Virus record (IMG/VR): IMGVR_UViG_3300037529_000001
Span: 1 to 59,401 of that record
Length of the DNA stretch: 59,401 nucleotides
From: a virus
Reading direction: 5' to 3' (one strand)
Of the stretch, positions 1 through 59,401 are shown in pieces (within the stretch, counting starts at the first letter, position 1; every line of letters starts with the position of its first letter). The notes below the pieces were generated by a model that worked only from the letters and a program-made list of their open reading frames with translations, was not told where the DNA came from and searched no databases. The position numbers and the translations under genes are program-made.

Positions 1-2
1 AT

Positions 3-290
3 AACCGACACCAGGTGAATGCATTTGTTCGACATCTTGGTATAATTCTTGAAGAAATATCTAGTGTTGAGGAAAAACTTTCACGCACAGAAGAACCGTG
101 GAATGTAGAACACCACGATGTTATTTATCCACGACCCACGCGTGATTGCTCGTGGAAGTGTGATTTTTACAAGGTGTGTAGTATGTTCGATGATGGTTCC
201 CGCGTGGAAGACATGATCTCAGAACACTATAAAGAAATAGATCCATTGGCATACTATCACCAAGATGTGAATAATGGCACAGTACAATAA
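3..290 (+). CDS. PD-(D/E)XK exonuclease, C-terminal part (gene cut by window start)
   Basis: The reading frame is open from the first bases and ends at TAA 288-290, so this is the 3' part of a gene. The C-terminal region contains Cys residues in CSWKC and VCSMF spacing (about residues 50-60 of the visible part), as in RecB/Cas4-like nucleases that hold a metal or Fe-S cluster near the C-terminus. The window's last gene (58695-59401) is the N-terminal half of a PD-(D/E)XK nuclease that stops at the window edge, and the two halves together make one protein of usual size. It would resect DNA for the Sak4-like recombination module downstream. The identity rests mainly on that pairing. Confidence 0.7.
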   Translation, partial: NRHQVNAFVRHLGIILEEISSVEEKLSRTEEPWNVEHHDVIYPRPTRDCSWKCDFYKVCSMFDDGSRVEDMISEHYKEIDPLAYYHQDVNNGTVQ

Positions 291-453
291 AAAACTTAAT
301 GCACAAAGACAACAAATCATTGCATCAGGCCGTAAAGATTCAGGTTATAGGTCGCAACACAAAAAGGGTTGTGGTTTCACACTTGTAGCTGTTGGTTTGT
401 TTATGATTGTTAGTGCAACAACACTACTGATGTATGTTATGGATGTGGTGTAA
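274..453 (+). CDS. Small single-span membrane protein (59 aa)
   Basis: The ATG at 274 opens a 59-residue frame that overlaps the end of the exonuclease gene and whose TAA shares its last base with the next ATG (TAATG at 451-455), a translational-coupling arrangement. The first half is basic and polar (many K, R, Q), followed by KKGCGFT and a hydrophobic segment of about 20 residues (around 36-56), so the predicted topology is a cytoplasmic N-terminus and one membrane span. No family is recognised. Tight packing between exonuclease and Sak4-like ATPase argues it is real. Confidence 0.6.
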   Translation: MAQYNKKLNAQRQQIIASGRKDSGYRSQHKKGCGFTLVAVGLFMIVSATTLLMYVMDVV

Positions 454-1184
454 TGGCTTGGTATGACCAACCTGACGCAGTCTTGTCAATTCTTGTACAC
501 GCGCCTGCTAAGGTCGGTAAGTCCACTCTTTCGTGGACTGCTCCTGGTCCTACACTGATCATTGATGCTGAAGGCGGAACTAAGTTCCTTCGCGCAAAAA
601 AAGTGTATTGGGATCCGTACACTGGTGCGCCGCCTAAGCATGATGGCACGTGGGATGTTTGTATTGTTAAAGTACAAACGTGGCAGACACTTGAACTTGT
701 TGAGCAATATCTCAAACAACATGCACATAGCTTCACGAGTCTTGTGCTAGATTCAATTACAGAACTTCAGCGCGTTTGTAAGTCGAATCTTCGTGGTATG
801 GATGCAATGCGCATTCAAGACTGGGGATCACTTCTAGCCCAGATGGACAATAAGATTCGTGGTTTCCGCGATCTTACTCTTATTGATGCTTCACCGATTC
901 GTTGCGTGATTTTCATTGCAGAATCAAAGAAGATTGATAATAAGTGGCGTCCATTTATGCAAGGCCAGATCGGTGTATCACTACCGTACTGGGTGGATAT
1001 CTGCGGTTATCTCTTTGTGACCACAGAACAAGATGAGAATGGTCAACCGACCAAGCAAGTTCGAAATCTTCTCATCAGTCCACATGATGAATATGAAGCG
1101 GGCGAGCGCGTCCAAGGACGACTTCCCGGTATCATCACTAATCCAAATATTAGTGATATGCTAGAACAGATTTACGAAGGATAG
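453..1184 (+). CDS. Sak4-like RecA-fold ATPase (phage recombinase)
   Basis: A 243-residue single-domain ATPase. Walker A is APAKVGKST (residues 17-25) and the Walker B strand is SLVLDS (near residue 97), followed by a SITELQRV segment typical of the Sak4 branch of RecA-like phage proteins. The family promotes single-strand annealing or strand exchange together with an SSB partner, and the next gene is an SSB-like protein nine bases away, while an exonuclease lies just upstream; this is the usual recombination trio. It acts in the cytoplasm on replicating phage DNA. Family assignment is from motifs and context. Confidence 0.8.
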   Translation: MAWYDQPDAVLSILVHAPAKVGKSTLSWTAPGPTLIIDAEGGTKFLRAKKVYWDPYTGAPPKHDGTWDVCIVKVQTWQTLELVEQYLKQHAHSFTSLVLDSITELQRVCKSNLRGMDAMRIQDWGSLLAQMDNKIRGFRDLTLIDASPIRCVIFIAESKKIDNKWRPFMQGQIGVSLPYWVDICGYLFVTTEQDENGQPTKQVRNLLISPHDEYEAGERVQGRLPGIITNPNISDMLEQIYEG

Positions 1185-1192
1185 GAATCTTC

Positions 1193-1711
1193 ATGACACT
1201 TGACTGGAATACACTAATGGGTGAAGCCGAGGACGGTTTTACCCTAGCTCCTCCAGGAGATTACAACATCTTCATTAAGGAGGCTGAGGCGACAACTTAT
1301 TCCACCGGTTCTCAGGGTATCAAGGCTCGCCTTTGCATTGAGAGTGGTCCACACATGGGCGCTGTCATTTTTAACAATTTTGTGATTGTTCCTGACAAGC
1401 CTAAAGCGCTTGGCATGTTCTTCCGTAACATGAAGATTCTTGGTGCTGATGCTGATTTCTTTGCAAAGAGTCCTACTCTTGCTGAAGTTGCTGATCACAT
1501 CACCGGTCATCGAGCTGTTGTGACAATTAAGCATCGTGAATACAATGGCCAGATGCAATATGATGTTGCAGGTCTTAAGCCACCTGTTGGTGAAACTGTT
1601 GTGTCTGGCGCATCTGTTACACCTTCTTCACCATTGATTCCTTCTGTGCCTAAGATGACAGTTCCGTCAATCGTGCCGTCTTCACCGCCGCCTATTCCGC
1701 CCACGATTTAA
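1193..1711 (+). CDS. SSB-like protein (DUF669 type) with proline-rich tail
   Basis: This 172-residue protein follows the Sak4-like ATPase. Its first 130 residues carry the features of the DUF669/SSB-like group: FTLAPPGDYNIFI near the start, a beta-rich core and AVVTIKHREYNGQMQYDV near 110-125, consistent with an OB fold. The last 40 residues are low-complexity Pro/Ser/Val, a flexible tail of the kind SSB proteins use to recruit partners, although it lacks the acidic DDDIPF tip of bacterial SSB. Likely role: coat single strands for recombination and replication. Confidence 0.65.
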   Translation: MTLDWNTLMGEAEDGFTLAPPGDYNIFIKEAEATTYSTGSQGIKARLCIESGPHMGAVIFNNFVIVPDKPKALGMFFRNMKILGADADFFAKSPTLAEVADHITGHRAVVTIKHREYNGQMQYDVAGLKPPVGETVVSGASVTPSSPLIPSVPKMTVPSIVPSSPPPIPPTI

Positions 1712-1724
1712 TGTAATAGGGAAA

Positions 1725-1776
1725 TCCTAACGTGATTTAGGGATGTTAGGACACGCAGCTAGTGGGTTTAGGCTGC
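1725..1776 (+). promoter_or_regulatory. Two tandem hairpins in the leader of the BGT-like gene
   Basis: TCCTAAC (1725-1731) pairs with GTTAGGA (1745-1751) over a 13-base loop, and immediately after it GCAGC (1755-1759) pairs with GCTGC (1772-1776) over a 12-base loop. The pair occupies almost the whole gap between the SSB-like gene and the glycosyltransferase gene, ending 11 bases before AAGGA, the probable ribosome binding site. No U-tract follows, so this is more like a leader structure or processing site than a terminator. Confidence 0.45.
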
Positions 1777-1797
1777 ACCACAGACTTAAGGATGAAT

Positions 1798-3114
1798 ATG
1801 AAAATTGGTTATGGTAAGATCGGTCGCTCTATGCCACTCTCAATCGAGAAGTGTGGAACACTTGGCGGCGATGTTGAGATGATCCCGCCAATTAAGGAAC
1901 TTGCTCTTCGTCATCCAAATGATGAATTCATTCTTGTTGGTCGTAACACCGGTGAAAATCCTGTCGATGTTGGTCTTCCAAGCAATGTCATTAATCCTTG
2001 GACTGAGTGGGGACCGGAGCTTCGAAAGCAGATCAATAAGAATGCTTTGAATCATCCTAATCTTAATGTTGATGAACACATTAAGGTAGCTGAACTTATC
2101 GATGGCATTATTGGTAACACGTTTGAAGAACTAGACTCACTCCTCCTCTGGATCGGACAGCACGGAACATCTAATCGTCCTCTTCCTGGCATTAGAGTTC
2201 CTGGTCTCACAAAGCCACAGGATTGGTGCGCATACTACTCAGGTTTTCTAATGCGTGGTGCTAATCGTTTTAGAGATTCTGATCCATTCACACGTGAAGA
2301 AATCTATCTTAATGCTGATGCGCGTAACTATCTAAAGATGCGTGACCTGGCATGGCCGCTTGAACATCCAGTGCTGACGCAGTTTACATTTGAACACACA
2401 CAGCGATATGCGCGTGGTGATCGTAATGATCTATACTTTAATCATTTCAGTCACACGTCAGATGCCAAGATTGTAAGAGATCCTGACATCTGGGAAGCCA
2501 CTGTTTCAAATGTGTATTCACGTCTTGAGATTAATGGTCTTCAGCCAGGAACTCCATTTGGTGATCTCGTTTCATTCAACGGTGATTGGATTGGTCGAGA
2601 ATCATTCGGTTTGTTCATTAATGAAGCTGCAGTGAATGTCAATGACAAAGTTAAGCGTCTCACAGCACTCCGTGATTGGGTGCTTCCACTTAATCCGCAT
2701 TTCATTCACGGAACATGGTCTAAGGGATCTCAGGAAAAGCTTAATCGCACGATTACATCTGTTCCATGGGAAGAGTATTTCCCCAATCTACATTCAGTGA
2801 AATGCACGTTCACAACACCTTCCAGTGGGTCAGGTTACGCAACTACTAAACCATGGGAAGCATTTGCGGCAGGAACTGTTTGCTTCTTTCATCCAGATTA
2901 TGACACGCAGAATAACATTCTTGGTGATGCGCAGCCTGCACTTCGTGAATGGCTTCGCGTGAAGACTCCTGAAGAACTTGAGTCTCGTGTTAAGATGTTG
3001 TCAGTCGATCAGGATGCATGGACCTGGCTTGTGCATGAACAGCGTAATCACTTTGAAGATGCAATGCGCAATCTTACTTATATGAAGATGATTGAGGATC
3101 GGATTTACGGATGA
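1798..3114 (+). CDS. GT-B glycosyltransferase resembling T4 DNA beta-glucosyltransferase
   Basis: A protein of 438 residues from ATG 1798, chosen because AAGGA lies six bases upstream; in-frame codons at 1762 and 1792 lack this. The C-terminal 90 residues line up with T4 beta-glucosyltransferase: TTKPWEAFAAGTVCFF, DYDTQNN, a variable stretch, then EELESRVKML and a helix with EQ, matching the T4 order RVWETMASDAVML, EFDTKHRI, AELIDRVNEL. In T4 this region forms the UDP-sugar side of the GT-B fold. The enzyme would transfer a sugar to hydroxymethylated bases in phage DNA. It is followed with a 4-base overlap by a second glycosyltransferase. Function is by similarity seen by eye. Confidence 0.6.
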   Translation: MKIGYGKIGRSMPLSIEKCGTLGGDVEMIPPIKELALRHPNDEFILVGRNTGENPVDVGLPSNVINPWTEWGPELRKQINKNALNHPNLNVDEHIKVAELIDGIIGNTFEELDSLLLWIGQHGTSNRPLPGIRVPGLTKPQDWCAYYSGFLMRGANRFRDSDPFTREEIYLNADARNYLKMRDLAWPLEHPVLTQFTFEHTQRYARGDRNDLYFNHFSHTSDAKIVRDPDIWEATVSNVYSRLEINGLQPGTPFGDLVSFNGDWIGRESFGLFINEAAVNVNDKVKRLTALRDWVLPLNPHFIHGTWSKGSQEKLNRTITSVPWEEYFPNLHSVKCTFTTPSSGSGYATTKPWEAFAAGTVCFFHPDYDTQNNILGDAQPALREWLRVKTPEELESRVKMLSVDQDAWTWLVHEQRNHFEDAMRNLTYMKMIEDRIYG

Positions 3115-4217
3115 CACGTGTAGCACTTATCACCACAACAATCAATAACCCAACAAATTTGCTTGAATGGGCAAAGACAATGGATCCTGACAAGGACATC
3201 ATTGTTATTGCAGGCGATAAGAAGAGTCCACATGAGGATATTATAAACACATGTGAATTGATTGAAGAATCAACAGGTGTGCAAGCTACATATTTTCATC
3301 CAGATAATTTCATGACATGGGAAACAGATGAAACTATTGGATATAACTGCATCCAGCGACGTAATGTAGCTTTGCTCGAAGCACTAATCGCTCAGCCTGA
3401 AATTATTGTCACAGTGGATGATGATAATTATCCGACGCATCCTAATCAAATTGATCATTATTATGAAGAGTTGTGTAAGCCACTTTCACAAGAAGTCATT
3501 ACATCAGCCACTAATGGTTGGTACAATGTCGGTCTTACATATGAACCAAGTGTCATACATCGTGGATTTCCTATTGAGCACATTCACGATAGTCCAGCAA
3601 ATGTTATTACAAGTGTGCAACAGAACATTAAACTTGGCGTCACTACGTCATTTTGGCATGGTGATCCAGACATTAGTGCACTTGAGCGTATTTATACTAA
3701 CCGTATGGTTCATGCACATGAAATTAGAGATGATTTCATCACGCTTGATATTGGCACATGGTGCCCATTCAACTCACAGGCTACTGCATTCAGAGCTGAA
3801 TTTTCTCCACTCATGATGATGTGGCCAGGTGTTGGTCGATTTGATGACATTTGGGCAAGTTATGCGATGCGTGCGGTTATGGACTTTGTTAGTTTCTATG
3901 TGAGTTATGGTAAACCACATGTTCGCCAAGATCGCAATGAACATAATCTCATTCGTGATCTTAAGGATGAGATATTTGGGTATGAACACACACTAACTCT
4001 AACTAAATTGATGCGTGACATTGATTTTAAGAATGCATCATCTACACATTATAACATCATTACACTTGCTGAACAGCTTTACGCGCATATTGTGATGAAT
4101 TTTGATCCACTACTTCCTAAGACCCGATATGCGTTCAAGGCATGGACCGAAGATATGCGTACGCTTGCAAGTGACTTTGGTGTTAACTTCATGATCAAGA
4201 AGGATGATAATGAATAG
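3111..4217 (+). CDS. GT-A-type glycosyltransferase
   Basis: 368 residues, overlapping the BGT-like gene by 4 bases (ATGA), so the two are translated together. The N-terminus is a nucleotide-sugar-binding Rossmann-like half (RVALITTTINNP) and VTVDDDNYP near residues 102-110 supplies a DxD-type metal and sugar-nucleotide site. The overall pattern (TNLLEWAK, CIQRRNVALLEA, VDDDN, then a WCPFNSQATAFR segment) resembles the reversibly glycosylated/STELLO-like GT-A group rather than standard family 2. Its position suggests it adds a second sugar or a different sugar to modified DNA. No membrane spans are seen. Confidence 0.6.
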   Translation: MTRVALITTTINNPTNLLEWAKTMDPDKDIIVIAGDKKSPHEDIINTCELIEESTGVQATYFHPDNFMTWETDETIGYNCIQRRNVALLEALIAQPEIIVTVDDDNYPTHPNQIDHYYEELCKPLSQEVITSATNGWYNVGLTYEPSVIHRGFPIEHIHDSPANVITSVQQNIKLGVTTSFWHGDPDISALERIYTNRMVHAHEIRDDFITLDIGTWCPFNSQATAFRAEFSPLMMMWPGVGRFDDIWASYAMRAVMDFVSFYVSYGKPHVRQDRNEHNLIRDLKDEIFGYEHTLTLTKLMRDIDFKNASSTHYNIITLAEQLYAHIVMNFDPLLPKTRYAFKAWTEDMRTLASDFGVNFMIKKDDNE

Positions 4218-4668
4218 CGATATGCTTAAGCACATGCTCGATCTGCAAGAAGAATTGCAGGTTAAAGCATATGGTGAAAATCCTGGTGAGTTTGAATCTA
4301 ATGAAGAACGTATCCAGTTCATTAAAGATATGATTCTTGCACTCACCGATGAACTTCACGAAATGCTCGGTGAAGTTGGTTGGAAGCCTTGGGCAACAAG
4401 TGATCACATCAATGAAGATGCATTCAAGAACGAACTTATTGACGCATGGCACTTCTTGATGAATCTCATGCTTGTCGTGAATATGAGTGCTGAAGAGCTA
4501 TATGAACGATACATTGCAAAGCGTCAGAAGAACATCAAGCGTCAAGACAATGGATACGACGGTTTGAATAAGTGTCCTATTTGTAAGCGCGCTTACGATG
4601 ATGATGCTGTTGAATGCAATTATACGTATGATATGAATGGCACTCCCATGTATCGTTGTTTTATCTGA
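4210..4668 (+). CDS. All-alpha dUTPase/dCTPase-like NTP pyrophosphatase with zinc-ribbon tail
   Basis: The ATG at 4210 has AAGGA six bases upstream; the earlier ATG at 4204 abuts it. The protein (152 residues) shows the dimeric dUTPase/MazG superfamily pattern: ALTDELHEMLGEVGWKPW near residues 45-62 and ELIDAWHFLMNLMLV near 77-91, giving the ExxxE and ExxD-HF metal-binding helices. T4 dCTPase/dUTPase gp56 belongs to the same superfamily. A C-terminal CPIC ... MYRC segment adds a small zinc ribbon. It would remove dCTP and dUTP and supply dCMP for hydroxymethylation. The exact base preference cannot be read from sequence. Confidence 0.7.
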   Translation: MNSDMLKHMLDLQEELQVKAYGENPGEFESNEERIQFIKDMILALTDELHEMLGEVGWKPWATSDHINEDAFKNELIDAWHFLMNLMLVVNMSAEELYERYIAKRQKNIKRQDNGYDGLNKCPICKRAYDDDAVECNYTYDMNGTPMYRCFI

Positions 4669-4680
4669 TAAGATAAAACA

Positions 4681-6294
4681 ATGTATACCGCTGTAGATGT
4701 CATGGGTTTCGCCGGTGGATTCACCATGGGTATGGTGCAGGCCGGATTTACACTTGTCGGTAAGCGCGAACTGAAAGGTGGATTCGGTGTAGCCAATTGC
4801 GAGGCAAATAGACATCTACTCGGTGATTCTTGGCAGACTGAGGCATGCGATCATAATGAATGGACTCCCGTTGATGCCAATGTAGTTTTCGGGAATCCTC
4901 CTTGCAGTGGATTTTCTGTTATGAGCAATAAAGATTTTAGAGGTGCTGACTCACCTATTAATCACTGCATGTGGGCATTTGCAGATTATGTTTCTAGAGT
5001 CAAGCCACTCATTGCTTGTTTTGAATCAGTACAGCCTGCGTATAAGCGTGAAGATGGCATTGCATTGATGCGTGCTTTGCGTGAAACAGTACAAGAACGT
5101 ACAGGTTATAGTTACACACTTCACCACGTGTTGCATAATGCATATTCAGTTGGTGGATCATCCATTCGACCCAGATACTTCTGGTTGATCTCACGTGTTC
5201 CATTTGGTGTTGAGATTCCTATCTTTGATCGTTACCCTACACTCAATGAAGTCATTGGTGATTTGAGTGATCTGGAATCTACATGGGAAATGCAGCCTTA
5301 TACTAAGGAATCGAGTTGGTGGGCAGCTTCACGCATTTCATCCAGTGGATCAGTTGATGGTCATGTTCACCTAACAAATCCTGCCATTAAGCGCATGTAT
5401 GACTTGATGGAAGGAATTGATTGGAATCCACGTGAACATATTGGTCTTGTGGCAAGAAAGTACTACCACAAGCATGGAACTCTTCCGCTGTCATGGACCG
5501 CAACACAAGACAAACTTATTAAGAATGATTTCTTCATGGGTTTCACAACTCCTGTGAAGTGGGACGGTGAAGCACCTTCTCGTGTTGTAACTGGTGCTGG
5601 ACTGCATAATATTGTTCATCCTTTTAAGAATCGTATGTTGACTCACCGTGAAGTCGCTCGTATTCTTGGATTCCCTGATGACTGGAAGATTGCGCCTCTC
5701 CAAAATCTTGTTGGACTGAGCGCCACATGGGGTAAAGGTATTACAGTTGATTGCGGCAGATGGATTGGGACATGGATCAATAATGCACTCAATGATGACC
5801 CAGGATCTCATAGAGGTGTAGAAATTGGTCCTAATGAATATACAATTGATGTAACGCACGCTTACAATCCTAGTAAGCGCTTTGGTACGGTTAAGCGTAA
5901 ATCTGTGAAAGGTAATAGAGTGACTGACGAGCTTCTTGCTGATGAGACTGAGAACACAGAAGTTAAGCCCGGTCGTAAGGGTCGTGCGCCTGGTCAGACG
6001 GCAGCGACTAAGGAGCGCGACGAATATGTCTACAACCTCATTCCGGATGGCGGTTTGGACATCAATGACCTAGTCGTTGCTGCAAACAACGAACGACCTG
6101 AGGCATACGAAGAGTTCAACTCAATGCGTGTTTACATGTCTCTTTACCGACTGCGTAAGTCGGCTGGCACTGTTGATCTTGTGCCCACTACAAATGGTCG
6201 TCGGTGGGTTCGTTCTAACGATGAGACTGTTAACAACACTGTCGACAATGGTGTTGAGACGGCAGATGAAGTTACTGAGGCTGTTGCTGAGTAA
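4681..6294 (+). CDS. DNA cytosine-5 methyltransferase with C-terminal extension
   Basis: 537 residues. Motif I is seen as DVMGFAGGFTMGM with AGF (residues 6-23); motif IV is GNPPCSGFS with the catalytic Cys near residue 79; motif VI is FESVQP (usually ENV, so Asn is replaced by Ser while the base-binding Glu is kept); motif VIII is RPRYFWLIS; motifs IX-X are REVARILGFPDDW. After about residue 390 comes a charged linker rich in K and R (PGRKGRAPG) and a final domain of about 90 residues that looks like a winged-helix DNA-binding module. It likely methylates specific cytosines in phage DNA for restriction evasion. A strong terminator follows. Confidence 0.85.
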   Translation: MYTAVDVMGFAGGFTMGMVQAGFTLVGKRELKGGFGVANCEANRHLLGDSWQTEACDHNEWTPVDANVVFGNPPCSGFSVMSNKDFRGADSPINHCMWAFADYVSRVKPLIACFESVQPAYKREDGIALMRALRETVQERTGYSYTLHHVLHNAYSVGGSSIRPRYFWLISRVPFGVEIPIFDRYPTLNEVIGDLSDLESTWEMQPYTKESSWWAASRISSSGSVDGHVHLTNPAIKRMYDLMEGIDWNPREHIGLVARKYYHKHGTLPLSWTATQDKLIKNDFFMGFTTPVKWDGEAPSRVVTGAGLHNIVHPFKNRMLTHREVARILGFPDDWKIAPLQNLVGLSATWGKGITVDCGRWIGTWINNALNDDPGSHRGVEIGPNEYTIDVTHAYNPSKRFGTVKRKSVKGNRVTDELLADETENTEVKPGRKGRAPGQTAATKERDEYVYNLIPDGGLDINDLVVAANNERPEAYEEFNSMRVYMSLYRLRKSAGTVDLVPTTNGRRWVRSNDETVNNTVDNGVETADEVTEAVAE

Positions 6295-6300
6295 TTAGCA

Positions 6301-6336
6301 TAAGGACTGCATTTCATAATGCAGTCCTTATTTTTT
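6301..6336 (+). terminator. Rho-independent terminator after the methyltransferase
   Basis: TAAGGACTGCATT (6301-6313) pairs perfectly with AATGCAGTCCTTA (6318-6330) over a TCAT loop and is followed by six T. It closes the recombination-modification operon and separates it from the lysis genes. Confidence 0.9.
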
Positions 6337-6343
6337 GTGAGGT

Positions 6344-7174
6344 ATGATGCCACTGTACAAAGAGGTCCAGTATATTGGACCACCGCGCGGTTATGGCAAT
6401 GGTGCCACTAAATACGGCATTACCATTCACTCGACTGAAAATACTGCATCAGCACGTGATGAAGCACTTTATGCTAAGAATCGCACTGATTCTGTTAGCT
6501 CTCATTATTATGTTGATAAAGCCGGTGTTATCCAGTCGCTTAACACTAATTATGGTGCTTTTCACGCGGGAGCAGCATATCCAAACACATATCTCATTGC
6601 ATATGAGTTTTGCGGAAGAGCATCATGGTCTACTGCTAAGTGGATTGATAGTATAGATTTTGACGCTGCCGCTGGACAAATGGCACGTGATTGCCAAACA
6701 TGGAACATTCCAGCACGCCATCTAAGCATTTCTGCACTGCGTGGACATGAGCGCGGTATTTGCACACACAATGATTGTCGTCTTGCTTTTGGTGGCACTG
6801 ATCACACTGATCCAGGAAATAACTTTCCACTCTCACTTCTGATCGATAAAATTAATAACATTTTGAATGGAGACGATGTGAGCGCCAAGGACGTGTGGAC
6901 ATATGATCCCAATGATATTAATCAGGGTGGTCTTAAGAATCCACGCCAGCGTCATGATAGCAACACTAATCCAACAACGCAGTACGGTTTTGGTTTGGGT
7001 GACATGTGGCAGGGAATCTATGATGCGCATGACAAGATTGATGCGGCTGCGGCATTGGCAGAGAAGCGACACAATGAAGTGATGGCAGCAATTGCTCTCA
7101 TCACAGGTGGAGGTGCAACAGCGGCTGAAGTTAAGAAGCTTGTTGGCCAAGATCTATTGGATGATAATTCATAA
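6344..7174 (+). CDS. Endolysin: N-acetylmuramoyl-L-alanine amidase
   Basis: 276 residues (start at 6344, or at the adjacent ATG 6347 behind GAGGT). Residues 1-165 form an Amidase_2/PGRP domain: ITIHST (first zinc His near residue 28), HYYVDKAGVIQSL, AYEFCG, RGHERG, and GGTDHTDPG near 148-156 with the remaining zinc ligands. It cleaves the bond between MurNAc and L-Ala in peptidoglycan. The remaining 110 residues contain a linker and a helical region (DAAAALAEKRHNEVMAAI) that may mediate wall binding or oligomerisation. No signal peptide is visible, so release would depend on the holin encoded next. Confidence 0.85.
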   Translation: MMPLYKEVQYIGPPRGYGNGATKYGITIHSTENTASARDEALYAKNRTDSVSSHYYVDKAGVIQSLNTNYGAFHAGAAYPNTYLIAYEFCGRASWSTAKWIDSIDFDAAAGQMARDCQTWNIPARHLSISALRGHERGICTHNDCRLAFGGTDHTDPGNNFPLSLLIDKINNILNGDDVSAKDVWTYDPNDINQGGLKNPRQRHDSNTNPTTQYGFGLGDMWQGIYDAHDKIDAAAALAEKRHNEVMAAIALITGGGATAAEVKKLVGQDLLDDNS

Positions 7175-7183
7175 TGAGGTAGC

Positions 7184-7456
7184 ATGAGTGCTAAATCAAG
7201 TGAACCATCCATTACAGTTTCATTGACAGCAATTTATGATGAAGTGCGTGACGGAAATAAGCAAACAGCGCATGCACTTCATCGCATTGAATTGCTAACG
7301 CATGATTTCAATAATATGAAAATCATGCAAGAAAGTCTAAGAGCTGACATTGAATCACTTAAAAGGAATCGCTGGCCTATACCCAGTGTTGCTGTGATCA
7401 TTTCATTTCTTAGTCTTGCATACATAGTTTTGAAAGATTCAATTCGAGGGCAGTGA
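7184..7456 (+). CDS. Small membrane protein in lysis cassette (holin-like or spanin-like)
   Basis: 90 residues; GAGGT lies seven bases before the ATG. The first 60 residues form a likely coiled-coil or amphipathic helix (DEVRDGNKQTAHALHRIELL, MQESLRADIESLK) and residues 68-83 (VAVIISFLSLAYIVL) are a single C-terminal membrane span followed by a short basic tail. This layout, next to an endolysin and a second membrane protein, fits an accessory lysis protein. It ends in TGATG overlap with the next gene. No specific family is recognised. Confidence 0.6.
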   Translation: MSAKSSEPSITVSLTAIYDEVRDGNKQTAHALHRIELLTHDFNNMKIMQESLRADIESLKRNRWPIPSVAVIISFLSLAYIVLKDSIRGQ

Positions 7457-7695
7457 TGAGCGATATAACTAAAAAGGTAGACGCAAAGTCACGCGCATTG
7501 CGAACTTTCTTTCAGGGTTTGGCCGTGGATGGTATTCTTGTTCTATCAGTCGTGATGTACAATGCGACTTCTTCCAATGATTTTTCGTGGAATGGAACAT
7601 ATTGGAGTGGTCTACTATTGCTCGTTGCACGAACGCTTATTCATAGTGCAGCGTCATATGCTATGCGATATTTCAAATCACCTCCTTCTGAATAG
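7456..7695 (+). CDS. Putative holin, two membrane spans
   Basis: 79 residues from ATG 7456, which overlaps the previous TGA. A charged N-terminus (SDITKKVDAKSRALR) is followed by hydrophobic segments at about 20-35 (GLAVDGILVLSVVMY) and 48-62 (YWSGLLLLVARTLIH) and a polar C-terminus, the class II holin pattern. It follows the amidase gene and precedes a terminator, so the lysis operon is endolysin, accessory membrane protein, holin. Function is inferred from topology and position. Confidence 0.6.
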   Translation: MSDITKKVDAKSRALRTFFQGLAVDGILVLSVVMYNATSSNDFSWNGTYWSGLLLLVARTLIHSAASYAMRYFKSPPSE

Positions 7696-7709
7696 ACTAT
7701 TTATAATTA

Positions 7710-7740
7710 ACATCCCGACTAGTTCGGGATGTTTTCTATT
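7710..7740 (+). terminator. Terminator after lysis genes
   Basis: ACATCCCGA (7710-7718) pairs with TCGGGATGT (7724-7732), loop of five bases, followed by TTTCTATT. It ends the lysis transcript. Confidence 0.85.
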
Positions 7741-7769
7741 TATTCTGACGTGTTTTAGGCTCAGCGGCA

Positions 7770-7966
7770 GAGATTTGTGATGCTCTGAGTTCATCCCTGA
7801 TGCTCTAAAAGTCAAAACCCTATAGTTCGCTACCAAGACTAGAGTTGATCTCCTCAGGATGAATCTAGAGCGTTTGCCAACGTAGATGGCATGTGGCAAA
7901 AAATCTTGATAAAACTTTCTTCAAGATCGCACATTTTTCACTGGGGTCGTGTACAATTGACATACA
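7770..7966 (+). promoter_or_regulatory. Repeated promoter unit P1, upstream of the DUF932 gene
   Basis: In the 336-base gap before the DUF932 gene lies one copy of a dispersed unit: TCTGAGTTCATCCCT, TAGTTCG, GTTGATCTCCTC (7845 on), ACGTAGATGGCAT, an A-rich AAAAAATCTTG, then TCAAGATCGCACAT with exactly 17 bases to TACAAT (7952-7957) followed by TGACATAC. The 17-base spacing between GCACAT and the -10 box and its recurrence before other genes on both strands make it a phage promoter with upstream operator sequence. Confidence 0.7.
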
Positions 7967-8031
7967 AGCACAAAACAAAGCAAGCGAAAAACAAGCAAAT
8001 CACATGAGAACAAGACAATAGAGGAGACTAC

Positions 8032-9192
8032 GTGTCTACTGAAGCCACCGGATCCAAGACCAAGCCGACTCCCCGCAAGCGCGGCACCTCGACTCAGTCT
8101 TCGGCTGAAAAGGCGGCTGTGGTGGAGAACGTTGAGTCTACTGACATCGTCCCTGTGGATGAAGTCATCGTGGATGAGACTGCCTCCAGCACGACTGCCG
8201 ATGAGACTGAGATTCTCGAAGGAGAACTTATCTCTGTCCAGACGCAGCCGACTGGAATGCGTATGACTCTCGGTGCGAATGACAACAGGTCGACCATGTT
8301 CACTGAGCGCACTGCTCCGTGGATGAAACTTGGTCGACTCGTAGATGGGGTTCGTACTGCACGAGACGCTGCCATTCAGGGCGGTATTGATTTCGATGTG
8401 GTGAAGGCGCCTGCTGGATTCTTTTGGGAAGGACAGTGGGTGGAGTTGACTGACCGTAAGACCATCGTTCGAAAGGACACCGGTACTCCAATGAGTGTCG
8501 TGTCTGACGGATATCCGGTCTTGCAGTACAGTGAGGCTTTCAACTTCATGGACCAGATCAATCCTGAATACATTGCCGCTGGAGCTCTTAAGGGTGGCAA
8601 GCAGGGTTTCATGGTTGTGAAGACGCCTAATCACTTCGACGTCACTGTTCTTGGAGAAGACAAGCACGAGTTCTATGTGGTTCTTCGAACGTCACACGAT
8701 CTGACGCGCGCAGTTGAAATCATGATCATGCCTCTTCGAGGTAAGTGCATGAATCAGCTGACGCTCCGTTCTCTGACTCGTGGTGTTGAGCACCGTTGGT
8801 CGGTTCGACACACGACCACGATGAATGAGAAGCTCGAAGAGGCACAGCGTGCTATTCACAAGATGGGTGACTATGTATCAGCCTTCAAGGACATGACTGA
8901 GCGTCTTGCATTGGTCAATGTCAGTGAAGTTGGTGCACGAGCGCTGATGAAGCAGATTTTCCCGGATCGTCCAAGGACGCACGAGAAGATTGACCGCATC
9001 ATCAATATGTGGAACACGTCTGAGACCGTTGCATACCCTGGCACTGGGTGGGGACTCGTCAACGCTGTCGGTGAGTATTACGACTGGGAGCGTAGTGGAG
9101 GATCCGCTGAGTCGCGTTTCACTGCTGCTCTCCAGGGTCAGACACACACTGCCATCAATCAGGTAGCTGCTCGCGTTCTTGCGATGGCGTAA
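8032..9192 (+). CDS. DUF932 family (phage/plasmid-like) protein
   Basis: 386 residues from GTG 8032, supported by GAGGAG seven bases upstream. Residues 1-70 are low-complexity and charged (T, K, P, E, D). The rest matches the DUF932 group common on phages and plasmids: APWMKLGRLVDG, FEVVKAPAG-like FDVVKAPAG, VSDGYPVLQYSEAFNFMD, GGKQGFMVV, then MNQLTLRS and HTTTMNEKLEEA and a late NAVGEYYDWER. The biochemical role of this family is unsettled. Codon use here is more GC-rich (many GTC, GAC, ATC) than in neighbouring genes, suggesting high expression or different origin. It has its own strong promoter unit and terminator. Confidence 0.8.
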   Translation: MSTEATGSKTKPTPRKRGTSTQSSAEKAAVVENVESTDIVPVDEVIVDETASSTTADETEILEGELISVQTQPTGMRMTLGANDNRSTMFTERTAPWMKLGRLVDGVRTARDAAIQGGIDFDVVKAPAGFFWEGQWVELTDRKTIVRKDTGTPMSVVSDGYPVLQYSEAFNFMDQINPEYIAAGALKGGKQGFMVVKTPNHFDVTVLGEDKHEFYVVLRTSHDLTRAVEIMIMPLRGKCMNQLTLRSLTRGVEHRWSVRHTTTMNEKLEEAQRAIHKMGDYVSAFKDMTERLALVNVSEVGARALMKQIFPDRPRTHEKIDRIINMWNTSETVAYPGTGWGLVNAVGEYYDWERSGGSAESRFTAALQGQTHTAINQVAARVLAMA

Positions 9193-9198
9193 TTAATG

Positions 9199-9230
9199 AA
9201 TGAGGCTTGGGAAACCAAGCCTCATTTCAT
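9199..9230 (+). terminator. Terminator after DUF932 gene
   Basis: AATGAGGCTTGG (9199-9210) pairs with CCAAGCCTCATT (9215-9226) around a GAAA tetraloop, followed by TCAT. The tract is short of T, but the 12-bp stem with GNRA loop directly after the stop is convincing. Confidence 0.75.
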
Positions 9231-9243
9231 ATTAAGGATAAAT

Positions 9244-9771
9244 ATGATAGAGATAACGGATGTTGATCTTCCCCATGATCTCGTGCTTAAGGCAATTTCA
9301 CATGCTCGTGCAATTGCTATAAAGAACAGAAATACACACACTAATAATGTAATTCGTTGCGTCACAGGCAATGAGACAGTTATTAAAGCGCATATGGGTA
9401 ATGCGTCAGTGGTGAACGCAGAAACGATGCTTGGATGTTGTTTCTTCAAAGGATACACCAGAGGCATTTATCTTCGCCCTGGTGAGAGTAAACATAGTAC
9501 AGTGAAGACATATTGTCATGAACTGGCACATGCGTTTACTAATCCTGCTGTTCATCATGGCTATTCATGGCGTAGTCTCTATTTTCTATTTTGGGCTACT
9601 ATTCCACGAATGTTCGATATCTATGAGACAGAAACTGATTTCTATGATGAAGTTGTGGACACTCTTTATCGCTATGAGATTCGTGGTTTCACACAATATT
9701 CGCGTCATCTCAAAGCAATGATGAGGATGCGGGCATGGTACGTGGCGTTGGTAGAAAGTCAAAATTCATAG
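9244..9771 (+). CDS. HExxH zinc metalloprotein (peptidase-like)
   Basis: 175 residues from ATG 9244 behind AAGGATA; an upstream in-frame ATG at 9196 lies inside the terminator and is rejected. The CHELAHAFT segment near residue 97 is a HExxH metallopeptidase helix, with HHGYSW about ten residues further supplying possible extra ligands. The arrangement resembles small SprT-like or other phage-encoded metal-dependent peptidases. No signal peptide is seen. Its target is unknown; position before WhiB suggests host takeover or late regulation. Confidence 0.6.
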   Translation: MIEITDVDLPHDLVLKAISHARAIAIKNRNTHTNNVIRCVTGNETVIKAHMGNASVVNAETMLGCCFFKGYTRGIYLRPGESKHSTVKTYCHELAHAFTNPAVHHGYSWRSLYFLFWATIPRMFDIYETETDFYDEVVDTLYRYEIRGFTQYSRHLKAMMRMRAWYVALVESQNS

Positions 9772-9773
9772 TG

Positions 9774-10118
9774 ATGAGTGAAAACGATACTAAGTGGATG
9801 AAGCATGCATTGTGTGTTGGTGTTGAGCCTGAAGATTTCTTTCCACCAAATGTGGAAGATAAACGTCGTCCAATTCAAGTAACGCAATACATTGAAAAGG
9901 TTTGCGGTCTTTGCCCTGTTGCATCTAATTGTCTTGATTTTGCTATTCTTCATGAAATGCAAGGCATATGGGGCGGTACCACTGACTACACACGCGCTCA
10001 ACTCACAAAAAAGACAAATAAGCTTAAATGCCCTGGTTGCAGTGGATCTTCACTGTTCACAGAATACACAGGTGATGTTATTTGCAATTCCTGTGGATTG
10101 TCATGGAAGTCGCTCTAA
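9774..10118 (+). CDS. whiB: WhiB-family regulator fused to a C-terminal zinc ribbon
   Basis: 114 residues from ATG 9774, three bases after the previous stop. The four Fe-S cysteines have canonical WhiB spacing: C in HALC, 29 residues, then C-x2-C-x5-C in VCGLCPVASNC. GIWGGTT near residue 63 is the WhiB turn that contacts the major sigma factor. WhiB proteins occur in actinobacteria and their phages, where they redirect host RNA polymerase. Unusually, residues 83-110 form a second module with CPGC and CNSC pairs, a TFIIB/TFIIS-like zinc ribbon in place of the usual basic AT-hook tail. Confidence 0.9.
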   Translation: MSENDTKWMKHALCVGVEPEDFFPPNVEDKRRPIQVTQYIEKVCGLCPVASNCLDFAILHEMQGIWGGTTDYTRAQLTKKTNKLKCPGCSGSSLFTEYTGDVICNSCGLSWKSL

Positions 10119-10143
10119 AATCACGTCTCTGAGTTCATCGTAG

Positions 10144-10199
10144 AGGGGCTATCTGAGAACCTTGGTAGTTCGTATACCAAGGTTTTAGATAGCCCCTTT
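10144..10199. terminator. Long bidirectional terminator between converging operons
   Basis: AGGGGCTATCT pairs with AGATAGCCCCT as the outer stem and AACCTTGGTA with TACCAAGGTT as the inner stem, with loop GTTCG nearby. It lies between the plus-strand WhiB gene and the end of the minus-strand structural operon, so it can stop both. Confidence 0.85.
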
Positions 10200-10226
10200 A
10201 ATGGCATCTGAAAGTGTTTATCGACT

Positions 10227-11276
10227 TCAGGGATGCGTATTGATTGCTTCCATCCATGCATCGACCCAGAGGTGAGCACGTTTCTCATATGTGAACATTT
10301 CAGCAGTTTTCTTCACTGCCTCTGATTGTTCTTTATAAAATGATTCATCAGACATAAGACGTCGAATCTTTGAAACCCATTCGGATGGCTTCTTAGCAAG
10401 CAATCCACCGCCATATCTCTGTAGTCGAGTGTATTCATGGCGTGGTGATGCAACCCAAGGAATGCCAAGTGCTGAATATTCAAGTGGCTTAAGCCAACTC
10501 TTAGCCTTATTAAATTTAGTGTCAGCAAGAGGAGCAATTCCAACCTTAAGCTGATTCACTTCATTAGGCCATTGAGCCATTGGAACGACACCAGTATCTT
10601 CAACTTCATTAGGAAGTCGAAGCTTTTGTGCTACACCTTTTCCAGAACTAATCACCTTAAATGAAAAGCCTGATCGAGTGAGTTGTTCCACAGATGAGCC
10701 GAGAACGTCCAGATCATCTGGATGAGAATGCAAAGATCCAGCCCAACCAAAATGTGTACGTTCTGGAACAGGCAAGTCTAGAAAGCGTTGTGGTACACAA
10801 TTATAAAGAACTCGACCACGACCATGCGGTGCATACGATTGCATCAATGCATCAGTGGATGTTGTGACCATTGATGCATTCATGCATGCAATTTGCGCAT
10901 AACGCCAATTATGACCTGTGTTATCATTTTGTGGATGCATTGCATGAAATGCAGGATTTGCCGGATGAATACATGAAAGATCATCATCCATATCAACAAT
11001 AACTGGAACACCTTCATCTTCACGAAGTAGTTTCACTGCTTGATGAAGAATCTTGTGCGTTGGTCGTTGCAACACAATTGCTGATGCATCTGATGGATAA
11101 TTTACTTTAATGAGTTTATCACCGCGTACTTGACCGGACAGAGAGGTCTCCGGATTCCTCTCAGATGGATGAATAATCTTGACGTCTATTCCAAGCTTCT
11201 GAGCAATTTGCGCAGGCCAGATGATGCGATAGTGGCCACAACCAGAGACATCAGCCGGATAGACATAGATCGTCAT
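10227..11276 (-). CDS. GT-B glycosyltransferase (group 1), end of the structural operon
   Basis: 349 residues from ATG 11276, which overlaps the TGA of the upstream gene (ATGA at 11276-11273). The N-terminus TIYVYPADVSGCGHYR and DMDDDL near residue 100 are typical of phage GT-B enzymes; WAGSLHSHPDD and SWLKPLEYSALGIPWVAS mark the sugar-nucleotide-binding C-terminal half with the conserved acidic ExxxxG region. It closes a three-gene sugar cassette with a nucleotide-sugar dehydratase and a GT-A enzyme, all coupled to tail genes by short overlaps, so virion or cell-surface glycan is the likely acceptor. Acceptor identity is inference. Confidence 0.75.
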   Translation of the reverse strand: MTIYVYPADVSGCGHYRIIWPAQIAQKLGIDVKIIHPSERNPETSLSGQVRGDKLIKVNYPSDASAIVLQRPTHKILHQAVKLLREDEGVPVIVDMDDDLSCIHPANPAFHAMHPQNDNTGHNWRYAQIACMNASMVTTSTDALMQSYAPHGRGRVLYNCVPQRFLDLPVPERTHFGWAGSLHSHPDDLDVLGSSVEQLTRSGFSFKVISSGKGVAQKLRLPNEVEDTGVVPMAQWPNEVNQLKVGIAPLADTKFNKAKSWLKPLEYSALGIPWVASPRHEYTRLQRYGGGLLAKKPSEWVSKIRRLMSDESFYKEQSEAVKKTAEMFTYEKRAHLWVDAWMEAINTHP

Positions 11277-12286
11277 AGCCACTCCGGATGCTTGAGAGTC
11301 CACTGCACAGTATTATGAACCGTTTCTTCAAACGAATACGGTGGAGTCCAACCATACAAACTCAACATACGTGTTCCATCAAGACCATATTTCAGATCAT
11401 GTCCGGGACGACTTGAGTGAAAATCATCCAATCCATATCTAAGTTCTTTACCCATATGATCAGCAATCATTTGAGCAAGTTCAAGATTATTAATTTCACG
11501 TTCACCGACAATATTAAAACGCATTGGTTCATTATTATATGGATAACGTGCAGTGCAATTGTATTGCATAATCGTAAGCCATGCATCAGCAAAATTACGC
11601 GCATGAATATAAAAGCGTGATCCAATGATATTTGTTCTAGTGTCAGCATGGACAATTACAATTTCATCGCGTTGAATTGCACGCATTACTTTTGCGAAAT
11701 ACTTTTCACTATCCTGCATCTCACCGAACAAGTTCATTGTGTTCGTGATGATCAATGGCACATCATATGTGCGCCAATATGAAATGGCAATAGCTTCTTG
11801 CGCAGCTTTACTTGCTGAATACGGGTTACTTGGAAGAATTGCGTCCCATTCCCTAGCCGGGAATTTAAGCATTGGCCCGTATATTTCATCTGTGCTCATT
11901 TGCAAGAACATCTTTAGATTAGGTAGTGTTCTTGCATATTCAAGCAAAGACAGCATTAGGTTCACATTATTTTGCACAAATGGAACAGGTGTCGCAATGC
12001 TGCGATCAACATGACTATCACTTGCAATGTTAAGAATATACTTAATGTCACCAAATTGTGCTGCTGTGACATTATCAATAGGTGTTGATAGATCGTGAAG
12101 AATAACATCAACACGATTAATCCACTCAGGATGATCATTAAATGCAGATGAAATACGCGCTGATTTACCGCGATTTCTAAATGTTACAGGACACACAATG
12201 TGAAAATCAGTATTCACAAGCAAATGACGTAGCATATGTGAACCGACAAAACCACCGGCTCCTGTGAGTAGGACTCTATCTACCAT
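11273..12286 (-). CDS. NAD-dependent nucleotide-sugar epimerase/dehydratase (dTDP-glucose 4,6-dehydratase-like)
   Basis: 337 residues of the extended SDR family. TGAGGFVGSH at residues 8-17 binds NAD; MSTDEIYG (near 128-135) has the Thr-Asp-Glu triad of dTDP-glucose 4,6-dehydratases; YSASK (near 153-157) is the catalytic YxxxK; NLFGEMQ follows as in RmlB. It would convert dTDP-glucose to the 4-keto-6-deoxy sugar or a related product, providing donor for adjacent glycosyltransferases. It overlaps both neighbours by a few bases. A phage-encoded sugar-nucleotide enzyme suggests the phage uses an unusual sugar not plentiful in the host. Confidence 0.8.
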   Translation of the reverse strand: MVDRVLLTGAGGFVGSHMLRHLLVNTDFHIVCPVTFRNRGKSARISSAFNDHPEWINRVDVILHDLSTPIDNVTAAQFGDIKYILNIASDSHVDRSIATPVPFVQNNVNLMLSLLEYARTLPNLKMFLQMSTDEIYGPMLKFPAREWDAILPSNPYSASKAAQEAIAISYWRTYDVPLIITNTMNLFGEMQDSEKYFAKVMRAIQRDEIVIVHADTRTNIIGSRFYIHARNFADAWLTIMQYNCTARYPYNNEPMRFNIVGEREINNLELAQMIADHMGKELRYGLDDFHSSRPGHDLKYGLDGTRMLSLYGWTPPYSFEETVHNTVQWTLKHPEWL

Positions 12287-12855
12287 CTGTCACTCCTTCC
12301 TGAGGTGTTTCCACCGCAGTTATGCCAAATCCATGTGTTCTGTACCAAATGATATATCTTAGCACCAAGATCACGTATACCCAAAGCTAGACGTCGATCT
12401 TCACCAGTGCCGTGCGGATAATCTCTTAGTGTGTCAAATCCAACTTCCTGAGCAAGTTCAGTTCGCACTAGAACTGTGATTGTGGTTTCCACAGGATCAT
12501 CTGGATTCCAAGGCTTATCACGATTCAAAGGAAATGGATCAAATCCGCATGGTGAATCGAACCATGAATACACAAAGTCAGCTTCTTGTTCTTTTGCAGC
12601 ATTCATGAGTGCATATAGGTGATGCGAATGAAATTCATCATCATCATCAAGAAATGCAACCCAAGGCGTTGTCACACCATCAAGTGCACGTTGACGTGTG
12701 GCAGGTGCACCTTCTTTATTCACATCATATGAAATGTGAACTGCTTTAGGTCTTAGTGATTGACGCTCAATACTTGCAATAGCACGAGGTAGTGTTGTGC
12801 TAAATCGTGGAGGAATAGATGCCATTGCAATTGAAATATCATCAAAACTTACCAT
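12280..12855 (-). CDS. GT-A (family 2-like) glycosyltransferase
   Basis: 191 residues. ISIAMASIPPRFSTTLPRAIASI is the family 2 N-terminus, WVAFLDDDDEF (near 67-77) the DxD metal site, and a GTGEDRRL segment near residue 150 resembles the ED acceptor/base region. It starts 7 bases inside the preceding minor tail gene and ends 7 bases inside the dehydratase gene, so expression is locked to tail genes. It probably transfers the sugar made by the dehydratase. Confidence 0.75.
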   Translation of the reverse strand: MVSFDDISIAMASIPPRFSTTLPRAIASIERQSLRPKAVHISYDVNKEGAPATRQRALDGVTTPWVAFLDDDDEFHSHHLYALMNAAKEQEADFVYSWFDSPCGFDPFPLNRDKPWNPDDPVETTITVLVRTELAQEVGFDTLRDYPHGTGEDRRLALGIRDLGAKIYHLVQNTWIWHNCGGNTSGRSDRW

Positions 12856-13628
12856 TTAGGTTCCCATAGTAGACTTCTATGAAAAATTGTTCCATTTCCA
12901 CCAGTTACACGATGTTTTGTGACAATATTATATTGTGCATTAGGTACAAGTCCTGTCACGTATCTAAACGTAGCGGCACCATCTTCAAGTCCAGGTGCAG
13001 CCAAACTATTTGTTACAAGCGCATAGTCAGTACTTGCAGCTTGGACAACAGCGCCTGCATCAATAGTACTTCCTTCTTTAAGTTCAGCACTGACATAAAT
13101 CGTATTAGTGGTATTAATGCGATAACCACTATGCCATGTGTACTTGCCGCTCCCAGATGGTGGGGCTGTAAAAGCAAAACCGCATACCGCAGCACCTGCA
13201 GTAAAAACTGTGTCAGTGAATGCAGTTATGTTTGTACCATTTTCATTAAATACCCAACTCATTGTTGGATCATTAACTTGAATCAAACCATTAAGTGTTA
13301 GAAATCCATTAACAGTAAGATTATTAAAAACCCACGGAGGTGAATCAGAATTAACATCAAAACGCCCAATGATGTATGCTCCAGATGGTGGAACAAACAA
13401 CACAAACACTCGTGTTGATCCTGGAATGATTCCAATAAGACTACTTGCTGCGATGGATTTCACATCACCATCAAGTATAACTTGTGTGCTAAAAATACTT
13501 TGAGTTGTGTTTACATCACCGGCTGTGGTAGCCTGATGAAGACTCCATGTAATTCCTTGACGTTTAGCTTCATCTACAAATGTTTGAAGACCAAGAGCAA
13601 TATATTCAGGATCATTTGAACTAAGCAT
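12849..13628 (-). CDS. Minor tail protein, possible receptor-binding component
   Basis: 259 residues, beta-rich, with repeated short GLY/ASN/THR-rich strands, a TVNGFLTLNGLIQVND segment like the beta-repeat part of tail spikes, and a C-terminal TFRYVTGLVPNAQYNIV stretch like a fibronectin-type or jelly-roll domain. It lies downstream of the large minor tail genes and overlaps them by 8 bases. No catalytic motif is recognised. The function is assigned from position. Confidence 0.5.
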   Translation of the reverse strand: MLSSNDPEYIALGLQTFVDEAKRQGITWSLHQATTAGDVNTTQSIFSTQVILDGDVKSIAASSLIGIIPGSTRVFVLFVPPSGAYIIGRFDVNSDSPPWVFNNLTVNGFLTLNGLIQVNDPTMSWVFNENGTNITAFTDTVFTAGAAVCGFAFTAPPSGSGKYTWHSGYRINTTNTIYVSAELKEGSTIDAGAVVQAASTDYALVTNSLAAPGLEDGAATFRYVTGLVPNAQYNIVTKHRVTGGNGTIFHRSLLWEPKW

Positions 13629-14736
13629 ATGCCTTCCTCATTGTGTGAGTCATATCTCCACCTTCAATGAGCTGCATTCCCCAACTAAGTTCAAGCCACT
13701 TCTCATTATCCCACTTAATTACATTATAGCTGTCAAATCGAGGATCAGGCGCAGTTGTGAGTGTCACACGTTCAAAAACTGTTTCTCTAAGTCCAATGTT
13801 TTGTGCAACAGTGTCAGCACCACCTTGTGATGTAACTTGCATATTTCTGACATCTGGAAGCACAAAACCACGATTCACAATTGAATGTGGTGCAGATGAA
13901 GGTATATCATATGTACCAACAAGTACTGAATTATTAGCTTTATTATTTATAACAATGATACGATTAGGTGCAATTAGAAGATCATCACTCTCCGCAATTG
14001 TGGAGTATTTAACAACATTGCTTGCATCAAAGTCAAAATCCGATGTGCGATCAATCGGATCAAAAGCAAGAATGATTCGAAATGTTCCATTATTATCGAT
14101 CCATGGTGAGAAATAACCTGCTTGAATGCAAAGATCTTCAACCACTTTCAGACGTGAAGTACCAAGTGACCATGAACCAATGACATTTGTATTATTGTCT
14201 TCGAAATTCATTGGTATGTTAACATCAGCAAGAAGTTCTGCCAATACTTGATTTACAGGTTGACCAATATCTATTTCAGTATTAAGGAATTCACTTGTTG
14301 ATGTTTGTCCAGCCATGAACGATTCTTCCATTGGTTGGTCAATGATAAATGATTCATCAACCAATGATGTTGACGATAGTTTACCTGAAGTAAACTTTTG
14401 TCTTGTAACATCACTGAACATATATCGTCCTAGTGGATATTCAGTGCCATCACTAAACACCATATATGGAAGAATACGATCAGTGATTGCATTGATTGAT
14501 GCGGTATCATCTTTACCAAAATCCATGGTAAGAGTGCGTTTAATCGTACGCGTAGTGTCATGATCAAGCTGCGGCACCGTATCTCTCAATGGATACACTT
14601 GACCAAGATGCTGACCAGTCACGCCATTCACAAGATCAAATCTGAACGTGGATGATCGTTGGCCAATATAATCGCTAAGATCAAGCTGTGGATTCTTTTC
14701 ATTTGTGATAAATGCTTGCGCAAATTTAGATGTCAT
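13621..14736 (-). CDS. Minor tail protein
   Basis: 371 residues. The N-terminal YIGQRSSTFRFDLVNGVTGQHLGQVYPLRD and TRTIKRTLTMDF region is typical of the minor tail protein found after the large tip proteins in actinobacterial siphoviruses, with a region of beta structure likely forming part of the baseplate hub. It starts 4 bases after the preceding gene and overlaps the next. No enzymatic motif is seen. Confidence 0.6.
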   Translation of the reverse strand: MTSKFAQAFITNEKNPQLDLSDYIGQRSSTFRFDLVNGVTGQHLGQVYPLRDTVPQLDHDTTRTIKRTLTMDFGKDDTASINAITDRILPYMVFSDGTEYPLGRYMFSDVTRQKFTSGKLSSTSLVDESFIIDQPMEESFMAGQTSTSEFLNTEIDIGQPVNQVLAELLADVNIPMNFEDNNTNVIGSWSLGTSRLKVVEDLCIQAGYFSPWIDNNGTFRIILAFDPIDRTSDFDFDASNVVKYSTIAESDDLLIAPNRIIVINNKANNSVLVGTYDIPSSAPHSIVNRGFVLPDVRNMQVTSQGGADTVAQNIGLRETVFERVTLTTAPDPRFDSYNVIKWDNEKWLELSWGMQLIEGGDMTHTMRKAYA

Positions 14737-14740
14737 ACCA

Positions 14741-17700
14741 TCACGTCACAATGTATGGTGTTCGTGTAACTTCAGTGATTTGGGCTTGTACCATCTGAAG
14801 CTTACGTCTACGTGATACTGATCCAGATGGAATCATAACATTTGCAAACCATCGATCACCATCCTCTGTTCTTACACATACATATGGTAGATCAGCCCAT
14901 GCAAGATCACGAATATCAATGGCATGATTTTCAAGAATTGGTTTTGGTACTGCAGCAGCTTGGATAAGAAGTGTTCTTGAGAATTGTTCACCACCACGTT
15001 CGAGTGGTCTAAATGCTGTAAAGAAATCTTTACCATACATTCTCTGAAGTGTTTGCGTGTCACTTTCAGGAAATGTAAATGCTTCATCCACAGTATCAGC
15101 CCATACAGGTGTATATGCCAGTGCAGCTGAACCATCTTGTGCAGCATTAGATGTAAAGATCAATACTCGAGGATCTTGTGATCCAATTTGAATACCGGGT
15201 GTTGCAATTGTGGATGATACTATACTTGTCCATGGGCCACAGAAATCCATAGAGTTACACACGCGCATACGGTAATCAGATCTGAATCCTACACGCGCTT
15301 CATAATCAGCAAATCCGGTTACTGCACGACTTTCCATCTGTGCAAGTGTTACCCATGTAGTGTCGACATCATCTTTTCGTTGAATCTCATAGTATCCAAA
15401 TTGAGAATCAGCAATACCTGTGACAGCGCCACTCCCTATAGGAAGCCACGTAAGCTGGTTGTATCCAATACCGGTTGGGATGCATTCAGGCGGTACGCCG
15501 CATTCTAGGCCGATTCCATCAACTGGAATGAAGGCCTCTGACGCCGAAAATCCAGTCACAACTGGTGTATCGCGTGAAAATAGAAGTACTGCATCAGTAC
15601 GTGAATCATCACGCTCAACATTAGTATCCCAGTGCGGTCTAAGCCATGTTGCACCATTTGATTGAACATACGTGGGATTAACAACATCAGGATATGGTTT
15701 TGCTTGATCGAGCAAATATGTTGCTTGCGCTGTCGCACCAAGAATTTGCCACTGATTGCTTACGCTAAGTCCAGGTGAACTCCATGTAAATGATTTTAGC
15801 GATCCAGATGATGTAAACGTCGGAGGCGTGCTAAATGTAAGATTTACTTCTTTCCAACCGTCAGTAATTTCAGGAAGTGCATTAAAATCAGCAACACTTA
15901 GTGTTACTTGCGTTGATGGGTTGCTATCATCAGTCAATATGAGTGGTTGATTTGTGTTACCAAATGTCCGTGCATAAAATCGCACATAAGGATATAGTTT
16001 TGACGAATCACTAAGATTTCTTACATCTTGTGTAACTTCAATGCTATCATAGACAGGAAGAGCGATTTGACTTCCGTAAGCATGCACGCCAGTGATAACA
16101 TCAGGAACAGCAACAGATGCATTATCATACTGAAAAATAATAGGCTTTGTGTTAGTGTTACCGTTTGCCACGCCCGATCTGAAACCGATACGGCTCACAA
16201 CATCGCGAACAAACGTGTAATCAGTGACAATAAGTTGCCACCACGGAGGCTCATTTACAGCGCCCGTGTCCCATATTTTCATTCCAAACCATTGGTTTTG
16301 TGCTCGAATGCGAATTGCCCAATAGTTATTTGCTGTCCATGTTCCTGGTGGAAATACATTGTTTGCTACACGTGCAACTGTGCCACCAACATCTTTAAGA
16401 ATCTGTAGGTGGATACTTTCATCCAGATCAATTGTCACTCTAAAGATAAGTGAATTCAAAAGAACTGAATCATAATGGACTGTGATATTGCCAGGTTCAA
16501 TTGCACCACCCGTCACATCAGTGAATGTGTTTCTGAACCAAATGGTAGCATCATAATCGACCCAGCCAAATCCTTCAGGTGCCATCTGCGATTCACGATA
16601 GGCGAGTGCAACCGGAACAGAATGAATACCTTGTGTGCCGTCAACTGATGCGTCTGTTGGAAGAACAGATCCACCAGATCCACCGCAAACATAATTACTT
16701 ACACCATCTGATGCAGTACCCCAACAATTGGCCACAACTCTATTGAAGTTATCGGTGCCACGAACATAATTACCGAGCAATGTCAATTGTGGCATAAGAT
16801 TAGATGTATCACATGTATATGCATCACCAGGAGTTAGACTCTTTGTGACAACAACACCATTGAGATTTGTAAGTGGATACAATTGCCGTGCAGCAAAAAG
16901 TGTTGGAAATGCACCTTGGTTTGGTTCAAGACCATGATCCATCATAGTGACAGTGACGGTGTAATCTTGATTTGCGCTCAGTGATGCACCAAAAATACGA
17001 GTCTGTGGCGTGTACAATGGAACTTCATTAGAACCAGGAATGTAGCCCACTGTATTTGTTGCTAGGTTATTTACACGATAGTGTGACACACCACCAACAA
17101 GTACTCTATTTTCCTCACAATATGTGATTTCAAGTGCAATGTATCCACACGTCATTGCTCTTGGCGCTTGATATGGAACAGTTGTTGTGATTTGAAGATT
17201 TACCTCGCTTGCTGCACCATCAACAAATCGAAGAAGATCATCATCAGTCCATGGAAGCGCAACGAGATTATCTCTCACATTTGGATAGCTTGTGTTCCAA
17301 AATGTGTTGACTTCGCCCATATCGATATGTTGAAGTGTAATATTTGCTGTACGACTTTGATCGACATTGAATAGACGGGTGATATACGGTGCAGTAAGAG
17401 CAGTTCCTGCAGTGTTTGCTACAGCCACATTAAATGATGTAAATGCAACATCGTTATCAGTGAATGGTCCTGTGAATTGCGATACAAGTGAAACATTGAG
17501 AATACGCTTATTAAGAATCAAAGTGTCAACAGATGCAATGTCAAAGTTAAGCGTAATGACAACACTTGCTGGTGCACCAACACCCGACGTGTTATTGACA
17601 AAGAAATATGTATCGTCACCTGGGTTTTGGATAACACTGAGTAGTGATCCGCCAAACAAACCCAATGTACCATTCGGTGATGGATCAACAGTAATCACGC

Positions 17701-17977
17701 TGACAGGAACTGTGATCTTTTTAATTGGACCTGTTGCGCATTCTTGTCCTTTATTATACACAGTCATACCAGCGACTTGACCTTTGTGGTCAAAACCTGG
17801 CGTGGGGTTATCCACATAGTATCGACCATGCGTGACAAGCGTTGAACTCAGACCGGTGGGTACACGAAACGTATGTCCACGCTCACTTGCAAAATCAGGC
17901 GTGTAATTATCATTGACGATGGGAACCCATTCTTGGCCAATGACTGATGGTGCAGATGGATTGTAAATCTCAGCCAT
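14741..17977 (-). CDS. Large minor tail protein with lectin-like and fibronectin-like regions
   Basis: 1078 residues, starting in TAATG overlap with the tape measure stop. The central part (about 400-620) reads as a LamG/concanavalin-like jelly roll (WFRNTFTDV, YWAIRIRAQNQWFGMKIWDTG) and the later part (about 780-960) has fibronectin type III-like strands (YYEIQRKDD, TTWVTLAQ, YRMRVCNSMDFCGPWTS). Such proteins form the tail tip and contact cell-surface sugars. Order after the tape measure supports a baseplate/tip role. Confidence 0.7.
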   Translation of the reverse strand: MAEIYNPSAPSVIGQEWVPIVNDNYTPDFASERGHTFRVPTGLSSTLVTHGRYYVDNPTPGFDHKGQVAGMTVYNKGQECATGPIKKITVPVSVITVDPSPNGTLGLFGGSLLSVIQNPGDDTYFFVNNTSGVGAPASVVITLNFDIASVDTLILNKRILNVSLVSQFTGPFTDNDVAFTSFNVAVANTAGTALTAPYITRLFNVDQSRTANITLQHIDMGEVNTFWNTSYPNVRDNLVALPWTDDDLLRFVDGAASEVNLQITTTVPYQAPRAMTCGYIALEITYCEENRVLVGGVSHYRVNNLATNTVGYIPGSNEVPLYTPQTRIFGASLSANQDYTVTVTMMDHGLEPNQGAFPTLFAARQLYPLTNLNGVVVTKSLTPGDAYTCDTSNLMPQLTLLGNYVRGTDNFNRVVANCWGTASDGVSNYVCGGSGGSVLPTDASVDGTQGIHSVPVALAYRESQMAPEGFGWVDYDATIWFRNTFTDVTGGAIEPGNITVHYDSVLLNSLIFRVTIDLDESIHLQILKDVGGTVARVANNVFPPGTWTANNYWAIRIRAQNQWFGMKIWDTGAVNEPPWWQLIVTDYTFVRDVVSRIGFRSGVANGNTNTKPIIFQYDNASVAVPDVITGVHAYGSQIALPVYDSIEVTQDVRNLSDSSKLYPYVRFYARTFGNTNQPLILTDDSNPSTQVTLSVADFNALPEITDGWKEVNLTFSTPPTFTSSGSLKSFTWSSPGLSVSNQWQILGATAQATYLLDQAKPYPDVVNPTYVQSNGATWLRPHWDTNVERDDSRTDAVLLFSRDTPVVTGFSASEAFIPVDGIGLECGVPPECIPTGIGYNQLTWLPIGSGAVTGIADSQFGYYEIQRKDDVDTTWVTLAQMESRAVTGFADYEARVGFRSDYRMRVCNSMDFCGPWTSIVSSTIATPGIQIGSQDPRVLIFTSNAAQDGSAALAYTPVWADTVDEAFTFPESDTQTLQRMYGKDFFTAFRPLERGGEQFSRTLLIQAAAVPKPILENHAIDIRDLAWADLPYVCVRTEDGDRWFANVMIPSGSVSRRRKLQMVQAQITEVTRTPYIVT

Positions 17978-20604
17978 TAGAGAACCCTCACCTGAGTCCG
18001 TGTATTGCGCCGCATGATCACATCATTGATGCCCATACCAACAGCTTGTCCTGTAGCAAATGCTTGTTCTTCTGTCGGCAATGCGCCGGTAAAGACCACC
18101 TCGACGGCACCTTTATTGAACACTGCTGCACCTGGATTGTTCGTTCCTGGCACTGATGTAATCATATTATCAGATGCAAGTGCCGGAATGCTTGAATTCA
18201 CATCAAAAGCACTGGGGATCATATTAGTGATATCACCCAATGTGTTACGCAATGAAGGAATCGAGTTTTCAATACCATTTATGAGACCACTCATAATTGC
18301 TTGACCTGCTGGCGTAAGCAACTTGAGGTCAACCTCCATTGGACCTTTCCAGTCGGTGATACTTTCTGTAAGATTAGTGAATGTGTCCTTAACCCAATTC
18401 CATGCACTAACGACACCATTCACAAGACCACGGAGAATATCACGTCCTGCATTATAAAGAAGATTACCTAGATCACCGATGGCATTAAGAATTTTATCGG
18501 GAAGTTCAACAAAGAAGTCAATGACATCATCAACAATTCCAGCAACTTTCTCAAATGCTTTCACAAGCCAGTCGACAAGAATAGCTGAGAACTCAACAAC
18601 CTTTTGAATGAGGAATGCTATGATTTGTAGCATTCTCTGTAGAACTTCAATAAGGAAATTAACAACTGGAATCATTTTGTTAAGAACATCCACAATGTTC
18701 TCAATCATCATGATAAAGATGTCAAGACCAAGATCGATCAATTGCACAATGATAGGCAATAGTGCTTCAATGATTGGCATCAATGATTCTGCCAGTGCAG
18801 AAATCAAATTCACAATCGGAGGAAGCAACTTCAAGATAACATCGATCATTGGTATGAAGGCTTGAACAACCTTCACAATGACAGGAATCAACTTGATGAC
18901 TGCGCCGCTTAGTTGTGCGCCAAGATCTTGTGCAAGTTTTGAAATAACCGGAATGATCTTATTAAGCGCATCAAACAATGGTTGCAGCGCAACAGCGAGT
19001 TGAGAAATAACTGGCGCTAGTGCATTAAACAATGCGATCACAATGGGCAGAACAATCTGCATTGGAATCATCGCAAGCTTAATGATTTCAACCAGTGGAT
19101 CAATCAATGTTATGACGACAGGCAAAAGTGCATCAATGATACTGATCAAAGCAGGAAAGAGTTGCGATGTCAGTGGAATCATCACTGTTAGAATATTTGC
19201 AATAACTTCAATCAAACCACCTGCCAGTGCAGTAATAACTGGTGCAAGTGATGTTAGAAGATCACCAAGACTATTCGCAACAAGTGTAATGACGGGCGTC
19301 AATGCAGTGAAGATCGGCATCAATCCGGTCATCAATTGCGCAATGAGAGGCGTAATGATCTGTACCAAAGTGATAATGATCTGAATGAGACCATCACTCA
19401 ATGCGGCCAAGAATGGCGTCATTGCACTGACAAGTTGATTGATCGTGGGCACAAGCGATAGGAAGATTGCTTGTAGACCTTGACCCAACATTGCGATGAT
19501 AGGTGCAAGAACAGCAGCCAGCATCTGGAATATTGGTGCAAGAGCAGTTGCCAGTCCATTAATGATCTGAGCAAGTGAAATAAGAAGAGGACCGGCAACT
19601 TGTGCCACTGATGAAATAATTTGCATCAGTGGTGCGATTGCACTTGTAAGTGCTTGAATGGTTGGAAGTAGTGCTTGAATCAGTGGACCAATTACAGGAC
19701 CAAGATTATCAGCAAGTACTTGTGTGAATGCTAGTACTTGTGCAATGATAGGCGCAAGCAACGGTGTAAATTGCTGCACCACTGTGGACAAGCTATTGAT
19801 GATATCTGGTAGTGCCGATGCAGTATTAATGATAGGCACAAGTGATGGCACAAGTGAAGTAAAAGCATTAGCTGCTGCGTCAGCCGCCGGTACAGCTTGA
19901 TCAACAAGAGCTTGCGTGATAGGTGCAATTGCCGGTCGAATCTTAATAAGAGATCCGATAGCGATGTTTGTGAATTTACCTATAGCACCTTCAAGAATGG
20001 GCAATGTATCAAGAAACGTGAAACCAAGTGAATCCTTGATCATCTTCAAGGAATCATCCCACGTTTTAAAGATCGTAGGTGCTTCACCATTTAGTTCAGT
20101 CGCTACTCGAGCAGCATTACCAAAACCAACTGTGCCGAGTGATATAAGTGCTGCTGTTGCTGTTCCGGCACCGGCAGCAATGGCACTAAATGCACCGGCA
20201 GCACCGATACCCAAACCTGCAAGTGAATAGCCAATACCACGCCATGTTCTTCTGGTAAAGAATGGTCCACTTGTGGCTCTAGTTGCAGATTTATTTATAC
20301 TCTTAAATACTTTATCTGCTTTATCATCAAGATCTTCGAGCTCATCTTCGACTTTTTTAATGTCAACTTCAGCTCGACCGGTCATTTCTTTAAACTCACG
20401 CTTAAAGTCACGACCAACATCAGCAATAACTCTAGCGGCAGAACCGCCCATTTTCTTAAAACGATCGGTAACGGCTGTGCCCATTTTGTCGATACGCTCG
20501 ATGACACTGCTAACTGTCTCATCGACTTGTCGAACAACTGTGCGCTGGAACTTATCAGCAACAGGAACAATTTCAATTGAAATTGTGTCAACGGGCTCAG
20601 CCAC
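17977..20604 (-). CDS. Tail tape measure protein
   Basis: 875 residues. The N-terminal 130 residues are charged and helical (DRFKKMGGSAARVIADVGRD), followed by a Gly/Ala hydrophobic segment and then hundreds of residues of hydrophobic helical repeats rich in I, L, V, P and Q (for example PLIAQLMTGLMPIF, ALAPVISQLAVALQP), with a recurrent spacing near 20-25 residues. This fixes tail length and is carried in the tail lumen. Its size corresponds to a tail of about 130 nm using the usual 0.15 nm per residue. The position after the chaperone genes is canonical. Confidence 0.9.
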   Translation of the reverse strand: MAEPVDTISIEIVPVADKFQRTVVRQVDETVSSVIERIDKMGTAVTDRFKKMGGSAARVIADVGRDFKREFKEMTGRAEVDIKKVEDELEDLDDKADKVFKSINKSATRATSGPFFTRRTWRGIGYSLAGLGIGAAGAFSAIAAGAGTATAALISLGTVGFGNAARVATELNGEAPTIFKTWDDSLKMIKDSLGFTFLDTLPILEGAIGKFTNIAIGSLIKIRPAIAPITQALVDQAVPAADAAANAFTSLVPSLVPIINTASALPDIINSLSTVVQQFTPLLAPIIAQVLAFTQVLADNLGPVIGPLIQALLPTIQALTSAIAPLMQIISSVAQVAGPLLISLAQIINGLATALAPIFQMLAAVLAPIIAMLGQGLQAIFLSLVPTINQLVSAMTPFLAALSDGLIQIIITLVQIITPLIAQLMTGLMPIFTALTPVITLVANSLGDLLTSLAPVITALAGGLIEVIANILTVMIPLTSQLFPALISIIDALLPVVITLIDPLVEIIKLAMIPMQIVLPIVIALFNALAPVISQLAVALQPLFDALNKIIPVISKLAQDLGAQLSGAVIKLIPVIVKVVQAFIPMIDVILKLLPPIVNLISALAESLMPIIEALLPIIVQLIDLGLDIFIMMIENIVDVLNKMIPVVNFLIEVLQRMLQIIAFLIQKVVEFSAILVDWLVKAFEKVAGIVDDVIDFFVELPDKILNAIGDLGNLLYNAGRDILRGLVNGVVSAWNWVKDTFTNLTESITDWKGPMEVDLKLLTPAGQAIMSGLINGIENSIPSLRNTLGDITNMIPSAFDVNSSIPALASDNMITSVPGTNNPGAAVFNKGAVEVVFTGALPTEEQAFATGQAVGMGINDVIMRRNTRTQVRVL

Positions 20605-20606
20605 AA

Positions 20607-20942
20607 CTACCTCTTACGATTCTTTGTAAGAGATTGAGCTGCCAAAATACTTGAGTGACTGGCTTCTTCATCACCATGCCACCAAGAAGGCGTCCATTCT
20701 CTTTTCTCCGGCTTATCCTCCATAGACAATAGAGGACCGACCAATTGACTATTAATTTCTTTATGCTTTTCAGGATCTGATGTTTCTAGAACCCAAAAGT
20801 GCACAAGATCTATGAAACGATCGACGGTGAACTTACTGGGATCAACGTTTCTGCTTGCGCACCATCCATTGAAAATGTGCCATCTTTCTCTGTGAAATCG
20901 ATGGTAGAGCCATTTGCAGAGTCCGACGACTGCTCCAAAGGG
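20607..20942 (-). CDS. Tail assembly chaperone frameshift extension (T part)
   Basis: The frame ending at 20607 has no good start but is open upstream through the end of the preceding chaperone gene. Read in the -1 frame it gives NVDPSKFTVDRFIDLVHFWV followed by LETSDPEKH, which looks like the T domain of siphovirus G/GT chaperones. A heptamer CCCTTTG (forward CAAAGGG, 20936-20942) is in the right phase for a -1 slip from CCT TTG to CCC TTT. The exact slip site is uncertain because it lies about 125 bases before the zero-frame stop. The fusion would help load the tube protein on the tape measure. Confidence 0.6.
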   Translation of the reverse strand, partial: PFGAVVGLCKWLYHRFHRERWHIFNGWCASRNVDPSKFTVDRFIDLVHFWVLETSDPEKHKEINSQLVGPLLSMEDKPEKREWTPSWWHGDEEASHSSILAAQSLTKNRKR

Positions 20943-21259
20943 CGGCCGGTGTACACCTCAATAAGCCATTCAATGATGTCACTTAGTTCTTCAACATCAA
21001 TGGGATTTGTCTTGTCACTAAGTCGCTTATTAAAAAGTTCATATGAGTGATCAAGCATGAGACCTTCAAGAATTTCCATGAAGAGATCAAGCTTTGCATT
21101 TACATTAGAATTTTCAGCATCACCGAGTGCACTAATTTTACGAGTAAGACTCATTGGCATTTTACGCACACACTCAAATGTGTCACCATCCAGATCGAAT
21201 GTGACAGGTTCACGCTTCTTCGCTCGTGTAAAAGATTTGTGGCGCATAATCTCAGTCAT
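20810..21259 (-). CDS. Tail assembly chaperone (G part)
   Basis: 149 residues, with AAGGAG six bases before ATG 21259. The charged, helical body (FDLDGDTFECVRKMPMSLTRKISAL, LDLFMEILEGLM, VEELSDIIEWLIEVYTGRPL) followed by a Ser/Asp/Gly-rich end is the pattern of actinophage tail assembly chaperones located just before the tape measure. Ribosomes that slip yield the longer G-T product. It acts transiently and is not part of the virion. Confidence 0.75.
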   Translation of the reverse strand: MTEIMRHKSFTRAKKREPVTFDLDGDTFECVRKMPMSLTRKISALGDAENSNVNAKLDLFMEILEGLMLDHSYELFNKRLSDKTNPIDVEELSDIIEWLIEVYTGRPLEQSSDSANGSTIDFTEKDGTFSMDGAQAETLIPVSSPSIVS

Positions 21260-21311
21260 GCGTTCTCCTTCATCAATTTATTCTATAACATTGAATGATA
21301 TCACACTCAAG

Positions 21312-21707
21312 TTAATGTGCTGCTGCAAATTTCGCATTCGTGAGAAATGGATTTGCTTTAATACCACGAACACGTCGTGCAATGATAATATTACCGTCTC
21401 GGCCATACCATGCCATCGCATTGGCGTGAACAGGACCGTGATCGCGTGTTCCGTTATGAATGAATGGTGCATACATTACAGGAGTGCCGACGGTCACTAC
21501 AGGGCGATTTCGTCTCACATGCAATTGTGTATGAATGCTAGAACGAAGATTTCCTGTATCTGTGGTAGTCGTCACATTACGTTTTGCTTGTGCTTCAACA
21601 TTATAGCCACGGCGCAAAAGATCACGTGCCACACCGCGTTTACGAATCAAAATCTCAGTCATCACGCCTTCGAGATTTTGGTTTGTTCTATGAATACGTG
21701 TTGCCAT
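21312..21707 (-). CDS. Head-tail joining / tail completion protein (HK97 gp10-like)
   Basis: 131 residues. LLRRGYNVEAQAKRNVTTTTDTGNLRSSIHTQ and PVVTVGTPVMYAPFIHNGTRDHG fit the HK97 gp10-like neck protein pattern (helix, then beta strands around YAPFxHNGT). Residues 110-131 form a short tail (ANPFLTNA) also usual for the group. It follows the connector genes and precedes the tail chaperone. Confidence 0.7.
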   Translation of the reverse strand: MATRIHRTNQNLEGVMTEILIRKRGVARDLLRRGYNVEAQAKRNVTTTTDTGNLRSSIHTQLHVRRNRPVVTVGTPVMYAPFIHNGTRDHGPVHANAMAWYGRDGNIIIARRVRGIKANPFLTNAKFAAAH

Positions 21708-21709
21708 GA

Positions 21710-22240
21710 TTACTCACAAGGGCAATTAGATATGAGTGATACATTGAATGAAAGTACAGCACCAACACATCCACCACGTGGTCCGGTTTCTTCAGTGGTA
21801 GAGATGTTATACTCCATGATATCATTTGAATTGCGCATTTCAGCAAGACAACATTGTACTGCTGTTCTCATATAATATTTGTCTTGATAAAGAATCTTAG
21901 AAGCTTCCTGCAATGTGGTACACTTTGGTGCATGACCATTTCTATCCGGATTTGGCGCACATCGAAGTAGTGTTATTTCAAATGTACTTACAGTGTATGG
22001 TGCACCACATTGCGTTTCATTCATTCCCTCTGCAGGAAGAGGAAATGTTGTTGAGCTAAATTGTGATGGATTAGTGATAGTAAGTTGTCCACAACTACAA
22101 TCATCCCATGCCACTTCACCCGGCACTACACATACACGACCAAAATCTGGAAGTCCTGCACCTATAATACGCGAATGTACACATTCCAGAACAGTTGTGG
22201 CAATGTTAAAGAATGCAAGCGGTGTGTTGGCTTCCATCAC
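21710..22240 (-). CDS. Probable tail terminator / neck protein
   Basis: 176 residues (first ATG 22240, a second at 22237 that overlaps the upstream stop). Cysteine-rich for a structural protein (about ten Cys) with a central TVSTFEITLLRCAPNPDRNG and an N-terminal helix. Its place between the connector and gp10-like genes is the usual site of a tail terminator or minor neck protein. The assignment is positional. Confidence 0.5.
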   Translation of the reverse strand: MMEANTPLAFFNIATTVLECVHSRIIGAGLPDFGRVCVVPGEVAWDDCSCGQLTITNPSQFSSTTFPLPAEGMNETQCGAPYTVSTFEITLLRCAPNPDRNGHAPKCTTLQEASKILYQDKYYMRTAVQCCLAEMRNSNDIMEYNISTTEETGPRGGCVGAVLSFNVSLISNCPCE

Positions 22241-23031
22241 GTACCTGTTCTTCTAAATGTACGACCACCAACATCAAATATTCTGGCAGGTCTTTGGATG
22301 CGTGCTGGGTTCCATGTCTCCACAAACAAGTCACACATGAAAAGACCGATACGCGCTTCACCAATAATGCGGTCAGGATCAAAGAAAGCCATGCTAACGC
22401 CTTGTCTTTGAACTGATTGCACAGCCGTTGGAAATGAGCATGAATCATCGCACATCAAGTATTTGACAAATTCAGCGGCAAGTTCACCAACTGCAGCCAA
22501 CCCAAGTTGCGGAACAACTTCACCAAATTGCGCAGTGACAGACCATGTTCCAGTCTCTGTATCATCCTTGTTGAGGTCATTACAAATCGGCCAAGGATTA
22601 CCGTCAAGTCGTACTAGAAGACGTTGATCATCCACTCGGTAATCACTTGTGGCAAGTACAACACCGTCGACTTTAACTTCTGTAATATTTGCCACTGGAG
22701 CTGGCAACACTGCTTCATGGATGATAGTGCATGAGCATGAACCTGGACATCCACCGCAGCCTAGGTTATACCAAAGTCCTCGGTAATTGTAAGGAAATGG
22801 GTAACGTAGGCTAAAAGGAATGATACCTGTTGGGAATACATCATTAAAACAATCACGTGCACAAGGTCGTAGCTTTTGTGTGCATAGACCGAAACGTTGG
22901 CCTGTTCTCTTCCAGAGTACCTCAGTAGCAGCTGCAACAGCAATTCCACTAATAGCCTCAGATCCAGTGGGTAGCTCACACGTAAATATGGGAGTCCATG
23001 GTTCACATGGTCCCGAGTTAAATTCAGCCAT
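22237..23031 (-). CDS. Head-tail connector (adaptor) protein
   Basis: 264 residues rich in Cys, including LGCGGCPGSCSC near residues 90-101. EPWTPIFTCELPTGSEAISGIAVAAATEVLWKRTG-type N-terminus, VTEVKVDGVVL-like NITEVKVDGVVL, YRVDDQRLLVRLDG and WPICNDLN match the adaptor proteins found in actinobacterial siphoviruses after the capsid genes. It probably plugs the portal and bridges to the tail. It starts behind a hairpin terminator that follows the tail tube gene. Confidence 0.6.
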   Translation of the reverse strand: MAEFNSGPCEPWTPIFTCELPTGSEAISGIAVAAATEVLWKRTGQRFGLCTQKLRPCARDCFNDVFPTGIIPFSLRYPFPYNYRGLWYNLGCGGCPGSCSCTIIHEAVLPAPVANITEVKVDGVVLATSDYRVDDQRLLVRLDGNPWPICNDLNKDDTETGTWSVTAQFGEVVPQLGLAAVGELAAEFVKYLMCDDSCSFPTAVQSVQRQGVSMAFFDPDRIIGEARIGLFMCDLFVETWNPARIQRPARIFDVGGRTFRRTGT

Positions 23032-23044
23032 ATCATCCCACTAA

Positions 23045-23082
23045 ACTAAGAAAGCCGATGCGATAATCGTATCACATCGGCT
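23045..23082 (-). terminator. Terminator or attenuator after the major tail protein
   Basis: AGCCGATG and CATCGGCT (23053-23060 with 23075-23082) form an 8-bp stem over a 14-base loop, followed on the minus strand by TTTCTTAG. It would raise capsid and tail-tube mRNA relative to downstream connector genes. Confidence 0.7.
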
Positions 23083-23096
23083 CTCATCATTGAATT

Positions 23097-23762
23097 TTAT
23101 GGAGTGTATGCAACAGCTCCGCAAGCCGGTGTTGGCGGTGGAACCGTGGTCACGATGTGCAAGAAATGATCGCCTTCTAGTATGACATTTCCATCAAGAT
23201 ATGCAGCACCAACATTCCATCCCGGAAATGCTCTCTTAGTCTCAGCAGCAATTTCAAATGTGAACACGTCATTCTGAAATGTAAACGAACCGATGTTCGC
23301 ATTACCAACATTCATGAATGCCCAATACAAGTATCGTTGTACACCACCTGGGGTACATGCGCCGACACCTGAAATTGGCTGCCACAATTCAAGAGAAAAT
23401 CTTGATGTAAGAATACCTTCACCGTATGCCACACCTGTGCCTGTTACACCCACACCACCGGCGGTAAGAAGACGTTCACCGGCAATGATGGCAAAGGCAT
23501 CAGGATCCAAAAGACAAAACTGACTTGTAAGCGTAACACGCTTCAGTTCACTTGGATCTTTCTCATTGACACAAAGCTCACCATTTGCATTCTTTTGAAT
23601 GTACTCTGTGCCATCTTCATATTCAGGCGCTGCCTCAACACTAACGAAACCATTCGTAGTGACCTGCGAAGAGCCAACACCGGTAATCGGCACGCCACAT
23701 TCGTCCTCCGCAGTGAGACGAATTGTGCGTGCCTTAATCGGCGCTACACAAACAGCTGGCAT
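23097..23762 (-). CDS. Major tail (tube) protein
   Basis: 221 residues. The start PAVCVAPIKARTIRLTAEDECG and the following VTTNGFVSVEAAPEYEDG are typical of actinophage tube proteins; later strands (FTFQNDVFTFEIAAET, GWNVGAAYLD) complete a beta-sandwich. The C-terminus ends in a Pro-rich tail without an Ig domain. It lies before a terminator, consistent with a highly expressed structural gene. Confidence 0.75.
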   Translation of the reverse strand: MPAVCVAPIKARTIRLTAEDECGVPITGVGSSQVTTNGFVSVEAAPEYEDGTEYIQKNANGELCVNEKDPSELKRVTLTSQFCLLDPDAFAIIAGERLLTAGGVGVTGTGVAYGEGILTSRFSLELWQPISGVGACTPGGVQRYLYWAFMNVGNANIGSFTFQNDVFTFEIAAETKRAFPGWNVGAAYLDGNVILEGDHFLHIVTTVPPPTPACGAVAYTP

Positions 23763-23774
23763 ACCAATACTTCC

Positions 23775-24668
23775 TTACAAACTAAGATCAACAAGTACAG
23801 CGAAGTGGCAGCAATCCCAACCCAATGAATATGTTCGTTCTGCGATGAGAACCATACTATTAATGTCTCGGCGCAAACCTTCTTCACGAGAAGATGTGAA
23901 CTTAGTTGAGCTAACACGCATGTTAATTGCACCCGTCGCATAAAACCATACAAATGGATATGCCGGATCAGTTCCATCGGGTGCAAGTCCACGATAACCT
24001 GCGCCTGCTGCTACACGACTATCACCGATAGTCACTAGCATATTTCCGCGACGATAGATAAGACCATAGCGATCAATGTTTGCTAGTGCAACTCTAGGAA
24101 CGTGAATAACGGGAGTTCCACCGTAACATTGAGCCATTGCACCTTCAAGAAGGCCAATAGCATCAACAGTGCTAAATGCACCTGTCACAGGAATTGTTGC
24201 AGCAGTCTGTATAACAACATCTGTCATAACACTATCTGTGACAATAGCATTAGACGCAAGATGCGGATAATTTATATCTGATCCTACAGTGTCAATGACA
24301 CCGGATTCAAATACACGTTCAAGAGTACGCCCAGCACCAAGATCAAGTGCTTCTTCAGTTCTTGCTTGATATTCGTCCCAAGCACCGACCGGACTACAAT
24401 CAATGCGTGAGTACAGTGTGAATGCATCATTACCGATGGCTGTAATTCCATCAGTTGACGCATCTTTTGTTGGTGTATCTTGTGCAGCAGAATCAACACA
24501 ATTCTGTTTTGTTGATAGTGCTCGATCACATGCTTCAGGTCGATACCATGTACCTAGTCGCCAATGCGGATCACTATCGGGAACCACATTGACAACTGAG
24601 ATAAGACCATACGGAAGAGGTGTAACCGTAGGTGGATCGACTTCTAGACGTACACCTTGCATTGCCAT
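23775..24668 (-). CDS. Structural protein next to the capsid gene (function unknown)
   Basis: 297 residues between the major capsid and tail tube genes. Visible segments are RLEVDPPTVTPLPYGL at the start, WDEYQARTEEALDLGAGRTLERVF in the middle and SREEGLRRDINSMVLIAERTYSLGWDCCHFAVLVDLSL at the end. It has a mixed alpha/beta profile like an HK97-fold relative, so a second shell or head-completion protein is possible. Conservation of this position in actinobacterial phages is known, but I cannot assign a specific role. Confidence 0.5.
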   Translation of the reverse strand: MAMQGVRLEVDPPTVTPLPYGLISVVNVVPDSDPHWRLGTWYRPEACDRALSTKQNCVDSAAQDTPTKDASTDGITAIGNDAFTLYSRIDCSPVGAWDEYQARTEEALDLGAGRTLERVFESGVIDTVGSDINYPHLASNAIVTDSVMTDVVIQTAATIPVTGAFSTVDAIGLLEGAMAQCYGGTPVIHVPRVALANIDRYGLIYRRGNMLVTIGDSRVAAGAGYRGLAPDGTDPAYPFVWFYATGAINMRVSSTKFTSSREEGLRRDINSMVLIAERTYSLGWDCCHFAVLVDLSL

Positions 24669-24707
24669 AATTCACCCCTTCCGTATGATCATATTAGAAA
24701 ACATTTA

Positions 24708-26378
24708 TTAGACGTCACATGCAGTGAGATCATTAGCACCTGTAGTACCATCAGCACAAATGTTCACACTGTAGCGACGAGATTCGTGACCTGGTTGGAA
24801 GATCAACCAGCACTCTTCCATCCACTCAGCAGTGAAGTCATTTGTCTCGTTAAGAGTTGAGTCGCGAATAACACCAAGGTCAAGTGTAAGACCATTACCC
24901 TTAACGAATGTGCCAGGCGCATAGATAAGGAATTCAACCTGTGTCGGCCAAGCAGTGATTGGAGTACCAGCACCTGGGAAACCAACACCACGAACCTGCC
25001 AGTCATTGACCCACTGAACACGAACATTCTCAGCGTCAAACATCGCCATCAGACGAGAGTCATTGACATCGAGAAGATCAACACCAGTGCGCTTACGCAG
25101 GTCAGAACGCATCATAGCACGAATCCATCGAGGAAGAATAACCTCAAGAACTGCGTCCTCACACATCGCGTACTTTTCGCGATAATCAATTGCAGCTAGA
25201 GAAATTGCACCAATGAGCGGCGCAACAACACCAGAGCCAGCAGAACCGACGGTAGTGTCGCTACCTGATAGAGAAACAAGACGTTGAATCCAAAGACCAT
25301 TCATCTTGTGCGCATGTGCAGCAAATAGCAAACGCGTGTGGTTGGCAATAAGCTCAGGATATGCGTCATCCATGAGATTACCAACTGTAAGACAAAGACC
25401 ATCACATTGAAGACGCTCTTCATCAAATGTTGGACATGGAACGCGACCACATGTCTTAGTACCTGACTGCGCTGTACCTGTTGCTGCTGCGATGTCCTGT
25501 GTTTCAGTCCATGACCACAGAGCTTCATTACCAACAAGATCACCAAACGATGGTGAAACAGGCCAGCGGATGCCACCACGATTAATGCCGACAGTGGGAA
25601 GATCTAGCATACCATCTTCACAAACAATGTTGTAAAAATCGTATGAAATCTCAGAAGGAGCACACCAGCCACCGGCTGCGACAAGTGCATTAACATCTGT
25701 TACTTCCTGAAGAACACGATCGATGTCATCAGGCATAGCATCTGGGCCAAGCACGTGACGATACTTACGCTGCATTTGCGCAACAGGAACATAGTTATGC
25801 GCACCACGACCATCTGTAAGCGTCTTGGCACGTGCCTGCATTGCAGCAACAAGCGATGCCATGTCAGGCAACTTACTTGCATGCGTAAAACCTGGAATGT
25901 CAGCACTCGCAACCAGAACGGCATTATTTGCAGCACGCGCAGGTGGTGCAACCTTAGGCGCGTGTTGACGAATTTCAGCGAGCGTGGGATTAAGCTTACG
26001 GCCTGTTATACGCGGTGTGGTTGTGGCACCGCCTGCAACAAGAGCCGGTTCTTGTGTGGATTGTTCGTCTTGCACCTCAGCCTCAACTTCATCAGTGATT
26101 TCTGCAGTTTCATCAACAGAATCACCATGCACTAGTGCTTGAAGTTCTGCCATCGAATTAGCACGCTGTTCTGCACGCACAACACGATCGCTTGTTTCAG
26201 TGCGAAGAGCATTGATCTGTTGGCCTAGCTTAGTAAGTGTCGCAAGACCGGCGTCATCGAGGTTCTCATCCGCAAAAAGTGTATCAAACTGCTCAACAAG
26301 GTTACCCTCATGTGTTGCAAGTTCTTCTTCACTTAGTGCCGTGAGGTCCTCAGGGAGGCCGTTCACATTCTCACCCAT
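24708..26378 (-). CDS. Major capsid protein (HK97 fold) with long N-terminal delta region
   Basis: 556 residues. Residues 1-140 are charged and helical with a coiled-coil (EDLTALSEEELATHEGNLVEQ, acidic EVEAEVQDEQ), a probable scaffold/delta domain removed by the protease. The capsid domain follows, with ALVAAGGWCAPSEI, DLPTVGINRGGIRWPVSPSF and a C-terminal AEWMEECWLIFQPGHESRR segment as in actinophage HK97-type capsids. Upstream is the maturation protease. Confidence 0.8.
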   Translation of the reverse strand: MGENVNGLPEDLTALSEEELATHEGNLVEQFDTLFADENLDDAGLATLTKLGQQINALRTETSDRVVRAEQRANSMAELQALVHGDSVDETAEITDEVEAEVQDEQSTQEPALVAGGATTTPRITGRKLNPTLAEIRQHAPKVAPPARAANNAVLVASADIPGFTHASKLPDMASLVAAMQARAKTLTDGRGAHNYVPVAQMQRKYRHVLGPDAMPDDIDRVLQEVTDVNALVAAGGWCAPSEISYDFYNIVCEDGMLDLPTVGINRGGIRWPVSPSFGDLVGNEALWSWTETQDIAAATGTAQSGTKTCGRVPCPTFDEERLQCDGLCLTVGNLMDDAYPELIANHTRLLFAAHAHKMNGLWIQRLVSLSGSDTTVGSAGSGVVAPLIGAISLAAIDYREKYAMCEDAVLEVILPRWIRAMMRSDLRKRTGVDLLDVNDSRLMAMFDAENVRVQWVNDWQVRGVGFPGAGTPITAWPTQVEFLIYAPGTFVKGNGLTLDLGVIRDSTLNETNDFTAEWMEECWLIFQPGHESRRYSVNICADGTTGANDLTACDV

Positions 26379-26449
26379 GGATGAAAACCTCTCTGATATG
26401 AGTTATCGTCATTGTAACAGGTTACATAGTTCAAATGAAAACAGTCTGA

Positions 26450-26632
26450 CTATGAAGCTGTAACAACAACTTCATTTGTAGTCACATCACTTGAATATTC
26501 ACTATTTGCATTGCCAATAGCATTCTTAGCACTCTGCATTGTACGTTCTTCAGTTGTACCTTGTGCCATTTCACGGGCAGCCGCAAGTGTCGCTGAGGTA
26601 ACTTGCTTGTGTCGACGATTGCAATTACACAT
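26450..26632 (-). CDS. Small protein between protease and capsid genes (60 aa)
   Basis: 60 residues starting MCNCNRRHKQVTSAT, polar with a possible metal-binding CNC pair and a helical middle. It starts 2 bases after the protease stop, so it is part of the head operon. No family recognised; it may be a small scaffold or a head accessory protein. Confidence 0.5.
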   Translation of the reverse strand: MCNCNRRHKQVTSATLAAAREMAQGTTEERTMQSAKNAIGNANSEYSSDVTTNEVVVTAS

Positions 26633-26633
26633 T

Positions 26634-28661
26634 TTAACCTCCGTGAACCGTTCTACGAATAAGTTCTTTACGAGTGCTTACATCTCGACCAACAGTTTTT
26701 GCAATGACCTGTGCTGCCATACGTATGCCGGTGTTTGGTGTCTTGACGGGTGTTCTAGCATCCTTAGCACGAATCAATTCAACAGGAATACTTGCAGCGA
26801 CAAGAGCATCTTCACGAATGGTAACACTTGATTGCTTTCGTGCCATCGGGAATCCTGGAACTGGAACAAGCAATGCTCCACAGAATTCATACATACCTGA
26901 TCGCTGGCTGTGTGGACGCCAATCACCGGATAGTCGGCAAGACATCATCTTGACAATTTGTTCAGGTGTCACACCAGGTGTAACCGCACCAGCAACCCAT
27001 GTACCGTGTGCACCTTCACCAATTCTGATATTAGCAACCACACTGCATGAGTTATCATAATGTTCAAGCGCATCGTTGGATGAAATAGATGCATGAGTAT
27101 CAGCGTGTCCACAACCCATCGTGATCACGCCGGTAACAACACGACCGCCGCCTTCAACAATGGTCTCACCACCCATAAATTGCGAGTAGTCGACATTGCC
27201 ATTTGGAACTTGAACATTTTGATTTGGGAATGAACGATGATTCACATATCGTGGACCAAGAAGACCATAGACACGACCTTCATCTGTCACCGTGAGAGCA
27301 CCGTGCATTTGTACATCTTTTGGCTCATTAAACCAAGATGCTGGAGGAACATCATGGATAGTAATCACATGCGCCGCTGCAGTTAGCGGATTTTGTATTT
27401 TTAGTGCAGTAGGTTCCATTTGCGCCTCCAAAATGTGCGCCCTCAGATGGGCGTAGACGCCCCTTCGAACCTCCTCCGATAGTTGGCTATACGTCGGATT
27501 TTCATTCAAATCATGAATACCCGCAATACAAGCAGTGATATTTGCTGGACCAACTTTACCGTGCGCATCAATGGTGTGATGGAGGAAATCACAATATTGA
27601 CGCTTGATAGTCCAGTTGGTTGCATTTGATTCATTCACATATGCGAATGCTTCAGTTGCAGTACTCAGTGCTATGTTCATCGGCACTTTAATGTGTTGTT
27701 CATCACTGTTCCATGGTGATTCAACGTCAAATTCAGTTGAATGAACTGGAACAGCAGCGCTCATTTCATTTGGAATAAATAGTTCATCACCAAGTGCGAT
27801 CTTTGCTTCCACAAATGCTGGCATAGGCGTCAATGTTGCGCCACGGATCCGACCTTTATGCACGATCATCAATGTTGGTGTATTAAAGAATGCTTCATCT
27901 TCATAATCATCAGATGCATACACATATTCAATGTCAGCATCAGTCACTGAGTCAACATCAACACTTATGCCACGAAGAACACCAGCCTGTACTTGACGAT
28001 ATGCTTCATGTGCTAGACTTGATTCAGGTCCACCAAGATCAAAAATGCCTCGTGCACGAATGTTAGCACCATCGCGACGTATTTCTTGAATCTGTCCAAC
28101 TAGTACAGATCCATCATGCCCAGGAAGCATTGACGGTTGATACATCAATGGAAGTGGATCTTCACCCCAAAGCAAAGCACCATCACTGAACATCCGGCCA
28201 TCACCGGATTCCATACCTTCAACAGTAATGACACTTGACCACGCATTACTTATTTGGTCAATACTGAACTTATTCTTTGGTGGCTTATTCTTATTCTTAT
28301 CCTCTTCATCATCGTCTTCACCTTGATCATCTTCATTATCATTTTCATCTTGATTGTCATCATCAGATGGTGGAGGTGGTGCTATGTCTTCAGGAGGACC
28401 AACCAACGTGTTAATCGGTTCACCTGGCACTGTGTCTTGCAATTCAGGACAATCATCACCGGTGCATTTAATATTATTTTCAGTTGAGATAGGATCATGA
28501 ATTGCACTATCAGTTTCTGACGCATAGAGCGCTTGAAGTTGTTGCGTTGCTGATTCTTTTGTATCGTGACATCCTGCTAGTTCACCATCACCCGATTTAA
28601 TGACAGCAAATGGCTTATCACTTGGGCAACTGCCCGATCCCGCAACAATTTCCCATGGCAT
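26634..28661 (-). CDS. Capsid maturation protease with long C-terminal region
   Basis: 675 residues. The N-terminal MPWEIVAGSGSCPSDKPFAVI segment and an acidic low-complexity linker (DDDNQDENDNEDDQGEDDDE region near 100-125) are followed by a protease domain (about 135-300): VITVEGMESGDGRMF, MLPGHDGSVLVGQI with a likely catalytic His, GVLRGISVDVDS and RIRGATLTPMPAFVEAKI. The last 350 residues include a repeat of protease-like strands (ALTVTDEGRVYGLLGPRYVNHRSF, HGTWVAGAVTPGVTPEQI). This matches the long fused proteases of actinophages and cleaves the capsid delta domain. Confidence 0.75.
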   Translation of the reverse strand: MPWEIVAGSGSCPSDKPFAVIKSGDGELAGCHDTKESATQQLQALYASETDSAIHDPISTENNIKCTGDDCPELQDTVPGEPINTLVGPPEDIAPPPPSDDDNQDENDNEDDQGEDDDEEDKNKNKPPKNKFSIDQISNAWSSVITVEGMESGDGRMFSDGALLWGEDPLPLMYQPSMLPGHDGSVLVGQIQEIRRDGANIRARGIFDLGGPESSLAHEAYRQVQAGVLRGISVDVDSVTDADIEYVYASDDYEDEAFFNTPTLMIVHKGRIRGATLTPMPAFVEAKIALGDELFIPNEMSAAVPVHSTEFDVESPWNSDEQHIKVPMNIALSTATEAFAYVNESNATNWTIKRQYCDFLHHTIDAHGKVGPANITACIAGIHDLNENPTYSQLSEEVRRGVYAHLRAHILEAQMEPTALKIQNPLTAAAHVITIHDVPPASWFNEPKDVQMHGALTVTDEGRVYGLLGPRYVNHRSFPNQNVQVPNGNVDYSQFMGGETIVEGGGRVVTGVITMGCGHADTHASISSNDALEHYDNSCSVVANIRIGEGAHGTWVAGAVTPGVTPEQIVKMMSCRLSGDWRPHSQRSGMYEFCGALLVPVPGFPMARKQSSVTIREDALVAASIPVELIRAKDARTPVKTPNTGIRMAAQVIAKTVGRDVSTRKELIRRTVHGG

Positions 28662-28705
28662 GATGATATCCTAACACGAGTTTGATTACATTATACGATG
28701 GCATC

Positions 28706-29230
28706 TTAACGTTTGACGCATTGTGCCCATGCATAAATATCGCCTGGGTTTGGATTATATGTTACTTCAAAGTGAGCAAAAAACTTACTCAATTGACGAC
28801 GCATTTCATCTGGATCAATGTTTTGATACCACTCACCTGGTGGCGGATCCATTTCACCAGATGCGCCATGTGGTCGCCGTCCGGTTGACGCACACGTGAT
28901 AAACAATATTTCTTCACCACCATTAGATAGTGCTTGAGAACATGTACGAATGACTCCACGCCAATCTTCTACATGCTCAAATAGTTCAGTGGTGATAATC
29001 ATATCATATAGCTTAAAGTTCTCTGGCCAATCGAGTGTGGCATCTCTAACAATGTCAACACCTGGTCCTTCAACTATGTCAAGACCATCCCATTGCGCAT
29101 GTGGAAGAAGTCCTCGAATACTTCCATTAATGTCTCGACCACCGAGATCAAGTACATGCATTAGTTTATTAAGTTCAAGGCCTGAATCATTCAACATTCT
29201 AAAAAGACCATTATATGCTTCAAGATGCAT
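28706..29230 (-). CDS. SAM-dependent methyltransferase (class I)
   Basis: 174 residues from ATG 29230, which overlaps the stop of the GT gene in TAATG; an upstream in-frame start at 29251 is less likely. MHVLDLGGRD near residues 25-34 is the SAM-binding loop, LYDMIITTELFEHVEDW around 75-92 is motif IV/post I with EH typical of small-molecule and sugar methyltransferases, and EILFITCAST follows. With the neighbouring glycosyltransferase it may O-methylate a sugar added to head proteins. It is not a DNA methyltransferase by motifs. Confidence 0.75.
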   Translation of the reverse strand: MHLEAYNGLFRMLNDSGLELNKLMHVLDLGGRDINGSIRGLLPHAQWDGLDIVEGPGVDIVRDATLDWPENFKLYDMIITTELFEHVEDWRGVIRTCSQALSNGGEEILFITCASTGRRPHGASGEMDPPPGEWYQNIDPDEMRRQLSKFFAHFEVTYNPNPGDIYAWAQCVKR

Positions 29231-29898
29231 TAGTGCGGTGCCTTTCCCCACTTTTTAATGAATGTTTCTCTATCTCTGCTTGCTTGTTCTTGTAGTTCAA
29301 TACGTGCATTCGTGGATCCATTAGGCGCACGATGCTCTACTGGAATGCCAGGTACAAGCAAAGATCCACCCATAAGTCGTGCGCGCCAATCCAGATCATC
29401 ATCTGAATACCACCATTTCATGGTTTCATCTAGCTTTAGATTTGATTCACCACGAAGCATATATGCATATCCGGTAATGCGTTGTCTAAGATCAATAGGT
29501 TTAGCTTCTGTGTGAAGAACCATTTGATTTCCACCACATTGATCCGAGTAAGCAAGAACTGCAGTGGTTTGTCGCATAGTTTGTGCGATGCGATCAACCC
29601 ACCCTTCAGGTACAATAACATCAGAATTGAATATTGCCACGTTCCATGCAAGAAGATGATCTGCAATTTCTTTTGCACATTTAATGCCTATATTCCACAA
29701 TTGTGAAATATTCGGTGGATCAAGATCAATTCGGATGACATTAACATTATCATGTTCTAAATAAGATGAAAATGGTGGATCAGATAGATTATCAATAATG
29801 ATAGTGTGTGATACTTGATCTTTAATTGATGCATAACATTCATCCAACATTGCATGACGATCACGCGTTGGTATGATGGCAATCGTAGGAATTATCAT
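29230..29898 (-). CDS. GT-A (family 2-like) glycosyltransferase in the head module
   Basis: 222 residues. TIAIIPTRDRHAMLDECYASI is the family 2 start, IFNSDVIVPEGW (near 91-102) replaces the usual DxD with NSDV, and MKWWYSDDDLDWRARLMG (near 158-175) resembles the acceptor/ED site. It is sandwiched between the MuF-like gene (4-base overlap) and the methyltransferase gene (TAATG overlap). Placement in the head operon suggests virion protein glycosylation, as reported for some mycobacteriophages. Confidence 0.75.
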   Translation of the reverse strand: MIIPTIAIIPTRDRHAMLDECYASIKDQVSHTIIIDNLSDPPFSSYLEHDNVNVIRIDLDPPNISQLWNIGIKCAKEIADHLLAWNVAIFNSDVIVPEGWVDRIAQTMRQTTAVLAYSDQCGGNQMVLHTEAKPIDLRQRITGYAYMLRGESNLKLDETMKWWYSDDDLDWRARLMGGSLLVPGIPVEHRAPNGSTNARIELQEQASRDRETFIKKWGKAPH

Positions 29899-30704
29899 AG
29901 ACGAAGTTTACTCTTTTCAAGACTAAAAAATTCAACGTCATATGTTAGTGTGCACCTACAATTGATGATTTCACCTGGTGGTCCTGACGGATCACCTGGA
30001 AAACTCAATCGTGAAAATCCTACAGTAAATTCTTGATTAATTTTTACTGTTTGATCATCAGCATGCTTATGCGTTTCACGTGTCCGATCATCAATTTTAG
30101 AGAGCCATGTCTTAGTACCAACTCCACCAAGTTCTTGAACTTGGACAAGACTCCCCATGTTATTAGCGGCAATTACTTCAGTACGTGCAATAGATTCAGC
30201 ACGTGCACGTGTTAGATTGCCACCGGCCATAATGCGATCACGCAATTGTGGAATTGTTTCGTTTTGCTTTATTCCTTCAGTAAGTTGTTCACGAACACGT
30301 TGTGTCAACACATCACTAACATCATTCATTCTTTGCGTGGCTTGATTGACATAATGTTTTATGAGTGATTGAGTTTTTACGTCAATTTTTTCGGGACTAA
30401 GACCTGGCCATATTTTCTTAATGTTTGTCGTAATGGCTTCCACACTTTTATTAAGTATGTTATAGAGATATGGTGTAATAGTCTCTTTCACATACTTTTT
30501 CCAAAAATATGGGATAAATGACATATTCTCTGATGTGTAAAATTTACGCCGTTCCTCAGGATCATGTTTAGAAGCAGCGACAATGAACTCAATGTTATTG
30601 AATGCATGCACAATGGCAAATGTAATGCCATCTGACACTAGATCAGCAAATGCATCACTCTCAACATCAAGTTCATCAAATGTCAATCCATCAAGATATG
30701 TCAT
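29895..30704 (-). CDS. MuF-like minor head protein
   Basis: 269 residues. The C-terminal 110 residues are the MuF signature: RARAESIARTEVIAANN, TKTWLSKIDDRTRETHKHAD, then FPGDPSGPPGEIINCRCTLTY. The N-terminal half is helical (YLYNILNKSVEAITTNIKKI). MuF proteins sit at the portal and are packaged with or attached to the head. It starts 3 bases after the portal stop. Confidence 0.85.
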   Translation of the reverse strand: MTYLDGLTFDELDVESDAFADLVSDGITFAIVHAFNNIEFIVAASKHDPEERRKFYTSENMSFIPYFWKKYVKETITPYLYNILNKSVEAITTNIKKIWPGLSPEKIDVKTQSLIKHYVNQATQRMNDVSDVLTQRVREQLTEGIKQNETIPQLRDRIMAGGNLTRARAESIARTEVIAANNMGSLVQVQELGGVGTKTWLSKIDDRTRETHKHADDQTVKINQEFTVGFSRLSFPGDPSGPPGEIINCRCTLTYDVEFFSLEKSKLRL

Positions 30705-30706
30705 AA

Positions 30707-32275
30707 CTACCCCGGTGGAGATGGTGGAGTTACTTGTACTGTAGGTCTTGCTTTGGTTGTTGGCGTTTTAGTCTCAGGCGTAGGTTCAGGAGTTTGTTCT
30801 TTTGCAGGGATTGTCACATCTGAATTTGGTGCATTGGGATCAGTCAAATCTGCTGGATTAGCCACTGTATCCAGTGATTTCAACTCCACGTCAGCCAATT
30901 GCGTTGCAGCATTAATGACAAGGTTACTGTAACCTGCAGCAGTACCGCCACCAAAGATAACACGCTTTAGAATCATTGATTCCAAATCTTGCTTGTTTGG
31001 TGCATCACCTTCATCAAAACCAACTTCACGACGCATTGCTGATGGACTCATTTCACCCATCTTGTAAAGAGTAATAGCATCGCTACTCTTATCAGGTCGC
31101 ACGGACAATTCTGATGTGTCATACCAGATGATAACATCTGGATCATCAATGCCCATTGCTGCAAGCGTCGGACGCAAAAATCCACGTGTAAATGCGTCAC
31201 AGATCAATTCAGCAGTAGTTGAGAAGTATAGCTTAATACTTTCTTCTTCAAGCTGCCACATTCCCCAGTGATTTGTATCACCGCGACCAAGAATGATTTC
31301 ACCGGGGAGACGAAGAGATGTAGCCAAGCGTCGTGTTTCATATTCACGATACTCAGTAATCTTCTCGTCAAGTTCATTTGCAAATGTTAGGTGCGTGAAC
31401 TTCTCAATGTACTCTGAAGGAACACGAAGTGGCAATGGAATGGCACTAGCTGGAGAACCAGGATTCTCCACTGCCTTACTTGCCACATCGATCAATTCAG
31501 CGATAAATGGATCTGGCGCATCCTTAAATTCATCACTAACTGGAAACGTAACTTCTTCAGGATATACGAGAAAACCATTACTCGCCAAGCGACTAAGAAT
31601 TTGCGCAGTAACACGACGATTAAGAAGATCCAACGTTCTCATCGTGTTAAGAGCACTTCTAGCATGAGACATTGCTCGCCAGCCAAATTGTGGATCTGGC
31701 TGCCAAATACGGATGACAAGTGAGTTAACGCCTAGTGCAACCCACATATTTTCATCTAGTCGCACTTCCCATGTCTCATTATTATTTCTAGTGGATGTAA
31801 CACGGATTTCTTCAAGACTTTTAACACACCAACGCATGCCGCTAGGTTCGCGTGGATCATCTTCACCAATGAGATAACAATCACCTGGAATGCTCAATTG
31901 AATTGCCAGGTTTCGCATCATCTCAGCGGCACCACCGATGCCGTTCCCTAGTTTGCTAACGGCTTCAGCTATTGGCCCTTCAGTGATGACCTGAGGTTCA
32001 TCGCCGCCTGGTTTCATACGAGCTGCCGTTAGACGGATACGCGACATACCTTCAGCGAACCATGTCACACCAAAGTTGAACTCACCGAGATCACGGTAGA
32101 AGTTCCATAGTTCAACCTGCCATTCTTCATTATTGTATGGACGACGCACGCGTGGATCCATAACAGCAGCGGCAGATGTGAGTGTCGACATGCGTTGCAC
32201 TTCCGGTGAAGGGGGCACAACACTTGACACCATCATTTCACGTCGTCTATGACGAAGAAGTCTAGTGTTCGCCAT
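30707..32275 (-). CDS. Portal protein
   Basis: 522 residues from ATG 32275, chosen because AAGGAGGG lies directly upstream. Features: ELWNFYRDLGEFNFGVTWFAEGMSRI near 40-65, WRAMSHARSALNTMRTLDLLNRRVT and the long helical stem, and FDEGDAPNKQDLE near 440, as in actinophage portal proteins. The C-terminal 70 residues are Pro/Thr-rich low complexity. It forms the dodecameric ring through which DNA enters the head. Confidence 0.85.
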   Translation of the reverse strand: MANTRLLRHRRREMMVSSVVPPSPEVQRMSTLTSAAAVMDPRVRRPYNNEEWQVELWNFYRDLGEFNFGVTWFAEGMSRIRLTAARMKPGGDEPQVITEGPIAEAVSKLGNGIGGAAEMMRNLAIQLSIPGDCYLIGEDDPREPSGMRWCVKSLEEIRVTSTRNNNETWEVRLDENMWVALGVNSLVIRIWQPDPQFGWRAMSHARSALNTMRTLDLLNRRVTAQILSRLASNGFLVYPEEVTFPVSDEFKDAPDPFIAELIDVASKAVENPGSPASAIPLPLRVPSEYIEKFTHLTFANELDEKITEYREYETRRLATSLRLPGEIILGRGDTNHWGMWQLEEESIKLYFSTTAELICDAFTRGFLRPTLAAMGIDDPDVIIWYDTSELSVRPDKSSDAITLYKMGEMSPSAMRREVGFDEGDAPNKQDLESMILKRVIFGGGTAAGYSNLVINAATQLADVELKSLDTVANPADLTDPNAPNSDVTIPAKEQTPEPTPETKTPTTKARPTVQVTPPSPPG

Positions 32276-32289
32276 GATCCCTCCTTTAC

Positions 32290-32664
32290 CTAGATGTCGC
32301 AACCTTCATACGTGTCTTCAAGACGCTCGATAATGAGTGAAGCCAATGATGACCCTGCAAGCCACCATCCGAGAGCCATGAAAACAGGCATGTTGACAAA
32401 GAACGTCAATCCATATAGTAGCCCACCGCTCACCCAGATGCTCATGCACCATTCACACTGAAACAAATATCCAATACTCTTCAGAAATGTACCACGTGGC
32501 TTCATGCCTTCTTCAATGTCAACCGCAGTTGGATCAGTGTTCTTTAGGATCCAATCGCGTGGCTTTGCAATGACCGGTAGACAATCACGAATGATAAAAC
32601 GTGTAATGCGATGAACTGCAAACACAAATATTATGAAAGTGAAAATGTATTCAACTGCATTCAT
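32290..32664 (-). CDS. Membrane protein, DUF1360-like
   Basis: 124 residues. Segment 6-24 (YIFTFIIFVFAVHRITRFI) is a first membrane span with the conserved HRITR-like turn, FQCEWCMSIWVSGG near 68-81 is the CxxCxxxW motif of DUF1360, and 82-110 is a further hydrophobic stretch. This family appears in many actinophages between terminase and portal genes; its role is unknown. It overlaps the portal leader and follows the terminase by one base. Confidence 0.65.
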   Translation of the reverse strand: MNAVEYIFTFIIFVFAVHRITRFIIRDCLPVIAKPRDWILKNTDPTAVDIEEGMKPRGTFLKSIGYLFQCEWCMSIWVSGGLLYGLTFFVNMPVFMALGWWLAGSSLASLIIERLEDTYEGCDI

Positions 32665-32665
32665 G

Positions 32666-34255
32666 TTAACTCCTATTAAATCGTTCTGCCCAATTCATGC
32701 CACGACCACGTCCCGTGTTATGAGCACTTGTTGTGTATTTGGACAATGATCTAGCACCTGGTTTTAGCAATGTACCTTGTGTCAATGATACTGCACTACT
32801 GAAATCGCCACCAACACGCGATTCAATGAATGCAAGCAATAGTGCGTCAGCTTTATCGGGTGATGCACCTTCAAGTCGCTTTCTAATTTCATCCTTCGGC
32901 TCGATTTTAATCTTACCGTATGAATCAAGTAGTGTGTAACGCGGTGCTGTGAGCTCGTTAATGACATCTTCGTCTACATTGGACAAATCCCATGTCTGTA
33001 GACGTGAATTTTCACGACCAACTTCCCACCACACTTCAGCACGCTTGTTCAAGTATTTACGTTCACGACCTGGAGTTGGCTTGCTTCCAAAGTTCACAGG
33101 AACAACTTCAGCTTCATGTGACGTCATTCCTGAAACATTGTGCTTGCTACTCAATTCCTTAATGCGACCATAAATACCCCAGCCGATACCAATGCTGTCA
33201 ATCTTAACTCTTTGAATACCCCATTCACGTAGTTTTTCACACAACAAACCAACTGTTCTCATTGGATCGCTATCAGTGAATTCAGCAATACGGCCAGCCT
33301 TACGACCTCGACGTTCATAGATAATGGTTCGGTCACCACCAGCACCAACATCAATACCTGCCTCAATCGGTTCACCATCAGGGAGATCAAGGTAGCGGCA
33401 TTTATTCAACATGCTCATTGGAATGGCACTGAACGGATCAGCTCCTGTTGGGAACTTACCTTCACACTTTGAAATGAACAGCGCACTATCTTCACCCCAC
33501 TTTTTACGCCGTGATTCAACCCAGCGAGGAGAAATAAGTTGTTCTGTGATTTCTGGTGGAAGATTTTTACCTTCATCTGTGAAGTTAGGCGTGTCAGCGT
33601 ATCCAATGCCGATCACATTCCATCCGGAACCTGGTTTGCAGTTATCTGCAAATTCAGAAATGGGATCATCAGGGTTTCCAATGGCGAGCATCTTACCGTG
33701 CTCATTCGCAGCCAAGGTGCTAGCCGCATCCCAAATCTGCTTAGGGACGCCACATGCCTCATCAATGATCACGAGAAAGTATCGTGCGTGAATACCCTGG
33801 AATGCTGAGTGATTGTATTCACTTGGCTTTCGACCCAAGCCTACAAGTTCTTTACCCATGTACCATTCAGTAAGATTGGTACGTCCTGGTAGATCACCCT
33901 TTTGATGCATGCGGTTGATTTCACGCCAGAGAATGGCTTCAACCTGAGGTTGTGTTGGAGCTGTGGACACAACAAAAGCAGTGCCTGGATCATGCGTGTC
34001 AAGCCACCAACATGCTGTCAATGCAGCAATGAATGACTTTCCAATTTCATGGCATGAATGCACTGCTGTTTCGGAATGATCACGAACAGATTCAATGATT
34101 TCTTTTTGCTTACTCCAAATGGTAACACCCAATCGCTCTTTAGCCCAGAGCCCTGGATTTCGTTGCCACTCACGTCTTTTAGGATTCAAAATGTCAAGCC
34201 AAGCAGAACCGATTCCGGCTCCACTTGGCAATGTTTGCATGGGCTTCTTTGGCAT
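32666..34255 (-). CDS. terL: Terminase large subunit
   Basis: 529 residues. The ATPase has HSCHEIGKSFIAAL (Walker A with GKS, near 67-80), YFLVIIDEACG (Walker B DE near 155-165) and the coupling region AIGNPDDP. The nuclease half (residues 290-500) starts with EAGIDVGAGGDRTIIYER, the RNase H-like DxG, and includes KIDSIGIGWGIYGR and ASPDKADALLLAF with late acidic residues. It packages DNA through the portal. Confidence 0.9.
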   Translation of the reverse strand: MPKKPMQTLPSGAGIGSAWLDILNPKRREWQRNPGLWAKERLGVTIWSKQKEIIESVRDHSETAVHSCHEIGKSFIAALTACWWLDTHDPGTAFVVSTAPTQPQVEAILWREINRMHQKGDLPGRTNLTEWYMGKELVGLGRKPSEYNHSAFQGIHARYFLVIIDEACGVPKQIWDAASTLAANEHGKMLAIGNPDDPISEFADNCKPGSGWNVIGIGYADTPNFTDEGKNLPPEITEQLISPRWVESRRKKWGEDSALFISKCEGKFPTGADPFSAIPMSMLNKCRYLDLPDGEPIEAGIDVGAGGDRTIIYERRGRKAGRIAEFTDSDPMRTVGLLCEKLREWGIQRVKIDSIGIGWGIYGRIKELSSKHNVSGMTSHEAEVVPVNFGSKPTPGRERKYLNKRAEVWWEVGRENSRLQTWDLSNVDEDVINELTAPRYTLLDSYGKIKIEPKDEIRKRLEGASPDKADALLLAFIESRVGGDFSSAVSLTQGTLLKPGARSLSKYTTSAHNTGRGRGMNWAERFNRS

Positions 34256-34275
34256 AATGCCATTATATTAAATTA

Positions 34276-34515
34276 TCATGTGTCAGGTGTCTCCACGATG
34301 ACGTTATCTTTACGCAATTCAAACAATTTTCGCAGAACAGTCAACGACATACTTCCGTGCCGTGTTGTTCTTTGACCATTCAGCATCTCATAAAAGTGCA
34401 CATGACCTGATCGGGTGATCTTTTCAATCTCAATGTTATATGGGTATAGTGATGTGTAAAATGAGTTACGCTTGAGACGATCACCTTGTTGCGGTATGTA
34501 ATCACGCGCTGTCAT
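34276..34515 (-). CDS. Hypothetical small protein (79 aa)
   Basis: 79 residues, basic and beta-rich (PQQGDRLKRNSFYTSLYPYNIEIEKITRSGHVHFYEMLNG). No clear Shine-Dalgarno is seen before the ATG. It sits 20 bases upstream of the terminase gene in the same direction. No family recognised. Confidence 0.45.
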   Translation of the reverse strand: MTARDYIPQQGDRLKRNSFYTSLYPYNIEIEKITRSGHVHFYEMLNGQRTTRHGSMSLTVLRKLFELRKDNVIVETPDT

Positions 34516-34538
34516 ATGTGTATCGTATCAGACTTCCA

Positions 34539-34709
34539 TCACTTGATACTTGCAATAGCATGCATAAAAATGAGAAGTAGTGGAATTGAAAACAAGATAC
34601 GATCCAGTGACATTGCTAATCCATCACGAACATACTGCTTTTTCTTACTTACATGGCGCGTGTTAAAAATCTTAGTGATAAACATCATAATGAATAGTAA
34701 CGCCTTCAT
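34539..34709 (-). CDS. Small membrane protein (56 aa)
   Basis: ATG 34709 has GGAGAG six bases upstream and starts inside the end of the preceding gene. Residues 1-10 (KALLFIMMFITKIF) and 38-52 (ILFSIPLLLIFMHAI) are hydrophobic with a basic centre (RHVSKKKQYVRD), suggesting two short spans. No family recognised. Confidence 0.5.
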   Translation of the reverse strand: MKALLFIMMFITKIFNTRHVSKKKQYVRDGLAMSLDRILFSIPLLLIFMHAIASIK

Positions 34710-34953
34710 CGGTTCTCTCCAGTGCTTCAATCCGGTAATGACGTGCATGAAATGCCTTACGCGATCGTGCTCGTTTAATGTATATGATGGCTTCAGCGTA
34801 TGATGTACATGCGTGATCGACAACCCATGAACTTGTCTGTGGCATGTTGTGCACATACTCAAAACGTTCTATACTGTAGACCTGATCAATGATGACTTCT
34901 TTTGCGATATCATCAAGAATGACAGCCACGTTTCTATGTCTCCCCATATGCAT
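34672..34953 (-). CDS. Hypothetical protein (93 aa)
   Basis: The frame extends to 35070, but its first part runs through a terminator hairpin, so a start at 34953 (or 34947) after a purine-rich GAAAGAA tract is preferred. The product MHMGRHRNVAVILDDIAKE reads as a small alpha/beta protein ending HYDVYH. Its 3' end overlaps the next small gene. No family recognised; start uncertain. Confidence 0.45.
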   Translation of the reverse strand: MHMGRHRNVAVILDDIAKEVIIDQVYSIERFEYVHNMPQTSSWVVDHACTSYAEAIIYIKRARSRKAFHARHYRIEALERTDEGVTIHYDVYH

Positions 34954-34994
34954 TTCTTTTTTCTTTCTTCTTTCTTCTTTCTTGTTCATGTACA

Positions 34995-35034
34995 AAGCGG
35001 CGCCTAGCTTGTTGTCGGATTCTAGACGCCGCTT
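34995..35034 (-). terminator. Hairpin terminator in the small-gene segment
   Basis: AAGCGGCGCCTAG pairs with CTAGACGCCGCTT (13 positions, one mismatch) over a 14-base loop; the minus-strand transcript continues TTTGTAC. It separates the 35.0-36.6 kb small-gene operon from the terminase genes. Confidence 0.7.
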
Positions 35035-35054
35035 CGTTATGACCGCTTGTGATA

Positions 35055-35285
35055 TTACACCGCAGGCCAACTCACTGTGATAATGGCACTATTAACCAGA
35101 TCACGCACCATTTGCCGTGCTGCATCACGCTCTAGATTAGTCATCTCAGGCGTTGTGTCAATGGCAAACTGAATCGCACGATTAGTGACGCTGTACGTCT
35201 CTTCAGTAAGAACGCGTGTCGCAATCTGCGGACACAGAAGCGCGAGCTTGTCAGGATCTGGATCCGGTGGGATAGGTTCTGTCAT
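35055..35285 (-). CDS. Hypothetical protein (76 aa)
   Basis: 76 residues starting MTEPIPPDPDPDKLALL, then helical (TNRAIQFAIDTTPEMTNLERDAARQMVRDLVNSAI). It begins 4 bases after the previous stop. The helical body with alternating charge may bind protein or DNA; no family is recognised. Confidence 0.5.
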   Translation of the reverse strand: MTEPIPPDPDPDKLALLCPQIATRVLTEETYSVTNRAIQFAIDTTPEMTNLERDAARQMVRDLVNSAIITVSWPAV

Positions 35286-35289
35286 AGTT

Positions 35290-35592
35290 CTATTCTACTG
35301 CCGTTGTTTGTTCATACTTTTCTTGCAGTGTGAGCATGAAATAAACAAATGCATCAGCCTTCAATAGCGCAAGTGTGCGTGATGTGGAATCTTCAGCGCG
35401 ATTGGCACGTCGTTCGAAAAGGTCAGTGCATTCACGCATTATGCACATCATGTATTCATATGCAACCGGAACAAATGCTTTAGGATCAACCTGTCCATCA
35501 GCGACACCGGGTAGATCTATCATTGCATCATCATACAATTTTTTAGCAAATGCCATAAGTACCGCATGCACTTCGTTTGTTTCAATATCCAT
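35290..35592 (-). CDS. Hypothetical helical protein (100 aa)
   Basis: 100 residues, almost entirely helical (VHAVLMAFAKKLYDDAM, VAYEYMMCIMRECTDLFERRANRAED, LLKADAFVYFMLTLQEKYEQ). The ATG overlaps the previous stop codon. Position and size fit a small regulator or structural adaptor, but I cannot assign a role. Confidence 0.5.
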   Translation of the reverse strand: MDIETNEVHAVLMAFAKKLYDDAMIDLPGVADGQVDPKAFVPVAYEYMMCIMRECTDLFERRANRAEDSTSRTLALLKADAFVYFMLTLQEKYEQTTAVE

Positions 35593-36125
35593 TATCGAGA
35601 CACATTCACAATCGCTTTAGGATGCTTCACTAGATTAGCAAGGAGTTGTTCCAGAGCAGGAATCAGAGTCTTATAACTGCCCCACTTGTTAGCGGGATTC
35701 CGGTGAATGAATTTTTCAGGATACTTTTTGAGATACTGAATGGCACTGGTAAGATCCGCGATGCATGTTGACGCAAGACGCTTATCGAACTCTGCTAGGT
35801 CAACACCCGCTTCACGCCACATGAACGCACAATTGCTTGTGTAGTTCCAGTCGACACCGATAATATAAGCGGGTTCATCTCCGCCTGTGTCGATGGAAAG
35901 CCAGATGTCATAACTCATGATCATTTTCTCTAGGTTGTCAGCGGCTTCATCAGTGTGTTGATCAATTGAAACACAATCAGCAGTGTATTCATCAATGTAA
36001 GCGGCGCAACATTCACCCCCTTTAAGTTCCTGACAAGTGTCACAAAAAGGTGCGCCTGAAAAATGGTGGGGTATACCGTTTTTTACATTACAACACGCGC
36101 AAAGTTGTTGACTATCATTAGACAT
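35592..36125 (-). CDS. Cys-rich zinc-binding-like protein, paralog of the 36342-36596 product
   Basis: 177 residues from ATG 36125 (a TTG 15 bases upstream is less likely). The N-terminus has CACC, then FCDTC, then CCAAYIDEY and ADCVSID, a multi-Cys knuckle that recurs in the gene two positions upstream. The remaining 120 residues are alpha/beta (DIWLSIDTGGDEPAYIIGVDWN; KRLASTCIADLTSAIQYLKKYPEKF). It may bind zinc and nucleic acid. No known family. Confidence 0.5.
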   Translation of the reverse strand: MSNDSQQLCACCNVKNGIPHHFSGAPFCDTCQELKGGECCAAYIDEYTADCVSIDQHTDEAADNLEKMIMSYDIWLSIDTGGDEPAYIIGVDWNYTSNCAFMWREAGVDLAEFDKRLASTCIADLTSAIQYLKKYPEKFIHRNPANKWGSYKTLIPALEQLLANLVKHPKAIVNVSR

Positions 36126-36127
36126 AA

Positions 36128-36337
36128 TCACATCACACAATCATTGTCATTATCATTTCTTTTGATGCTACCGTACACGGGTTTTTCATTATTGAATACA
36201 GTGATAGAGCGTACATTTCTGATGTGGTCAGGCGTTCGATACTCTGCTTCAGCGCCACTGGCTGTTAGATCATTAATAGTGAAAATGTCACCATTAGTGA
36301 ATTCAATCACTACAGAATAACTCATATCTGTATTCAT
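36128..36337 (-). CDS. Hypothetical protein (69 aa)
   Basis: 69 residues from ATG 36337, just after the preceding stop. SYSVVIEFTNGDIFTINDLTASGAEAEYR and NVRSITVFNNEKPVYG give a small beta-rich fold. The longer upstream frame is out of phase with the real upstream gene and is rejected. No family recognised. Confidence 0.5.
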   Translation of the reverse strand: MNTDMSYSVVIEFTNGDIFTINDLTASGAEAEYRTPDHIRNVRSITVFNNEKPVYGSIKRNDNDNDCVM

Positions 36338-36341
36338 ATCA

Positions 36342-36596
36342 TCACTCGATGCAGTCGTTATCAGTACATAGGGAGATGAGAAGAGTATTCGATCCAGATG
36401 ATGCGTTAGAGAACACATCACCAGAATACTCATCAAAGTATGTGTCGATCCAGTCGTCACAACAAGGTGTCTTAGAGTATGTAAAGCACTCTTCACAGAA
36501 TGATGAGTACACACCATTACGGAAGCGTCCGTAATCTTCTTGACAACACAAACAATAAATGGGTTTCTGCATGAGGGACATTACGTCTGTGTTCAT
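36342..36596 (-). CDS. Small Cys-rich protein (84 aa)
   Basis: 84 residues with CLCC, FCEEC and CCDDWIDTYFDEYSGDVFS, the same order as in the 35592-36125 product (CACC, FCDTC, CCAAYIDEY). A promoter-unit copy lies directly upstream (36658-36685), so this is the first gene of the 36.6-35.0 kb operon. Probably zinc-binding; function unknown. Confidence 0.55.
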   Translation of the reverse strand: MNTDVMSLMQKPIYCLCCQEDYGRFRNGVYSSFCEECFTYSKTPCCDDWIDTYFDEYSGDVFSNASSGSNTLLISLCTDNDCIE

Positions 36597-36657
36597 CGTT
36601 CCATCCAGATCATGGCTGTTGGCCTAGCACTTGGACTGTAGCTCGGGTGCTATGTCA

Positions 36658-36700
36658 ATTTTAACAAGATCAAGAGGAAAGGTGCGATCTTGATGAAAGT
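36658..36700 (-). promoter_or_regulatory. Promoter unit P6
   Basis: On the minus strand: CATCAAGATCGCACCT, 16 bases, TAAAAT (36663-36658), then TGACAT. It matches the other copies of the phage promoter family and fires toward 36596. Confidence 0.65.
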
Positions 36701-37445
36701 TCGTTTTGTACCAAATGTTCTAGAGGTGATAGAGACGAAAATTTTTTCAGGAGATAGGATATCGAAATCACTTTGGGCAAAAATTTTTCAGAAGGCCTAT
36801 CTTACCATTCCAGTGTGGATCTTGCGGAGGAGCAGATATATCCCACTCACAAGATCAACGATCTTCATTAAATGAGATCTTACTTAATTGCATTAATGGC
36901 TTTGATCTTCCATTCTTCATTCACATCATTTGATCTTGCACATATGTATGCCATTCACCATTGTCTGCCGTCCCTTTACACCGTACTCCATTGCATTCTT
37001 TTTGCACTCCATTCACATTGCATCTGCTCTCGCTGGATGCGTGCTGATCTTGACCCAGATGGAGTCGATCTTGATGCGCATTGATCTTGGCTGGGTTGAT
37101 CTTGAGTGTTAAGATCAACGATCTTGCCACTGTCTAATTAGTTGATCTTGCACTGGATGCTGATCTTGCATTTGAGTTGATCTTGATCTTGGGCAGTTGA
37201 TCTTGTGCAATTGATCTTCTCACTGGGCAAGATCATCTTCTCCCAAGATCAACACGGGCAAGATCGCTTCAGAAAATGATCTTGTGATGTTTGATCATCC
37301 AGAAAAAGAGTGGATGGATGCCGGTCTGGAAAATGGGTTCTCTGAGATCATCCCTCGTCCTCTTTCAAAAGTCATCCTATAGTTAACAATAGAGATGAAG
37401 TTGATCTTCTAGAAAATGATCTGAGGGTATTGTTCGAGGTAGATG
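36660..37445. repeat. Array of about twenty GATCTTG / CAAGATC repeats
   Basis: The 1.08-kb gap between the Cys-rich gene and the terminase small subunit contains no convincing gene. Instead GATCTTG or its complement occurs about twenty times, densest from 36.90 to 37.27 kb, mostly as TTGATCTTG in one orientation with tandem forms (GATCTTGATCTTG) and several facing pairs (AAGATCAACGATCTT). The same heptamer is the core of the promoter units. Its right end (37.33-37.45 kb) also aligns with the distal part of a promoter unit (TCTGAGATCATCCCT, CCTATAGTT, GTTGATCTTCT). It is a candidate origin, packaging or operator array. Confidence 0.8.
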
Positions 37446-37584
37446 GGTTACGAAAGTGATCTCCTGTTGTGGAAACACACGCGGCATTTTGGATCTTCAT
37501 CTCTCAGAGCCACGCAATTTCTATATTGTCTCCCCATTCGTCTCCCTCTCTTCCACTTCTCCCTCCCTCTCATTTTTATGTGAC

Positions 37585-37621
37585 AAAAAAGTGGAAATGG
37601 TCCATTTTTCACCATTTCCAC
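37585..37621 (-). terminator. Terminator after the terminase small subunit
   Basis: GTGGAAATGG pairs perfectly with CCATTTCCAC (37591-37600 with 37612-37621); the minus-strand transcript then runs into TTTTTT. It lies 60 bases past the terS stop. Confidence 0.85.
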
Positions 37622-37679
37622 CCCTGAGAGTGCTTTTAAAAAAAAATGAGTTGTGATTTTCGAGAAAAATGATGATTTT

Positions 37680-38540
37680 CTACGTGTTGTGCGTTTTTGA
37701 CTCAATTTCCTGGAAATTCCTCGCAACCTTCGTCAAAAGCTCATATTGTGCATTTTCATCCAGATTCATCTCTATTGCAGCTCTTTGAACCGATGAATGC
37801 AGAATTTGCGCTTGGTCTTCCATCATGCTCACCATTCGCTCTGCAATTCCCGCATCAATGGCCATTTTGCTCACTTGTGCAAGTCGTTTCCCCCTTTCCT
37901 CCAAAAGTGTCATCCAATAAAATGAAACACCATCCGGAAGCAGATCCTCATCTGTTTGTGTGATTTCGCCCACCTTTTGGGTGAGCCATGCAACTTGCCC
38001 CGCCAAAAGCCGGATTTGTCCCAGCAATGCATCCCATGGAGTTACATTAAGTGCCAATGCCATTGCATGCATGAAAACCCACCCTGCTTCTGCTCTTCCA
38101 TTCCTTTTTGCTCCCCCATGCGCGACGCATCTCCCAATTCCCACGTGATCTGTTTTGCGTCCCGCTTCATTCAAACATTGTTGCCCTGCATACCGTCCAT
38201 TGGTAATGATCGCGGGACATTTGAACTTCTTACCGTCAAAAAATGGATCATCCCATGACCAAACACCCGTATTATCCAGAACAAGTGTTGGCATCCACTT
38301 TTCAGGACCTGGGATTTCCTGCCGTATGAGATGGATGTGCTCTAGATTCCCATCTACCGCACTTTTTAGCTTTTCGGGCCCGGAACTACCCAGATCACTG
38401 TGATCTTGTTCTGCGGAGGATGAGATAACCTCTTGTTGGTCTTCCCATTCATCAAAAATTCGTGAAACATTGTTGAGTGCTTCCATTTGCACACGATCCA
38501 ATTCCTCAATGAACCGGTAATAATCGTGATCAAATGACAT
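37680..38540 (-). CDS. terS: Terminase small subunit (actinophage type)
   Basis: 286 residues. The middle has KCPAIITNGRYAGQQC and RCVAHGGAKRN with a GxGxC element (residues 105-145), the Cys/His zinc module typical of actinophage small terminases. The N-terminal 80 residues and the last 100 are helical (LLTKVARNFQEIE), consistent with oligomerisation around DNA. The gene lies 3.4 kb upstream of terL and is bounded by a terminator, so the two subunits are made from separate transcripts. The GATCTTG and GTAACC arrays on both sides could contain its recognition site. Confidence 0.75.
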   Translation of the reverse strand: MSFDHDYYRFIEELDRVQMEALNNVSRIFDEWEDQQEVISSSAEQDHSDLGSSGPEKLKSAVDGNLEHIHLIRQEIPGPEKWMPTLVLDNTGVWSWDDPFFDGKKFKCPAIITNGRYAGQQCLNEAGRKTDHVGIGRCVAHGGAKRNGRAEAGWVFMHAMALALNVTPWDALLGQIRLLAGQVAWLTQKVGEITQTDEDLLPDGVSFYWMTLLEERGKRLAQVSKMAIDAGIAERMVSMMEDQAQILHSSVQRAAIEMNLDENAQYELLTKVARNFQEIESKTHNT

Positions 38541-38619
38541 AAGATAATTATATCAGATAAGAATCCGTACGCGTTGAACAAAGCACTGACACATAATGAA
38601 ACAAAAAGCAGAGAAACAA

Positions 38620-39110
38620 TGTCAATTTGTACCAAATGTTCATCTGCTTGACATAGGTTCACGTCACAATGCCACAAGGCGCATTCAATTGGTACATATG
38701 CAATCAAATGGTACGTGAAATAGCCTGGGTTACGGTTACAGATGCCAACGGAAAACTTTTCAAAAATTTTTCGACGGCTGGACAAATCACCCCTACAAAG
38801 TCAAACTGGTACAAATTTTGAGTACTACTATCAAAATATTTTAGTTTCCGTTTCCATCTGTAACCCTGTAACCCGCGCTGGGTATAACAGTAAAATATTA
38901 GTTATTAGTAGTAGTAGACCGCTTAATTACCAATAAGTAACATGGGTTACACATGGGTTACAGATGACCGGTTGATGTGTAACCATCTGTAACCCTCGGG
39001 CAGCTATTCGACCAACAATTTATAGCTTTGTACCATTTCCCATCTGTAACCCAGGAAAACGTCATCTGTAACCTCTTGCATTGTCATCCGTAACCCGACT
39101 ATTCTGTACA
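38620..39110. repeat. GTAACC / CATCTGTAAC repeat array with GTACCAAAT elements
   Basis: The gap 38541-39458 has no clear gene. From 38.72 to 39.10 kb CATCTGTAACCC or GGGTTACAGATG occurs about nine times in both orientations, for instance near 38855, 38943-38970, 38990, 39040, 39065 and 39088 (as CATCCGTAACC). A second element, TTTGTACCAAATGTTC (38629), recurs at 36703 and degenerate TGGTACAAA copies fill 38.68-39.12 kb. Such iteron clusters are typical of phage origins or of operator regions. Confidence 0.75.
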
Positions 39111-39377
39111 AATTGCATTAGTGATCCACAACAAAATGATCTGGAATGAACGTGATATGTGAATGAGCACTCCTTTATGGCTCAAAAAGAGTGATAAGGA
39201 GAGTAAGATCGTGGATCTAGGGTTCTGAAAATCCCTCAGACATCCATAGAGCCATCGAAACAGCCTTAGAGTTGACAACTAAGCACTAGCTAGGGTACGA
39301 GACCTGACAAGAGTGCTAGGGTTGTTAAATGACGTCCTGAAGGCTGACATCCAAATGCCGATGCTGGAAACGACGAA

Positions 39378-39405
39378 AACGATCTTGCAGGTTCACAAGA
39401 TCGTT
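39378..39405. other. Hairpin containing the GATCTTG element
   Basis: AACGATCTTG pairs with CAAGATCGTT over an 8-base loop (10-bp stem). It may be a second terminator for the minus-strand operon or an operator; in the forward direction TCTT follows. Confidence 0.4.
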
Positions 39406-39418
39406 CTTCACACATAAT

Positions 39419-39452
39419 AAAAGATCCACAATCATAAGATCGTGGATCTTTT
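39419..39452 (-). terminator. Bidirectional-looking terminator of the 39.4-40.9 kb operon
   Basis: AAAAGATCCAC pairs with GTGGATCTTTT. It starts six bases past the stop of the 48-residue gene on the minus strand and ends in TTTTATTATG. Confidence 0.8.
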
Positions 39453-39458
39453 ATCTGT

Positions 39459-39605
39459 TCACTTACTACGAAGGTTCATAGATGTGACGCGTGCATCGGG
39501 ATAGTCACTTTTCATGATCATGTTGAGAATGGTCATGGTGGCTGCGTGATTGTGGTGTGGGAATGCGAATACATCGCCTTTATCAGTGGTCACGTGAACC
39601 CACAT
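39459..39605 (-). CDS. Small protein (48 aa)
   Basis: ATG 39605 follows AGGAGATACC, a strong ribosome site. The product starts MWVHVTTDKGDVFAFPHHNH and ends VTSMNLRSK. It is the last gene before a terminator and lies 9 bases past the preceding stop. No family is recognised. Confidence 0.6.
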   Translation of the reverse strand: MWVHVTTDKGDVFAFPHHNHAATMTILNMIMKSDYPDARVTSMNLRSK

Positions 39606-39613
39606 GGTATCTC

Positions 39614-40021
39614 CTAATTGTGATCGTTGTGATCGTTGAATTCCTGGATCTTGACCGTACAGGCGCTCTGGATGTTGATCATGAGAGTGCCATCCTGGTC
39701 TTGACGCCAGAGGTTCAGGTAAAGATCCATCCCAGATGGGACGTCGATCATGTTCCCATGATCATCCGTGTAGGAATACGCCTCGAGTCCCGCCAAGGCG
39801 TTGCAAGGCGTCGCGTCGCCGTCCTTCAAACCATCTGAGATGGGCGCAGACGCACTTTCTACGCCTTTGGGTAGATCGTTGCTAGAAGTGCTTTTGATCT
39901 CGTTAGAGATGACCTGAGTCAGCCAGAACGTGACGCTGAACGCAGTACCCCACACGATCGTGAAAATGATCATCGCGTTTCGGTTCTGGATCTTGATCTT
40001 TTCCATGATCTTGGTGTTCAT
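39614..40021 (-). CDS. Single-span membrane-anchored protein (135 aa)
   Basis: Start at ATG 40021 behind GGAGG; the longer frame upstream runs through a tRNA-like minihelix and is rejected. Residues 1-14 are basic, 15-33 (MIIFTIVWGTAFSVTFWLTQV) form a signal anchor, and the rest (100 residues) is a polar, probably extracellular domain ending IQEFNDHNDHN. A Cys pair (TPCNAL, QSACTV) may form a disulfide. It could modify the envelope or block superinfection, but this is only inferred from topology. Confidence 0.6.
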   Translation of the reverse strand: MNTKIMEKIKIQNRNAMIIFTIVWGTAFSVTFWLTQVISNEIKSTSSNDLPKGVESASAPISDGLKDGDATPCNALAGLEAYSYTDDHGNMIDVPSGMDLYLNLWRQDQDGTLMINIQSACTVKIQEFNDHNDHN

Positions 40022-40059
40022 GATCACCTCGGCCTCCTTATCGATTGTTAGGAATGAGT

Positions 40060-40099
40060 GCCCGTGATCGGAATCGAACCGATCAAAAACCATTCGGGC
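40060..40099 (-). ncRNA. tRNA-like minihelix 1 between genes
   Basis: Minus strand: GCCCG, then AATGGTTTTT, then T-arm GATCGG-TTCGATT-CCGATC, then A and CGGGC. The 5-bp acceptor-like stem and T-arm stack as in tRNA and the TGGT strand resembles the D-loop GG that docks on the T-loop; D-stem and anticodon arm are absent. It lies between the stop of the 71-residue gene and the Shine-Dalgarno of the next. Confidence 0.75.
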
Positions 40100-40107
40100 T
40101 GACGTTC

Positions 40108-40323
40108 TTAGCGGGCGATGTTGATTCGGTGAAGCTGAATGGTCGTGTTGTGCTTGTAGGCGATGATCGTCGCCTTCAGGTCGCCGTACGCCCATTCGGT
40201 AATACCGAAGTCGATCATCTTGCCGTTGATCTCGCGTGTCCACGCGTAAGAAATGTCAGAGAGCGTGGTCGACGTCCCACGGAGGAAAGCAACGGAAACA
40301 GCAGAGCGGGGGCCAATGTTCAT
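40108..40323 (-). CDS. Hypothetical protein (71 aa)
   Basis: ATG 40323 is preceded by AAAGGA at proper distance. The product (RSAVSVAFLRGTSTTLSDISYAWTREINGKMIDFGITEW) is mixed alpha/beta and basic. It lies between two tRNA-like minihelices in the 40.9-39.4 kb operon. No family recognised. Confidence 0.55.
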   Translation of the reverse strand: MNIGPRSAVSVAFLRGTSTTLSDISYAWTREINGKMIDFGITEWAYGDLKATIIAYKHNTTIQLHRINIAR

Positions 40324-40357
40324 GATCATTCCTTTGTTCGTGTTTGGTATTTGGAGC

Positions 40358-40404
40358 GTCTAGAAGAGGAATCGAACCTCAACAAATGACCACCAGGTCT
40401 AGAC
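40358..40404 (-). ncRNA. tRNA-like minihelix 2 between genes
   Basis: Minus strand: GTCTAGA ... TCTAGAC form a perfect 7-bp acceptor stem, the normal tRNA length; the T-arm GAGG-TTCGATT-CCTC follows CCTGGTGGTCATTTGT, again with TGGT. No D-stem or anticodon arm. It lies after a hairpin (40410-40430) and before the next gene's AAAGGA. Confidence 0.75.
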
Positions 40405-40409
40405 TATGA

Positions 40410-40430
40410 AGGGCGGTTATTCGCCGCCCT
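40410..40430 (-). other. Hairpin after the 168-residue gene
   Basis: AGGGCGG pairs with CCGCCCT over seven bases. No U-tract follows, so it may pause polymerase or protect the mRNA 3' end next to minihelix 2. Confidence 0.5.
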
Positions 40431-40437
40431 ATGGATG

Positions 40438-40944
40438 CTACGAGGCGTCGATCAAAATGGCAGATACGAGCTGCAAGTGCAATTGGACTCGCTCGTTGCG
40501 CCGATCCATCATGGCACCGTATCGCTTGGAGTAATCGATGCGCCACGCGATACGCTCATCGCGGGACATGTGCTGCCTGAAGTGATGAATGTAGTTGATC
40601 AGCTCACGATCCATCATCTCCATGTGCGAATCGTGCTCCGGGTACGTCTCGTCGATCGTGGGAACGATGTCGCTCGTGTCGACGTCAGCCTGCACGTCCT
40701 CGATCTCTTCGATGACGTCGTCAATCGTGTGAACGCGAGACGACTCAACGACGATGCCAGTCGTGGTCTGGATCACAACATTGAGGAACGCGAGGTCAGT
40801 GCCTTCGATGTTCTTGATCGTGTAGTCAACGATCTGGCCCACGTGACGGAGAAGATCGCGGGTCTTGGCGGAACCCGTCACCACCATGACGTAGTCGCCC
40901 TTGCGCGTGTCGTTGACGTCGACCTTGGTGAATTGGGTGGTCAT
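40438..40944 (-). CDS. Hypothetical protein (168 aa), first gene of P3 operon
   Basis: ATG 40944 follows AGGAGCC, and promoter P3 lies 40 bases upstream. The N-terminal TKVDVNDTRKGDYVMVVTGSAKTRDLL and VGQIVDYTIKNIEG segment looks like a small beta-barrel; the rest is acidic and helical (DVIEEIEDVQADVDTSD) with a basic C-terminal helix (SRDERIAWRIDYSKRYGAMM). Codon use is GC-richer than average here. No known family. Confidence 0.6.
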   Translation of the reverse strand: MTTQFTKVDVNDTRKGDYVMVVTGSAKTRDLLRHVGQIVDYTIKNIEGTDLAFLNVVIQTTTGIVVESSRVHTIDDVIEEIEDVQADVDTSDIVPTIDETYPEHDSHMEMMDRELINYIHHFRQHMSRDERIAWRIDYSKRYGAMMDRRNERVQLHLQLVSAILIDAS

Positions 40945-40980
40945 CGTTGGCTCCTTGTTCGTTGGTCGTTGGCGGGCTAG

Positions 40981-41030
40981 GTCAATCGTATCCTCATAGA
41001 AGAGACAATGTGCGATCTTCAAGAAATAAA
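40981..41030 (-). promoter_or_regulatory. Promoter unit P3
   Basis: Minus strand: CTTGAAGATCGCACAT, 17 bases, TACGAT (40990-40985), then TGAC. Same architecture as the P1 and P2 copies, here without the A6 block upstream. Confidence 0.65.
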
Positions 41031-41052
41031 TTTTGTAACGGTTGTGCAACAA

Positions 41053-41685
41053 AGTTTGATCTTAGGATGCCAGCACGAACCCGCACGTGAAAATATTGCA
41101 CATGCAAGTGTATGAGTTGATCTTGCACAACCAATTGATGCGCGCGGTGCGCGTGCGTGCGCGCGCGATATACCACATCAAGAAGATCAAGTCAAACACG
41201 TCTAAGATCAAAAATCACACCTCATCTACCAGGCACAACACGCTCAAACCCTCTTCAAGAAGATCAAAAACCCATGTGCTTAGTCGTCTACGGGATGTGT
41301 GAAAATAGCCCACGAGTAAGTGTTGTGCCTGGTCAGAGCGATGAGTTTTGTGATCAAAACGAGCTAGTCGATCTTTAAAGCATGCCAGTACGGATGATAA
41401 CATTTATGTAACAAAAGTTGATCTTGTACTAGGTCAAGATCTTTTTCATTGCATTATATTGTGTCACTTGAAGATCATTTTCATCATTCTTTACACTCAA
41501 GATCAATTCATTATGATAAATGAGCAAGATCATTGAAGAATGATGTTGATCTTCATATGTTATGTGAACATCATTGATCTTGATAATGAGATGACATACT
41601 CTCACTCATTTGCCCACGAGGTGGCGCACCCACATGCGTATGCATCATATATACATATGTACACACATAAGTGATGTGAATGATA
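41053..41685. other. Gene-poor gap with GATCTTG copies and a long inverted repeat
   Basis: No convincing gene is found. It holds CCAGGCACAACAC (41229-41241) and its complement GTGTTGTGCCTGG (41320-41332); the first copy and its neighbours (CTCATCTACCAGGCACAA, AAGAAGATCAA) align with the distal half of promoter unit P5. Several GATCTTG or CAAGATC sites and a GCGCGCG stretch (41140-41165) are present. Confidence 0.6.
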
Positions 41686-41988
41686 TCATTCGGGCATTGT
41701 GTTCATTTCAAGAACAAAATCCTTAAAGTGAACAAATGGCTTCATATAATCAACACTCTCGCAACATAGAACATTGAAAACATTCTCTATAAATGTCAAC
41801 ACAAATGCAATGTCAATGCTTGCAAAGAGAACATGATTATTGAAAACATTTGATTGTTTAATGTGCATGCTACACACATATGATGTTTTTCCATTATCAT
41901 TCTGTAGTGTTTCATAAATATGCAATGCGCATTTTTCAGCATAATTAAAATACAATGATGTATTATGTTTTGCATTTTCGAATTGCAT
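41686..41988 (-). CDS. Hypothetical protein (100 aa)
   Basis: ATG 41988 follows AAAGGACAACA. The product starts MQFENAKHNTSLYFNYAEKC and has a helical, hydrophobic C-terminal half (IAFVLTFIENVFNVLCCESVDYMKPF). Its order of short beta part and helix is loosely like the products at 42291-42602 and 43548-43841, perhaps distant paralogs. Function unknown. Confidence 0.5.
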   Translation of the reverse strand: MQFENAKHNTSLYFNYAEKCALHIYETLQNDNGKTSYVCSMHIKQSNVFNNHVLFASIDIAFVLTFIENVFNVLCCESVDYMKPFVHFKDFVLEMNTMPE

Positions 41989-42090
41989 TGTTGTCCTTTG
42001 CGTATACACACACTTCAAAAAATCACACATGAGTTTTTTGAAAAAATGTGATTCTTCAACGTGTTTTCAGAAAATATCGTATCAACACAT

Positions 42091-42124
42091 AAAAGTAGCA
42101 CCACCTAAAGGCGGCGCTACTTTT
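42091..42124. terminator. Bidirectional terminator
   Basis: AAAAGTAGC pairs with GCTACTTTT as the outer stem, with CC-GG pairs inside and a TAAA loop. It lies just past the stop of the 53-residue membrane protein gene on the minus strand. Confidence 0.8.
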
Positions 42125-42136
42125 AAGAAAGTGCGA

Positions 42137-42298
42137 TTAATTGAACAGTTTGATCAGTCCAAATGTCAGAAGACTGAACATTAGGACAGCACATCCGACC
42201 ATTCCGACAGCGGTAACACCACAACCTTTGTATCGTTCAGGATCTGGCGCGGGAGGAGGTGCTTTATGGACAACTGTTTCATCAGTCCATTCATGCAA
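42137..42298 (-). CDS. Small membrane protein (53 aa), TTG start
   Basis: The frame with TTG 42298 overlaps the preceding TGA and follows AGGAG. EWTDETVVHKAPPPAPDPERYK is a Pro-rich polar head, followed by a hydrophobic segment (CGVTAVGMVGCAVLMFSLL) and LIKLFN. A lone span with a cytoplasmic Pro-rich head resembles the 59-residue protein at 274-453 (KKGCGFT plus span). No ATG is available, so the start is uncertain. Confidence 0.5.
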   Translation of the reverse strand: MHEWTDETVVHKAPPPAPDPERYKGCGVTAVGMVGCAVLMFSLLTFGLIKLFN

Positions 42299-42602
42299 TG
42301 TTCTCAAACTCCTCATACCATTTAGGATTCATCGTCCACGCACCATCGGTATTGCGCGAAGCAATGATAATATCAGTGTGACGATCACGCATTTCAACAT
42401 TATCGACGATGACAAAGTCAAGACTGAGATTGACTTCGAGAACGTTCATGCACTCAACCATGGTCTTGAGCATCTCAATGCTGTGATCTTTAGGGCTGAC
42501 AAATGCAGTGTCACGGTCAGCATTTTCACAGGAATAAAAACCACTACGCATACTGTTGATGAAATGGTCATTATCAGTAAGTTCAACATCGTTACTGCTC
42601 AT
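42291..42602 (-). CDS. Hypothetical protein (103 aa)
   Basis: ATG 42602 lies behind GGAG inside the end of the preceding gene. The product is acidic, with SNDVELTDNDHFINSMRSGFY, then HSIEMLKTMVECMNVLEVNLSLDFVIVDNVEMRDR. No family recognised; possible distant relation to other small products of this region. Confidence 0.55.
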   Translation of the reverse strand: MSSNDVELTDNDHFINSMRSGFYSCENADRDTAFVSPKDHSIEMLKTMVECMNVLEVNLSLDFVIVDNVEMRDRHTDIIIASRNTDGAWTMNPKWYEEFENIA

Positions 42603-42885
42603 AACCATACTCCACTTCGTGTCGCTTGCACATTGGGAAATTATATTCATCCATAACCCAATGCACACCTTCTTGCATTGTGTTCTTGTCGATGGGTCGC
42701 TGGCACATGATCTGAGAGCAGAATGCTTTCTGATCAGGAACGCCACTCCAAAGATAACGCTCGTGGAGGGTAGTTCCATCATCTAGAACGTACCACGTGT
42801 GACCTTTATTGGTTCGAATGCCAAGAACAGTCACCTCTTCATTCAATCCAGTGGTACGGATCTTTTGTCCTACAGCAAATTTTGC
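42592..42885 (-). CDS. Hypothetical protein (97 aa), GTG start
   Basis: GTG 42885 follows GGAGG; the longer frame upstream passes through minihelix 3 and is rejected. The N-terminal VAKFAVGQKIRTTGLNEEVTVLGIRTNKGHTWYVLDDGTTLHERYL is an SH3-like small barrel, and a C-terminal CSQIMCQRP ... FPMCKRHE Cys pattern suggests metal binding. Function unknown. Confidence 0.55.
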   Translation of the reverse strand, partial: AKFAVGQKIRTTGLNEEVTVLGIRTNKGHTWYVLDDGTTLHERYLWSGVPDQKAFCSQIMCQRPIDKNTMQEGVHWVMDEYNFPMCKRHEVEYGYEQ

Positions 42886-42915
42886 CACATTGCCTCCATT
42901 TTTGAATGGATTTGT

Positions 42916-42957
42916 GCCCGGTAAAGGAATCGAACCTTTACCAAGTACCATACGGGC
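42916..42957 (-). ncRNA. tRNA-like minihelix 3 between genes
   Basis: Minus strand: GCCCG, TATGGTACTTG, then T-arm GTAAAGG-TTCGATT-CCTTTAC and CGGGC. The stop TAG of the preceding gene shares its last base with the first base of the element, and the next gene's GGAGG lies 25 bases downstream. No D-stem or anticodon arm. Confidence 0.75.
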
Positions 42958-43136
42958 TAGTAGTTCTCGTTCTTCAGATCACGTCTGAAGCGTCCAACTT
43001 CACGCGCTCGCTGCTGGCTGCGAACCTGCTTACGCCTACGTCCGTGTCGTCCGATGAATTCGTGCGGCTGGCAGCACCATTTCGGACAAGCCGACTGATA
43101 GTGCGCGTCACCCATCATACGAGCTTTGGTGCTCAT
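42957..43136 (-). CDS. Small basic zinc-binding-like protein (59 aa)
   Basis: ATG 43136 follows GGAAGGTG. SACPKWCCQPHEF gives C, CC and H residues and the C-terminal half is very basic (GRHGRRRKQVRSQQRAREVGRFRRD), suggesting nucleic-acid binding. The stop directly abuts minihelix 3. Confidence 0.55.
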   Translation of the reverse strand: MSTKARMMGDAHYQSACPKWCCQPHEFIGRHGRRRKQVRSQQRAREVGRFRRDLKNENY

Positions 43137-43213
43137 AATCATCACCTTCCGCAATTAATTGAATGACACCGGGAAGAAGATCGATGATTTTGTAATGAGA
43201 TTACGATCGATAC

Positions 43214-43480
43214 CTAATATTTCACAACTTTCCACATCCCACCGTTTACAGAGGTGATAGAACCTTTGTAAGTGTGGATGTGCGCAATGCGATTACCGTG
43301 CTCGTCGATCTCAATTTCCAGTTCAGGCGTGGACTGGTTGTAACCGGATCGGTCGAGAAACCGAATCTTGTTCAACACCTCAGCGAGAACGCTCATCCAC
43401 GCGCACACTGTGGCATTGTTGTGCGTGATTTCGCATTCACCCGGATTGACCGTTTCCGGCATCTTAGGCAACTCAGACAT
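43214..43480 (-). CDS. Hypothetical protein (88 aa)
   Basis: ATG 43480 is preceded by GAGAGGAA and follows minihelix 4. The acidic product (ELPKMPETVNPGECEITHNN ... MSVLAEVLNKIRFLDRSGY ... HIHTYKGSITSVNGGMWKVVKY) has no recognised family; a second half with beta strands is evident. Confidence 0.55.
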   Translation of the reverse strand: MSELPKMPETVNPGECEITHNNATVCAWMSVLAEVLNKIRFLDRSGYNQSTPELEIEIDEHGNRIAHIHTYKGSITSVNGGMWKVVKY

Positions 43481-43507
43481 GGCATTTCCTCTCTGAAGTT
43501 TTATCGT

Positions 43508-43548
43508 GCGCGGGAGAGGAATCGAACCTCTCCTTACACCATGCGCGC
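43508..43548 (-). ncRNA. tRNA-like minihelix 4 between genes
   Basis: Minus strand: GCGCG, then CATGGTGTAAG-type strand with TGGT, then T-arm GGAGAGG-TTCGATT-CCTCTCC and CGCGC. The TAG stop of the upstream gene overlaps its first base, and the next gene starts 28 bases beyond. Confidence 0.75.
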
Positions 43549-43841
43549 TAAAATTCTATGTGTATCAGCGTGTTTCTGATATCCGCGTAAAGATCAGCCT
43601 TTTCACGATATTCGATGACACTCTCAAGATATTGAATCGTGAGGAACATGTCAAGAATCTCAAGAACCTGACTTAGGCCACTTACGGTCAGAAAAATCCG
43701 ATGACCGATTGCTGCACCATTCTTAGAGTTCATGATCAGATCCCAGTGGAGACCATCGCGTGAAACGAGATCTGCTCGGATTTTGATCGTGATCCCGTTC
43801 ATCTCGCGTTCTAGGACGTTGATGTATGACTTGTTCGTCAT
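43548..43841 (-). CDS. Hypothetical protein (97 aa), first gene after P4
   Basis: ATG 43841 follows AGGAG. The product has an N-terminal beta part (GITIKIRADLVSRDGLHWDLIMN, IGHRIFLTV) and a long helix (LSQVLEILDMFLTIQYLESVIEYREKADLYADI). Promoter unit P4 lies 45 bases upstream. Role unknown. Confidence 0.6.
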   Translation of the reverse strand: MTNKSYINVLEREMNGITIKIRADLVSRDGLHWDLIMNSKNGAAIGHRIFLTVSGLSQVLEILDMFLTIQYLESVIEYREKADLYADIRNTLIHIEF

Positions 43842-43886
43842 CTCTACTCCTCTATGTTCTTGTTTTGTCGTCGTGTTCGTAGTTCT

Positions 43887-43970
43887 ATTGTATCTCCAGG
43901 ACAGGAGAAAACCCTGATCTTCAAGAGATAATGTTCAAGATTTTTTAGACGAGTCATTTACGTCGAGAAA
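43887..43970 (-). promoter_or_regulatory. Promoter unit P4
   Basis: Minus strand: ACGTAAATGAC, AAAAAATCTTG, CTTGAAGATCAGGGTT, 17 bases, TACAAT (43892-43887). The -35-like part is AGGGTT here instead of GCACAT. The unit continues upstream to about 44050 (GTTGATCTCCTC-like TTGATCTCCTC, AGTTCGTAC). Confidence 0.7.
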
Positions 43971-44118
43971 CACTTTAGAACTCTTCTGAGGAGATCAATT
44001 ACTTTCTCCAGTACGAACTACCAACCTGAGCTGAAAGCCTGTTAGAAGAGAGATCAAACTCTGGAACAGCGCACAAAAAAGATCGCCGACCAATCGAAAT
44101 CAGTCGGCGATCTTAAGA

Positions 44119-44355
44119 TTAAAGATCGAGAATCTCTTTAAAGAGATCTCCCAATCGAACAGGTTCACCTGCAGATCGCTTAGCACTTACGCGATCTTCG
44201 AGACGATTCACGCGGTCTTTCCACGTGGCCTTCAATTTCTCCATGCGAAGAGCAGCGGCATGGTCACGGCACTGATCACACTCAAGATACCGTTCATTCG
44301 CCTCACGCTGCTGACAGTTCATACACAGGTGGTGGTCTTGTTCAATTGTCAACAT
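44119..44355 (-). CDS. Zinc-ribbon-like protein (78 aa)
   Basis: Start at ATG 44355; the longer frame to 44412 would start inside the -10 box of P5 and is rejected. LCMNCQQREANERYLECDQCRDH (residues 10-32) is a C-x2-C ... C-x2-C zinc ribbon and the rest is a basic helix (RVNRLEDRVSAKRSAGEPV). It is the first gene under P5. Likely DNA or RNA binding; function unknown. Confidence 0.55.
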   Translation of the reverse strand: MLTIEQDHHLCMNCQQREANERYLECDQCRDHAAALRMEKLKATWKDRVNRLEDRVSAKRSAGEPVRLGDLFKEILDL

Positions 44356-44394
44356 GTTATCCCATCTTGCTTTGTCTTGTTCGTTGTAGGTCCA

Positions 44395-44500
44395 ATTATA
44401 ACCCTGTGACAAGAGAAAACCCCGATCTTGAGGAAAGATTTTTTAGACAAGTCATCTACCAGGCACAATACTCTAAATTCACTTGGAGGAGATCAACAAC
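44395..44500 (-). promoter_or_regulatory. Promoter unit P5
   Basis: Minus strand, from distal to proximal: GTTGATCTCCTC, TGCCTGGTAGATGAC, TAAAAAATCTTT, CCTCAAGATCGGGGTT, 17 bases, TATAAT (44400-44395), TGGAC. It aligns over about 110 bases with P1 and P4. Confidence 0.75.
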
Positions 44501-44628
44501 TTGAGTCGATATCAACTACACAAAACCTTAGAAAGTGTCTCAAATGATGATCTAGAGAAGTTCGACGATCACGTGTTCCCAGGTTATAATCGATTTAGGC
44601 AAGCAGGAACAAGACCAAAGAGGTTGAA

Positions 44629-44835
44629 ATGTACTCGTATAAAGAACGTGTAGCAAAACGATTGAAGCAAGGCAACACTATCAAAATCTTTGGTGCAGAT
44701 GATGTTTCATTCACGTGGTGGGATGTTGTCGCAATGTATCCGGATGGCAATAATATTGCTTTTGTTTTGACGGATGGCATTCAGCACATTGATTTTACAA
44801 TTCCATGCGACACCCACTTCACTGTTCGTTATTAA
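44629..44835 (+). CDS. Hypothetical protein (68 aa)
   Basis: ATG 44629 follows AAAGAGG. The product is a small beta-rich protein (QGNTIKIFGADDVSFTWWDVVAMYPDGNNIAFVLTDG) that ends just before a strong terminator; it is the only plus-strand gene in this region. No promoter is obvious except read-through. Function unknown. Confidence 0.5.
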   Translation: MYSYKERVAKRLKQGNTIKIFGADDVSFTWWDVVAMYPDGNNIAFVLTDGIQHIDFTIPCDTHFTVRY

Positions 44836-44846
44836 GCAATAGCAAT

Positions 44847-44878
44847 AAAAATACCCCGGTTAACGCCGGGGTATTTTT
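44847..44878. terminator. Bidirectional terminator between convergent genes
   Basis: AAAAATACCCCGG pairs perfectly with CCGGGGTATTTTT over a TTAACG loop, giving T-tracts on both strands. Confidence 0.9.
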
Positions 44879-45080
44879 ATTCATCATCGTCAATATGGAA
44901 AATAATACATTTAGCTTTAGGTTCTAGTTGCGCATACATATATGGATCAATACCATCAGGATATTCAAAACCATATACTACATCAGCAATTGCAGTAAAT
45001 AGTTTGTCACTAAGATCATCAGGCAATTTTGATACATGAATGCTGATGAATTGACATTTGTCTTCATTATCATTTGTCAT
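44877..45080 (-). CDS. Hypothetical acidic protein (67 aa)
   Basis: 67 residues starting MTNDNEDKCQFISIHVSKLPDDLSDKLFTAIADVVYG and ending IIFHIDDDE. Its ATG overlaps the TGA of the upstream 49-residue gene (ATGA), so they are coupled. Ferredoxin-like beta-alpha-beta order is possible. No family recognised. Confidence 0.55.
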   Translation of the reverse strand: MTNDNEDKCQFISIHVSKLPDDLSDKLFTAIADVVYGFEYPDGIDPYMYAQLEPKAKCIIFHIDDDE

Positions 45081-45226
45081 AGTGATTTGATGATATCGCC
45101 GATACCTTTAGCAAATGCCACAACGAGATCAATGATCCACTTCAATGCGCCAGCCACAATATCATGCTTATATGCAACAAGGAACACGCAAAGTGCTAGG
45201 CCACCATTAATAATCCATCTTTTCAT
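45077..45226 (-). CDS. Small membrane protein (49 aa)
   Basis: ATG 45226 to TGA 45077. The product starts MKRWIINGGLALCVFLVAYKHD, a span with a basic N-terminus, followed by an amphipathic helix (ALKWIIDLVVAFAKGIGDIIKSL). It is coupled to the next gene by ATGA. No family recognised. Confidence 0.55.
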   Translation of the reverse strand: MKRWIINGGLALCVFLVAYKHDIVAGALKWIIDLVVAFAKGIGDIIKSL

Positions 45227-45244
45227 TTCTTATCCAAAATTAAT

Positions 45245-45276
45245 GCGGGTAACCATATATGAATATGATTACCCGC
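45245..45276 (-). terminator. Terminator of the tRNA array
   Basis: Minus strand GCGGGTAA ... TTACCCGC with inner CATAT-ATATG pairs, followed by ATTAATTTTGG. It lies at the downstream end of the tRNA genes. Confidence 0.7.
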
Positions 45277-45301
45277 TCCTCATGGTCACCCCTGACCGCG
45301 C

Positions 45302-45372
45302 TGGTGAGATAGGATTCGAACCTATATTACCCAGATCCAAAATCTGGTGTCCTACCATTAGACGACTCACCA
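45302..45372 (-). tRNA. tRNA-Gln (anticodon TTG)
   Basis: Acceptor TGGTGAG/CTCACCA; anticodon arm CCAGA-TTTTGGA-TCTGG; T-arm loop TTCGAAT. No CCA is encoded. Confidence 0.9.
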
Positions 45373-45438
45373 TCGCCGAATAGCGGTCCGCAAGTTTAGC
45401 TATTCGGCTTAACATTGTATGATATGCAAACAATGCGC

Positions 45439-45517
45439 TAGCATGAAAGGAGTTGAACCTTTAACCTCTCCTACGTGGCGATCACTGGAGTGCTCTATCC
45501 AATTGAGCTACATGCCA
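45439..45517 (-). tRNA. tRNA-like gene with enlarged anticodon loop (A1)
   Basis: Acceptor TGGCATG pairs with CATGCTA, D-stem GCTC/GAGC and T-arm AAAGG-TTCAACT-CCTTT are normal. The anticodon region is CTCC, then 15 bases (AGTGATCGCCACGTA), then GGAG; the 15 bases can form an inner GTG-CAC helix. No 7-base anticodon loop can be drawn, so amino acid identity is not assigned. Confidence 0.6.
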
Positions 45518-45561
45518 TAAGAATGAAATTGCATAATGTACCGAAAAATACAAGTTCATTC

Positions 45562-45635
<74 letters not shown>

Positions 45636-45650
45636 TATTCATTTATTTAG

Positions 45651-45743
45651 CGGTATGGTGGGAGTCGAACCCACATCAGGATCCCTCTCTTTTACCCGCC
45701 GGTAAAAGCCTCGTTCACCACTCTACCATTGAGTTACATACCT
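45651..45743 (-). tRNA. tRNA-like gene with long atypical middle arm (A2)
   Basis: Acceptor GGTATG/CATACC, D-stem ACTC/GAGT and T-arm GTGGG-TTCGACT-CCCAC are good. Between D and T arms lie 45 bases dominated by a strong 8-bp hairpin (CTTTTACC/GGTAAAAG). A forced GTGAA/TTTAC stem would give loop CGAGGCT without U33. Identity not assigned. Confidence 0.55.
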
Positions 45744-45917
45744 GGGTGCCCGATTACTAGAGACGCGACTCTCGTTCATCGTATTCCGTGCACGGACAGG
45801 ATCGTGAATCCCGTTATGCCACACTGTAGAAGACTCTGGAGAAACTTCTACGCACCGCGCATCCTTTTACAATTACTAAGGATCTTCATGATCTAAGGAG
45901 TGCCATCCGTCGATCGT
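45744..45917 (-). other. Structured spacer in the tRNA array
   Basis: 174 bases without a recognisable tRNA. It contains the hairpin GTAGAAG/CTTCTAC and a weak acceptor-like pairing GTGCACG/CGGGCAC around GAGAG-TCGCGT-CTCT, which could be a degenerate minihelix. Confidence 0.35.
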
Positions 45918-45989
45918 ACCGCATACGGGAATCGAACCCGTCTTCTCCAGAGTGAAAGTCTGGCGAGATTACCACTACTCCAATGCGGC
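45918..45989 (-). tRNA. tRNA-Glu (anticodon TTC)
   Basis: Acceptor GCCGCAT/ATGCGGT; anticodon arm CCAGA-CTTTCAC-TCTGG; T-arm ACGGG-TTCGATT-CCCGT. Confidence 0.9.
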
Positions 45990-46000
45990 TTATTTTACGT

Positions 46001-46072
46001 ACCGTATATGGGGATCGAACCCATGATCTCTGGATTGAGAATCCAGTGTGTTAACCACTACACTAATACGGC
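46001..46072 (-). tRNA. tRNA-Glu (anticodon CTC)
   Basis: Acceptor GCCGTAT/ATACGGT; anticodon arm CTGGA-TTCTCAA-TCCAG; T-arm ATGGG-TTCGATC-CCCAT. A second Glu isoacceptor next to the TTC gene. Confidence 0.9.
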
Positions 46073-46077
46073 TCTGA

Positions 46078-46149
46078 GCTGGTGATAGGACTTGAACCTA
46101 CAACCTATCGCTTACAAGGCGATTGCACTGCCAATTGTGCTACACCAGC
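46078..46149 (-). tRNA. tRNA-Thr (anticodon TGT)
   Basis: Acceptor GCTGGTG/CACCAGC; anticodon arm ATCGC-CTTGTAA-GCGAT; T-arm GTAGG-TTCAAGT-CCTAT. Confidence 0.9.
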
Positions 46150-46154
46150 ATAGC

Positions 46155-46234
46155 GGAAGTTAATAGAATCGAATTATCATCTTACGATGGTATGGCTTAG
46201 CAAGCCACTTGAGTAACCATACTCACTAACTTCC
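46155..46234 (-). tRNA. tRNA-Ser (anticodon GCT)
   Basis: Acceptor GGAAGTT/AACTTCC; anticodon arm GTGGC-TTGCTAA-GCCAT; class II variable arm CATC-GTAA-GATG. The T-stem is weak (one mismatch). Confidence 0.85.
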
Positions 46235-46304
46235 TGGTTGGGCACCGCGTCGCCGATCGGCGTTATTCCCTCTGCGCCCCCTAGGCGGGCTCGGCTTGCA
46301 TTGC
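46235..46304 (-). other. GC-rich spacer in the tRNA array
   Basis: 70 bases, GC-rich against an AT-rich background, containing the palindrome CGCCGATCGGCG and GCCCGCC-TA-GGGGGC. No tRNA is recognised. Confidence 0.35.
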
Positions 46305-46383
46305 GGAAGGTAAAGGAATCGAACCCTTATCCGTAGATAGCCTGGTTTTCAAGACCAGTTATGCACCATGCATGCTACCTTCC
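46305..46383 (-). tRNA. tRNA-Ser (anticodon TGA)
   Basis: Acceptor GGAAGGT/ACCTTCC; anticodon arm CTGGT-CTTGAAA-ACCAG; variable arm TATC-TACG-GATA; T-loop TTCGATT. Confidence 0.85.
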
Positions 46384-46393
46384 ATACTTACGT

Positions 46394-46466
46394 AGTGAGA
46401 ATGGGGTTCGAACCCATATCAACCAGATTATGAGTCTGGGGCATTGACCTGTTATGCTATCTCACC
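46394..46466 (-). tRNA. tRNA with anticodon CAT (Met, or Ile2 if modified)
   Basis: Acceptor GGTGAGA/TCTCACT; D-stem GCAT/ATGC; anticodon arm CCAGA-CTCATAA-TCTGG; T-arm ATGGG-TTCGAAC-CCCAT. Elongator Met and lysidine-type Ile cannot be separated by eye. Confidence 0.85.
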
Positions 46467-46470
46467 TCGT

Positions 46471-46541
46471 GGAATCAATCGGAGTCGAACCGATATCTAC
46501 CTGCTTGCAAACCAGGCGCTCTACCTTTAAGCTATGATCCC
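46471..46541 (-). tRNA. tRNA-Ala (anticodon TGC)
   Basis: Acceptor GGGATCA/TGATTCC; D-stem GCTT/GAGC; anticodon loop TTTGCAA between CCTGG and GCAGG (closing pair mismatched); T-arm ATCGG-TTCGACT-CCGAT. Confidence 0.8.
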
Positions 46542-46702
46542 TAGTTGGAGGGCCGGACTCGCACCGACTTAGCGCACTCACCACTTATCTAGAATATGGT
46601 GATCTATTGCTACGCAAATTGACCATGTCGCTCTCATCTAAGTTTGCATACTTTAGCACAGATGAGTGTCGCGTTGCCTCTCCCGGTGTGCTTAACCGTT
46701 TG
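46542..46702 (-). other. Unresolved structured RNA region in the tRNA array
   Basis: 160 bases holding GTCGG-TGCGAGT-CCGGC (T-arm-like, one change in the loop), CACCA-13 bases-TGGTG with CTAG in its loop, and CTCATCT/AGATGAG with an inner AAG/CTT helix. GGAG(A)GGC at its far end can pair with GCCCTCC. It could be one long tRNA-like RNA or two degenerate ones. Confidence 0.35.
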
Positions 46703-46788
46703 TGCGTTGTCGGGAATCGAACCCGATGCTTCTGTCACTGTATTGCTCAATCTGGAGCACAGTTCTCCGCATTAACCATAACAACGCG
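46703..46788 (-). tRNA. tRNA-like gene with reduced D region and enlarged anticodon arm (A3)
   Basis: Acceptor GCGTTG/CAACGC and T-arm TCGGG-TTCGATT-CCCGA are good. The D region is reduced to ATGGTTAAT. The middle arm is ACTGT, 17 bases with inner GCTC-CAGATT-GAGC plus AAT, then ACAGT. No standard anticodon loop. Confidence 0.55.
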
Positions 46789-46837
46789 CCTTTTCGCGTT
46801 TCCCCTTGTCCCGTGGGTGGCTGGCCCTCAGTAACGT

Positions 46838-46910
46838 ACTTCCGAAAGGACTCGAACCTTCACTAACCAGAACCTAAATCTGGCGCCTCTGCCAATTGGG
46901 CTACGGAAGC
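46838..46910 (-). tRNA. tRNA-Leu (anticodon TAG), short variable loop
   Basis: Acceptor GCTTCCG/CGGAAGT; D-stem GCCC/GAGG-type; anticodon arm CCAGA-TTTAGGT-TCTGG; variable loop only five bases, unlike bacterial class II Leu tRNAs. Confidence 0.8.
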
Positions 46911-46912
46911 TA

Positions 46913-46936
46913 GTGAATAAGGTTGCCCTTATTCAC
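46913..46936. other. Hairpin between tRNA genes
   Basis: GTGAATAAGG pairs with CCTTATTCAC over a TTGC loop (10 bp). No U-tract; probably a processing or stability element. Confidence 0.5.
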
Positions 46937-46990
46937 GTTTATCCACCAGTCAAACCGCATGTATAACTGATTGTTCGTGCCACCGAACGT

Positions 46991-47062
46991 ACTCTCAGTA
47001 GGATTCGAACCTACACTTGATGGATTTTGAATCCATTGCCTCTGCCATTGGGCTATGAGAGC
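46991..47062 (-). tRNA. tRNA-Leu (anticodon CAA), short variable loop
   Basis: Acceptor GCTCTCA/TGAGAGT; anticodon arm ATGGA-TTCAAAA-TCCAT; variable loop CAAGT; T-arm GTAGG-TTCGAAT-CCTAC. Same class I body as the TAG tRNA. Confidence 0.85.
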
Positions 47063-47156
47063 TAGCATATTACATTACACAACAGCTGCAACTATTTAAC
47101 GTGCAATGCAATATACCATTTACGCACAGATAACCACTGTTCCTCAGATGGAGCGT

Positions 47157-47230
47157 GGGCCTAGAAGGACTCGAACCTCCAACATACACGGTAGAAACGT
47201 GCTGCTCTATCCAACTTGAGCTATAGACCC
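47157..47230 (-). tRNA. tRNA-Arg (anticodon TCT)
   Basis: Acceptor GGGTCTA/TAGGCCC; D-stem GCTC/GAGC; anticodon arm GCACG-TTTCTAC-CGTGT; T-arm GGAGG-TTCGAGT-CCTTC. Confidence 0.9.
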
Positions 47231-47261
47231 TAATATGAAATTCTCAAACAACAATACTACG

Positions 47262-47339
47262 CGGGATAACAGGAATCGAACCTGTATGTTATGACATCTG
47301 GGGAAGTACCATAACGTTTTGCCATTAAACTATATCCCT
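47262..47339 (-). tRNA. tRNA-like gene with enlarged anticodon loop (A4)
   Basis: Acceptor GGGATA/TATCCC, D-stem GTTT/AAAC and T-arm ACAGG-TTCGATT-CCTGT are good. The anticodon stem TTATG/CATAA encloses 16 bases (GTACTTCCCCAGATGT) instead of seven. TCC or CCC (Gly) may be present, but no canonical loop forms. Confidence 0.6.
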
Positions 47340-47407
47340 CACGACTAACGTTCTGTGGGCGTTACCCGTGACCCGCGAACAAACCTTGGTTTGTCGTTGT
47401 TGATTCA

Positions 47408-47440
47408 AGTATACCAGGCGTTCCAGGAGACTTTCTCTTC
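47408..47440 (-). promoter_or_regulatory. Candidate promoter of the tRNA array
   Basis: Minus strand TGGTATACT (47416-47408) is an extended -10 box; the region upstream lacks a clear -35. It lies just upstream of the first tRNA-like gene. Confidence 0.4.
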
Positions 47441-47459
47441 AGTGAAAAAGCCATATGAT

Positions 47460-47912
47460 TTAAGGTACAACACGATTTATATAAGCATCCTGAATACCAT
47501 CATCATACTTTGATGCTTGTGCTAGAACAAGTGCACTGGGTTGCGGTAGAAAAACCGTACTTCCTTTTCGCACTGTAAGATGTTCGATAATCGTAAATTC
47601 ATTGTCTGTTTCATGAATGGTAATGCGTGATGTCTCGCCATCAACAATCGTATGACCGCATGACCAGATGACATATGATGTAGGAGTTCGATAAAGTGAT
47701 ACTTCAAACCATCTGCATGCACTGCATCGATTACCCAAAGGAGCAAACTGCGTCGTATGCTTATAGTGAGATGTACGCTTGCTTGAGTTGTGGCCCAACT
47801 GAACTGCATCATCAAGACGCATCTTATCGCCATTGGGCATTGGTAGAAGAATAGTCATTTTCTTTGGCGCAGTGATGGCATTATCAAATGCCGGAAACAA
47901 AGTCTTCGTCAT
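47460..47912 (-). CDS. Hypothetical zinc-binding-like protein (150 aa)
   Basis: 150 residues. Central CSACRWFEVSLYRTPTSYVIWSCGH gives C-x2-C and C-GH, likely a zinc site; the N-terminal part (KKMTILLPMPNGDKMRLDDAVQLGHNSSKRTSHYKH) is beta-rich and basic, and the C-terminus helical (SALVLAQASKYDDGIQDAYINR). It is the sole gene on the minus strand upstream of the tRNA array and divergent from the primase. Function unknown. Confidence 0.55.
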   Translation of the reverse strand: MTKTLFPAFDNAITAPKKMTILLPMPNGDKMRLDDAVQLGHNSSKRTSHYKHTTQFAPLGNRCSACRWFEVSLYRTPTSYVIWSCGHTIVDGETSRITIHETDNEFTIIEHLTVRKGSTVFLPQPSALVLAQASKYDDGIQDAYINRVVP

Positions 47913-48107
47913 AGTTCCTCAATATGTTCTTGGACTAGTTGTAATTATATATGGTGATTAAGATCAATGTAACTGTCAACAACAGTCAGACGACGTTATT
48001 GATATTGTAAAACGTAACGCGAACAACTTTGTCACATGTGCGTTTCATCAAGAACAAGAGTAGTGTGAAAACTATGCATCATATGAAATCTTTTGAAAGA
48101 AGCTTAC

Positions 48108-50513
48108 ATGACACATATTCTGCACGATGTGACGCGTTCCACGGGACACCAATATATTGAACTTGGGTGGCATGTTATGCTACTTTCCCAAGACAATTCA
48201 CGTGGTAAGCTTCCCCCAAAGAATTGTTCACGGTGTGATTGGAAAAGTCCAACCGCTGAACGACACGACCCTGCATCGTGTACTTGTCTTTTGTGCCATG
48301 GTTTTCACGCAGCCACTGCACAACATGATCGTTTTGATCAAATGTGTAGTGCTTTTCCGAATGGTACTCTTGCCATTCGAACAGGACAGCCCTCACGACT
48401 TCTCATTGTTGATGCTGAAGCTGTAAGTAAGCATCCAGATGAACCGACAGGTTTGCATGTTCTGGAGCAATGGGAATCATTTGTAGGTGGATGGTCTCTA
48501 CCTAAAACACTTACAGCACGTAGTGTATCAGGTGGTGTGCATCTTTATTATGCAATGCCGCCTGAGATGCAAATAACATCTGGAAGATATCTTCCGAATG
48601 TTGACATTAAAGCTGATCCCGGCTATGTCGGTGCAGTTGTTGAAGGATCACATCGCACGTGGATTGATCCGACTGTCCCTGTAGCTCCATTGTCCGGTGA
48701 TATGTTGACATGGCTTCTTAAAAGGAAGACACGTCAACTGCAACAAGGCAATTCACTGAATGCACCAGATGGGTACAACTATGATGAATTCATAGCTGAA
48801 GGTTGTCCTGATGGTTTTCGTGATTTTTTCTTCAATGATCTGATTTATCGTTTGCGTAAGCGAGGCGTTTCACGACGACGTCTTGAAGAAACTGTCTTCA
48901 CTGAATGGCAGAAATGTGCACAACCTCCTGATGCACGTTATGAAATGCCATGGGAAGATGTTTTCTATAAACTTGAGCGTGTTTGGAATACGGTTACACC
49001 GGAAATTCAAACACCAACAATGACACAACGTGATTGGGCTGCGCAACAGAGTCAATCACGCAATGAGCCTGAAGAAACTCAGACTATCACAGGTCGCGAT
49101 GTTTATTCTGATCCGCCCACTGGAACAGGAATTGTCTTCAATGATGTTAGGCCATGGGATAATGAACATGACACTGACACAGGTAATGGACGACGATTCG
49201 CAAGATTGTTTTCAGGACGAACTGTTTATGTTCCTGCAGAAGGTAAATGGTATCTCTGGGATGGATCACGTTGGGTTATCGATAAACTCAATTATGTGAT
49301 GGAACTAACTCTTCACGTCATTGATGATATTCGTGATTTTGCTATGGCACAAACAGATCCGGATGTTCAGCAACGATGGGCACGACATGCACGAAATACA
49401 GAAAGTTATAATGCACGTCAAAGAATGCTATCTGCTGCAGCCACATTGTTGACAATGACAGTGGATGTTGAGAAACTCGACAATGATCCATGGTCTCTTG
49501 TTGTTAAGAATGGTACACTTGATCTCAACACAGGACATTTGCGAGAATCTGATCCACTTGATTTCAACACAAAATCAGCTGATGTAGTGTATGATCCAGA
49601 TGCTGATTGTCCTGAATGGCGTTCACATATTAATAAGGTTTGTGAAGGTAATGAAGAGTTGATGGCATATCTACAGCGTGCATGTGGATATACATTGACG
49701 GGTGTCATTTCAGAACAGTCATTCTTTTTCTTGCTTGGTTCAGGTTCAAACGGTAAGAATGTTTTTATTGACACCATTGCTGGACTGATGGGTGAGTACG
49801 CAAAAATTGCTGACCCAAACCTTATTACTGCGCGCAATGATGCTCATACATCAATGGTTGCTGAATTGCGTGGTGTTCGTCTTGCAATGGCGAGTGAAAC
49901 AGATTCAATGCATTTCATTAATGATCAACGCATTAAAGATCTTACGGGTTCACCACGATTGACCGGCCGTAAGATGTATGGGAATAACATTGATTTCAAT
50001 AACTCAACTAAGCTATGGGTTCTTGGAAACAATCATCCACGCATTAAAGACTCATCACACGGTATTTGGCGACGCATTAAGATTGTGCCATTCAATGCAA
50101 CATTTACCAGTGATACACGCATCGCAAATTATGAAAGCATTCTTGCTGCAGAGCGATCAGGTATCTTGAACTGGATGATTGAAGGATTGCGCCAATGGCA
50201 TGCATTCAATAATCTTATGGAACCTAAAATCATTCGTGATGCAGTGGATGAATATCGTGAAGAAGAAGATCAGGTTGGAGCATTTGCTCGAGTGCATCTT
50301 CAGATTTGTGATGATGGCAATGAAACATATGAAATAGGAAATGCCATTTATCTCGAGTATCAAATGTGGTGCGCAATGAATGGTGAGAAACCATTGTCTA
50401 ATATCATGTTTGGTCGTAAACTACGTCTCATTCCCGGTGTAGGGAAAACAGAAGTTAAGAAGATTAACTCTAAACCCATTCGTATCATTCACGGGATTAA
50501 ATTGATTCGATGA
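48108..50513 (+). CDS. Primase-polymerase / SF3 helicase (P4-type replication protein)
   Basis: 801 residues from ATG 48108; a TTG at 48093 in frame is less likely. Residues 1-210: prim-pol domain with LLIVDAEA (metal DxE) and SGGVHLYY (SGGxH), plus a Cys-rich insert (CSRCDW, SCTCLLCH). Residues 400-500: D5-like N-domain (DPWSLVVKNGTLDLNTG, CPEWRSHI). Residues 540-650: SF3 helicase with FLLGSGSNGKNVF (Walker A), AMASETD (Walker B region) and LWVLGNNHPRI. It unwinds and primes phage replication forks; an origin is likely nearby or at the repeat arrays. Confidence 0.85.
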   Translation: MTHILHDVTRSTGHQYIELGWHVMLLSQDNSRGKLPPKNCSRCDWKSPTAERHDPASCTCLLCHGFHAATAQHDRFDQMCSAFPNGTLAIRTGQPSRLLIVDAEAVSKHPDEPTGLHVLEQWESFVGGWSLPKTLTARSVSGGVHLYYAMPPEMQITSGRYLPNVDIKADPGYVGAVVEGSHRTWIDPTVPVAPLSGDMLTWLLKRKTRQLQQGNSLNAPDGYNYDEFIAEGCPDGFRDFFFNDLIYRLRKRGVSRRRLEETVFTEWQKCAQPPDARYEMPWEDVFYKLERVWNTVTPEIQTPTMTQRDWAAQQSQSRNEPEETQTITGRDVYSDPPTGTGIVFNDVRPWDNEHDTDTGNGRRFARLFSGRTVYVPAEGKWYLWDGSRWVIDKLNYVMELTLHVIDDIRDFAMAQTDPDVQQRWARHARNTESYNARQRMLSAAATLLTMTVDVEKLDNDPWSLVVKNGTLDLNTGHLRESDPLDFNTKSADVVYDPDADCPEWRSHINKVCEGNEELMAYLQRACGYTLTGVISEQSFFFLLGSGSNGKNVFIDTIAGLMGEYAKIADPNLITARNDAHTSMVAELRGVRLAMASETDSMHFINDQRIKDLTGSPRLTGRKMYGNNIDFNNSTKLWVLGNNHPRIKDSSHGIWRRIKIVPFNATFTSDTRIANYESILAAERSGILNWMIEGLRQWHAFNNLMEPKIIRDAVDEYREEEDQVGAFARVHLQICDDGNETYEIGNAIYLEYQMWCAMNGEKPLSNIMFGRKLRLIPGVGKTEVKKINSKPIRIIHGIKLIR

Positions 50514-50569
50514 CTTTTGTCTTGAAATTTGCCCTCTTCAGGTCCTTGCTAGACCTCTTTCGTTCCCGC

Positions 50570-50707
50570 CGCGGTAGTTTGTATAGCAAGAATCAAGATC
50601 GTGCTTAGAAGTGACCTGAGGATGTTTGTCGACGTAGATGACATCTTTAAAAAATCTTGCATCAAGATCGCACATCCAGGTATCTGCCTGAGTATAATTG
50701 ACATACA
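50570..50707 (+). promoter_or_regulatory. Repeated promoter unit P2
   Basis: GTAGTTTGTATAGCAAGAATCAAGATC, then GTCGACGTAGATGACAT, AAAAAATCTTG, ATCAAGATCGCACAT, 17 bases, TATAAT (50693-50698), TGACATAC; the last 50 bases match P1 closely. It precedes the 50751 gene and tRNA-Lys. Confidence 0.75.
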
Positions 50708-50750
50708 ACCGCAAAGATAAAGAAAAACCGGATGTAAGGTTGGTGGTCAG

Positions 50751-50951
50751 TTGGGACGCCATCGTCAACGTTCAGAGACCCTAGACAAACTAGACTATGC
50801 ATTTAGCCCAGATCATACAGATCCACAGGATTTTGAACGAACATCGTGTAAGTTTAATTGTCTGTGGTGGGACTGTAAACATTGTGAACATGAACAAATG
50901 CGTGATGTATGCATGACATGCAATGATGTTTTTTATGACATAACTGAATAG
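50751..50951 (+). CDS. Small Cys-rich protein (66 aa), TTG start
   Basis: 66 residues; no ATG or GTG is available, and TTG 50751 follows AAGGTTGGTGG. The second half has CKFNCLWWDCKHCEHEQMRDVCMTC, a dense Cys/His metal-binding pattern. Directly under promoter unit P2. A transcriptional or host-takeover role is possible; no family recognised. Confidence 0.55.
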   Translation: MGRHRQRSETLDKLDYAFSPDHTDPQDFERTSCKFNCLWWDCKHCEHEQMRDVCMTCNDVFYDITE

Positions 50952-50957
50952 TATAAA

Positions 50958-50979
50958 ACTGGTTAGCATTCTAACCAGT
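50958..50979 (+). other. Hairpin before tRNA-Lys
   Basis: ACTGGTTAG pairs with CTAACCAGT over CATT. It follows the 66-residue gene; no T-tract follows, so it may mark the 5' end for tRNA processing. Confidence 0.5.
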
Positions 50980-50982
50980 GAA

Positions 50983-51055
50983 GCGTCGTTAGCTCAGTTG
51001 GTAGAGCAGCTGACTTTTAATCAGCGGGTCGTAGGTTCGAAACCTACACGACGCA
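50983..51055 (+). tRNA. tRNA-Lys (anticodon TTT)
   Basis: Acceptor GCGTCGT/ACGACGC; anticodon arm GCTGA-CTTTTAA-TCAGC; T-arm GTAGG-TTCGAAA-CCTAC. It is the only plus-strand tRNA and sits 26 bases before the next gene. Confidence 0.95.
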
Positions 51056-51081
51056 CGCAGAACAAGAACATAGGAGTATGA

Positions 51082-51462
51082 ATGAAATCAAAGGAAACCC
51101 TTACTTATAGGGTGGTTGACTTTCTACAGAAGCATGCAGGCGAAGTGCTTTCTATTACTGAGATCGCAAAAGCGCTTGATGCAGATGCACATCGTGTTAG
51201 CACTGCTATTGCAAATAAGCGATCTGAAAATGAGGATTTCAGGCGTCGCTTGAGCCGTCCTGAGACCAATCACGTCAAATATGACAGTGATGGCATTCTT
51301 GCACTCACTAAACGCGTTGATGACGTTGAAGCAAATCTTGTGATGCTATCGCGTGATTTCACAATCGGTAATGCATACACGCAAATTGGTATGACACGCG
51401 ATGGTGCAATTATTCTTCAGGATGTTGATGGCATTTTGTTCCGTGCCACAGAGCTAGCTTAA
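51082..51462 (+). CDS. Winged-helix DNA-binding protein
   Basis: 126 residues. YRVVDFLQKHAGEVLSITEIAKALDADAHRVSTAIANKR (residues 9-47) is a helix-turn-helix in a winged-helix context, followed by a beta part and a small domain (GMTRDGAIILQDVDGILFRATEL). AGGAG precedes the start. It is the best candidate for a regulator of the repeated promoter/operator units, by position only. Confidence 0.6.
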   Translation: MKSKETLTYRVVDFLQKHAGEVLSITEIAKALDADAHRVSTAIANKRSENEDFRRRLSRPETNHVKYDSDGILALTKRVDDVEANLVMLSRDFTIGNAYTQIGMTRDGAIILQDVDGILFRATELA

Positions 51463-51530
51463 AACACATATACGTCGGTGGGGCGATGCTGAGCATGAAC
51501 TCCGTTGCCCCACCTGACAAAGGAGTGATT

Positions 51531-51800
51531 ATGGGATTTCATGAAATTCCACGTTATAACATCATATGTGATACACCCAAGTGTCATAATGTCTTTGGGT
51601 TTATCGAATTTGATCTTGATAACAAACCCATTGATCATTATGTTTTTGAGACAACTATCGCAGAACTTTCACAGGCGATGATCGATGAACTTTATCGAAG
51701 TCAATGGACTGTAATTGATGGTCATACATATTGTCCCATGTGTACAACCAGTGTAACAAATAATGTCATTGCTGTACTTAAAGCAGATATGGGATACTAA
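51531..51800 (+). CDS. Hypothetical protein (89 aa)
   Basis: ATG 51531 behind AAAGGAG. MGFHEIPRYNIICDTPKCHNVFGFIEFD and a later YCPMC pair suggest a small zinc-binding fold. It overlaps the next gene by one base (TAATG). No family recognised. Confidence 0.55.
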   Translation: MGFHEIPRYNIICDTPKCHNVFGFIEFDLDNKPIDHYVFETTIAELSQAMIDELYRSQWTVIDGHTYCPMCTTSVTNNVIAVLKADMGY

Positions 51801-52147
51801 TGAACAAGAACAAAACCATTTGCACTGAATGCAATAATCCAATCGATTTTCACGTGGTCTTCTGTTCGCAGGCTAGTCCAGAACGATTCCGTGAATTTTG
51901 TTTTAGTGAACTGAAGAAGTCCATGAAAGCCGTGTGGACAAATGAACGAGAGTTCAAAGAGATTACTGATCAGTATCTCAATGATCCTGCACTGTCACAC
52001 TACAGCGAATTCGAACGTCGATACAAGGCAGGACAGAGTGCAGCACGTAAGCTTGCAGCATCTAACTGCACGTACTACATGAGTCGAGCAACAATGTTTG
52101 CAACTGCACTTGATGCAACTGGTGGACTTTGCGAAGATGAACTGTAA
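51800..52147 (+). CDS. Hypothetical zinc-binding-like protein (115 aa)
   Basis: 115 residues with CTECNN near residue 8 and a helical remainder (ELKKSMKAVWTNEREFKEITDQYLN, AAREL-like helix near the end). Ends at a terminator. Function unknown. Confidence 0.55.
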   Translation: MNKNKTICTECNNPIDFHVVFCSQASPERFREFCFSELKKSMKAVWTNEREFKEITDQYLNDPALSHYSEFERRYKAGQSAARKLAASNCTYYMSRATMFATALDATGGLCEDEL

Positions 52148-52152
52148 ATAAG

Positions 52153-52178
52153 AAGCCTACCAAATGGTAGGCTTTCTT
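52153..52178 (+). terminator. Terminator after the 51.8-kb gene
   Basis: AAGCCTACCA pairs with TGGTAGGCTT over AA, followed by TCTTATT. Confidence 0.8.
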
Positions 52179-52201
52179 ATTACATTTCTTTAGGAGTAAT
52201 T

Positions 52202-52381
52202 ATGATCATACTGATGCAACTTACCGTCTATAGTCTGCCATTCTTGACACTACTGCTTGGTGGTTGGTACATTTTTAATGATAAGATTGCCAAACGAGCT
52301 GAAGAATGCTCAGGACGTCATTGCGGTGATTCACTGTGTAAAACTGCTCGATCATTGAATATCCAGACATGTTTCATTTGA
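52202..52381 (+). CDS. Small membrane protein (59 aa)
   Basis: ATG 52202 follows TTAGGAG. MIILMQLTVYSLPFLTLLLGGWYIF is a single N-terminal span; the C-terminal 30 residues are Cys-rich and basic (ECSGRHCGDSLCKTARS). It starts the nucleotide-metabolism operon. Unknown function. Confidence 0.55.
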   Translation: MIILMQLTVYSLPFLTLLLGGWYIFNDKIAKRAEECSGRHCGDSLCKTARSLNIQTCFI

Positions 52382-52387
52382 GGTAAG

Positions 52388-52936
52388 ATGCTCATTATCA
52401 TTGAAGGTGCTGATTGCACCGGCAAAACAACACTTGCTAAAAAACTGATCAAAACGATTGGTGAAGAGCATGTTTCACTTCTAAGTAAGGGTCCACCTGC
52501 ACTTAGTGATCCAGTAATGGAGTACATTTGGCCACTATCAGGTTACATCCCGAATACAAAACAACATTTCATTTGTGATCGTTGGCACATTGGTGAAATG
52601 ATTTATCCTAATATCTTTCACCGTAGATCTATAATGTCAATACGTGATTTCATGGTAATTGATAATGCAATACGTGCACTTGGTGCATTGATTGTTTATC
52701 TCGAACCACCAATTAACATGGTACAAGAACATTTTACTAAACGCGGTGATAAGTTCATTAAAGATATCAAAACACTTAATGATTCATATTTTGATTTTCA
52801 TAGGTTTGTGACAAACAAATACAATCTTAGATATGATCCATATATTGTTAGACTTAGTAATGTAGAGTTTAATGAAGATCTTATAAATGCTATTATTAAT
52901 GATGCTAAGAAAAATGAACAAGGTGCTGTTATCTAA
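52388..52936 (+). CDS. dNMP kinase (thymidylate kinase-like P-loop)
   Basis: 182 residues. LIIIEGADCTGKTTLAKKL is the P-loop (residues 2-20); CDRWHIGEMIYP near 63-74 is the DR(W/H) lid/LID-type motif of thymidylate and dNMP kinases. It is followed, with stop-start overlap, by the TS-family enzyme, so it likely phosphorylates hydroxymethyl-dCMP (as T4 gp1) and other dNMPs. Specificity cannot be seen. Confidence 0.75.
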   Translation: MLIIIEGADCTGKTTLAKKLIKTIGEEHVSLLSKGPPALSDPVMEYIWPLSGYIPNTKQHFICDRWHIGEMIYPNIFHRRSIMSIRDFMVIDNAIRALGALIVYLEPPINMVQEHFTKRGDKFIKDIKTLNDSYFDFHRFVTNKYNLRYDPYIVRLSNVEFNEDLINAIINDAKKNEQGAVI

Positions 52937-53778
52937 TGCATGTTATTGAAATTGAAAATGGCCGTGATGGTTATGTGAACATCCTTGAGCATGTGTGGGA
53001 TCACGGCGTAAAACGCGTACCTCGTGGTATGGCCACAATTGATGCTGGACCCACAACCATCATTATGCGAGATGCACATAACGCATTGCCACTTGGCACA
53101 GGTCGTGGTGTCAATCCTAAGATTGCTGCGATCGAAGCAATGCAGTTGATTGCGGGTGTTTCAGTTCCCGATATGGTTGTGCGTGCATCACCCAACTTTG
53201 AGAAGTATCGTGAACCTGATGGTAGTTTCTATGGCGCTTATGGTATTCGCATTGGAAAGCAAACAGAGCAAATCATCCGTAAGTTGAAAGAAGATCGTAA
53301 TACACGACAAGCTGTGATCACTCTATGGAATCCACTCTTTGATAATTCCCCAGGCATGCACGACTACCCATGCACTGTCGCGCTACATTTTGATATTCGT
53401 TACAGTAAGTTGAATATGAATATTGTGATGCGATCTAATGATGCGTGGCTCGGAACACCATATGATCTGTTCCAGTTTACGCAATTGCAACTTACTGTTG
53501 CGCGTGCACTTTGCATTAATCCAGGAACATACAGGCACACTGCGTGGTCATTGCATCTATATGAGAATAACTTTGACGCAGTTGAAGAAATGATCTCTAA
53601 TGACATTTCACCAGGAAATACGTTTCAGCCGGATGGTATTGGTGTAATTGAAGATTCATGGGATAAGATTGTTTCAATGGGTTGTCAACTTATCACAGGC
53701 AAATTTGACGGTGTTGAGTTTAAAGATTTGACTGATAGTGAGCAGTGGTATGACAACCAATTCAAATCCATTCGATAG
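52936..53778 (+). CDS. TS-family enzyme with Asp177: predicted dCMP hydroxymethylase
   Basis: 280 residues; residue numbers match E. coli TS closely. Catalytic Cys146 lies in DYPCTV, followed by RSND (Arg166-Asp169), LGTPYD (Asp177) and HLY (His207, Tyr209). Thymidylate synthases have Asn at 177, which selects dUMP; the Asn-to-Asp change is the signature of T4 dCMP hydroxymethylase and MilA. The enzyme would use dCMP and methylenetetrahydrofolate to make 5-hydroxymethyl-dCMP. It sits between a dNMP kinase and a dCMP deaminase in an overlapping operon. Substrate is inferred from this residue. Confidence 0.8.
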   Translation: MHVIEIENGRDGYVNILEHVWDHGVKRVPRGMATIDAGPTTIIMRDAHNALPLGTGRGVNPKIAAIEAMQLIAGVSVPDMVVRASPNFEKYREPDGSFYGAYGIRIGKQTEQIIRKLKEDRNTRQAVITLWNPLFDNSPGMHDYPCTVALHFDIRYSKLNMNIVMRSNDAWLGTPYDLFQFTQLQLTVARALCINPGTYRHTAWSLHLYENNFDAVEEMISNDISPGNTFQPDGIGVIEDSWDKIVSMGCQLITGKFDGVEFKDLTDSEQWYDNQFKSIR

Positions 53779-54250
53779 AAAAGATCGTCCCACATGGGAC
53801 AATACGTGGTTTGATGTTGCTAACATCATTTCGCAGCGCAGTCTATGCAAAACGCGTGTTGGTGCTGTGATTGTTACAGAAGATAATCGACCTGTTTCTG
53901 TAGGATATAATGGCCCACCTAAAGGTTTTTATCATCACGACTACGATTGTCGTGTTTGGTGTAAGCGTGCTGTAGATCCTACACTTTCATATGATGAATG
54001 TCCATCACTTCATGCAGAACAAAATGCATTGATGACAGCTGATAAATCAGCATTCAGTGATGGATATATTTATGTGACAAGTCATGTTTGTGGAACATGC
54101 GCTAAGTTGATCGCTAATTCAGGTCTTCGTATCGTGTTTGTAAGTGACACGAGTGAAGAAAACTATAACAAACGAAACTCAGGACATTGGTATAATTTTC
54201 TTAAAGAATGTGGTGTTTGGGTTGTTCAGACGGGAATGATGCATGAGTGA
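53750..54250 (+). CDS. dCMP deaminase
   Basis: 166 residues from ATG 53750, overlapping the TS-family gene; the GTG 12 bases earlier is an alternative. VGAVIV, GYNGPP and the zinc sites LHAEQNAL (HxE) and VCGTCAKL (C-x2-C) define the family. It yields dUMP for dTTP, which matters because no second thymidylate synthase is present in the window. Overlap with the polymerase gene (ATGA-type) follows. Confidence 0.85.
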   Translation: MTTNSNPFDRKDRPTWDNTWFDVANIISQRSLCKTRVGAVIVTEDNRPVSVGYNGPPKGFYHHDYDCRVWCKRAVDPTLSYDECPSLHAEQNALMTADKSAFSDGYIYVTSHVCGTCAKLIANSGLRIVFVSDTSEENYNKRNSGHWYNFLKECGVWVVQTGMMHE

Positions 54251-56105
54251 TACACATTATAAGGCCGCAACTGAGCAAGATATCGATGTAATTACTCAAG
54301 TTGCACAAGTTCGTGAACGTGTTAACAATCTTGAAAATGTAAAAGTTCATCTAATGGACAGTGTTGACCGCGCATTTGAAATGATGCGGTGGCTCTCTAA
54401 TAAAAAGACTATTGCGGTTGACACCGAAACAACAGGTCTTGACACACAGCGTGATACTGTTCGACTTGTTCAAATCGGTTCAAGTAATAATGGTTGGGCT
54501 ATTCCTTGGGATCAGTGGAATGGTGTTTTTGATGAAGTAGTGCGTCGTTTTGATGGACACTTCATTATGCACAATGCTAAGTTTGATTATGCAATGCTAA
54601 AGCGTATGGGTGTTGAAGTACCAACTCATCGCATTCGTGATACACGCATTATGCATCACATTCTCGATCCAGTGAAATCAACTGCACTTAAAAGCATTGC
54701 ATCACGACTTGTTGATCCACGTGCAGCAAATCCACAAAAAGAACTAGATGAAGCACTGGGTAAAAAGGGCGGATGGACATGGGCAACCATTCCCATTGAC
54801 TTTACGCCTTATTGGTCATATGGCGCACTTGACACAGTTTTGACGCATCGTGTCTATGATGCACTATGGCCACGTATTGAAGCTGAAGCGCTTAAAGCTT
54901 TTGAAATTGAAAATGATGTTCAGTGGATCATTCAACGTATGGAAGATTATGGTGTCTTCATTGACCATGATTATGCAATAAAATATGAACAACAATTTCT
55001 TAAATACTGCGCTAATGTTGATGCTTGGTGCATGAATGAATATGGGATCAAGCCAGGTTCAAATAGAGACGTCGTACGCATCCTTCAGGCGGATGGTATT
55101 GATTTTACGAAGGCGACTGCCAGAGGCGCCATCGCACTTGATAAGGAGGTTCTAGCCGGTATTGATCATCCACTGGCTGAAGCCATTCTGAATCGACGTC
55201 AACTCCAGAAACTTGCATCAACATATCTTAGACACTATATTCATGAAGTTGATGAGAACAATCTCATTCACCCGAGTATTAACACACTCGGTGCACGTAC
55301 ATCACGTATGAGCATGAGCAATCCTAATTTTCAGAATCTTCCACGGAAGAGTGAGAAGAATAAATCTGCTGAGATCATTCGCAATTGTGTGACCACACGT
55401 TATGATCGTGATGGTCTACTTCTAATGTGTGACTTTGATCAGATCGAAATGCGCGGTATGGCTCATCTTGCTCAGGATCAAGGTCTCATTGATGCATTCA
55501 ATGGTCCAGATGATTTCTTTGTTACTTTGGCACGATCCATCTACCGTGATGATACTATTGTAAAATCTGACCCACGACGTCAGATCACGAAGAATGCTGG
55601 CTATGCTAAGATTTATGGCGCTGGCATTGCAAAGTTTGCCGTCACTGCTGGTGTAAGTGAGCAGCAAGCACGTGAAGTTATGACAAGTTTTGATACGCTT
55701 TTTCCAAATGTTCCACGTTTCCAAAAGCGTATTCAGAATGAAGCAATGCAATCACGTAGTGAAACAGATGATTGTGGCTTTGTTCGATGCTCACTCACAG
55801 GCCGTTACCACATGGCAGATGTCGGTAAAGAATATGCTCTTGTCAATTACTTGACACAAGGCATGGCTGCACAGTTGTTTAAGATCAAGCTCATTGAATT
55901 GAGTAATGCAGGACTTGACAAGTACATGATGCTGCCAGTGCATGATGAAATTATTCTTGATGTACCTCGTAATGAAGAACAATATGTTGTTAATGTTCTT
56001 AATGACATTATGAATGATAATGATCTATTGTCTGTTCCGGTCACTGCAGGAATTTCATCTGGAATTAGATGGGGAGAAAAGCAGGACTATGAGTACACTT
56101 CGTGA
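54243..56105 (+). CDS. DNA polymerase, family A, with 3'-5' exonuclease
   Basis: 620 residues, no 5' exonuclease domain. Exonuclease motifs: AVDTETTGL (near 60), HNAKFDYAM (near 110), YWSYGALDT (near 192). Polymerase motifs: LLMCDFDQIEMRG (A), RRQITKNAGYAKIYG (B, with Tyr at the E. coli Phe762 position as in T7 polymerase) and MLPVHDEIILD (C). It replicates phage DNA and would incorporate modified dCTP if present. Confidence 0.9.
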   Translation: MSDTHYKAATEQDIDVITQVAQVRERVNNLENVKVHLMDSVDRAFEMMRWLSNKKTIAVDTETTGLDTQRDTVRLVQIGSSNNGWAIPWDQWNGVFDEVVRRFDGHFIMHNAKFDYAMLKRMGVEVPTHRIRDTRIMHHILDPVKSTALKSIASRLVDPRAANPQKELDEALGKKGGWTWATIPIDFTPYWSYGALDTVLTHRVYDALWPRIEAEALKAFEIENDVQWIIQRMEDYGVFIDHDYAIKYEQQFLKYCANVDAWCMNEYGIKPGSNRDVVRILQADGIDFTKATARGAIALDKEVLAGIDHPLAEAILNRRQLQKLASTYLRHYIHEVDENNLIHPSINTLGARTSRMSMSNPNFQNLPRKSEKNKSAEIIRNCVTTRYDRDGLLLMCDFDQIEMRGMAHLAQDQGLIDAFNGPDDFFVTLARSIYRDDTIVKSDPRRQITKNAGYAKIYGAGIAKFAVTAGVSEQQAREVMTSFDTLFPNVPRFQKRIQNEAMQSRSETDDCGFVRCSLTGRYHMADVGKEYALVNYLTQGMAAQLFKIKLIELSNAGLDKYMMLPVHDEIILDVPRNEEQYVVNVLNDIMNDNDLLSVPVTAGISSGIRWGEKQDYEYTS

Positions 56106-56325
56106 TGGCATGCCAATTACATCTTATGAACATCTTGTCGGTCTCATGCTCAACCAGATCGTGTATGAATTCCCACGTGGACGTATTTTCACCTATACTG
56201 TTGCTTTTGGCGCTCCATGTATGATTAACATTGAGACAGGTGAAAAGTTCTTCGGTACTGACATTGAAAAGTTCATTGCATTTCCGTTGTCTCGTTTAAA
56301 GGTTGTGCCATACATCGAGGGGTGA
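56089..56325 (+). CDS. Hypothetical protein (78 aa)
   Basis: ATG 56089 overlaps the polymerase end by 17 bases; AGGA is nearby. The product (MSTLRDGMPITSYEHLVGLMLNQIVYEFPRGRIFTYTVAFGAP) is alpha/beta and ends just before the next gene. No family recognised; a start at 56110 is also possible. Confidence 0.5.
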   Translation: MSTLRDGMPITSYEHLVGLMLNQIVYEFPRGRIFTYTVAFGAPCMINIETGEKFFGTDIEKFIAFPLSRLKVVPYIEG

Positions 56326-56332
56326 GTGAGTT

Positions 56333-56839
56333 ATGAAAGAACGACTAAACATTATGGGTGTTGATCCAGGTGGCACAACAGGGATTGCCATTTGGCGTGG
56401 CACATTTCCTTGGAAGCGTTCTGTCCTAACTCACTATCAATTTGATCATTCACTCGCAGTGAAAACAATTGATGATTTCGCAAAACAATGTCAAAGTGAA
56501 AGCATTCCGCTTCTCATTGGCTGTGAAACATTTATTGTTCGACGTGGGCAAAACACTGTTCACACAATGCAAAACGATGCACTTGAAATTATCGGCGCAG
56601 TGAAACGCATTGCAGAACAAACAGATGCTACACTATCAATGCAAATGCCTGCTGTGGCTAAAATGGTACTCAACGATGCAGGACTTAAGAAATTTGGATG
56701 GTGGATATCATCCATTGATTATCGGCATGCCAATGATGCAGCACGTCACATCGGTTGTGCTATGCTGAATCACTATCCACATATTCTTATGGCACTTCAC
56801 GAGCAGGATAAAAATGCCGCATTTGACACTGATGAATGA
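56333..56839 (+). CDS. RuvC-like Holliday junction resolvase
   Basis: 168 residues. NIMGVDPGGTTGIAIW (first Asp), LIGCETFI (Glu) and HANDAARHI (late Asp) form the RNase H-fold catalytic triad of phage RuvC-like nucleases. It would resolve replication and recombination branches before packaging. It overlaps the helicase gene by 26 bases. Confidence 0.8.
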   Translation: MKERLNIMGVDPGGTTGIAIWRGTFPWKRSVLTHYQFDHSLAVKTIDDFAKQCQSESIPLLIGCETFIVRRGQNTVHTMQNDALEIIGAVKRIAEQTDATLSMQMPAVAKMVLNDAGLKKFGWWISSIDYRHANDAARHIGCAMLNHYPHILMALHEQDKNAAFDTDE

Positions 56840-58664
56840 TAAGATCGCAGTTTCATGCGAATGGAATGAAAAAGAACTCATTAAGAGTATTCCAGGTTCA
56901 CGATGGGATACGTCACAGAAAACATGGACTTTGCCTCAAGCATGGTCAAGCATTGTCACTACTAAAGGTATCTTTCCAGATGTAACTTTTGGTGATGATG
57001 TTCGTGAATACATCTGGCATGAACATGAGAATCGTGTAGCGCCAGCACTTAACTTGAGACAAGCACTTAGTCACAATGATGCAAAGATTTATGAGAGACT
57101 CTATGAATATCAAAATGCTGGATCGCATTGGCTTAAAGTTGCAGGTAATGCGTTGCTTGCCGATGAAATGGGAACTGGCAAGACGATACAGACGATTGCG
57201 GCGCTTGAACTCAAAAGCAACTCCCTTCCTGCACTAGTTATTTGCCCTAACTCAGTTAAGACGCCGTGGGCTAAGGCCATTAAGGAATGGCACACATTTG
57301 CTAATCCTTATGTGATTGCTGGAAGTGCAGGACAGCGTAAGAAAATTATTGAAGAAGCACAGCGTGATCCAAATGCAATTGTGATCATTAATATTGAATC
57401 AGTGCGTTTGTTTTCACGTCTTGCACCTTTTGGTTCTGTGCGCTTGAACAAGTGTCGTGCATGCGACAAAGTTAATGGACAGGATTCAGTTACACCAGCC
57501 AGATGTGAAACACATCAAAAAGCTCTTAACACATTTGGCTTTAAGACAGTCATTCTTGATGAAGCTCATCGTATCAAGGATGCCACGAGTAAACAAACAC
57601 GTGCATGCTGGGCTGTTGGACATAACGATTCTGTTGAATGGCGTATCGCACTTACAGGAACACCGTTGGCCAATCATCCAGGTGATCTATGGTCCATCAT
57701 GCACTTTCTCGATCCAAAAGAATTCTCGAATAAATCTAAGTTCGTGTCACGATATTGTCTTCAATCATGGAATTCATACGGTGGCCTTAACATCGTTGGA
57801 GTGAATCCATCAACAAAAGAAGAATTGTTTAAAATTCTTGATCCACGTATGCGTCGTGTCACTAAAGATCTAGTGCTGCATGATCTTCCGCCTAAAGTGC
57901 GAACAGTTCATTTTGTTGATATGACAACCAAACAAGAAAAGGCATATAAGGAACTTGACGATCAACTCATCACTCGACTAGATGATGGATCACTCATTGT
58001 TTCACCTAATAATCTTGTTGCAGCAACACGACACATTCAACTTGCATCAGCATATTTGAGTGTTGAGAAGCCAGATGAAAATGATCATACTACATGGATT
58101 TATAAGATGTGTGATCCATCGCCTAAACTAGATGTAATGGAAGAAATCATTGCTGATCTTGGTAATGAGAAGTCCATTGTCATTGCTGCAGAAAGTCGTC
58201 AGCTCATTGAACTTGCTGCTGCACGACTTGAAAAAGCAAAGATCAATCATGTGCTAATCACAGGCAATGTGTCTCACTTTGACAGAGACCTTGCACTCGA
58301 GCAGTTTCAGAATCGTCGTGTGAAAGTTCTACTTTTCACGATTAAAGCTGGTGGTACTGGTTTGACCATGACAGCGGCTGATACAATGATTTTCTTGCAA
58401 AGATCGTGGTCAATGGTCGATAACATGCAAGCTGAAGATCGTGTCCACCGTATTGGTTCTGAACAGCATGATTCCATCAACTACATTGATGTTGTGTGTA
58501 AAGGCACCATTGAAGAAGACCAAATCAAACGTCTTCACGATAAAGCAAAGCGTCTTGAAGAAATTGTTCGAGATCGTGAACGACGCATTGCTCTTGGCGT
58601 TAGTGTTGATGAACTTAATGTTGAAGAAGACAAGATCATGAACTCGTTTTTGGGTCAGAATTGA
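56814..58664 (+). CDS. SNF2-family DNA helicase/translocase
   Basis: 616 residues; AGGAT precedes ATG 56814. An N-terminal HARP-like segment (WNEKELIKSIPGSRWDTSQKTWTLP) precedes helicase motif I (LLADEMGTGKTIQTI), Walker B VILDEAHRIKD, TGTPLAN, and motifs V-VI (TAADTMIFLQRSW, QAEDRVHRIGSE). A CRACDKVNG ... CETH insert near 220-240 may be a zinc finger. HARP/SMARCAL1-like phage helicases anneal or remodel forks. Confidence 0.85.
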   Translation: MPHLTLMNDKIAVSCEWNEKELIKSIPGSRWDTSQKTWTLPQAWSSIVTTKGIFPDVTFGDDVREYIWHEHENRVAPALNLRQALSHNDAKIYERLYEYQNAGSHWLKVAGNALLADEMGTGKTIQTIAALELKSNSLPALVICPNSVKTPWAKAIKEWHTFANPYVIAGSAGQRKKIIEEAQRDPNAIVIINIESVRLFSRLAPFGSVRLNKCRACDKVNGQDSVTPARCETHQKALNTFGFKTVILDEAHRIKDATSKQTRACWAVGHNDSVEWRIALTGTPLANHPGDLWSIMHFLDPKEFSNKSKFVSRYCLQSWNSYGGLNIVGVNPSTKEELFKILDPRMRRVTKDLVLHDLPPKVRTVHFVDMTTKQEKAYKELDDQLITRLDDGSLIVSPNNLVAATRHIQLASAYLSVEKPDENDHTTWIYKMCDPSPKLDVMEEIIADLGNEKSIVIAAESRQLIELAAARLEKAKINHVLITGNVSHFDRDLALEQFQNRRVKVLLFTIKAGGTGLTMTAADTMIFLQRSWSMVDNMQAEDRVHRIGSEQHDSINYIDVVCKGTIEEDQIKRLHDKAKRLEEIVRDRERRIALGVSVDELNVEEDKIMNSFLGQN

Positions 58665-58694
58665 CATTTACTCTTATAGAAACAGGTCTCTGAG

Positions 58695-59401
58695 ATGGGC
58701 GTAGAGCGGCTAAAACCATCAACCCCTAGTCGACTACAGGGGCCAAAACATCCATATTTCAATGAACATGTTCGTTATTTCTCAAATTCAGAGATCCAGA
58801 CCTTTAAAGATTGCCGTCGTAAGTGGTGGCTTTCATACTATCGTGGTCTTACACCAAAAGAGCATAAGTTTCTAGGACCACTGGCCATTGGTGGTCGCAT
58901 TCATCGTGCTCTTCAGGATTGGTACGTTCCTATCACGCAGTGGCGTCTAGATCCACGTGATTCCATTGAACTTCACATTGAGGGTGATCTAGCAACAGTA
59001 ATAAAAGTTTATGGTGATGAACCACCTGAAAATTTTATGAAACAATTTTATAAAGAAGCTGATCTTGAACGAATTATGCTCGATGGTTATATGGATTGGC
59101 TTGAAGAAACGGGTGCTGATGAACCGTACCAGATCATAGCACCTGAAGAATATGTAGAAATGCCATGGTCTGCAGAACGATTTGATGATCGTGTAGCAAT
59201 GCTCATTGGTCGTCTTGACGTACGTATTCGTCATCTACATTCTGGTATGATGTTCTTTATGGATCATAAGACACTTGCCAGCATTGACACACCTTTGCTT
59301 GTTAGTGATGAACAAATGCTTATGTACACACTATTGCTTAAAAGTGTCGTAGGTGATACCGCAGGCGCAATCTATAATATGTTGAAGAAAGTTCGTAGAT
59401 C
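58695..59401 (+). CDS. PD-(D/E)XK exonuclease, N-terminal part (gene cut by window end)
   Basis: Starts at ATG 58695 and is open to the last base (235 residues visible). YFSNSEIQTFKDCRRKWWLSYYRGL is the N-terminal motif of RecB/Cas4-like phage nucleases, IGGRIHRAL the conserved His, LIGRLDVRI ... FFMDHKTL the GxxD and DxK catalytic pair, and DEQMLMYTLL the QxxxY-type motif. The remainder appears at 3-290. Direct joining of the ends gives TCA TAA in this frame, so about two (mod 3) bases or more are missing at the junction. Confidence 0.85.
   Translation, partial: MGVERLKPSTPSRLQGPKHPYFNEHVRYFSNSEIQTFKDCRRKWWLSYYRGLTPKEHKFLGPLAIGGRIHRALQDWYVPITQWRLDPRDSIELHIEGDLATVIKVYGDEPPENFMKQFYKEADLERIMLDGYMDWLEETGADEPYQIIAPEEYVEMPWSAERFDDRVAMLIGRLDVRIRHLHSGMMFFMDHKTLASIDTPLLVSDEQMLMYTLLLKSVVGDTAGAIYNMLKKVRR

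Follow-up and report, generated by a model that had tools for sequence, protein, structure and literature searches.

In mitochondrial tRNA punctuation, tRNA-shaped units separate the genes, many of them directly next to or overlapping stop codons that are incomplete, and are excised by RNase P and RNase Z. Mimics of tRNA that recruit tRNA enzymes are also known, namely the MALAT1 mascRNA, which uses RNase P to set the 3′ end of the RNA that carries it, and the tRNA-like structures of plant viruses, while in phage T7 RNase III sites separate genes. In tRNA itself, the GG of the D-loop docks on the T-loop. We know of no conserved, dedicated tRNA-like element among the non-tRNA substrates of RNase P that recurs between genes. 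The enzyme does cut hairpins made of an acceptor and a T-arm, and it is said to measure 12 bp from the T-loop to the 5′ end (PMC11143913). That article also cites work on polycistronic mRNAs of bacteria and on the C4 RNA of phages P1/P7 as transcripts that RNase P processes.

The window analyzed here, a 59,401-nucleotide stretch of viral DNA, carries four elements (E1–E4) on its minus strand between positions 40060 and 43548 (Table 1). In each, an acceptor and a T-stem make up a helix of 12 steps with the T-loop TTCGATT, the linker carries GG, and the 3′ flank is tRNA-like, with a purine followed by C74. The helix is 12 bp (5+7) in E1, E3 and E4, and in E2 the 12 steps comprise 11 pairs and one T·T mismatch. 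Four elements with an acceptor-like stem, a TGGT strand and a TTCGATT T-arm had been predicted, and they are real as described; an equivalent helix arises 2.3 times in 1.16 Mb of shuffled sequence, or about 0.1 times per window.

Table 1. Elements, neighboring open reading frames and tRNA genes of the window
Feature	Position	Strand	Composition or remarks
E1	40060..40099	(-)	GCCCG AATGGTTTT TGATCGG TTCGATT CCGATCA CGGGC, then A73 C74
E2	40358..40404	(-)	GTCTAGA CCTGGTGGTCATTTGTT GAGG TTCGATT CCTC T TCTAGAC, then G73 C74
E3	42916..42957	(-)	GCCCG TATGGTACTTG GTAAAGG TTCGATT CCTTTAC CGGGC, then A73 C74
E4	43508..43548	(-)	GCGCG CATGGTGTAA GGAGAGG TTCGATT CCTCTCC CGCGC, then A73 C74
ORF, 135 aa	39614..40021	(-)	start 38 nt past E1
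ORF, 73 aa	40108..40329	(-)	start 28 nt past E2; stop 8 nt before E1
ORF, 168 aa	40438..40944	(-)	end 33 nt before E2
ORF, 98 aa	42592..42888	(-)	GTG start after GGAGG, 27 nt past E3
ORF, 59 aa from internal ATG	42957..43136	(-)	TAG shares base 42957 with E3
ORF, 88 aa	43214..43480	(-)	start 27 nt past E4; no family match
ORF, 97 aa	43548..43841	(-)	TAG shares base 43548 with E4; no family match
Array of 14 ordinary tRNA genes	45300..47340	(-)	upstream of the genes with elements; same strand

The original prediction also held that all four lack both a D-stem and an anticodon arm. Indeed, none has an anticodon arm or forms a cloverleaf, but the claim does not hold for the D-stem: the best fold of E2 contains a D-like hairpin (GACC-UGGU-GGUC), making a 4-bp D-arm possible, and a D-stem can also form in a subclass of relatives. 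The predicted folding energies are −16.4 kcal/mol for E1 and −17.9 kcal/mol (z −2.9) for E4. The best single-strand fold of E3 lengthens the T-arm and leaves the acceptor unclosed, and its acceptor therefore rests on comparison and not on folding energy. Neither ARAGORN nor the Rfam tRNA model (RF00005) matches E1–E4, and no Rfam family reaches its threshold with them. The 12-bp acceptor/T-stem stack and T-loop of RF00005 are present in all four, with the one mismatch in E2, as are the elbow determinants and the 12-bp ruler, T-loop to 5′ end, of RNase P. No terminator-like site was found at any of the four: a U tract behind a GC hairpin, as in intrinsic terminators, is missing, and such a role was rejected.

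As predicted, the elements lie between the stop of one minus-strand gene and the start of the next, and the coordinates agree that E3 and E4 each overlap the upstream TAG by a single base; the next start follows 27–38 nt downstream. Most of the 14 tRNA genes have the same N73-C74 flank as the elements, and none encodes CCA. The best matches of the window phage's proteins are to actinophages, at about 30–39% identity. A search of IMG/VR with its portal-like protein and primase returned no relatives, and no phage record gave a near-DNA match to the window.

Scanning by pattern in IMG/VR, in cultured phages and in flavobacterial Mu-like prophages yielded about 287 distinct elements, carried by many unrelated phages. 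Cultured carriers include Mycobacterium phage SWU2 and the cyanophages P-SSP7, P-GSP1, S-TIP37 and S-EIVl, and a phage may have up to 5–6 mutually diverse copies. In 3.85 Mb of loci, 391 such helices, most of which had been sought by pattern, are found outside tRNAs versus 9 in shuffles. The seed motif ATGGT returned at least 119 loci and the control motif TGATG 36, of which about 8 are elements themselves (TGATGG) and many others full tRNAs. Seed matches in which the element is not formed (L034, L035, L036, L044, L083, L120 and similar; ...GGTGGATGGT...) were left out. A covariance model built from other phages only matches E4 (E 1.1e-10), E3 (1.9e-8) and E1 (9.7e-5) over their whole length and, of E2, just the T-arm (E 0.004). 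No published description of such elements was found in the open-access literature.

Absence of covariation in relatives had been named as an outcome that would refute the proposed reading of the elements; pairing and covariation are in fact strong. Among 278 seeds, in whose choice acceptor pairing played no part, 146 form all 12 acceptor and T-stem pairs versus 10 with swapped 5′ flanks, and with a rigid register the counts are 25/76 versus 0.7 and 29/64 versus 1.4. The covariation score is 1.012 versus 0.229 shuffled, and 10 of the 12 pairs have changed on both sides, both values coming from 25 elements chosen as paired. The shuffles and flank swaps rule out chance helices. Both 5+7 and 6+6 stem registers occur among the elements. 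The GG strand, which the prediction proposed as the partner of the T-loop, is likewise conserved, lying at linker position 0–3 in 71 of 110 elements not chosen by the seed motif (25 expected). Linkers with TTGGA, ACGGT, CTGGT and AAGGT also occur, excluding that the ATG of ATGGT serves as a start codon. Full CCA is rare, and position 74 is conserved as C or T (C 64%, T 27%, G 1% in perfect elements).

The elements are same-strand separators near stop codons, and the genes on either side are presumably cotranscribed. Of the elements, 54% sit −10 to +20 nt from a same-strand stop, a share that drops to 19% for tRNAs and to 6% for control positions. The distance ranges from −8 to +15 without fixed register, and the next start mostly lies 20–50 nt downstream. 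The upstream stop codon is overlapped by 57 of the 287 elements (about 20%), including 32 cases of −1 and −2 overlap; in P-SSP7, as read from its sequence, the stop of a short upstream ORF lies inside the element. Just upstream of the capsid gene, where P-SSP7, P-SSP2, P-GSP1 and S-TIP37 have elements, the cyanophage NATL1A-7 has an annotated complete tRNA-Gly, the exception to the finding that the separators, having no anticodon arm, are not functional tRNAs. Several cyanopodophages have a plain hairpin and no tRNA mimic at the equivalent site.

These observations point to minimal tRNA mimics that keep the 12-bp stack, the T-loop and the GG, that have dispensed with the anticodon arm, and whose D-arm is usually just the GG strand. 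We infer that they are probably processing signals for RNase P, likely with RNase Z, that punctuate phage mRNA. Host RNase P would recognize the stack together with the elbow and cleave at the 5′ base of the acceptor, either at the upstream stop or just past it. RNase Z or 3′ exonucleases would then trim after the discriminator base, a position proposed because the phage's own tRNAs, which lack an encoded CCA, have a similar flank. For E4, the predicted RNase P cut is 5′ of base 43548 and the predicted RNase Z cut after 43507. The operon would come apart into individual mRNAs with new ends, each able to have its own stability and translation, and an RNA of roughly 40 nt would be set free. This would amount to tRNA punctuation by mimics costing about half a tRNA gene.

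The idea that a minimal elbow punctuates mRNA gains from the covariation, the conserved GG, the 12-bp length and the tRNA of NATL1A-7, whereas the stop overlaps count against it. Simple excision does not explain these overlaps, since cleavage at the start of the acceptor would remove part or all of the stop; A-tailing as in mitochondria could, on our analysis, repair only the −1 and −2 cases. Further points speak against punctuation. Most elements lack the full RCCA 3′ end, a feature that strengthens binding by RNase P; E2 differs in structure and matches the model weakly; and the plain hairpins of the cyanopodophages could favor a more generic structural role.

The elements might instead be mRNA end protectors, stable folds, uncut or cut by another enzyme, that block exonucleases, which the simple hairpins at the equivalent place in some cyanopodophages would suit. 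We regard this as highly unlikely, because any GC hairpin would serve and it would stay unexplained why T-loop, GG and the 12-bp length are conserved. The tight association with stop codons, overlaps included, the next start mostly 20–50 nt on and the P-SSP7 stop within the element would also suit an uncut fold past the stop that controls how ribosomes are released, whether termination leads to reinitiation or how accessible the next start is. This is unlikely in our estimation, as the distance to the stop follows no fixed register and such a fold has no obvious need for a 12-bp length, a T-loop, GG, a C74-like flank or, as in NATL1A-7, replacement by a whole tRNA.

Alternatively, the excised minihelices may themselves be the product, for instance as decoys of RNase P, RNase Z, EF-Tu or tRNA-targeting defense nucleases. 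The diverse copies within a phage and a tRNA-like flank that allows excision fit such a trans-acting role, which is nonetheless rather improbable: placement at operon-internal stops is tighter than for the tRNA genes of the same loci, indicating a role in cis, and the elements have neither an anticodon nor a constant acceptor identity. The clear likeness to tRNA and the tRNA array in the window might also suggest tRNA genes in decay or relics of integration (att) sites, without current function. We find this reading scarcely credible, contradicted as it is by helices that pair perfectly, covary and recur hundreds of times, with several copies in one genome. The attP sites of P-SSP7 and S-TIP37 lie elsewhere than the elements (PMC8776855).

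Punctuation by RNase P would share with the mitochondrial system the tRNA-shaped units between genes and, as a proposal only for the phages, the two excising enzymes; in these dsDNA phages of bacteria, however, the units are not working tRNAs but dedicated mimics, about 40 nt long and lacking an anticodon. The minimal model substrates of RNase P have the same 12-bp helix and T-loop but are laboratory constructs (PMC11143913), whereas the phage elements are natural, carry in addition a D-loop-like GG strand and lie in mRNAs. Processed mRNAs and the C4 RNA likewise show RNase P acting on non-tRNA transcripts, phage RNA included, but as individual cases. The mascRNA and plant-virus structures share the tRNA mimicry and are eukaryotic, single copy and terminal, unlike the smaller, multiple and operon-internal phage elements. 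The RNase III sites of T7 are also endonuclease sites separating phage cistrons, with a different enzyme and RNA shape. On balance we lean slightly toward a previously undescribed, cross-phylum code, in which phages of actinobacteria, cyanobacteria and bacteroidetes place minimal elbows at gene boundaries for RNase P to cut operons into single-gene messages, with some cuts within the stop as in mitochondria.

If so, a mode of processing commonly regarded as peculiar to organelles, tRNA punctuation, would be present in stripped-down form in bacterial viruses, which would be using an essential host ribozyme as an mRNA processing enzyme. The elements would supply natural minimal RNase P substrates and an annotation signal for phage operons, and the hundreds of covarying examples could be used to learn which contacts of the tRNA elbow matter. 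Tractable carriers include the M. smegmatis phage SWU2, where the first acceptor base is 47876 on the minus strand, and S-TIP37, where it is at about 20517 and for which a recombination system has been published (PMC8776855). In complete bacterial genomes, a scan for one T-stem sequence shows that the elements are rare, with about ten clear minihelices; of those checked, two lie inside Mu-like prophages, and others adjoin phage-type genes.

The window, a complete 59.4-kb virus record with an actinophage-type portal/terminase and major head protein family, carries 14 tRNA genes in a minus-strand array. Downstream of this array, on the same strand and between small genes that gave no matches in family searches, lie four elements of ∼40 nt each, E1–E4. 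The original prediction had described an acceptor-like stem, a TGGT strand and a TTCGATT T-arm in each, with a base of the upstream TAG stop shared by two, and the sequence bears this out: the TGGT lies in the linker, a G-C pair closes the T-loop, and the stop overlaps E3 and E4 by one base each. The acceptor and T-stem together amount to 12 steps in all four. That every element lacks a D-stem is incorrect for E2, where a D-like arm, GACC-UGGU-GGUC, can form. The 3′ flank is a purine followed by C, as in most tRNAs of this phage; CCA is not encoded in any of its tRNA genes. Scans of the whole window with ARAGORN and Rfam leave E1–E4 uncalled. Two larger tRNA-like units there likewise draw no call from either, and the one at 46704–46787 looks like an intermediate of tRNAs and mini-elements.

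Positions of tRNA-like elements and neighboring features (L-numbers are handles of fetched loci)
Sequence	Positions	Feature	Details
Window	40060–40099 (−)	E1	acceptor + T-stem 5+7
Window	40358–40404 (−)	E2	7+5, one T.T mismatch
Window	42916–42957 (−)	E3	5+7
Window	43508–43548 (−)	E4	5+7
Window	41050–42130	region separating two element pairs	AT-rich, few convincing genes, many AAGATC/GATCTT motifs
Window	45652–45742 (−)	91-nt tRNA-like unit inside tRNA array	acceptor, D-arm, T-arm; long irregular middle
Window	46704–46787 (−)	tRNA-like unit	7-bp acceptor, ATGGTT near acceptor, perfect T-arm, atypical middle
L428	9510–9549, 14699–14738	Mu-like prophage elements	
L429	15511–15550, 9940–9979	Mu-like prophage elements	
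L198 (P-SSP7)	20522–20650	Glutamine-II riboswitch match, short downstream peptide ORF	
L198 (P-SSP7)	20682–20742	conserved block	equivalents in L413–L423

The elements are neither chance occurrences nor unique to the window phage. ATGGT followed at 2–14 nt by GAGGTTCGATTCCTC is found in at least 119 IMG/VR contigs, and ∼100 of the matches listed take the element shape with unrelated stems; two further T-stem versions of the pattern gave 104 and at least 120 contigs. Outside tRNA genes, 404 loci (3.85 Mb) hold 391 elements (301 distinct) vs 9 in shuffled sequence, a count that is not a prevalence estimate, as a motif search supplied the loci and near-duplicates occur among the contigs. Seed matches reading ...GGTGGATGGT..GAGGTTCGATTCCTCC in L034, L035, L036, L044, L083 and L120, contigs that also have ordinary tRNA genes, do not form the element shape and were rejected.

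Because the element scanner itself selects for pairing, seeds were picked blind to it, by ATGGT and a 4-bp T-arm alone, and their flanks were then checked for helix completion. All 12 pairs form in 146 of 278 seeds, vs 10 after 5′ flanks are swapped between seeds. All six acceptor pairs occur in one rigid register in 25/76 and 29/64 cases, where 0.7 and 1.4, respectively, are expected. In a 25-element alignment, whose members had been picked for their pairing, 98% of cells form pairs, both sides have changed in 10 of the 12 pairs, and the covariation score is 1.012 vs 0.229. The predicted helices thus covary in relatives. A covariance model built from this alignment, with the window sequence excluded, matches E4 (1.1e-10), E3 (1.9e-8) and E1 (9.7e-5), and in E2 the T-arm only (0.004).

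GG occupies linker position 0–3 in 71 of the 110 distinct elements that the seed motif does not match (25 expected from shuffled linkers). A second class, with a TGCRA (TGCRANN) T-loop, has a D-arm loop ending in AG or CG, not GG; it is found in cultured S-EIVl and in cyanophage-like contigs. Loci L222, L230, L258, L275 and L412 carry it, at up to three copies per contig and mixed with the TTC class. D-arm forms with TTC T-loops in similar contigs have GG. Judged from few lineages, the D-loop/T-loop contact looks to have changed jointly between the classes.

On mechanical gene calls, 54% of 287 high-confidence elements start −10 to +20 nt from a same-strand ORF stop, compared with 6% of control positions and 19% of tRNA genes of the same loci; the next start most commonly lies 20–50 nt downstream. 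Contigs with three to six elements (e.g., L285, L329, L404) alternate them with co-directional ORFs. Stop codons overlap 57 of the 287, and since these have 51 different stem sequences, the overlap is recurrent. The predicted cut splits the stop as TA|A, TA|G or T|AG in 32; in 25 the stop lies inside the acceptor, at −6 to −8.

Cultured phages carry elements too. In Mycobacterium phage SWU2 a single perfect element separates gp10 from gp11 (model E 3.2e-11). In T7-like cyanophages the element precedes the major capsid gene, with D-stem ATCGG/CCGAT in P-SSP7 and P-SSP2, a compensatory change to ATCAA/TTGAT in P-GSP1, and the mini form in S-TIP37; NATL1A-7 has an annotated tRNA-Gly at the corresponding place, and behind it the conserved block that is also seen downstream of the elements. 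In Mu-like prophages of two flavobacteria, Chryseobacterium sp. Leaf404 and Epilithonimonas xixisoli (L428 and L429), an element sits 33 nt before the transposase gene; the T-stems differ, and each prophage has two elements, this one included.

Precedents exist for punctuation by tRNAs, for mRNAs as RNase P targets and for mimics of tRNA. For a dedicated mini-tRNA that lacks an anticodon and recurs where dsDNA phage genes meet, we found no description in the open-access literature, though such absence is not proof. Bacterial RNase P cleaves acceptor/T-arm hairpins at the normal site, its specificity domain binds the tRNA elbow, its substrates conserve 12 bp from T-loop to 5′ end, and a substituted T-loop makes cleavage less efficient and moves its position (PMC11143913). 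The elements keep this distance, the T-loop and the elbow features, but lack the anticodon arm of a tRNA. That a whole tRNA stands in for the element at one site suggests that the two have in common their recognition by the enzymes that process tRNA ends. From these features we infer that RNase P probably cuts at the acceptor 5′ base and an RNase Z-like activity trims the 3′ side, with a putative effect on the mRNA. What the sequences show directly is structure, conservation and placement. The cleavage model leaves the stop-codon overlap unexplained. A split stop could be restored to UAA by A-tailing, in the mitochondrial manner; a stop inside the acceptor could not, and cutting may come after the last ribosome or translation may block it.

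At the capsid-upstream place, cyanopodophages L415, L417, L418, L419, L420, L422 and L423 have a simple hairpin that is no tRNA mimic, with a near-constant internal sequence, CACCTCAGAGTCGGA. A conserved block, TTGGC...GGATACC...GCCGTCTAGACGGTGGGATAGACCACAA, comes 3′ of the element, ahead of the capsid gene in cyanopodophages. No Rfam family picks it up, and it may represent a phage promoter or an additional RNA structure. In P-SSP7, the riboswitch match and peptide ORF both precede the element, and the ORF's stop codon, as read from the sequence, sits inside it.
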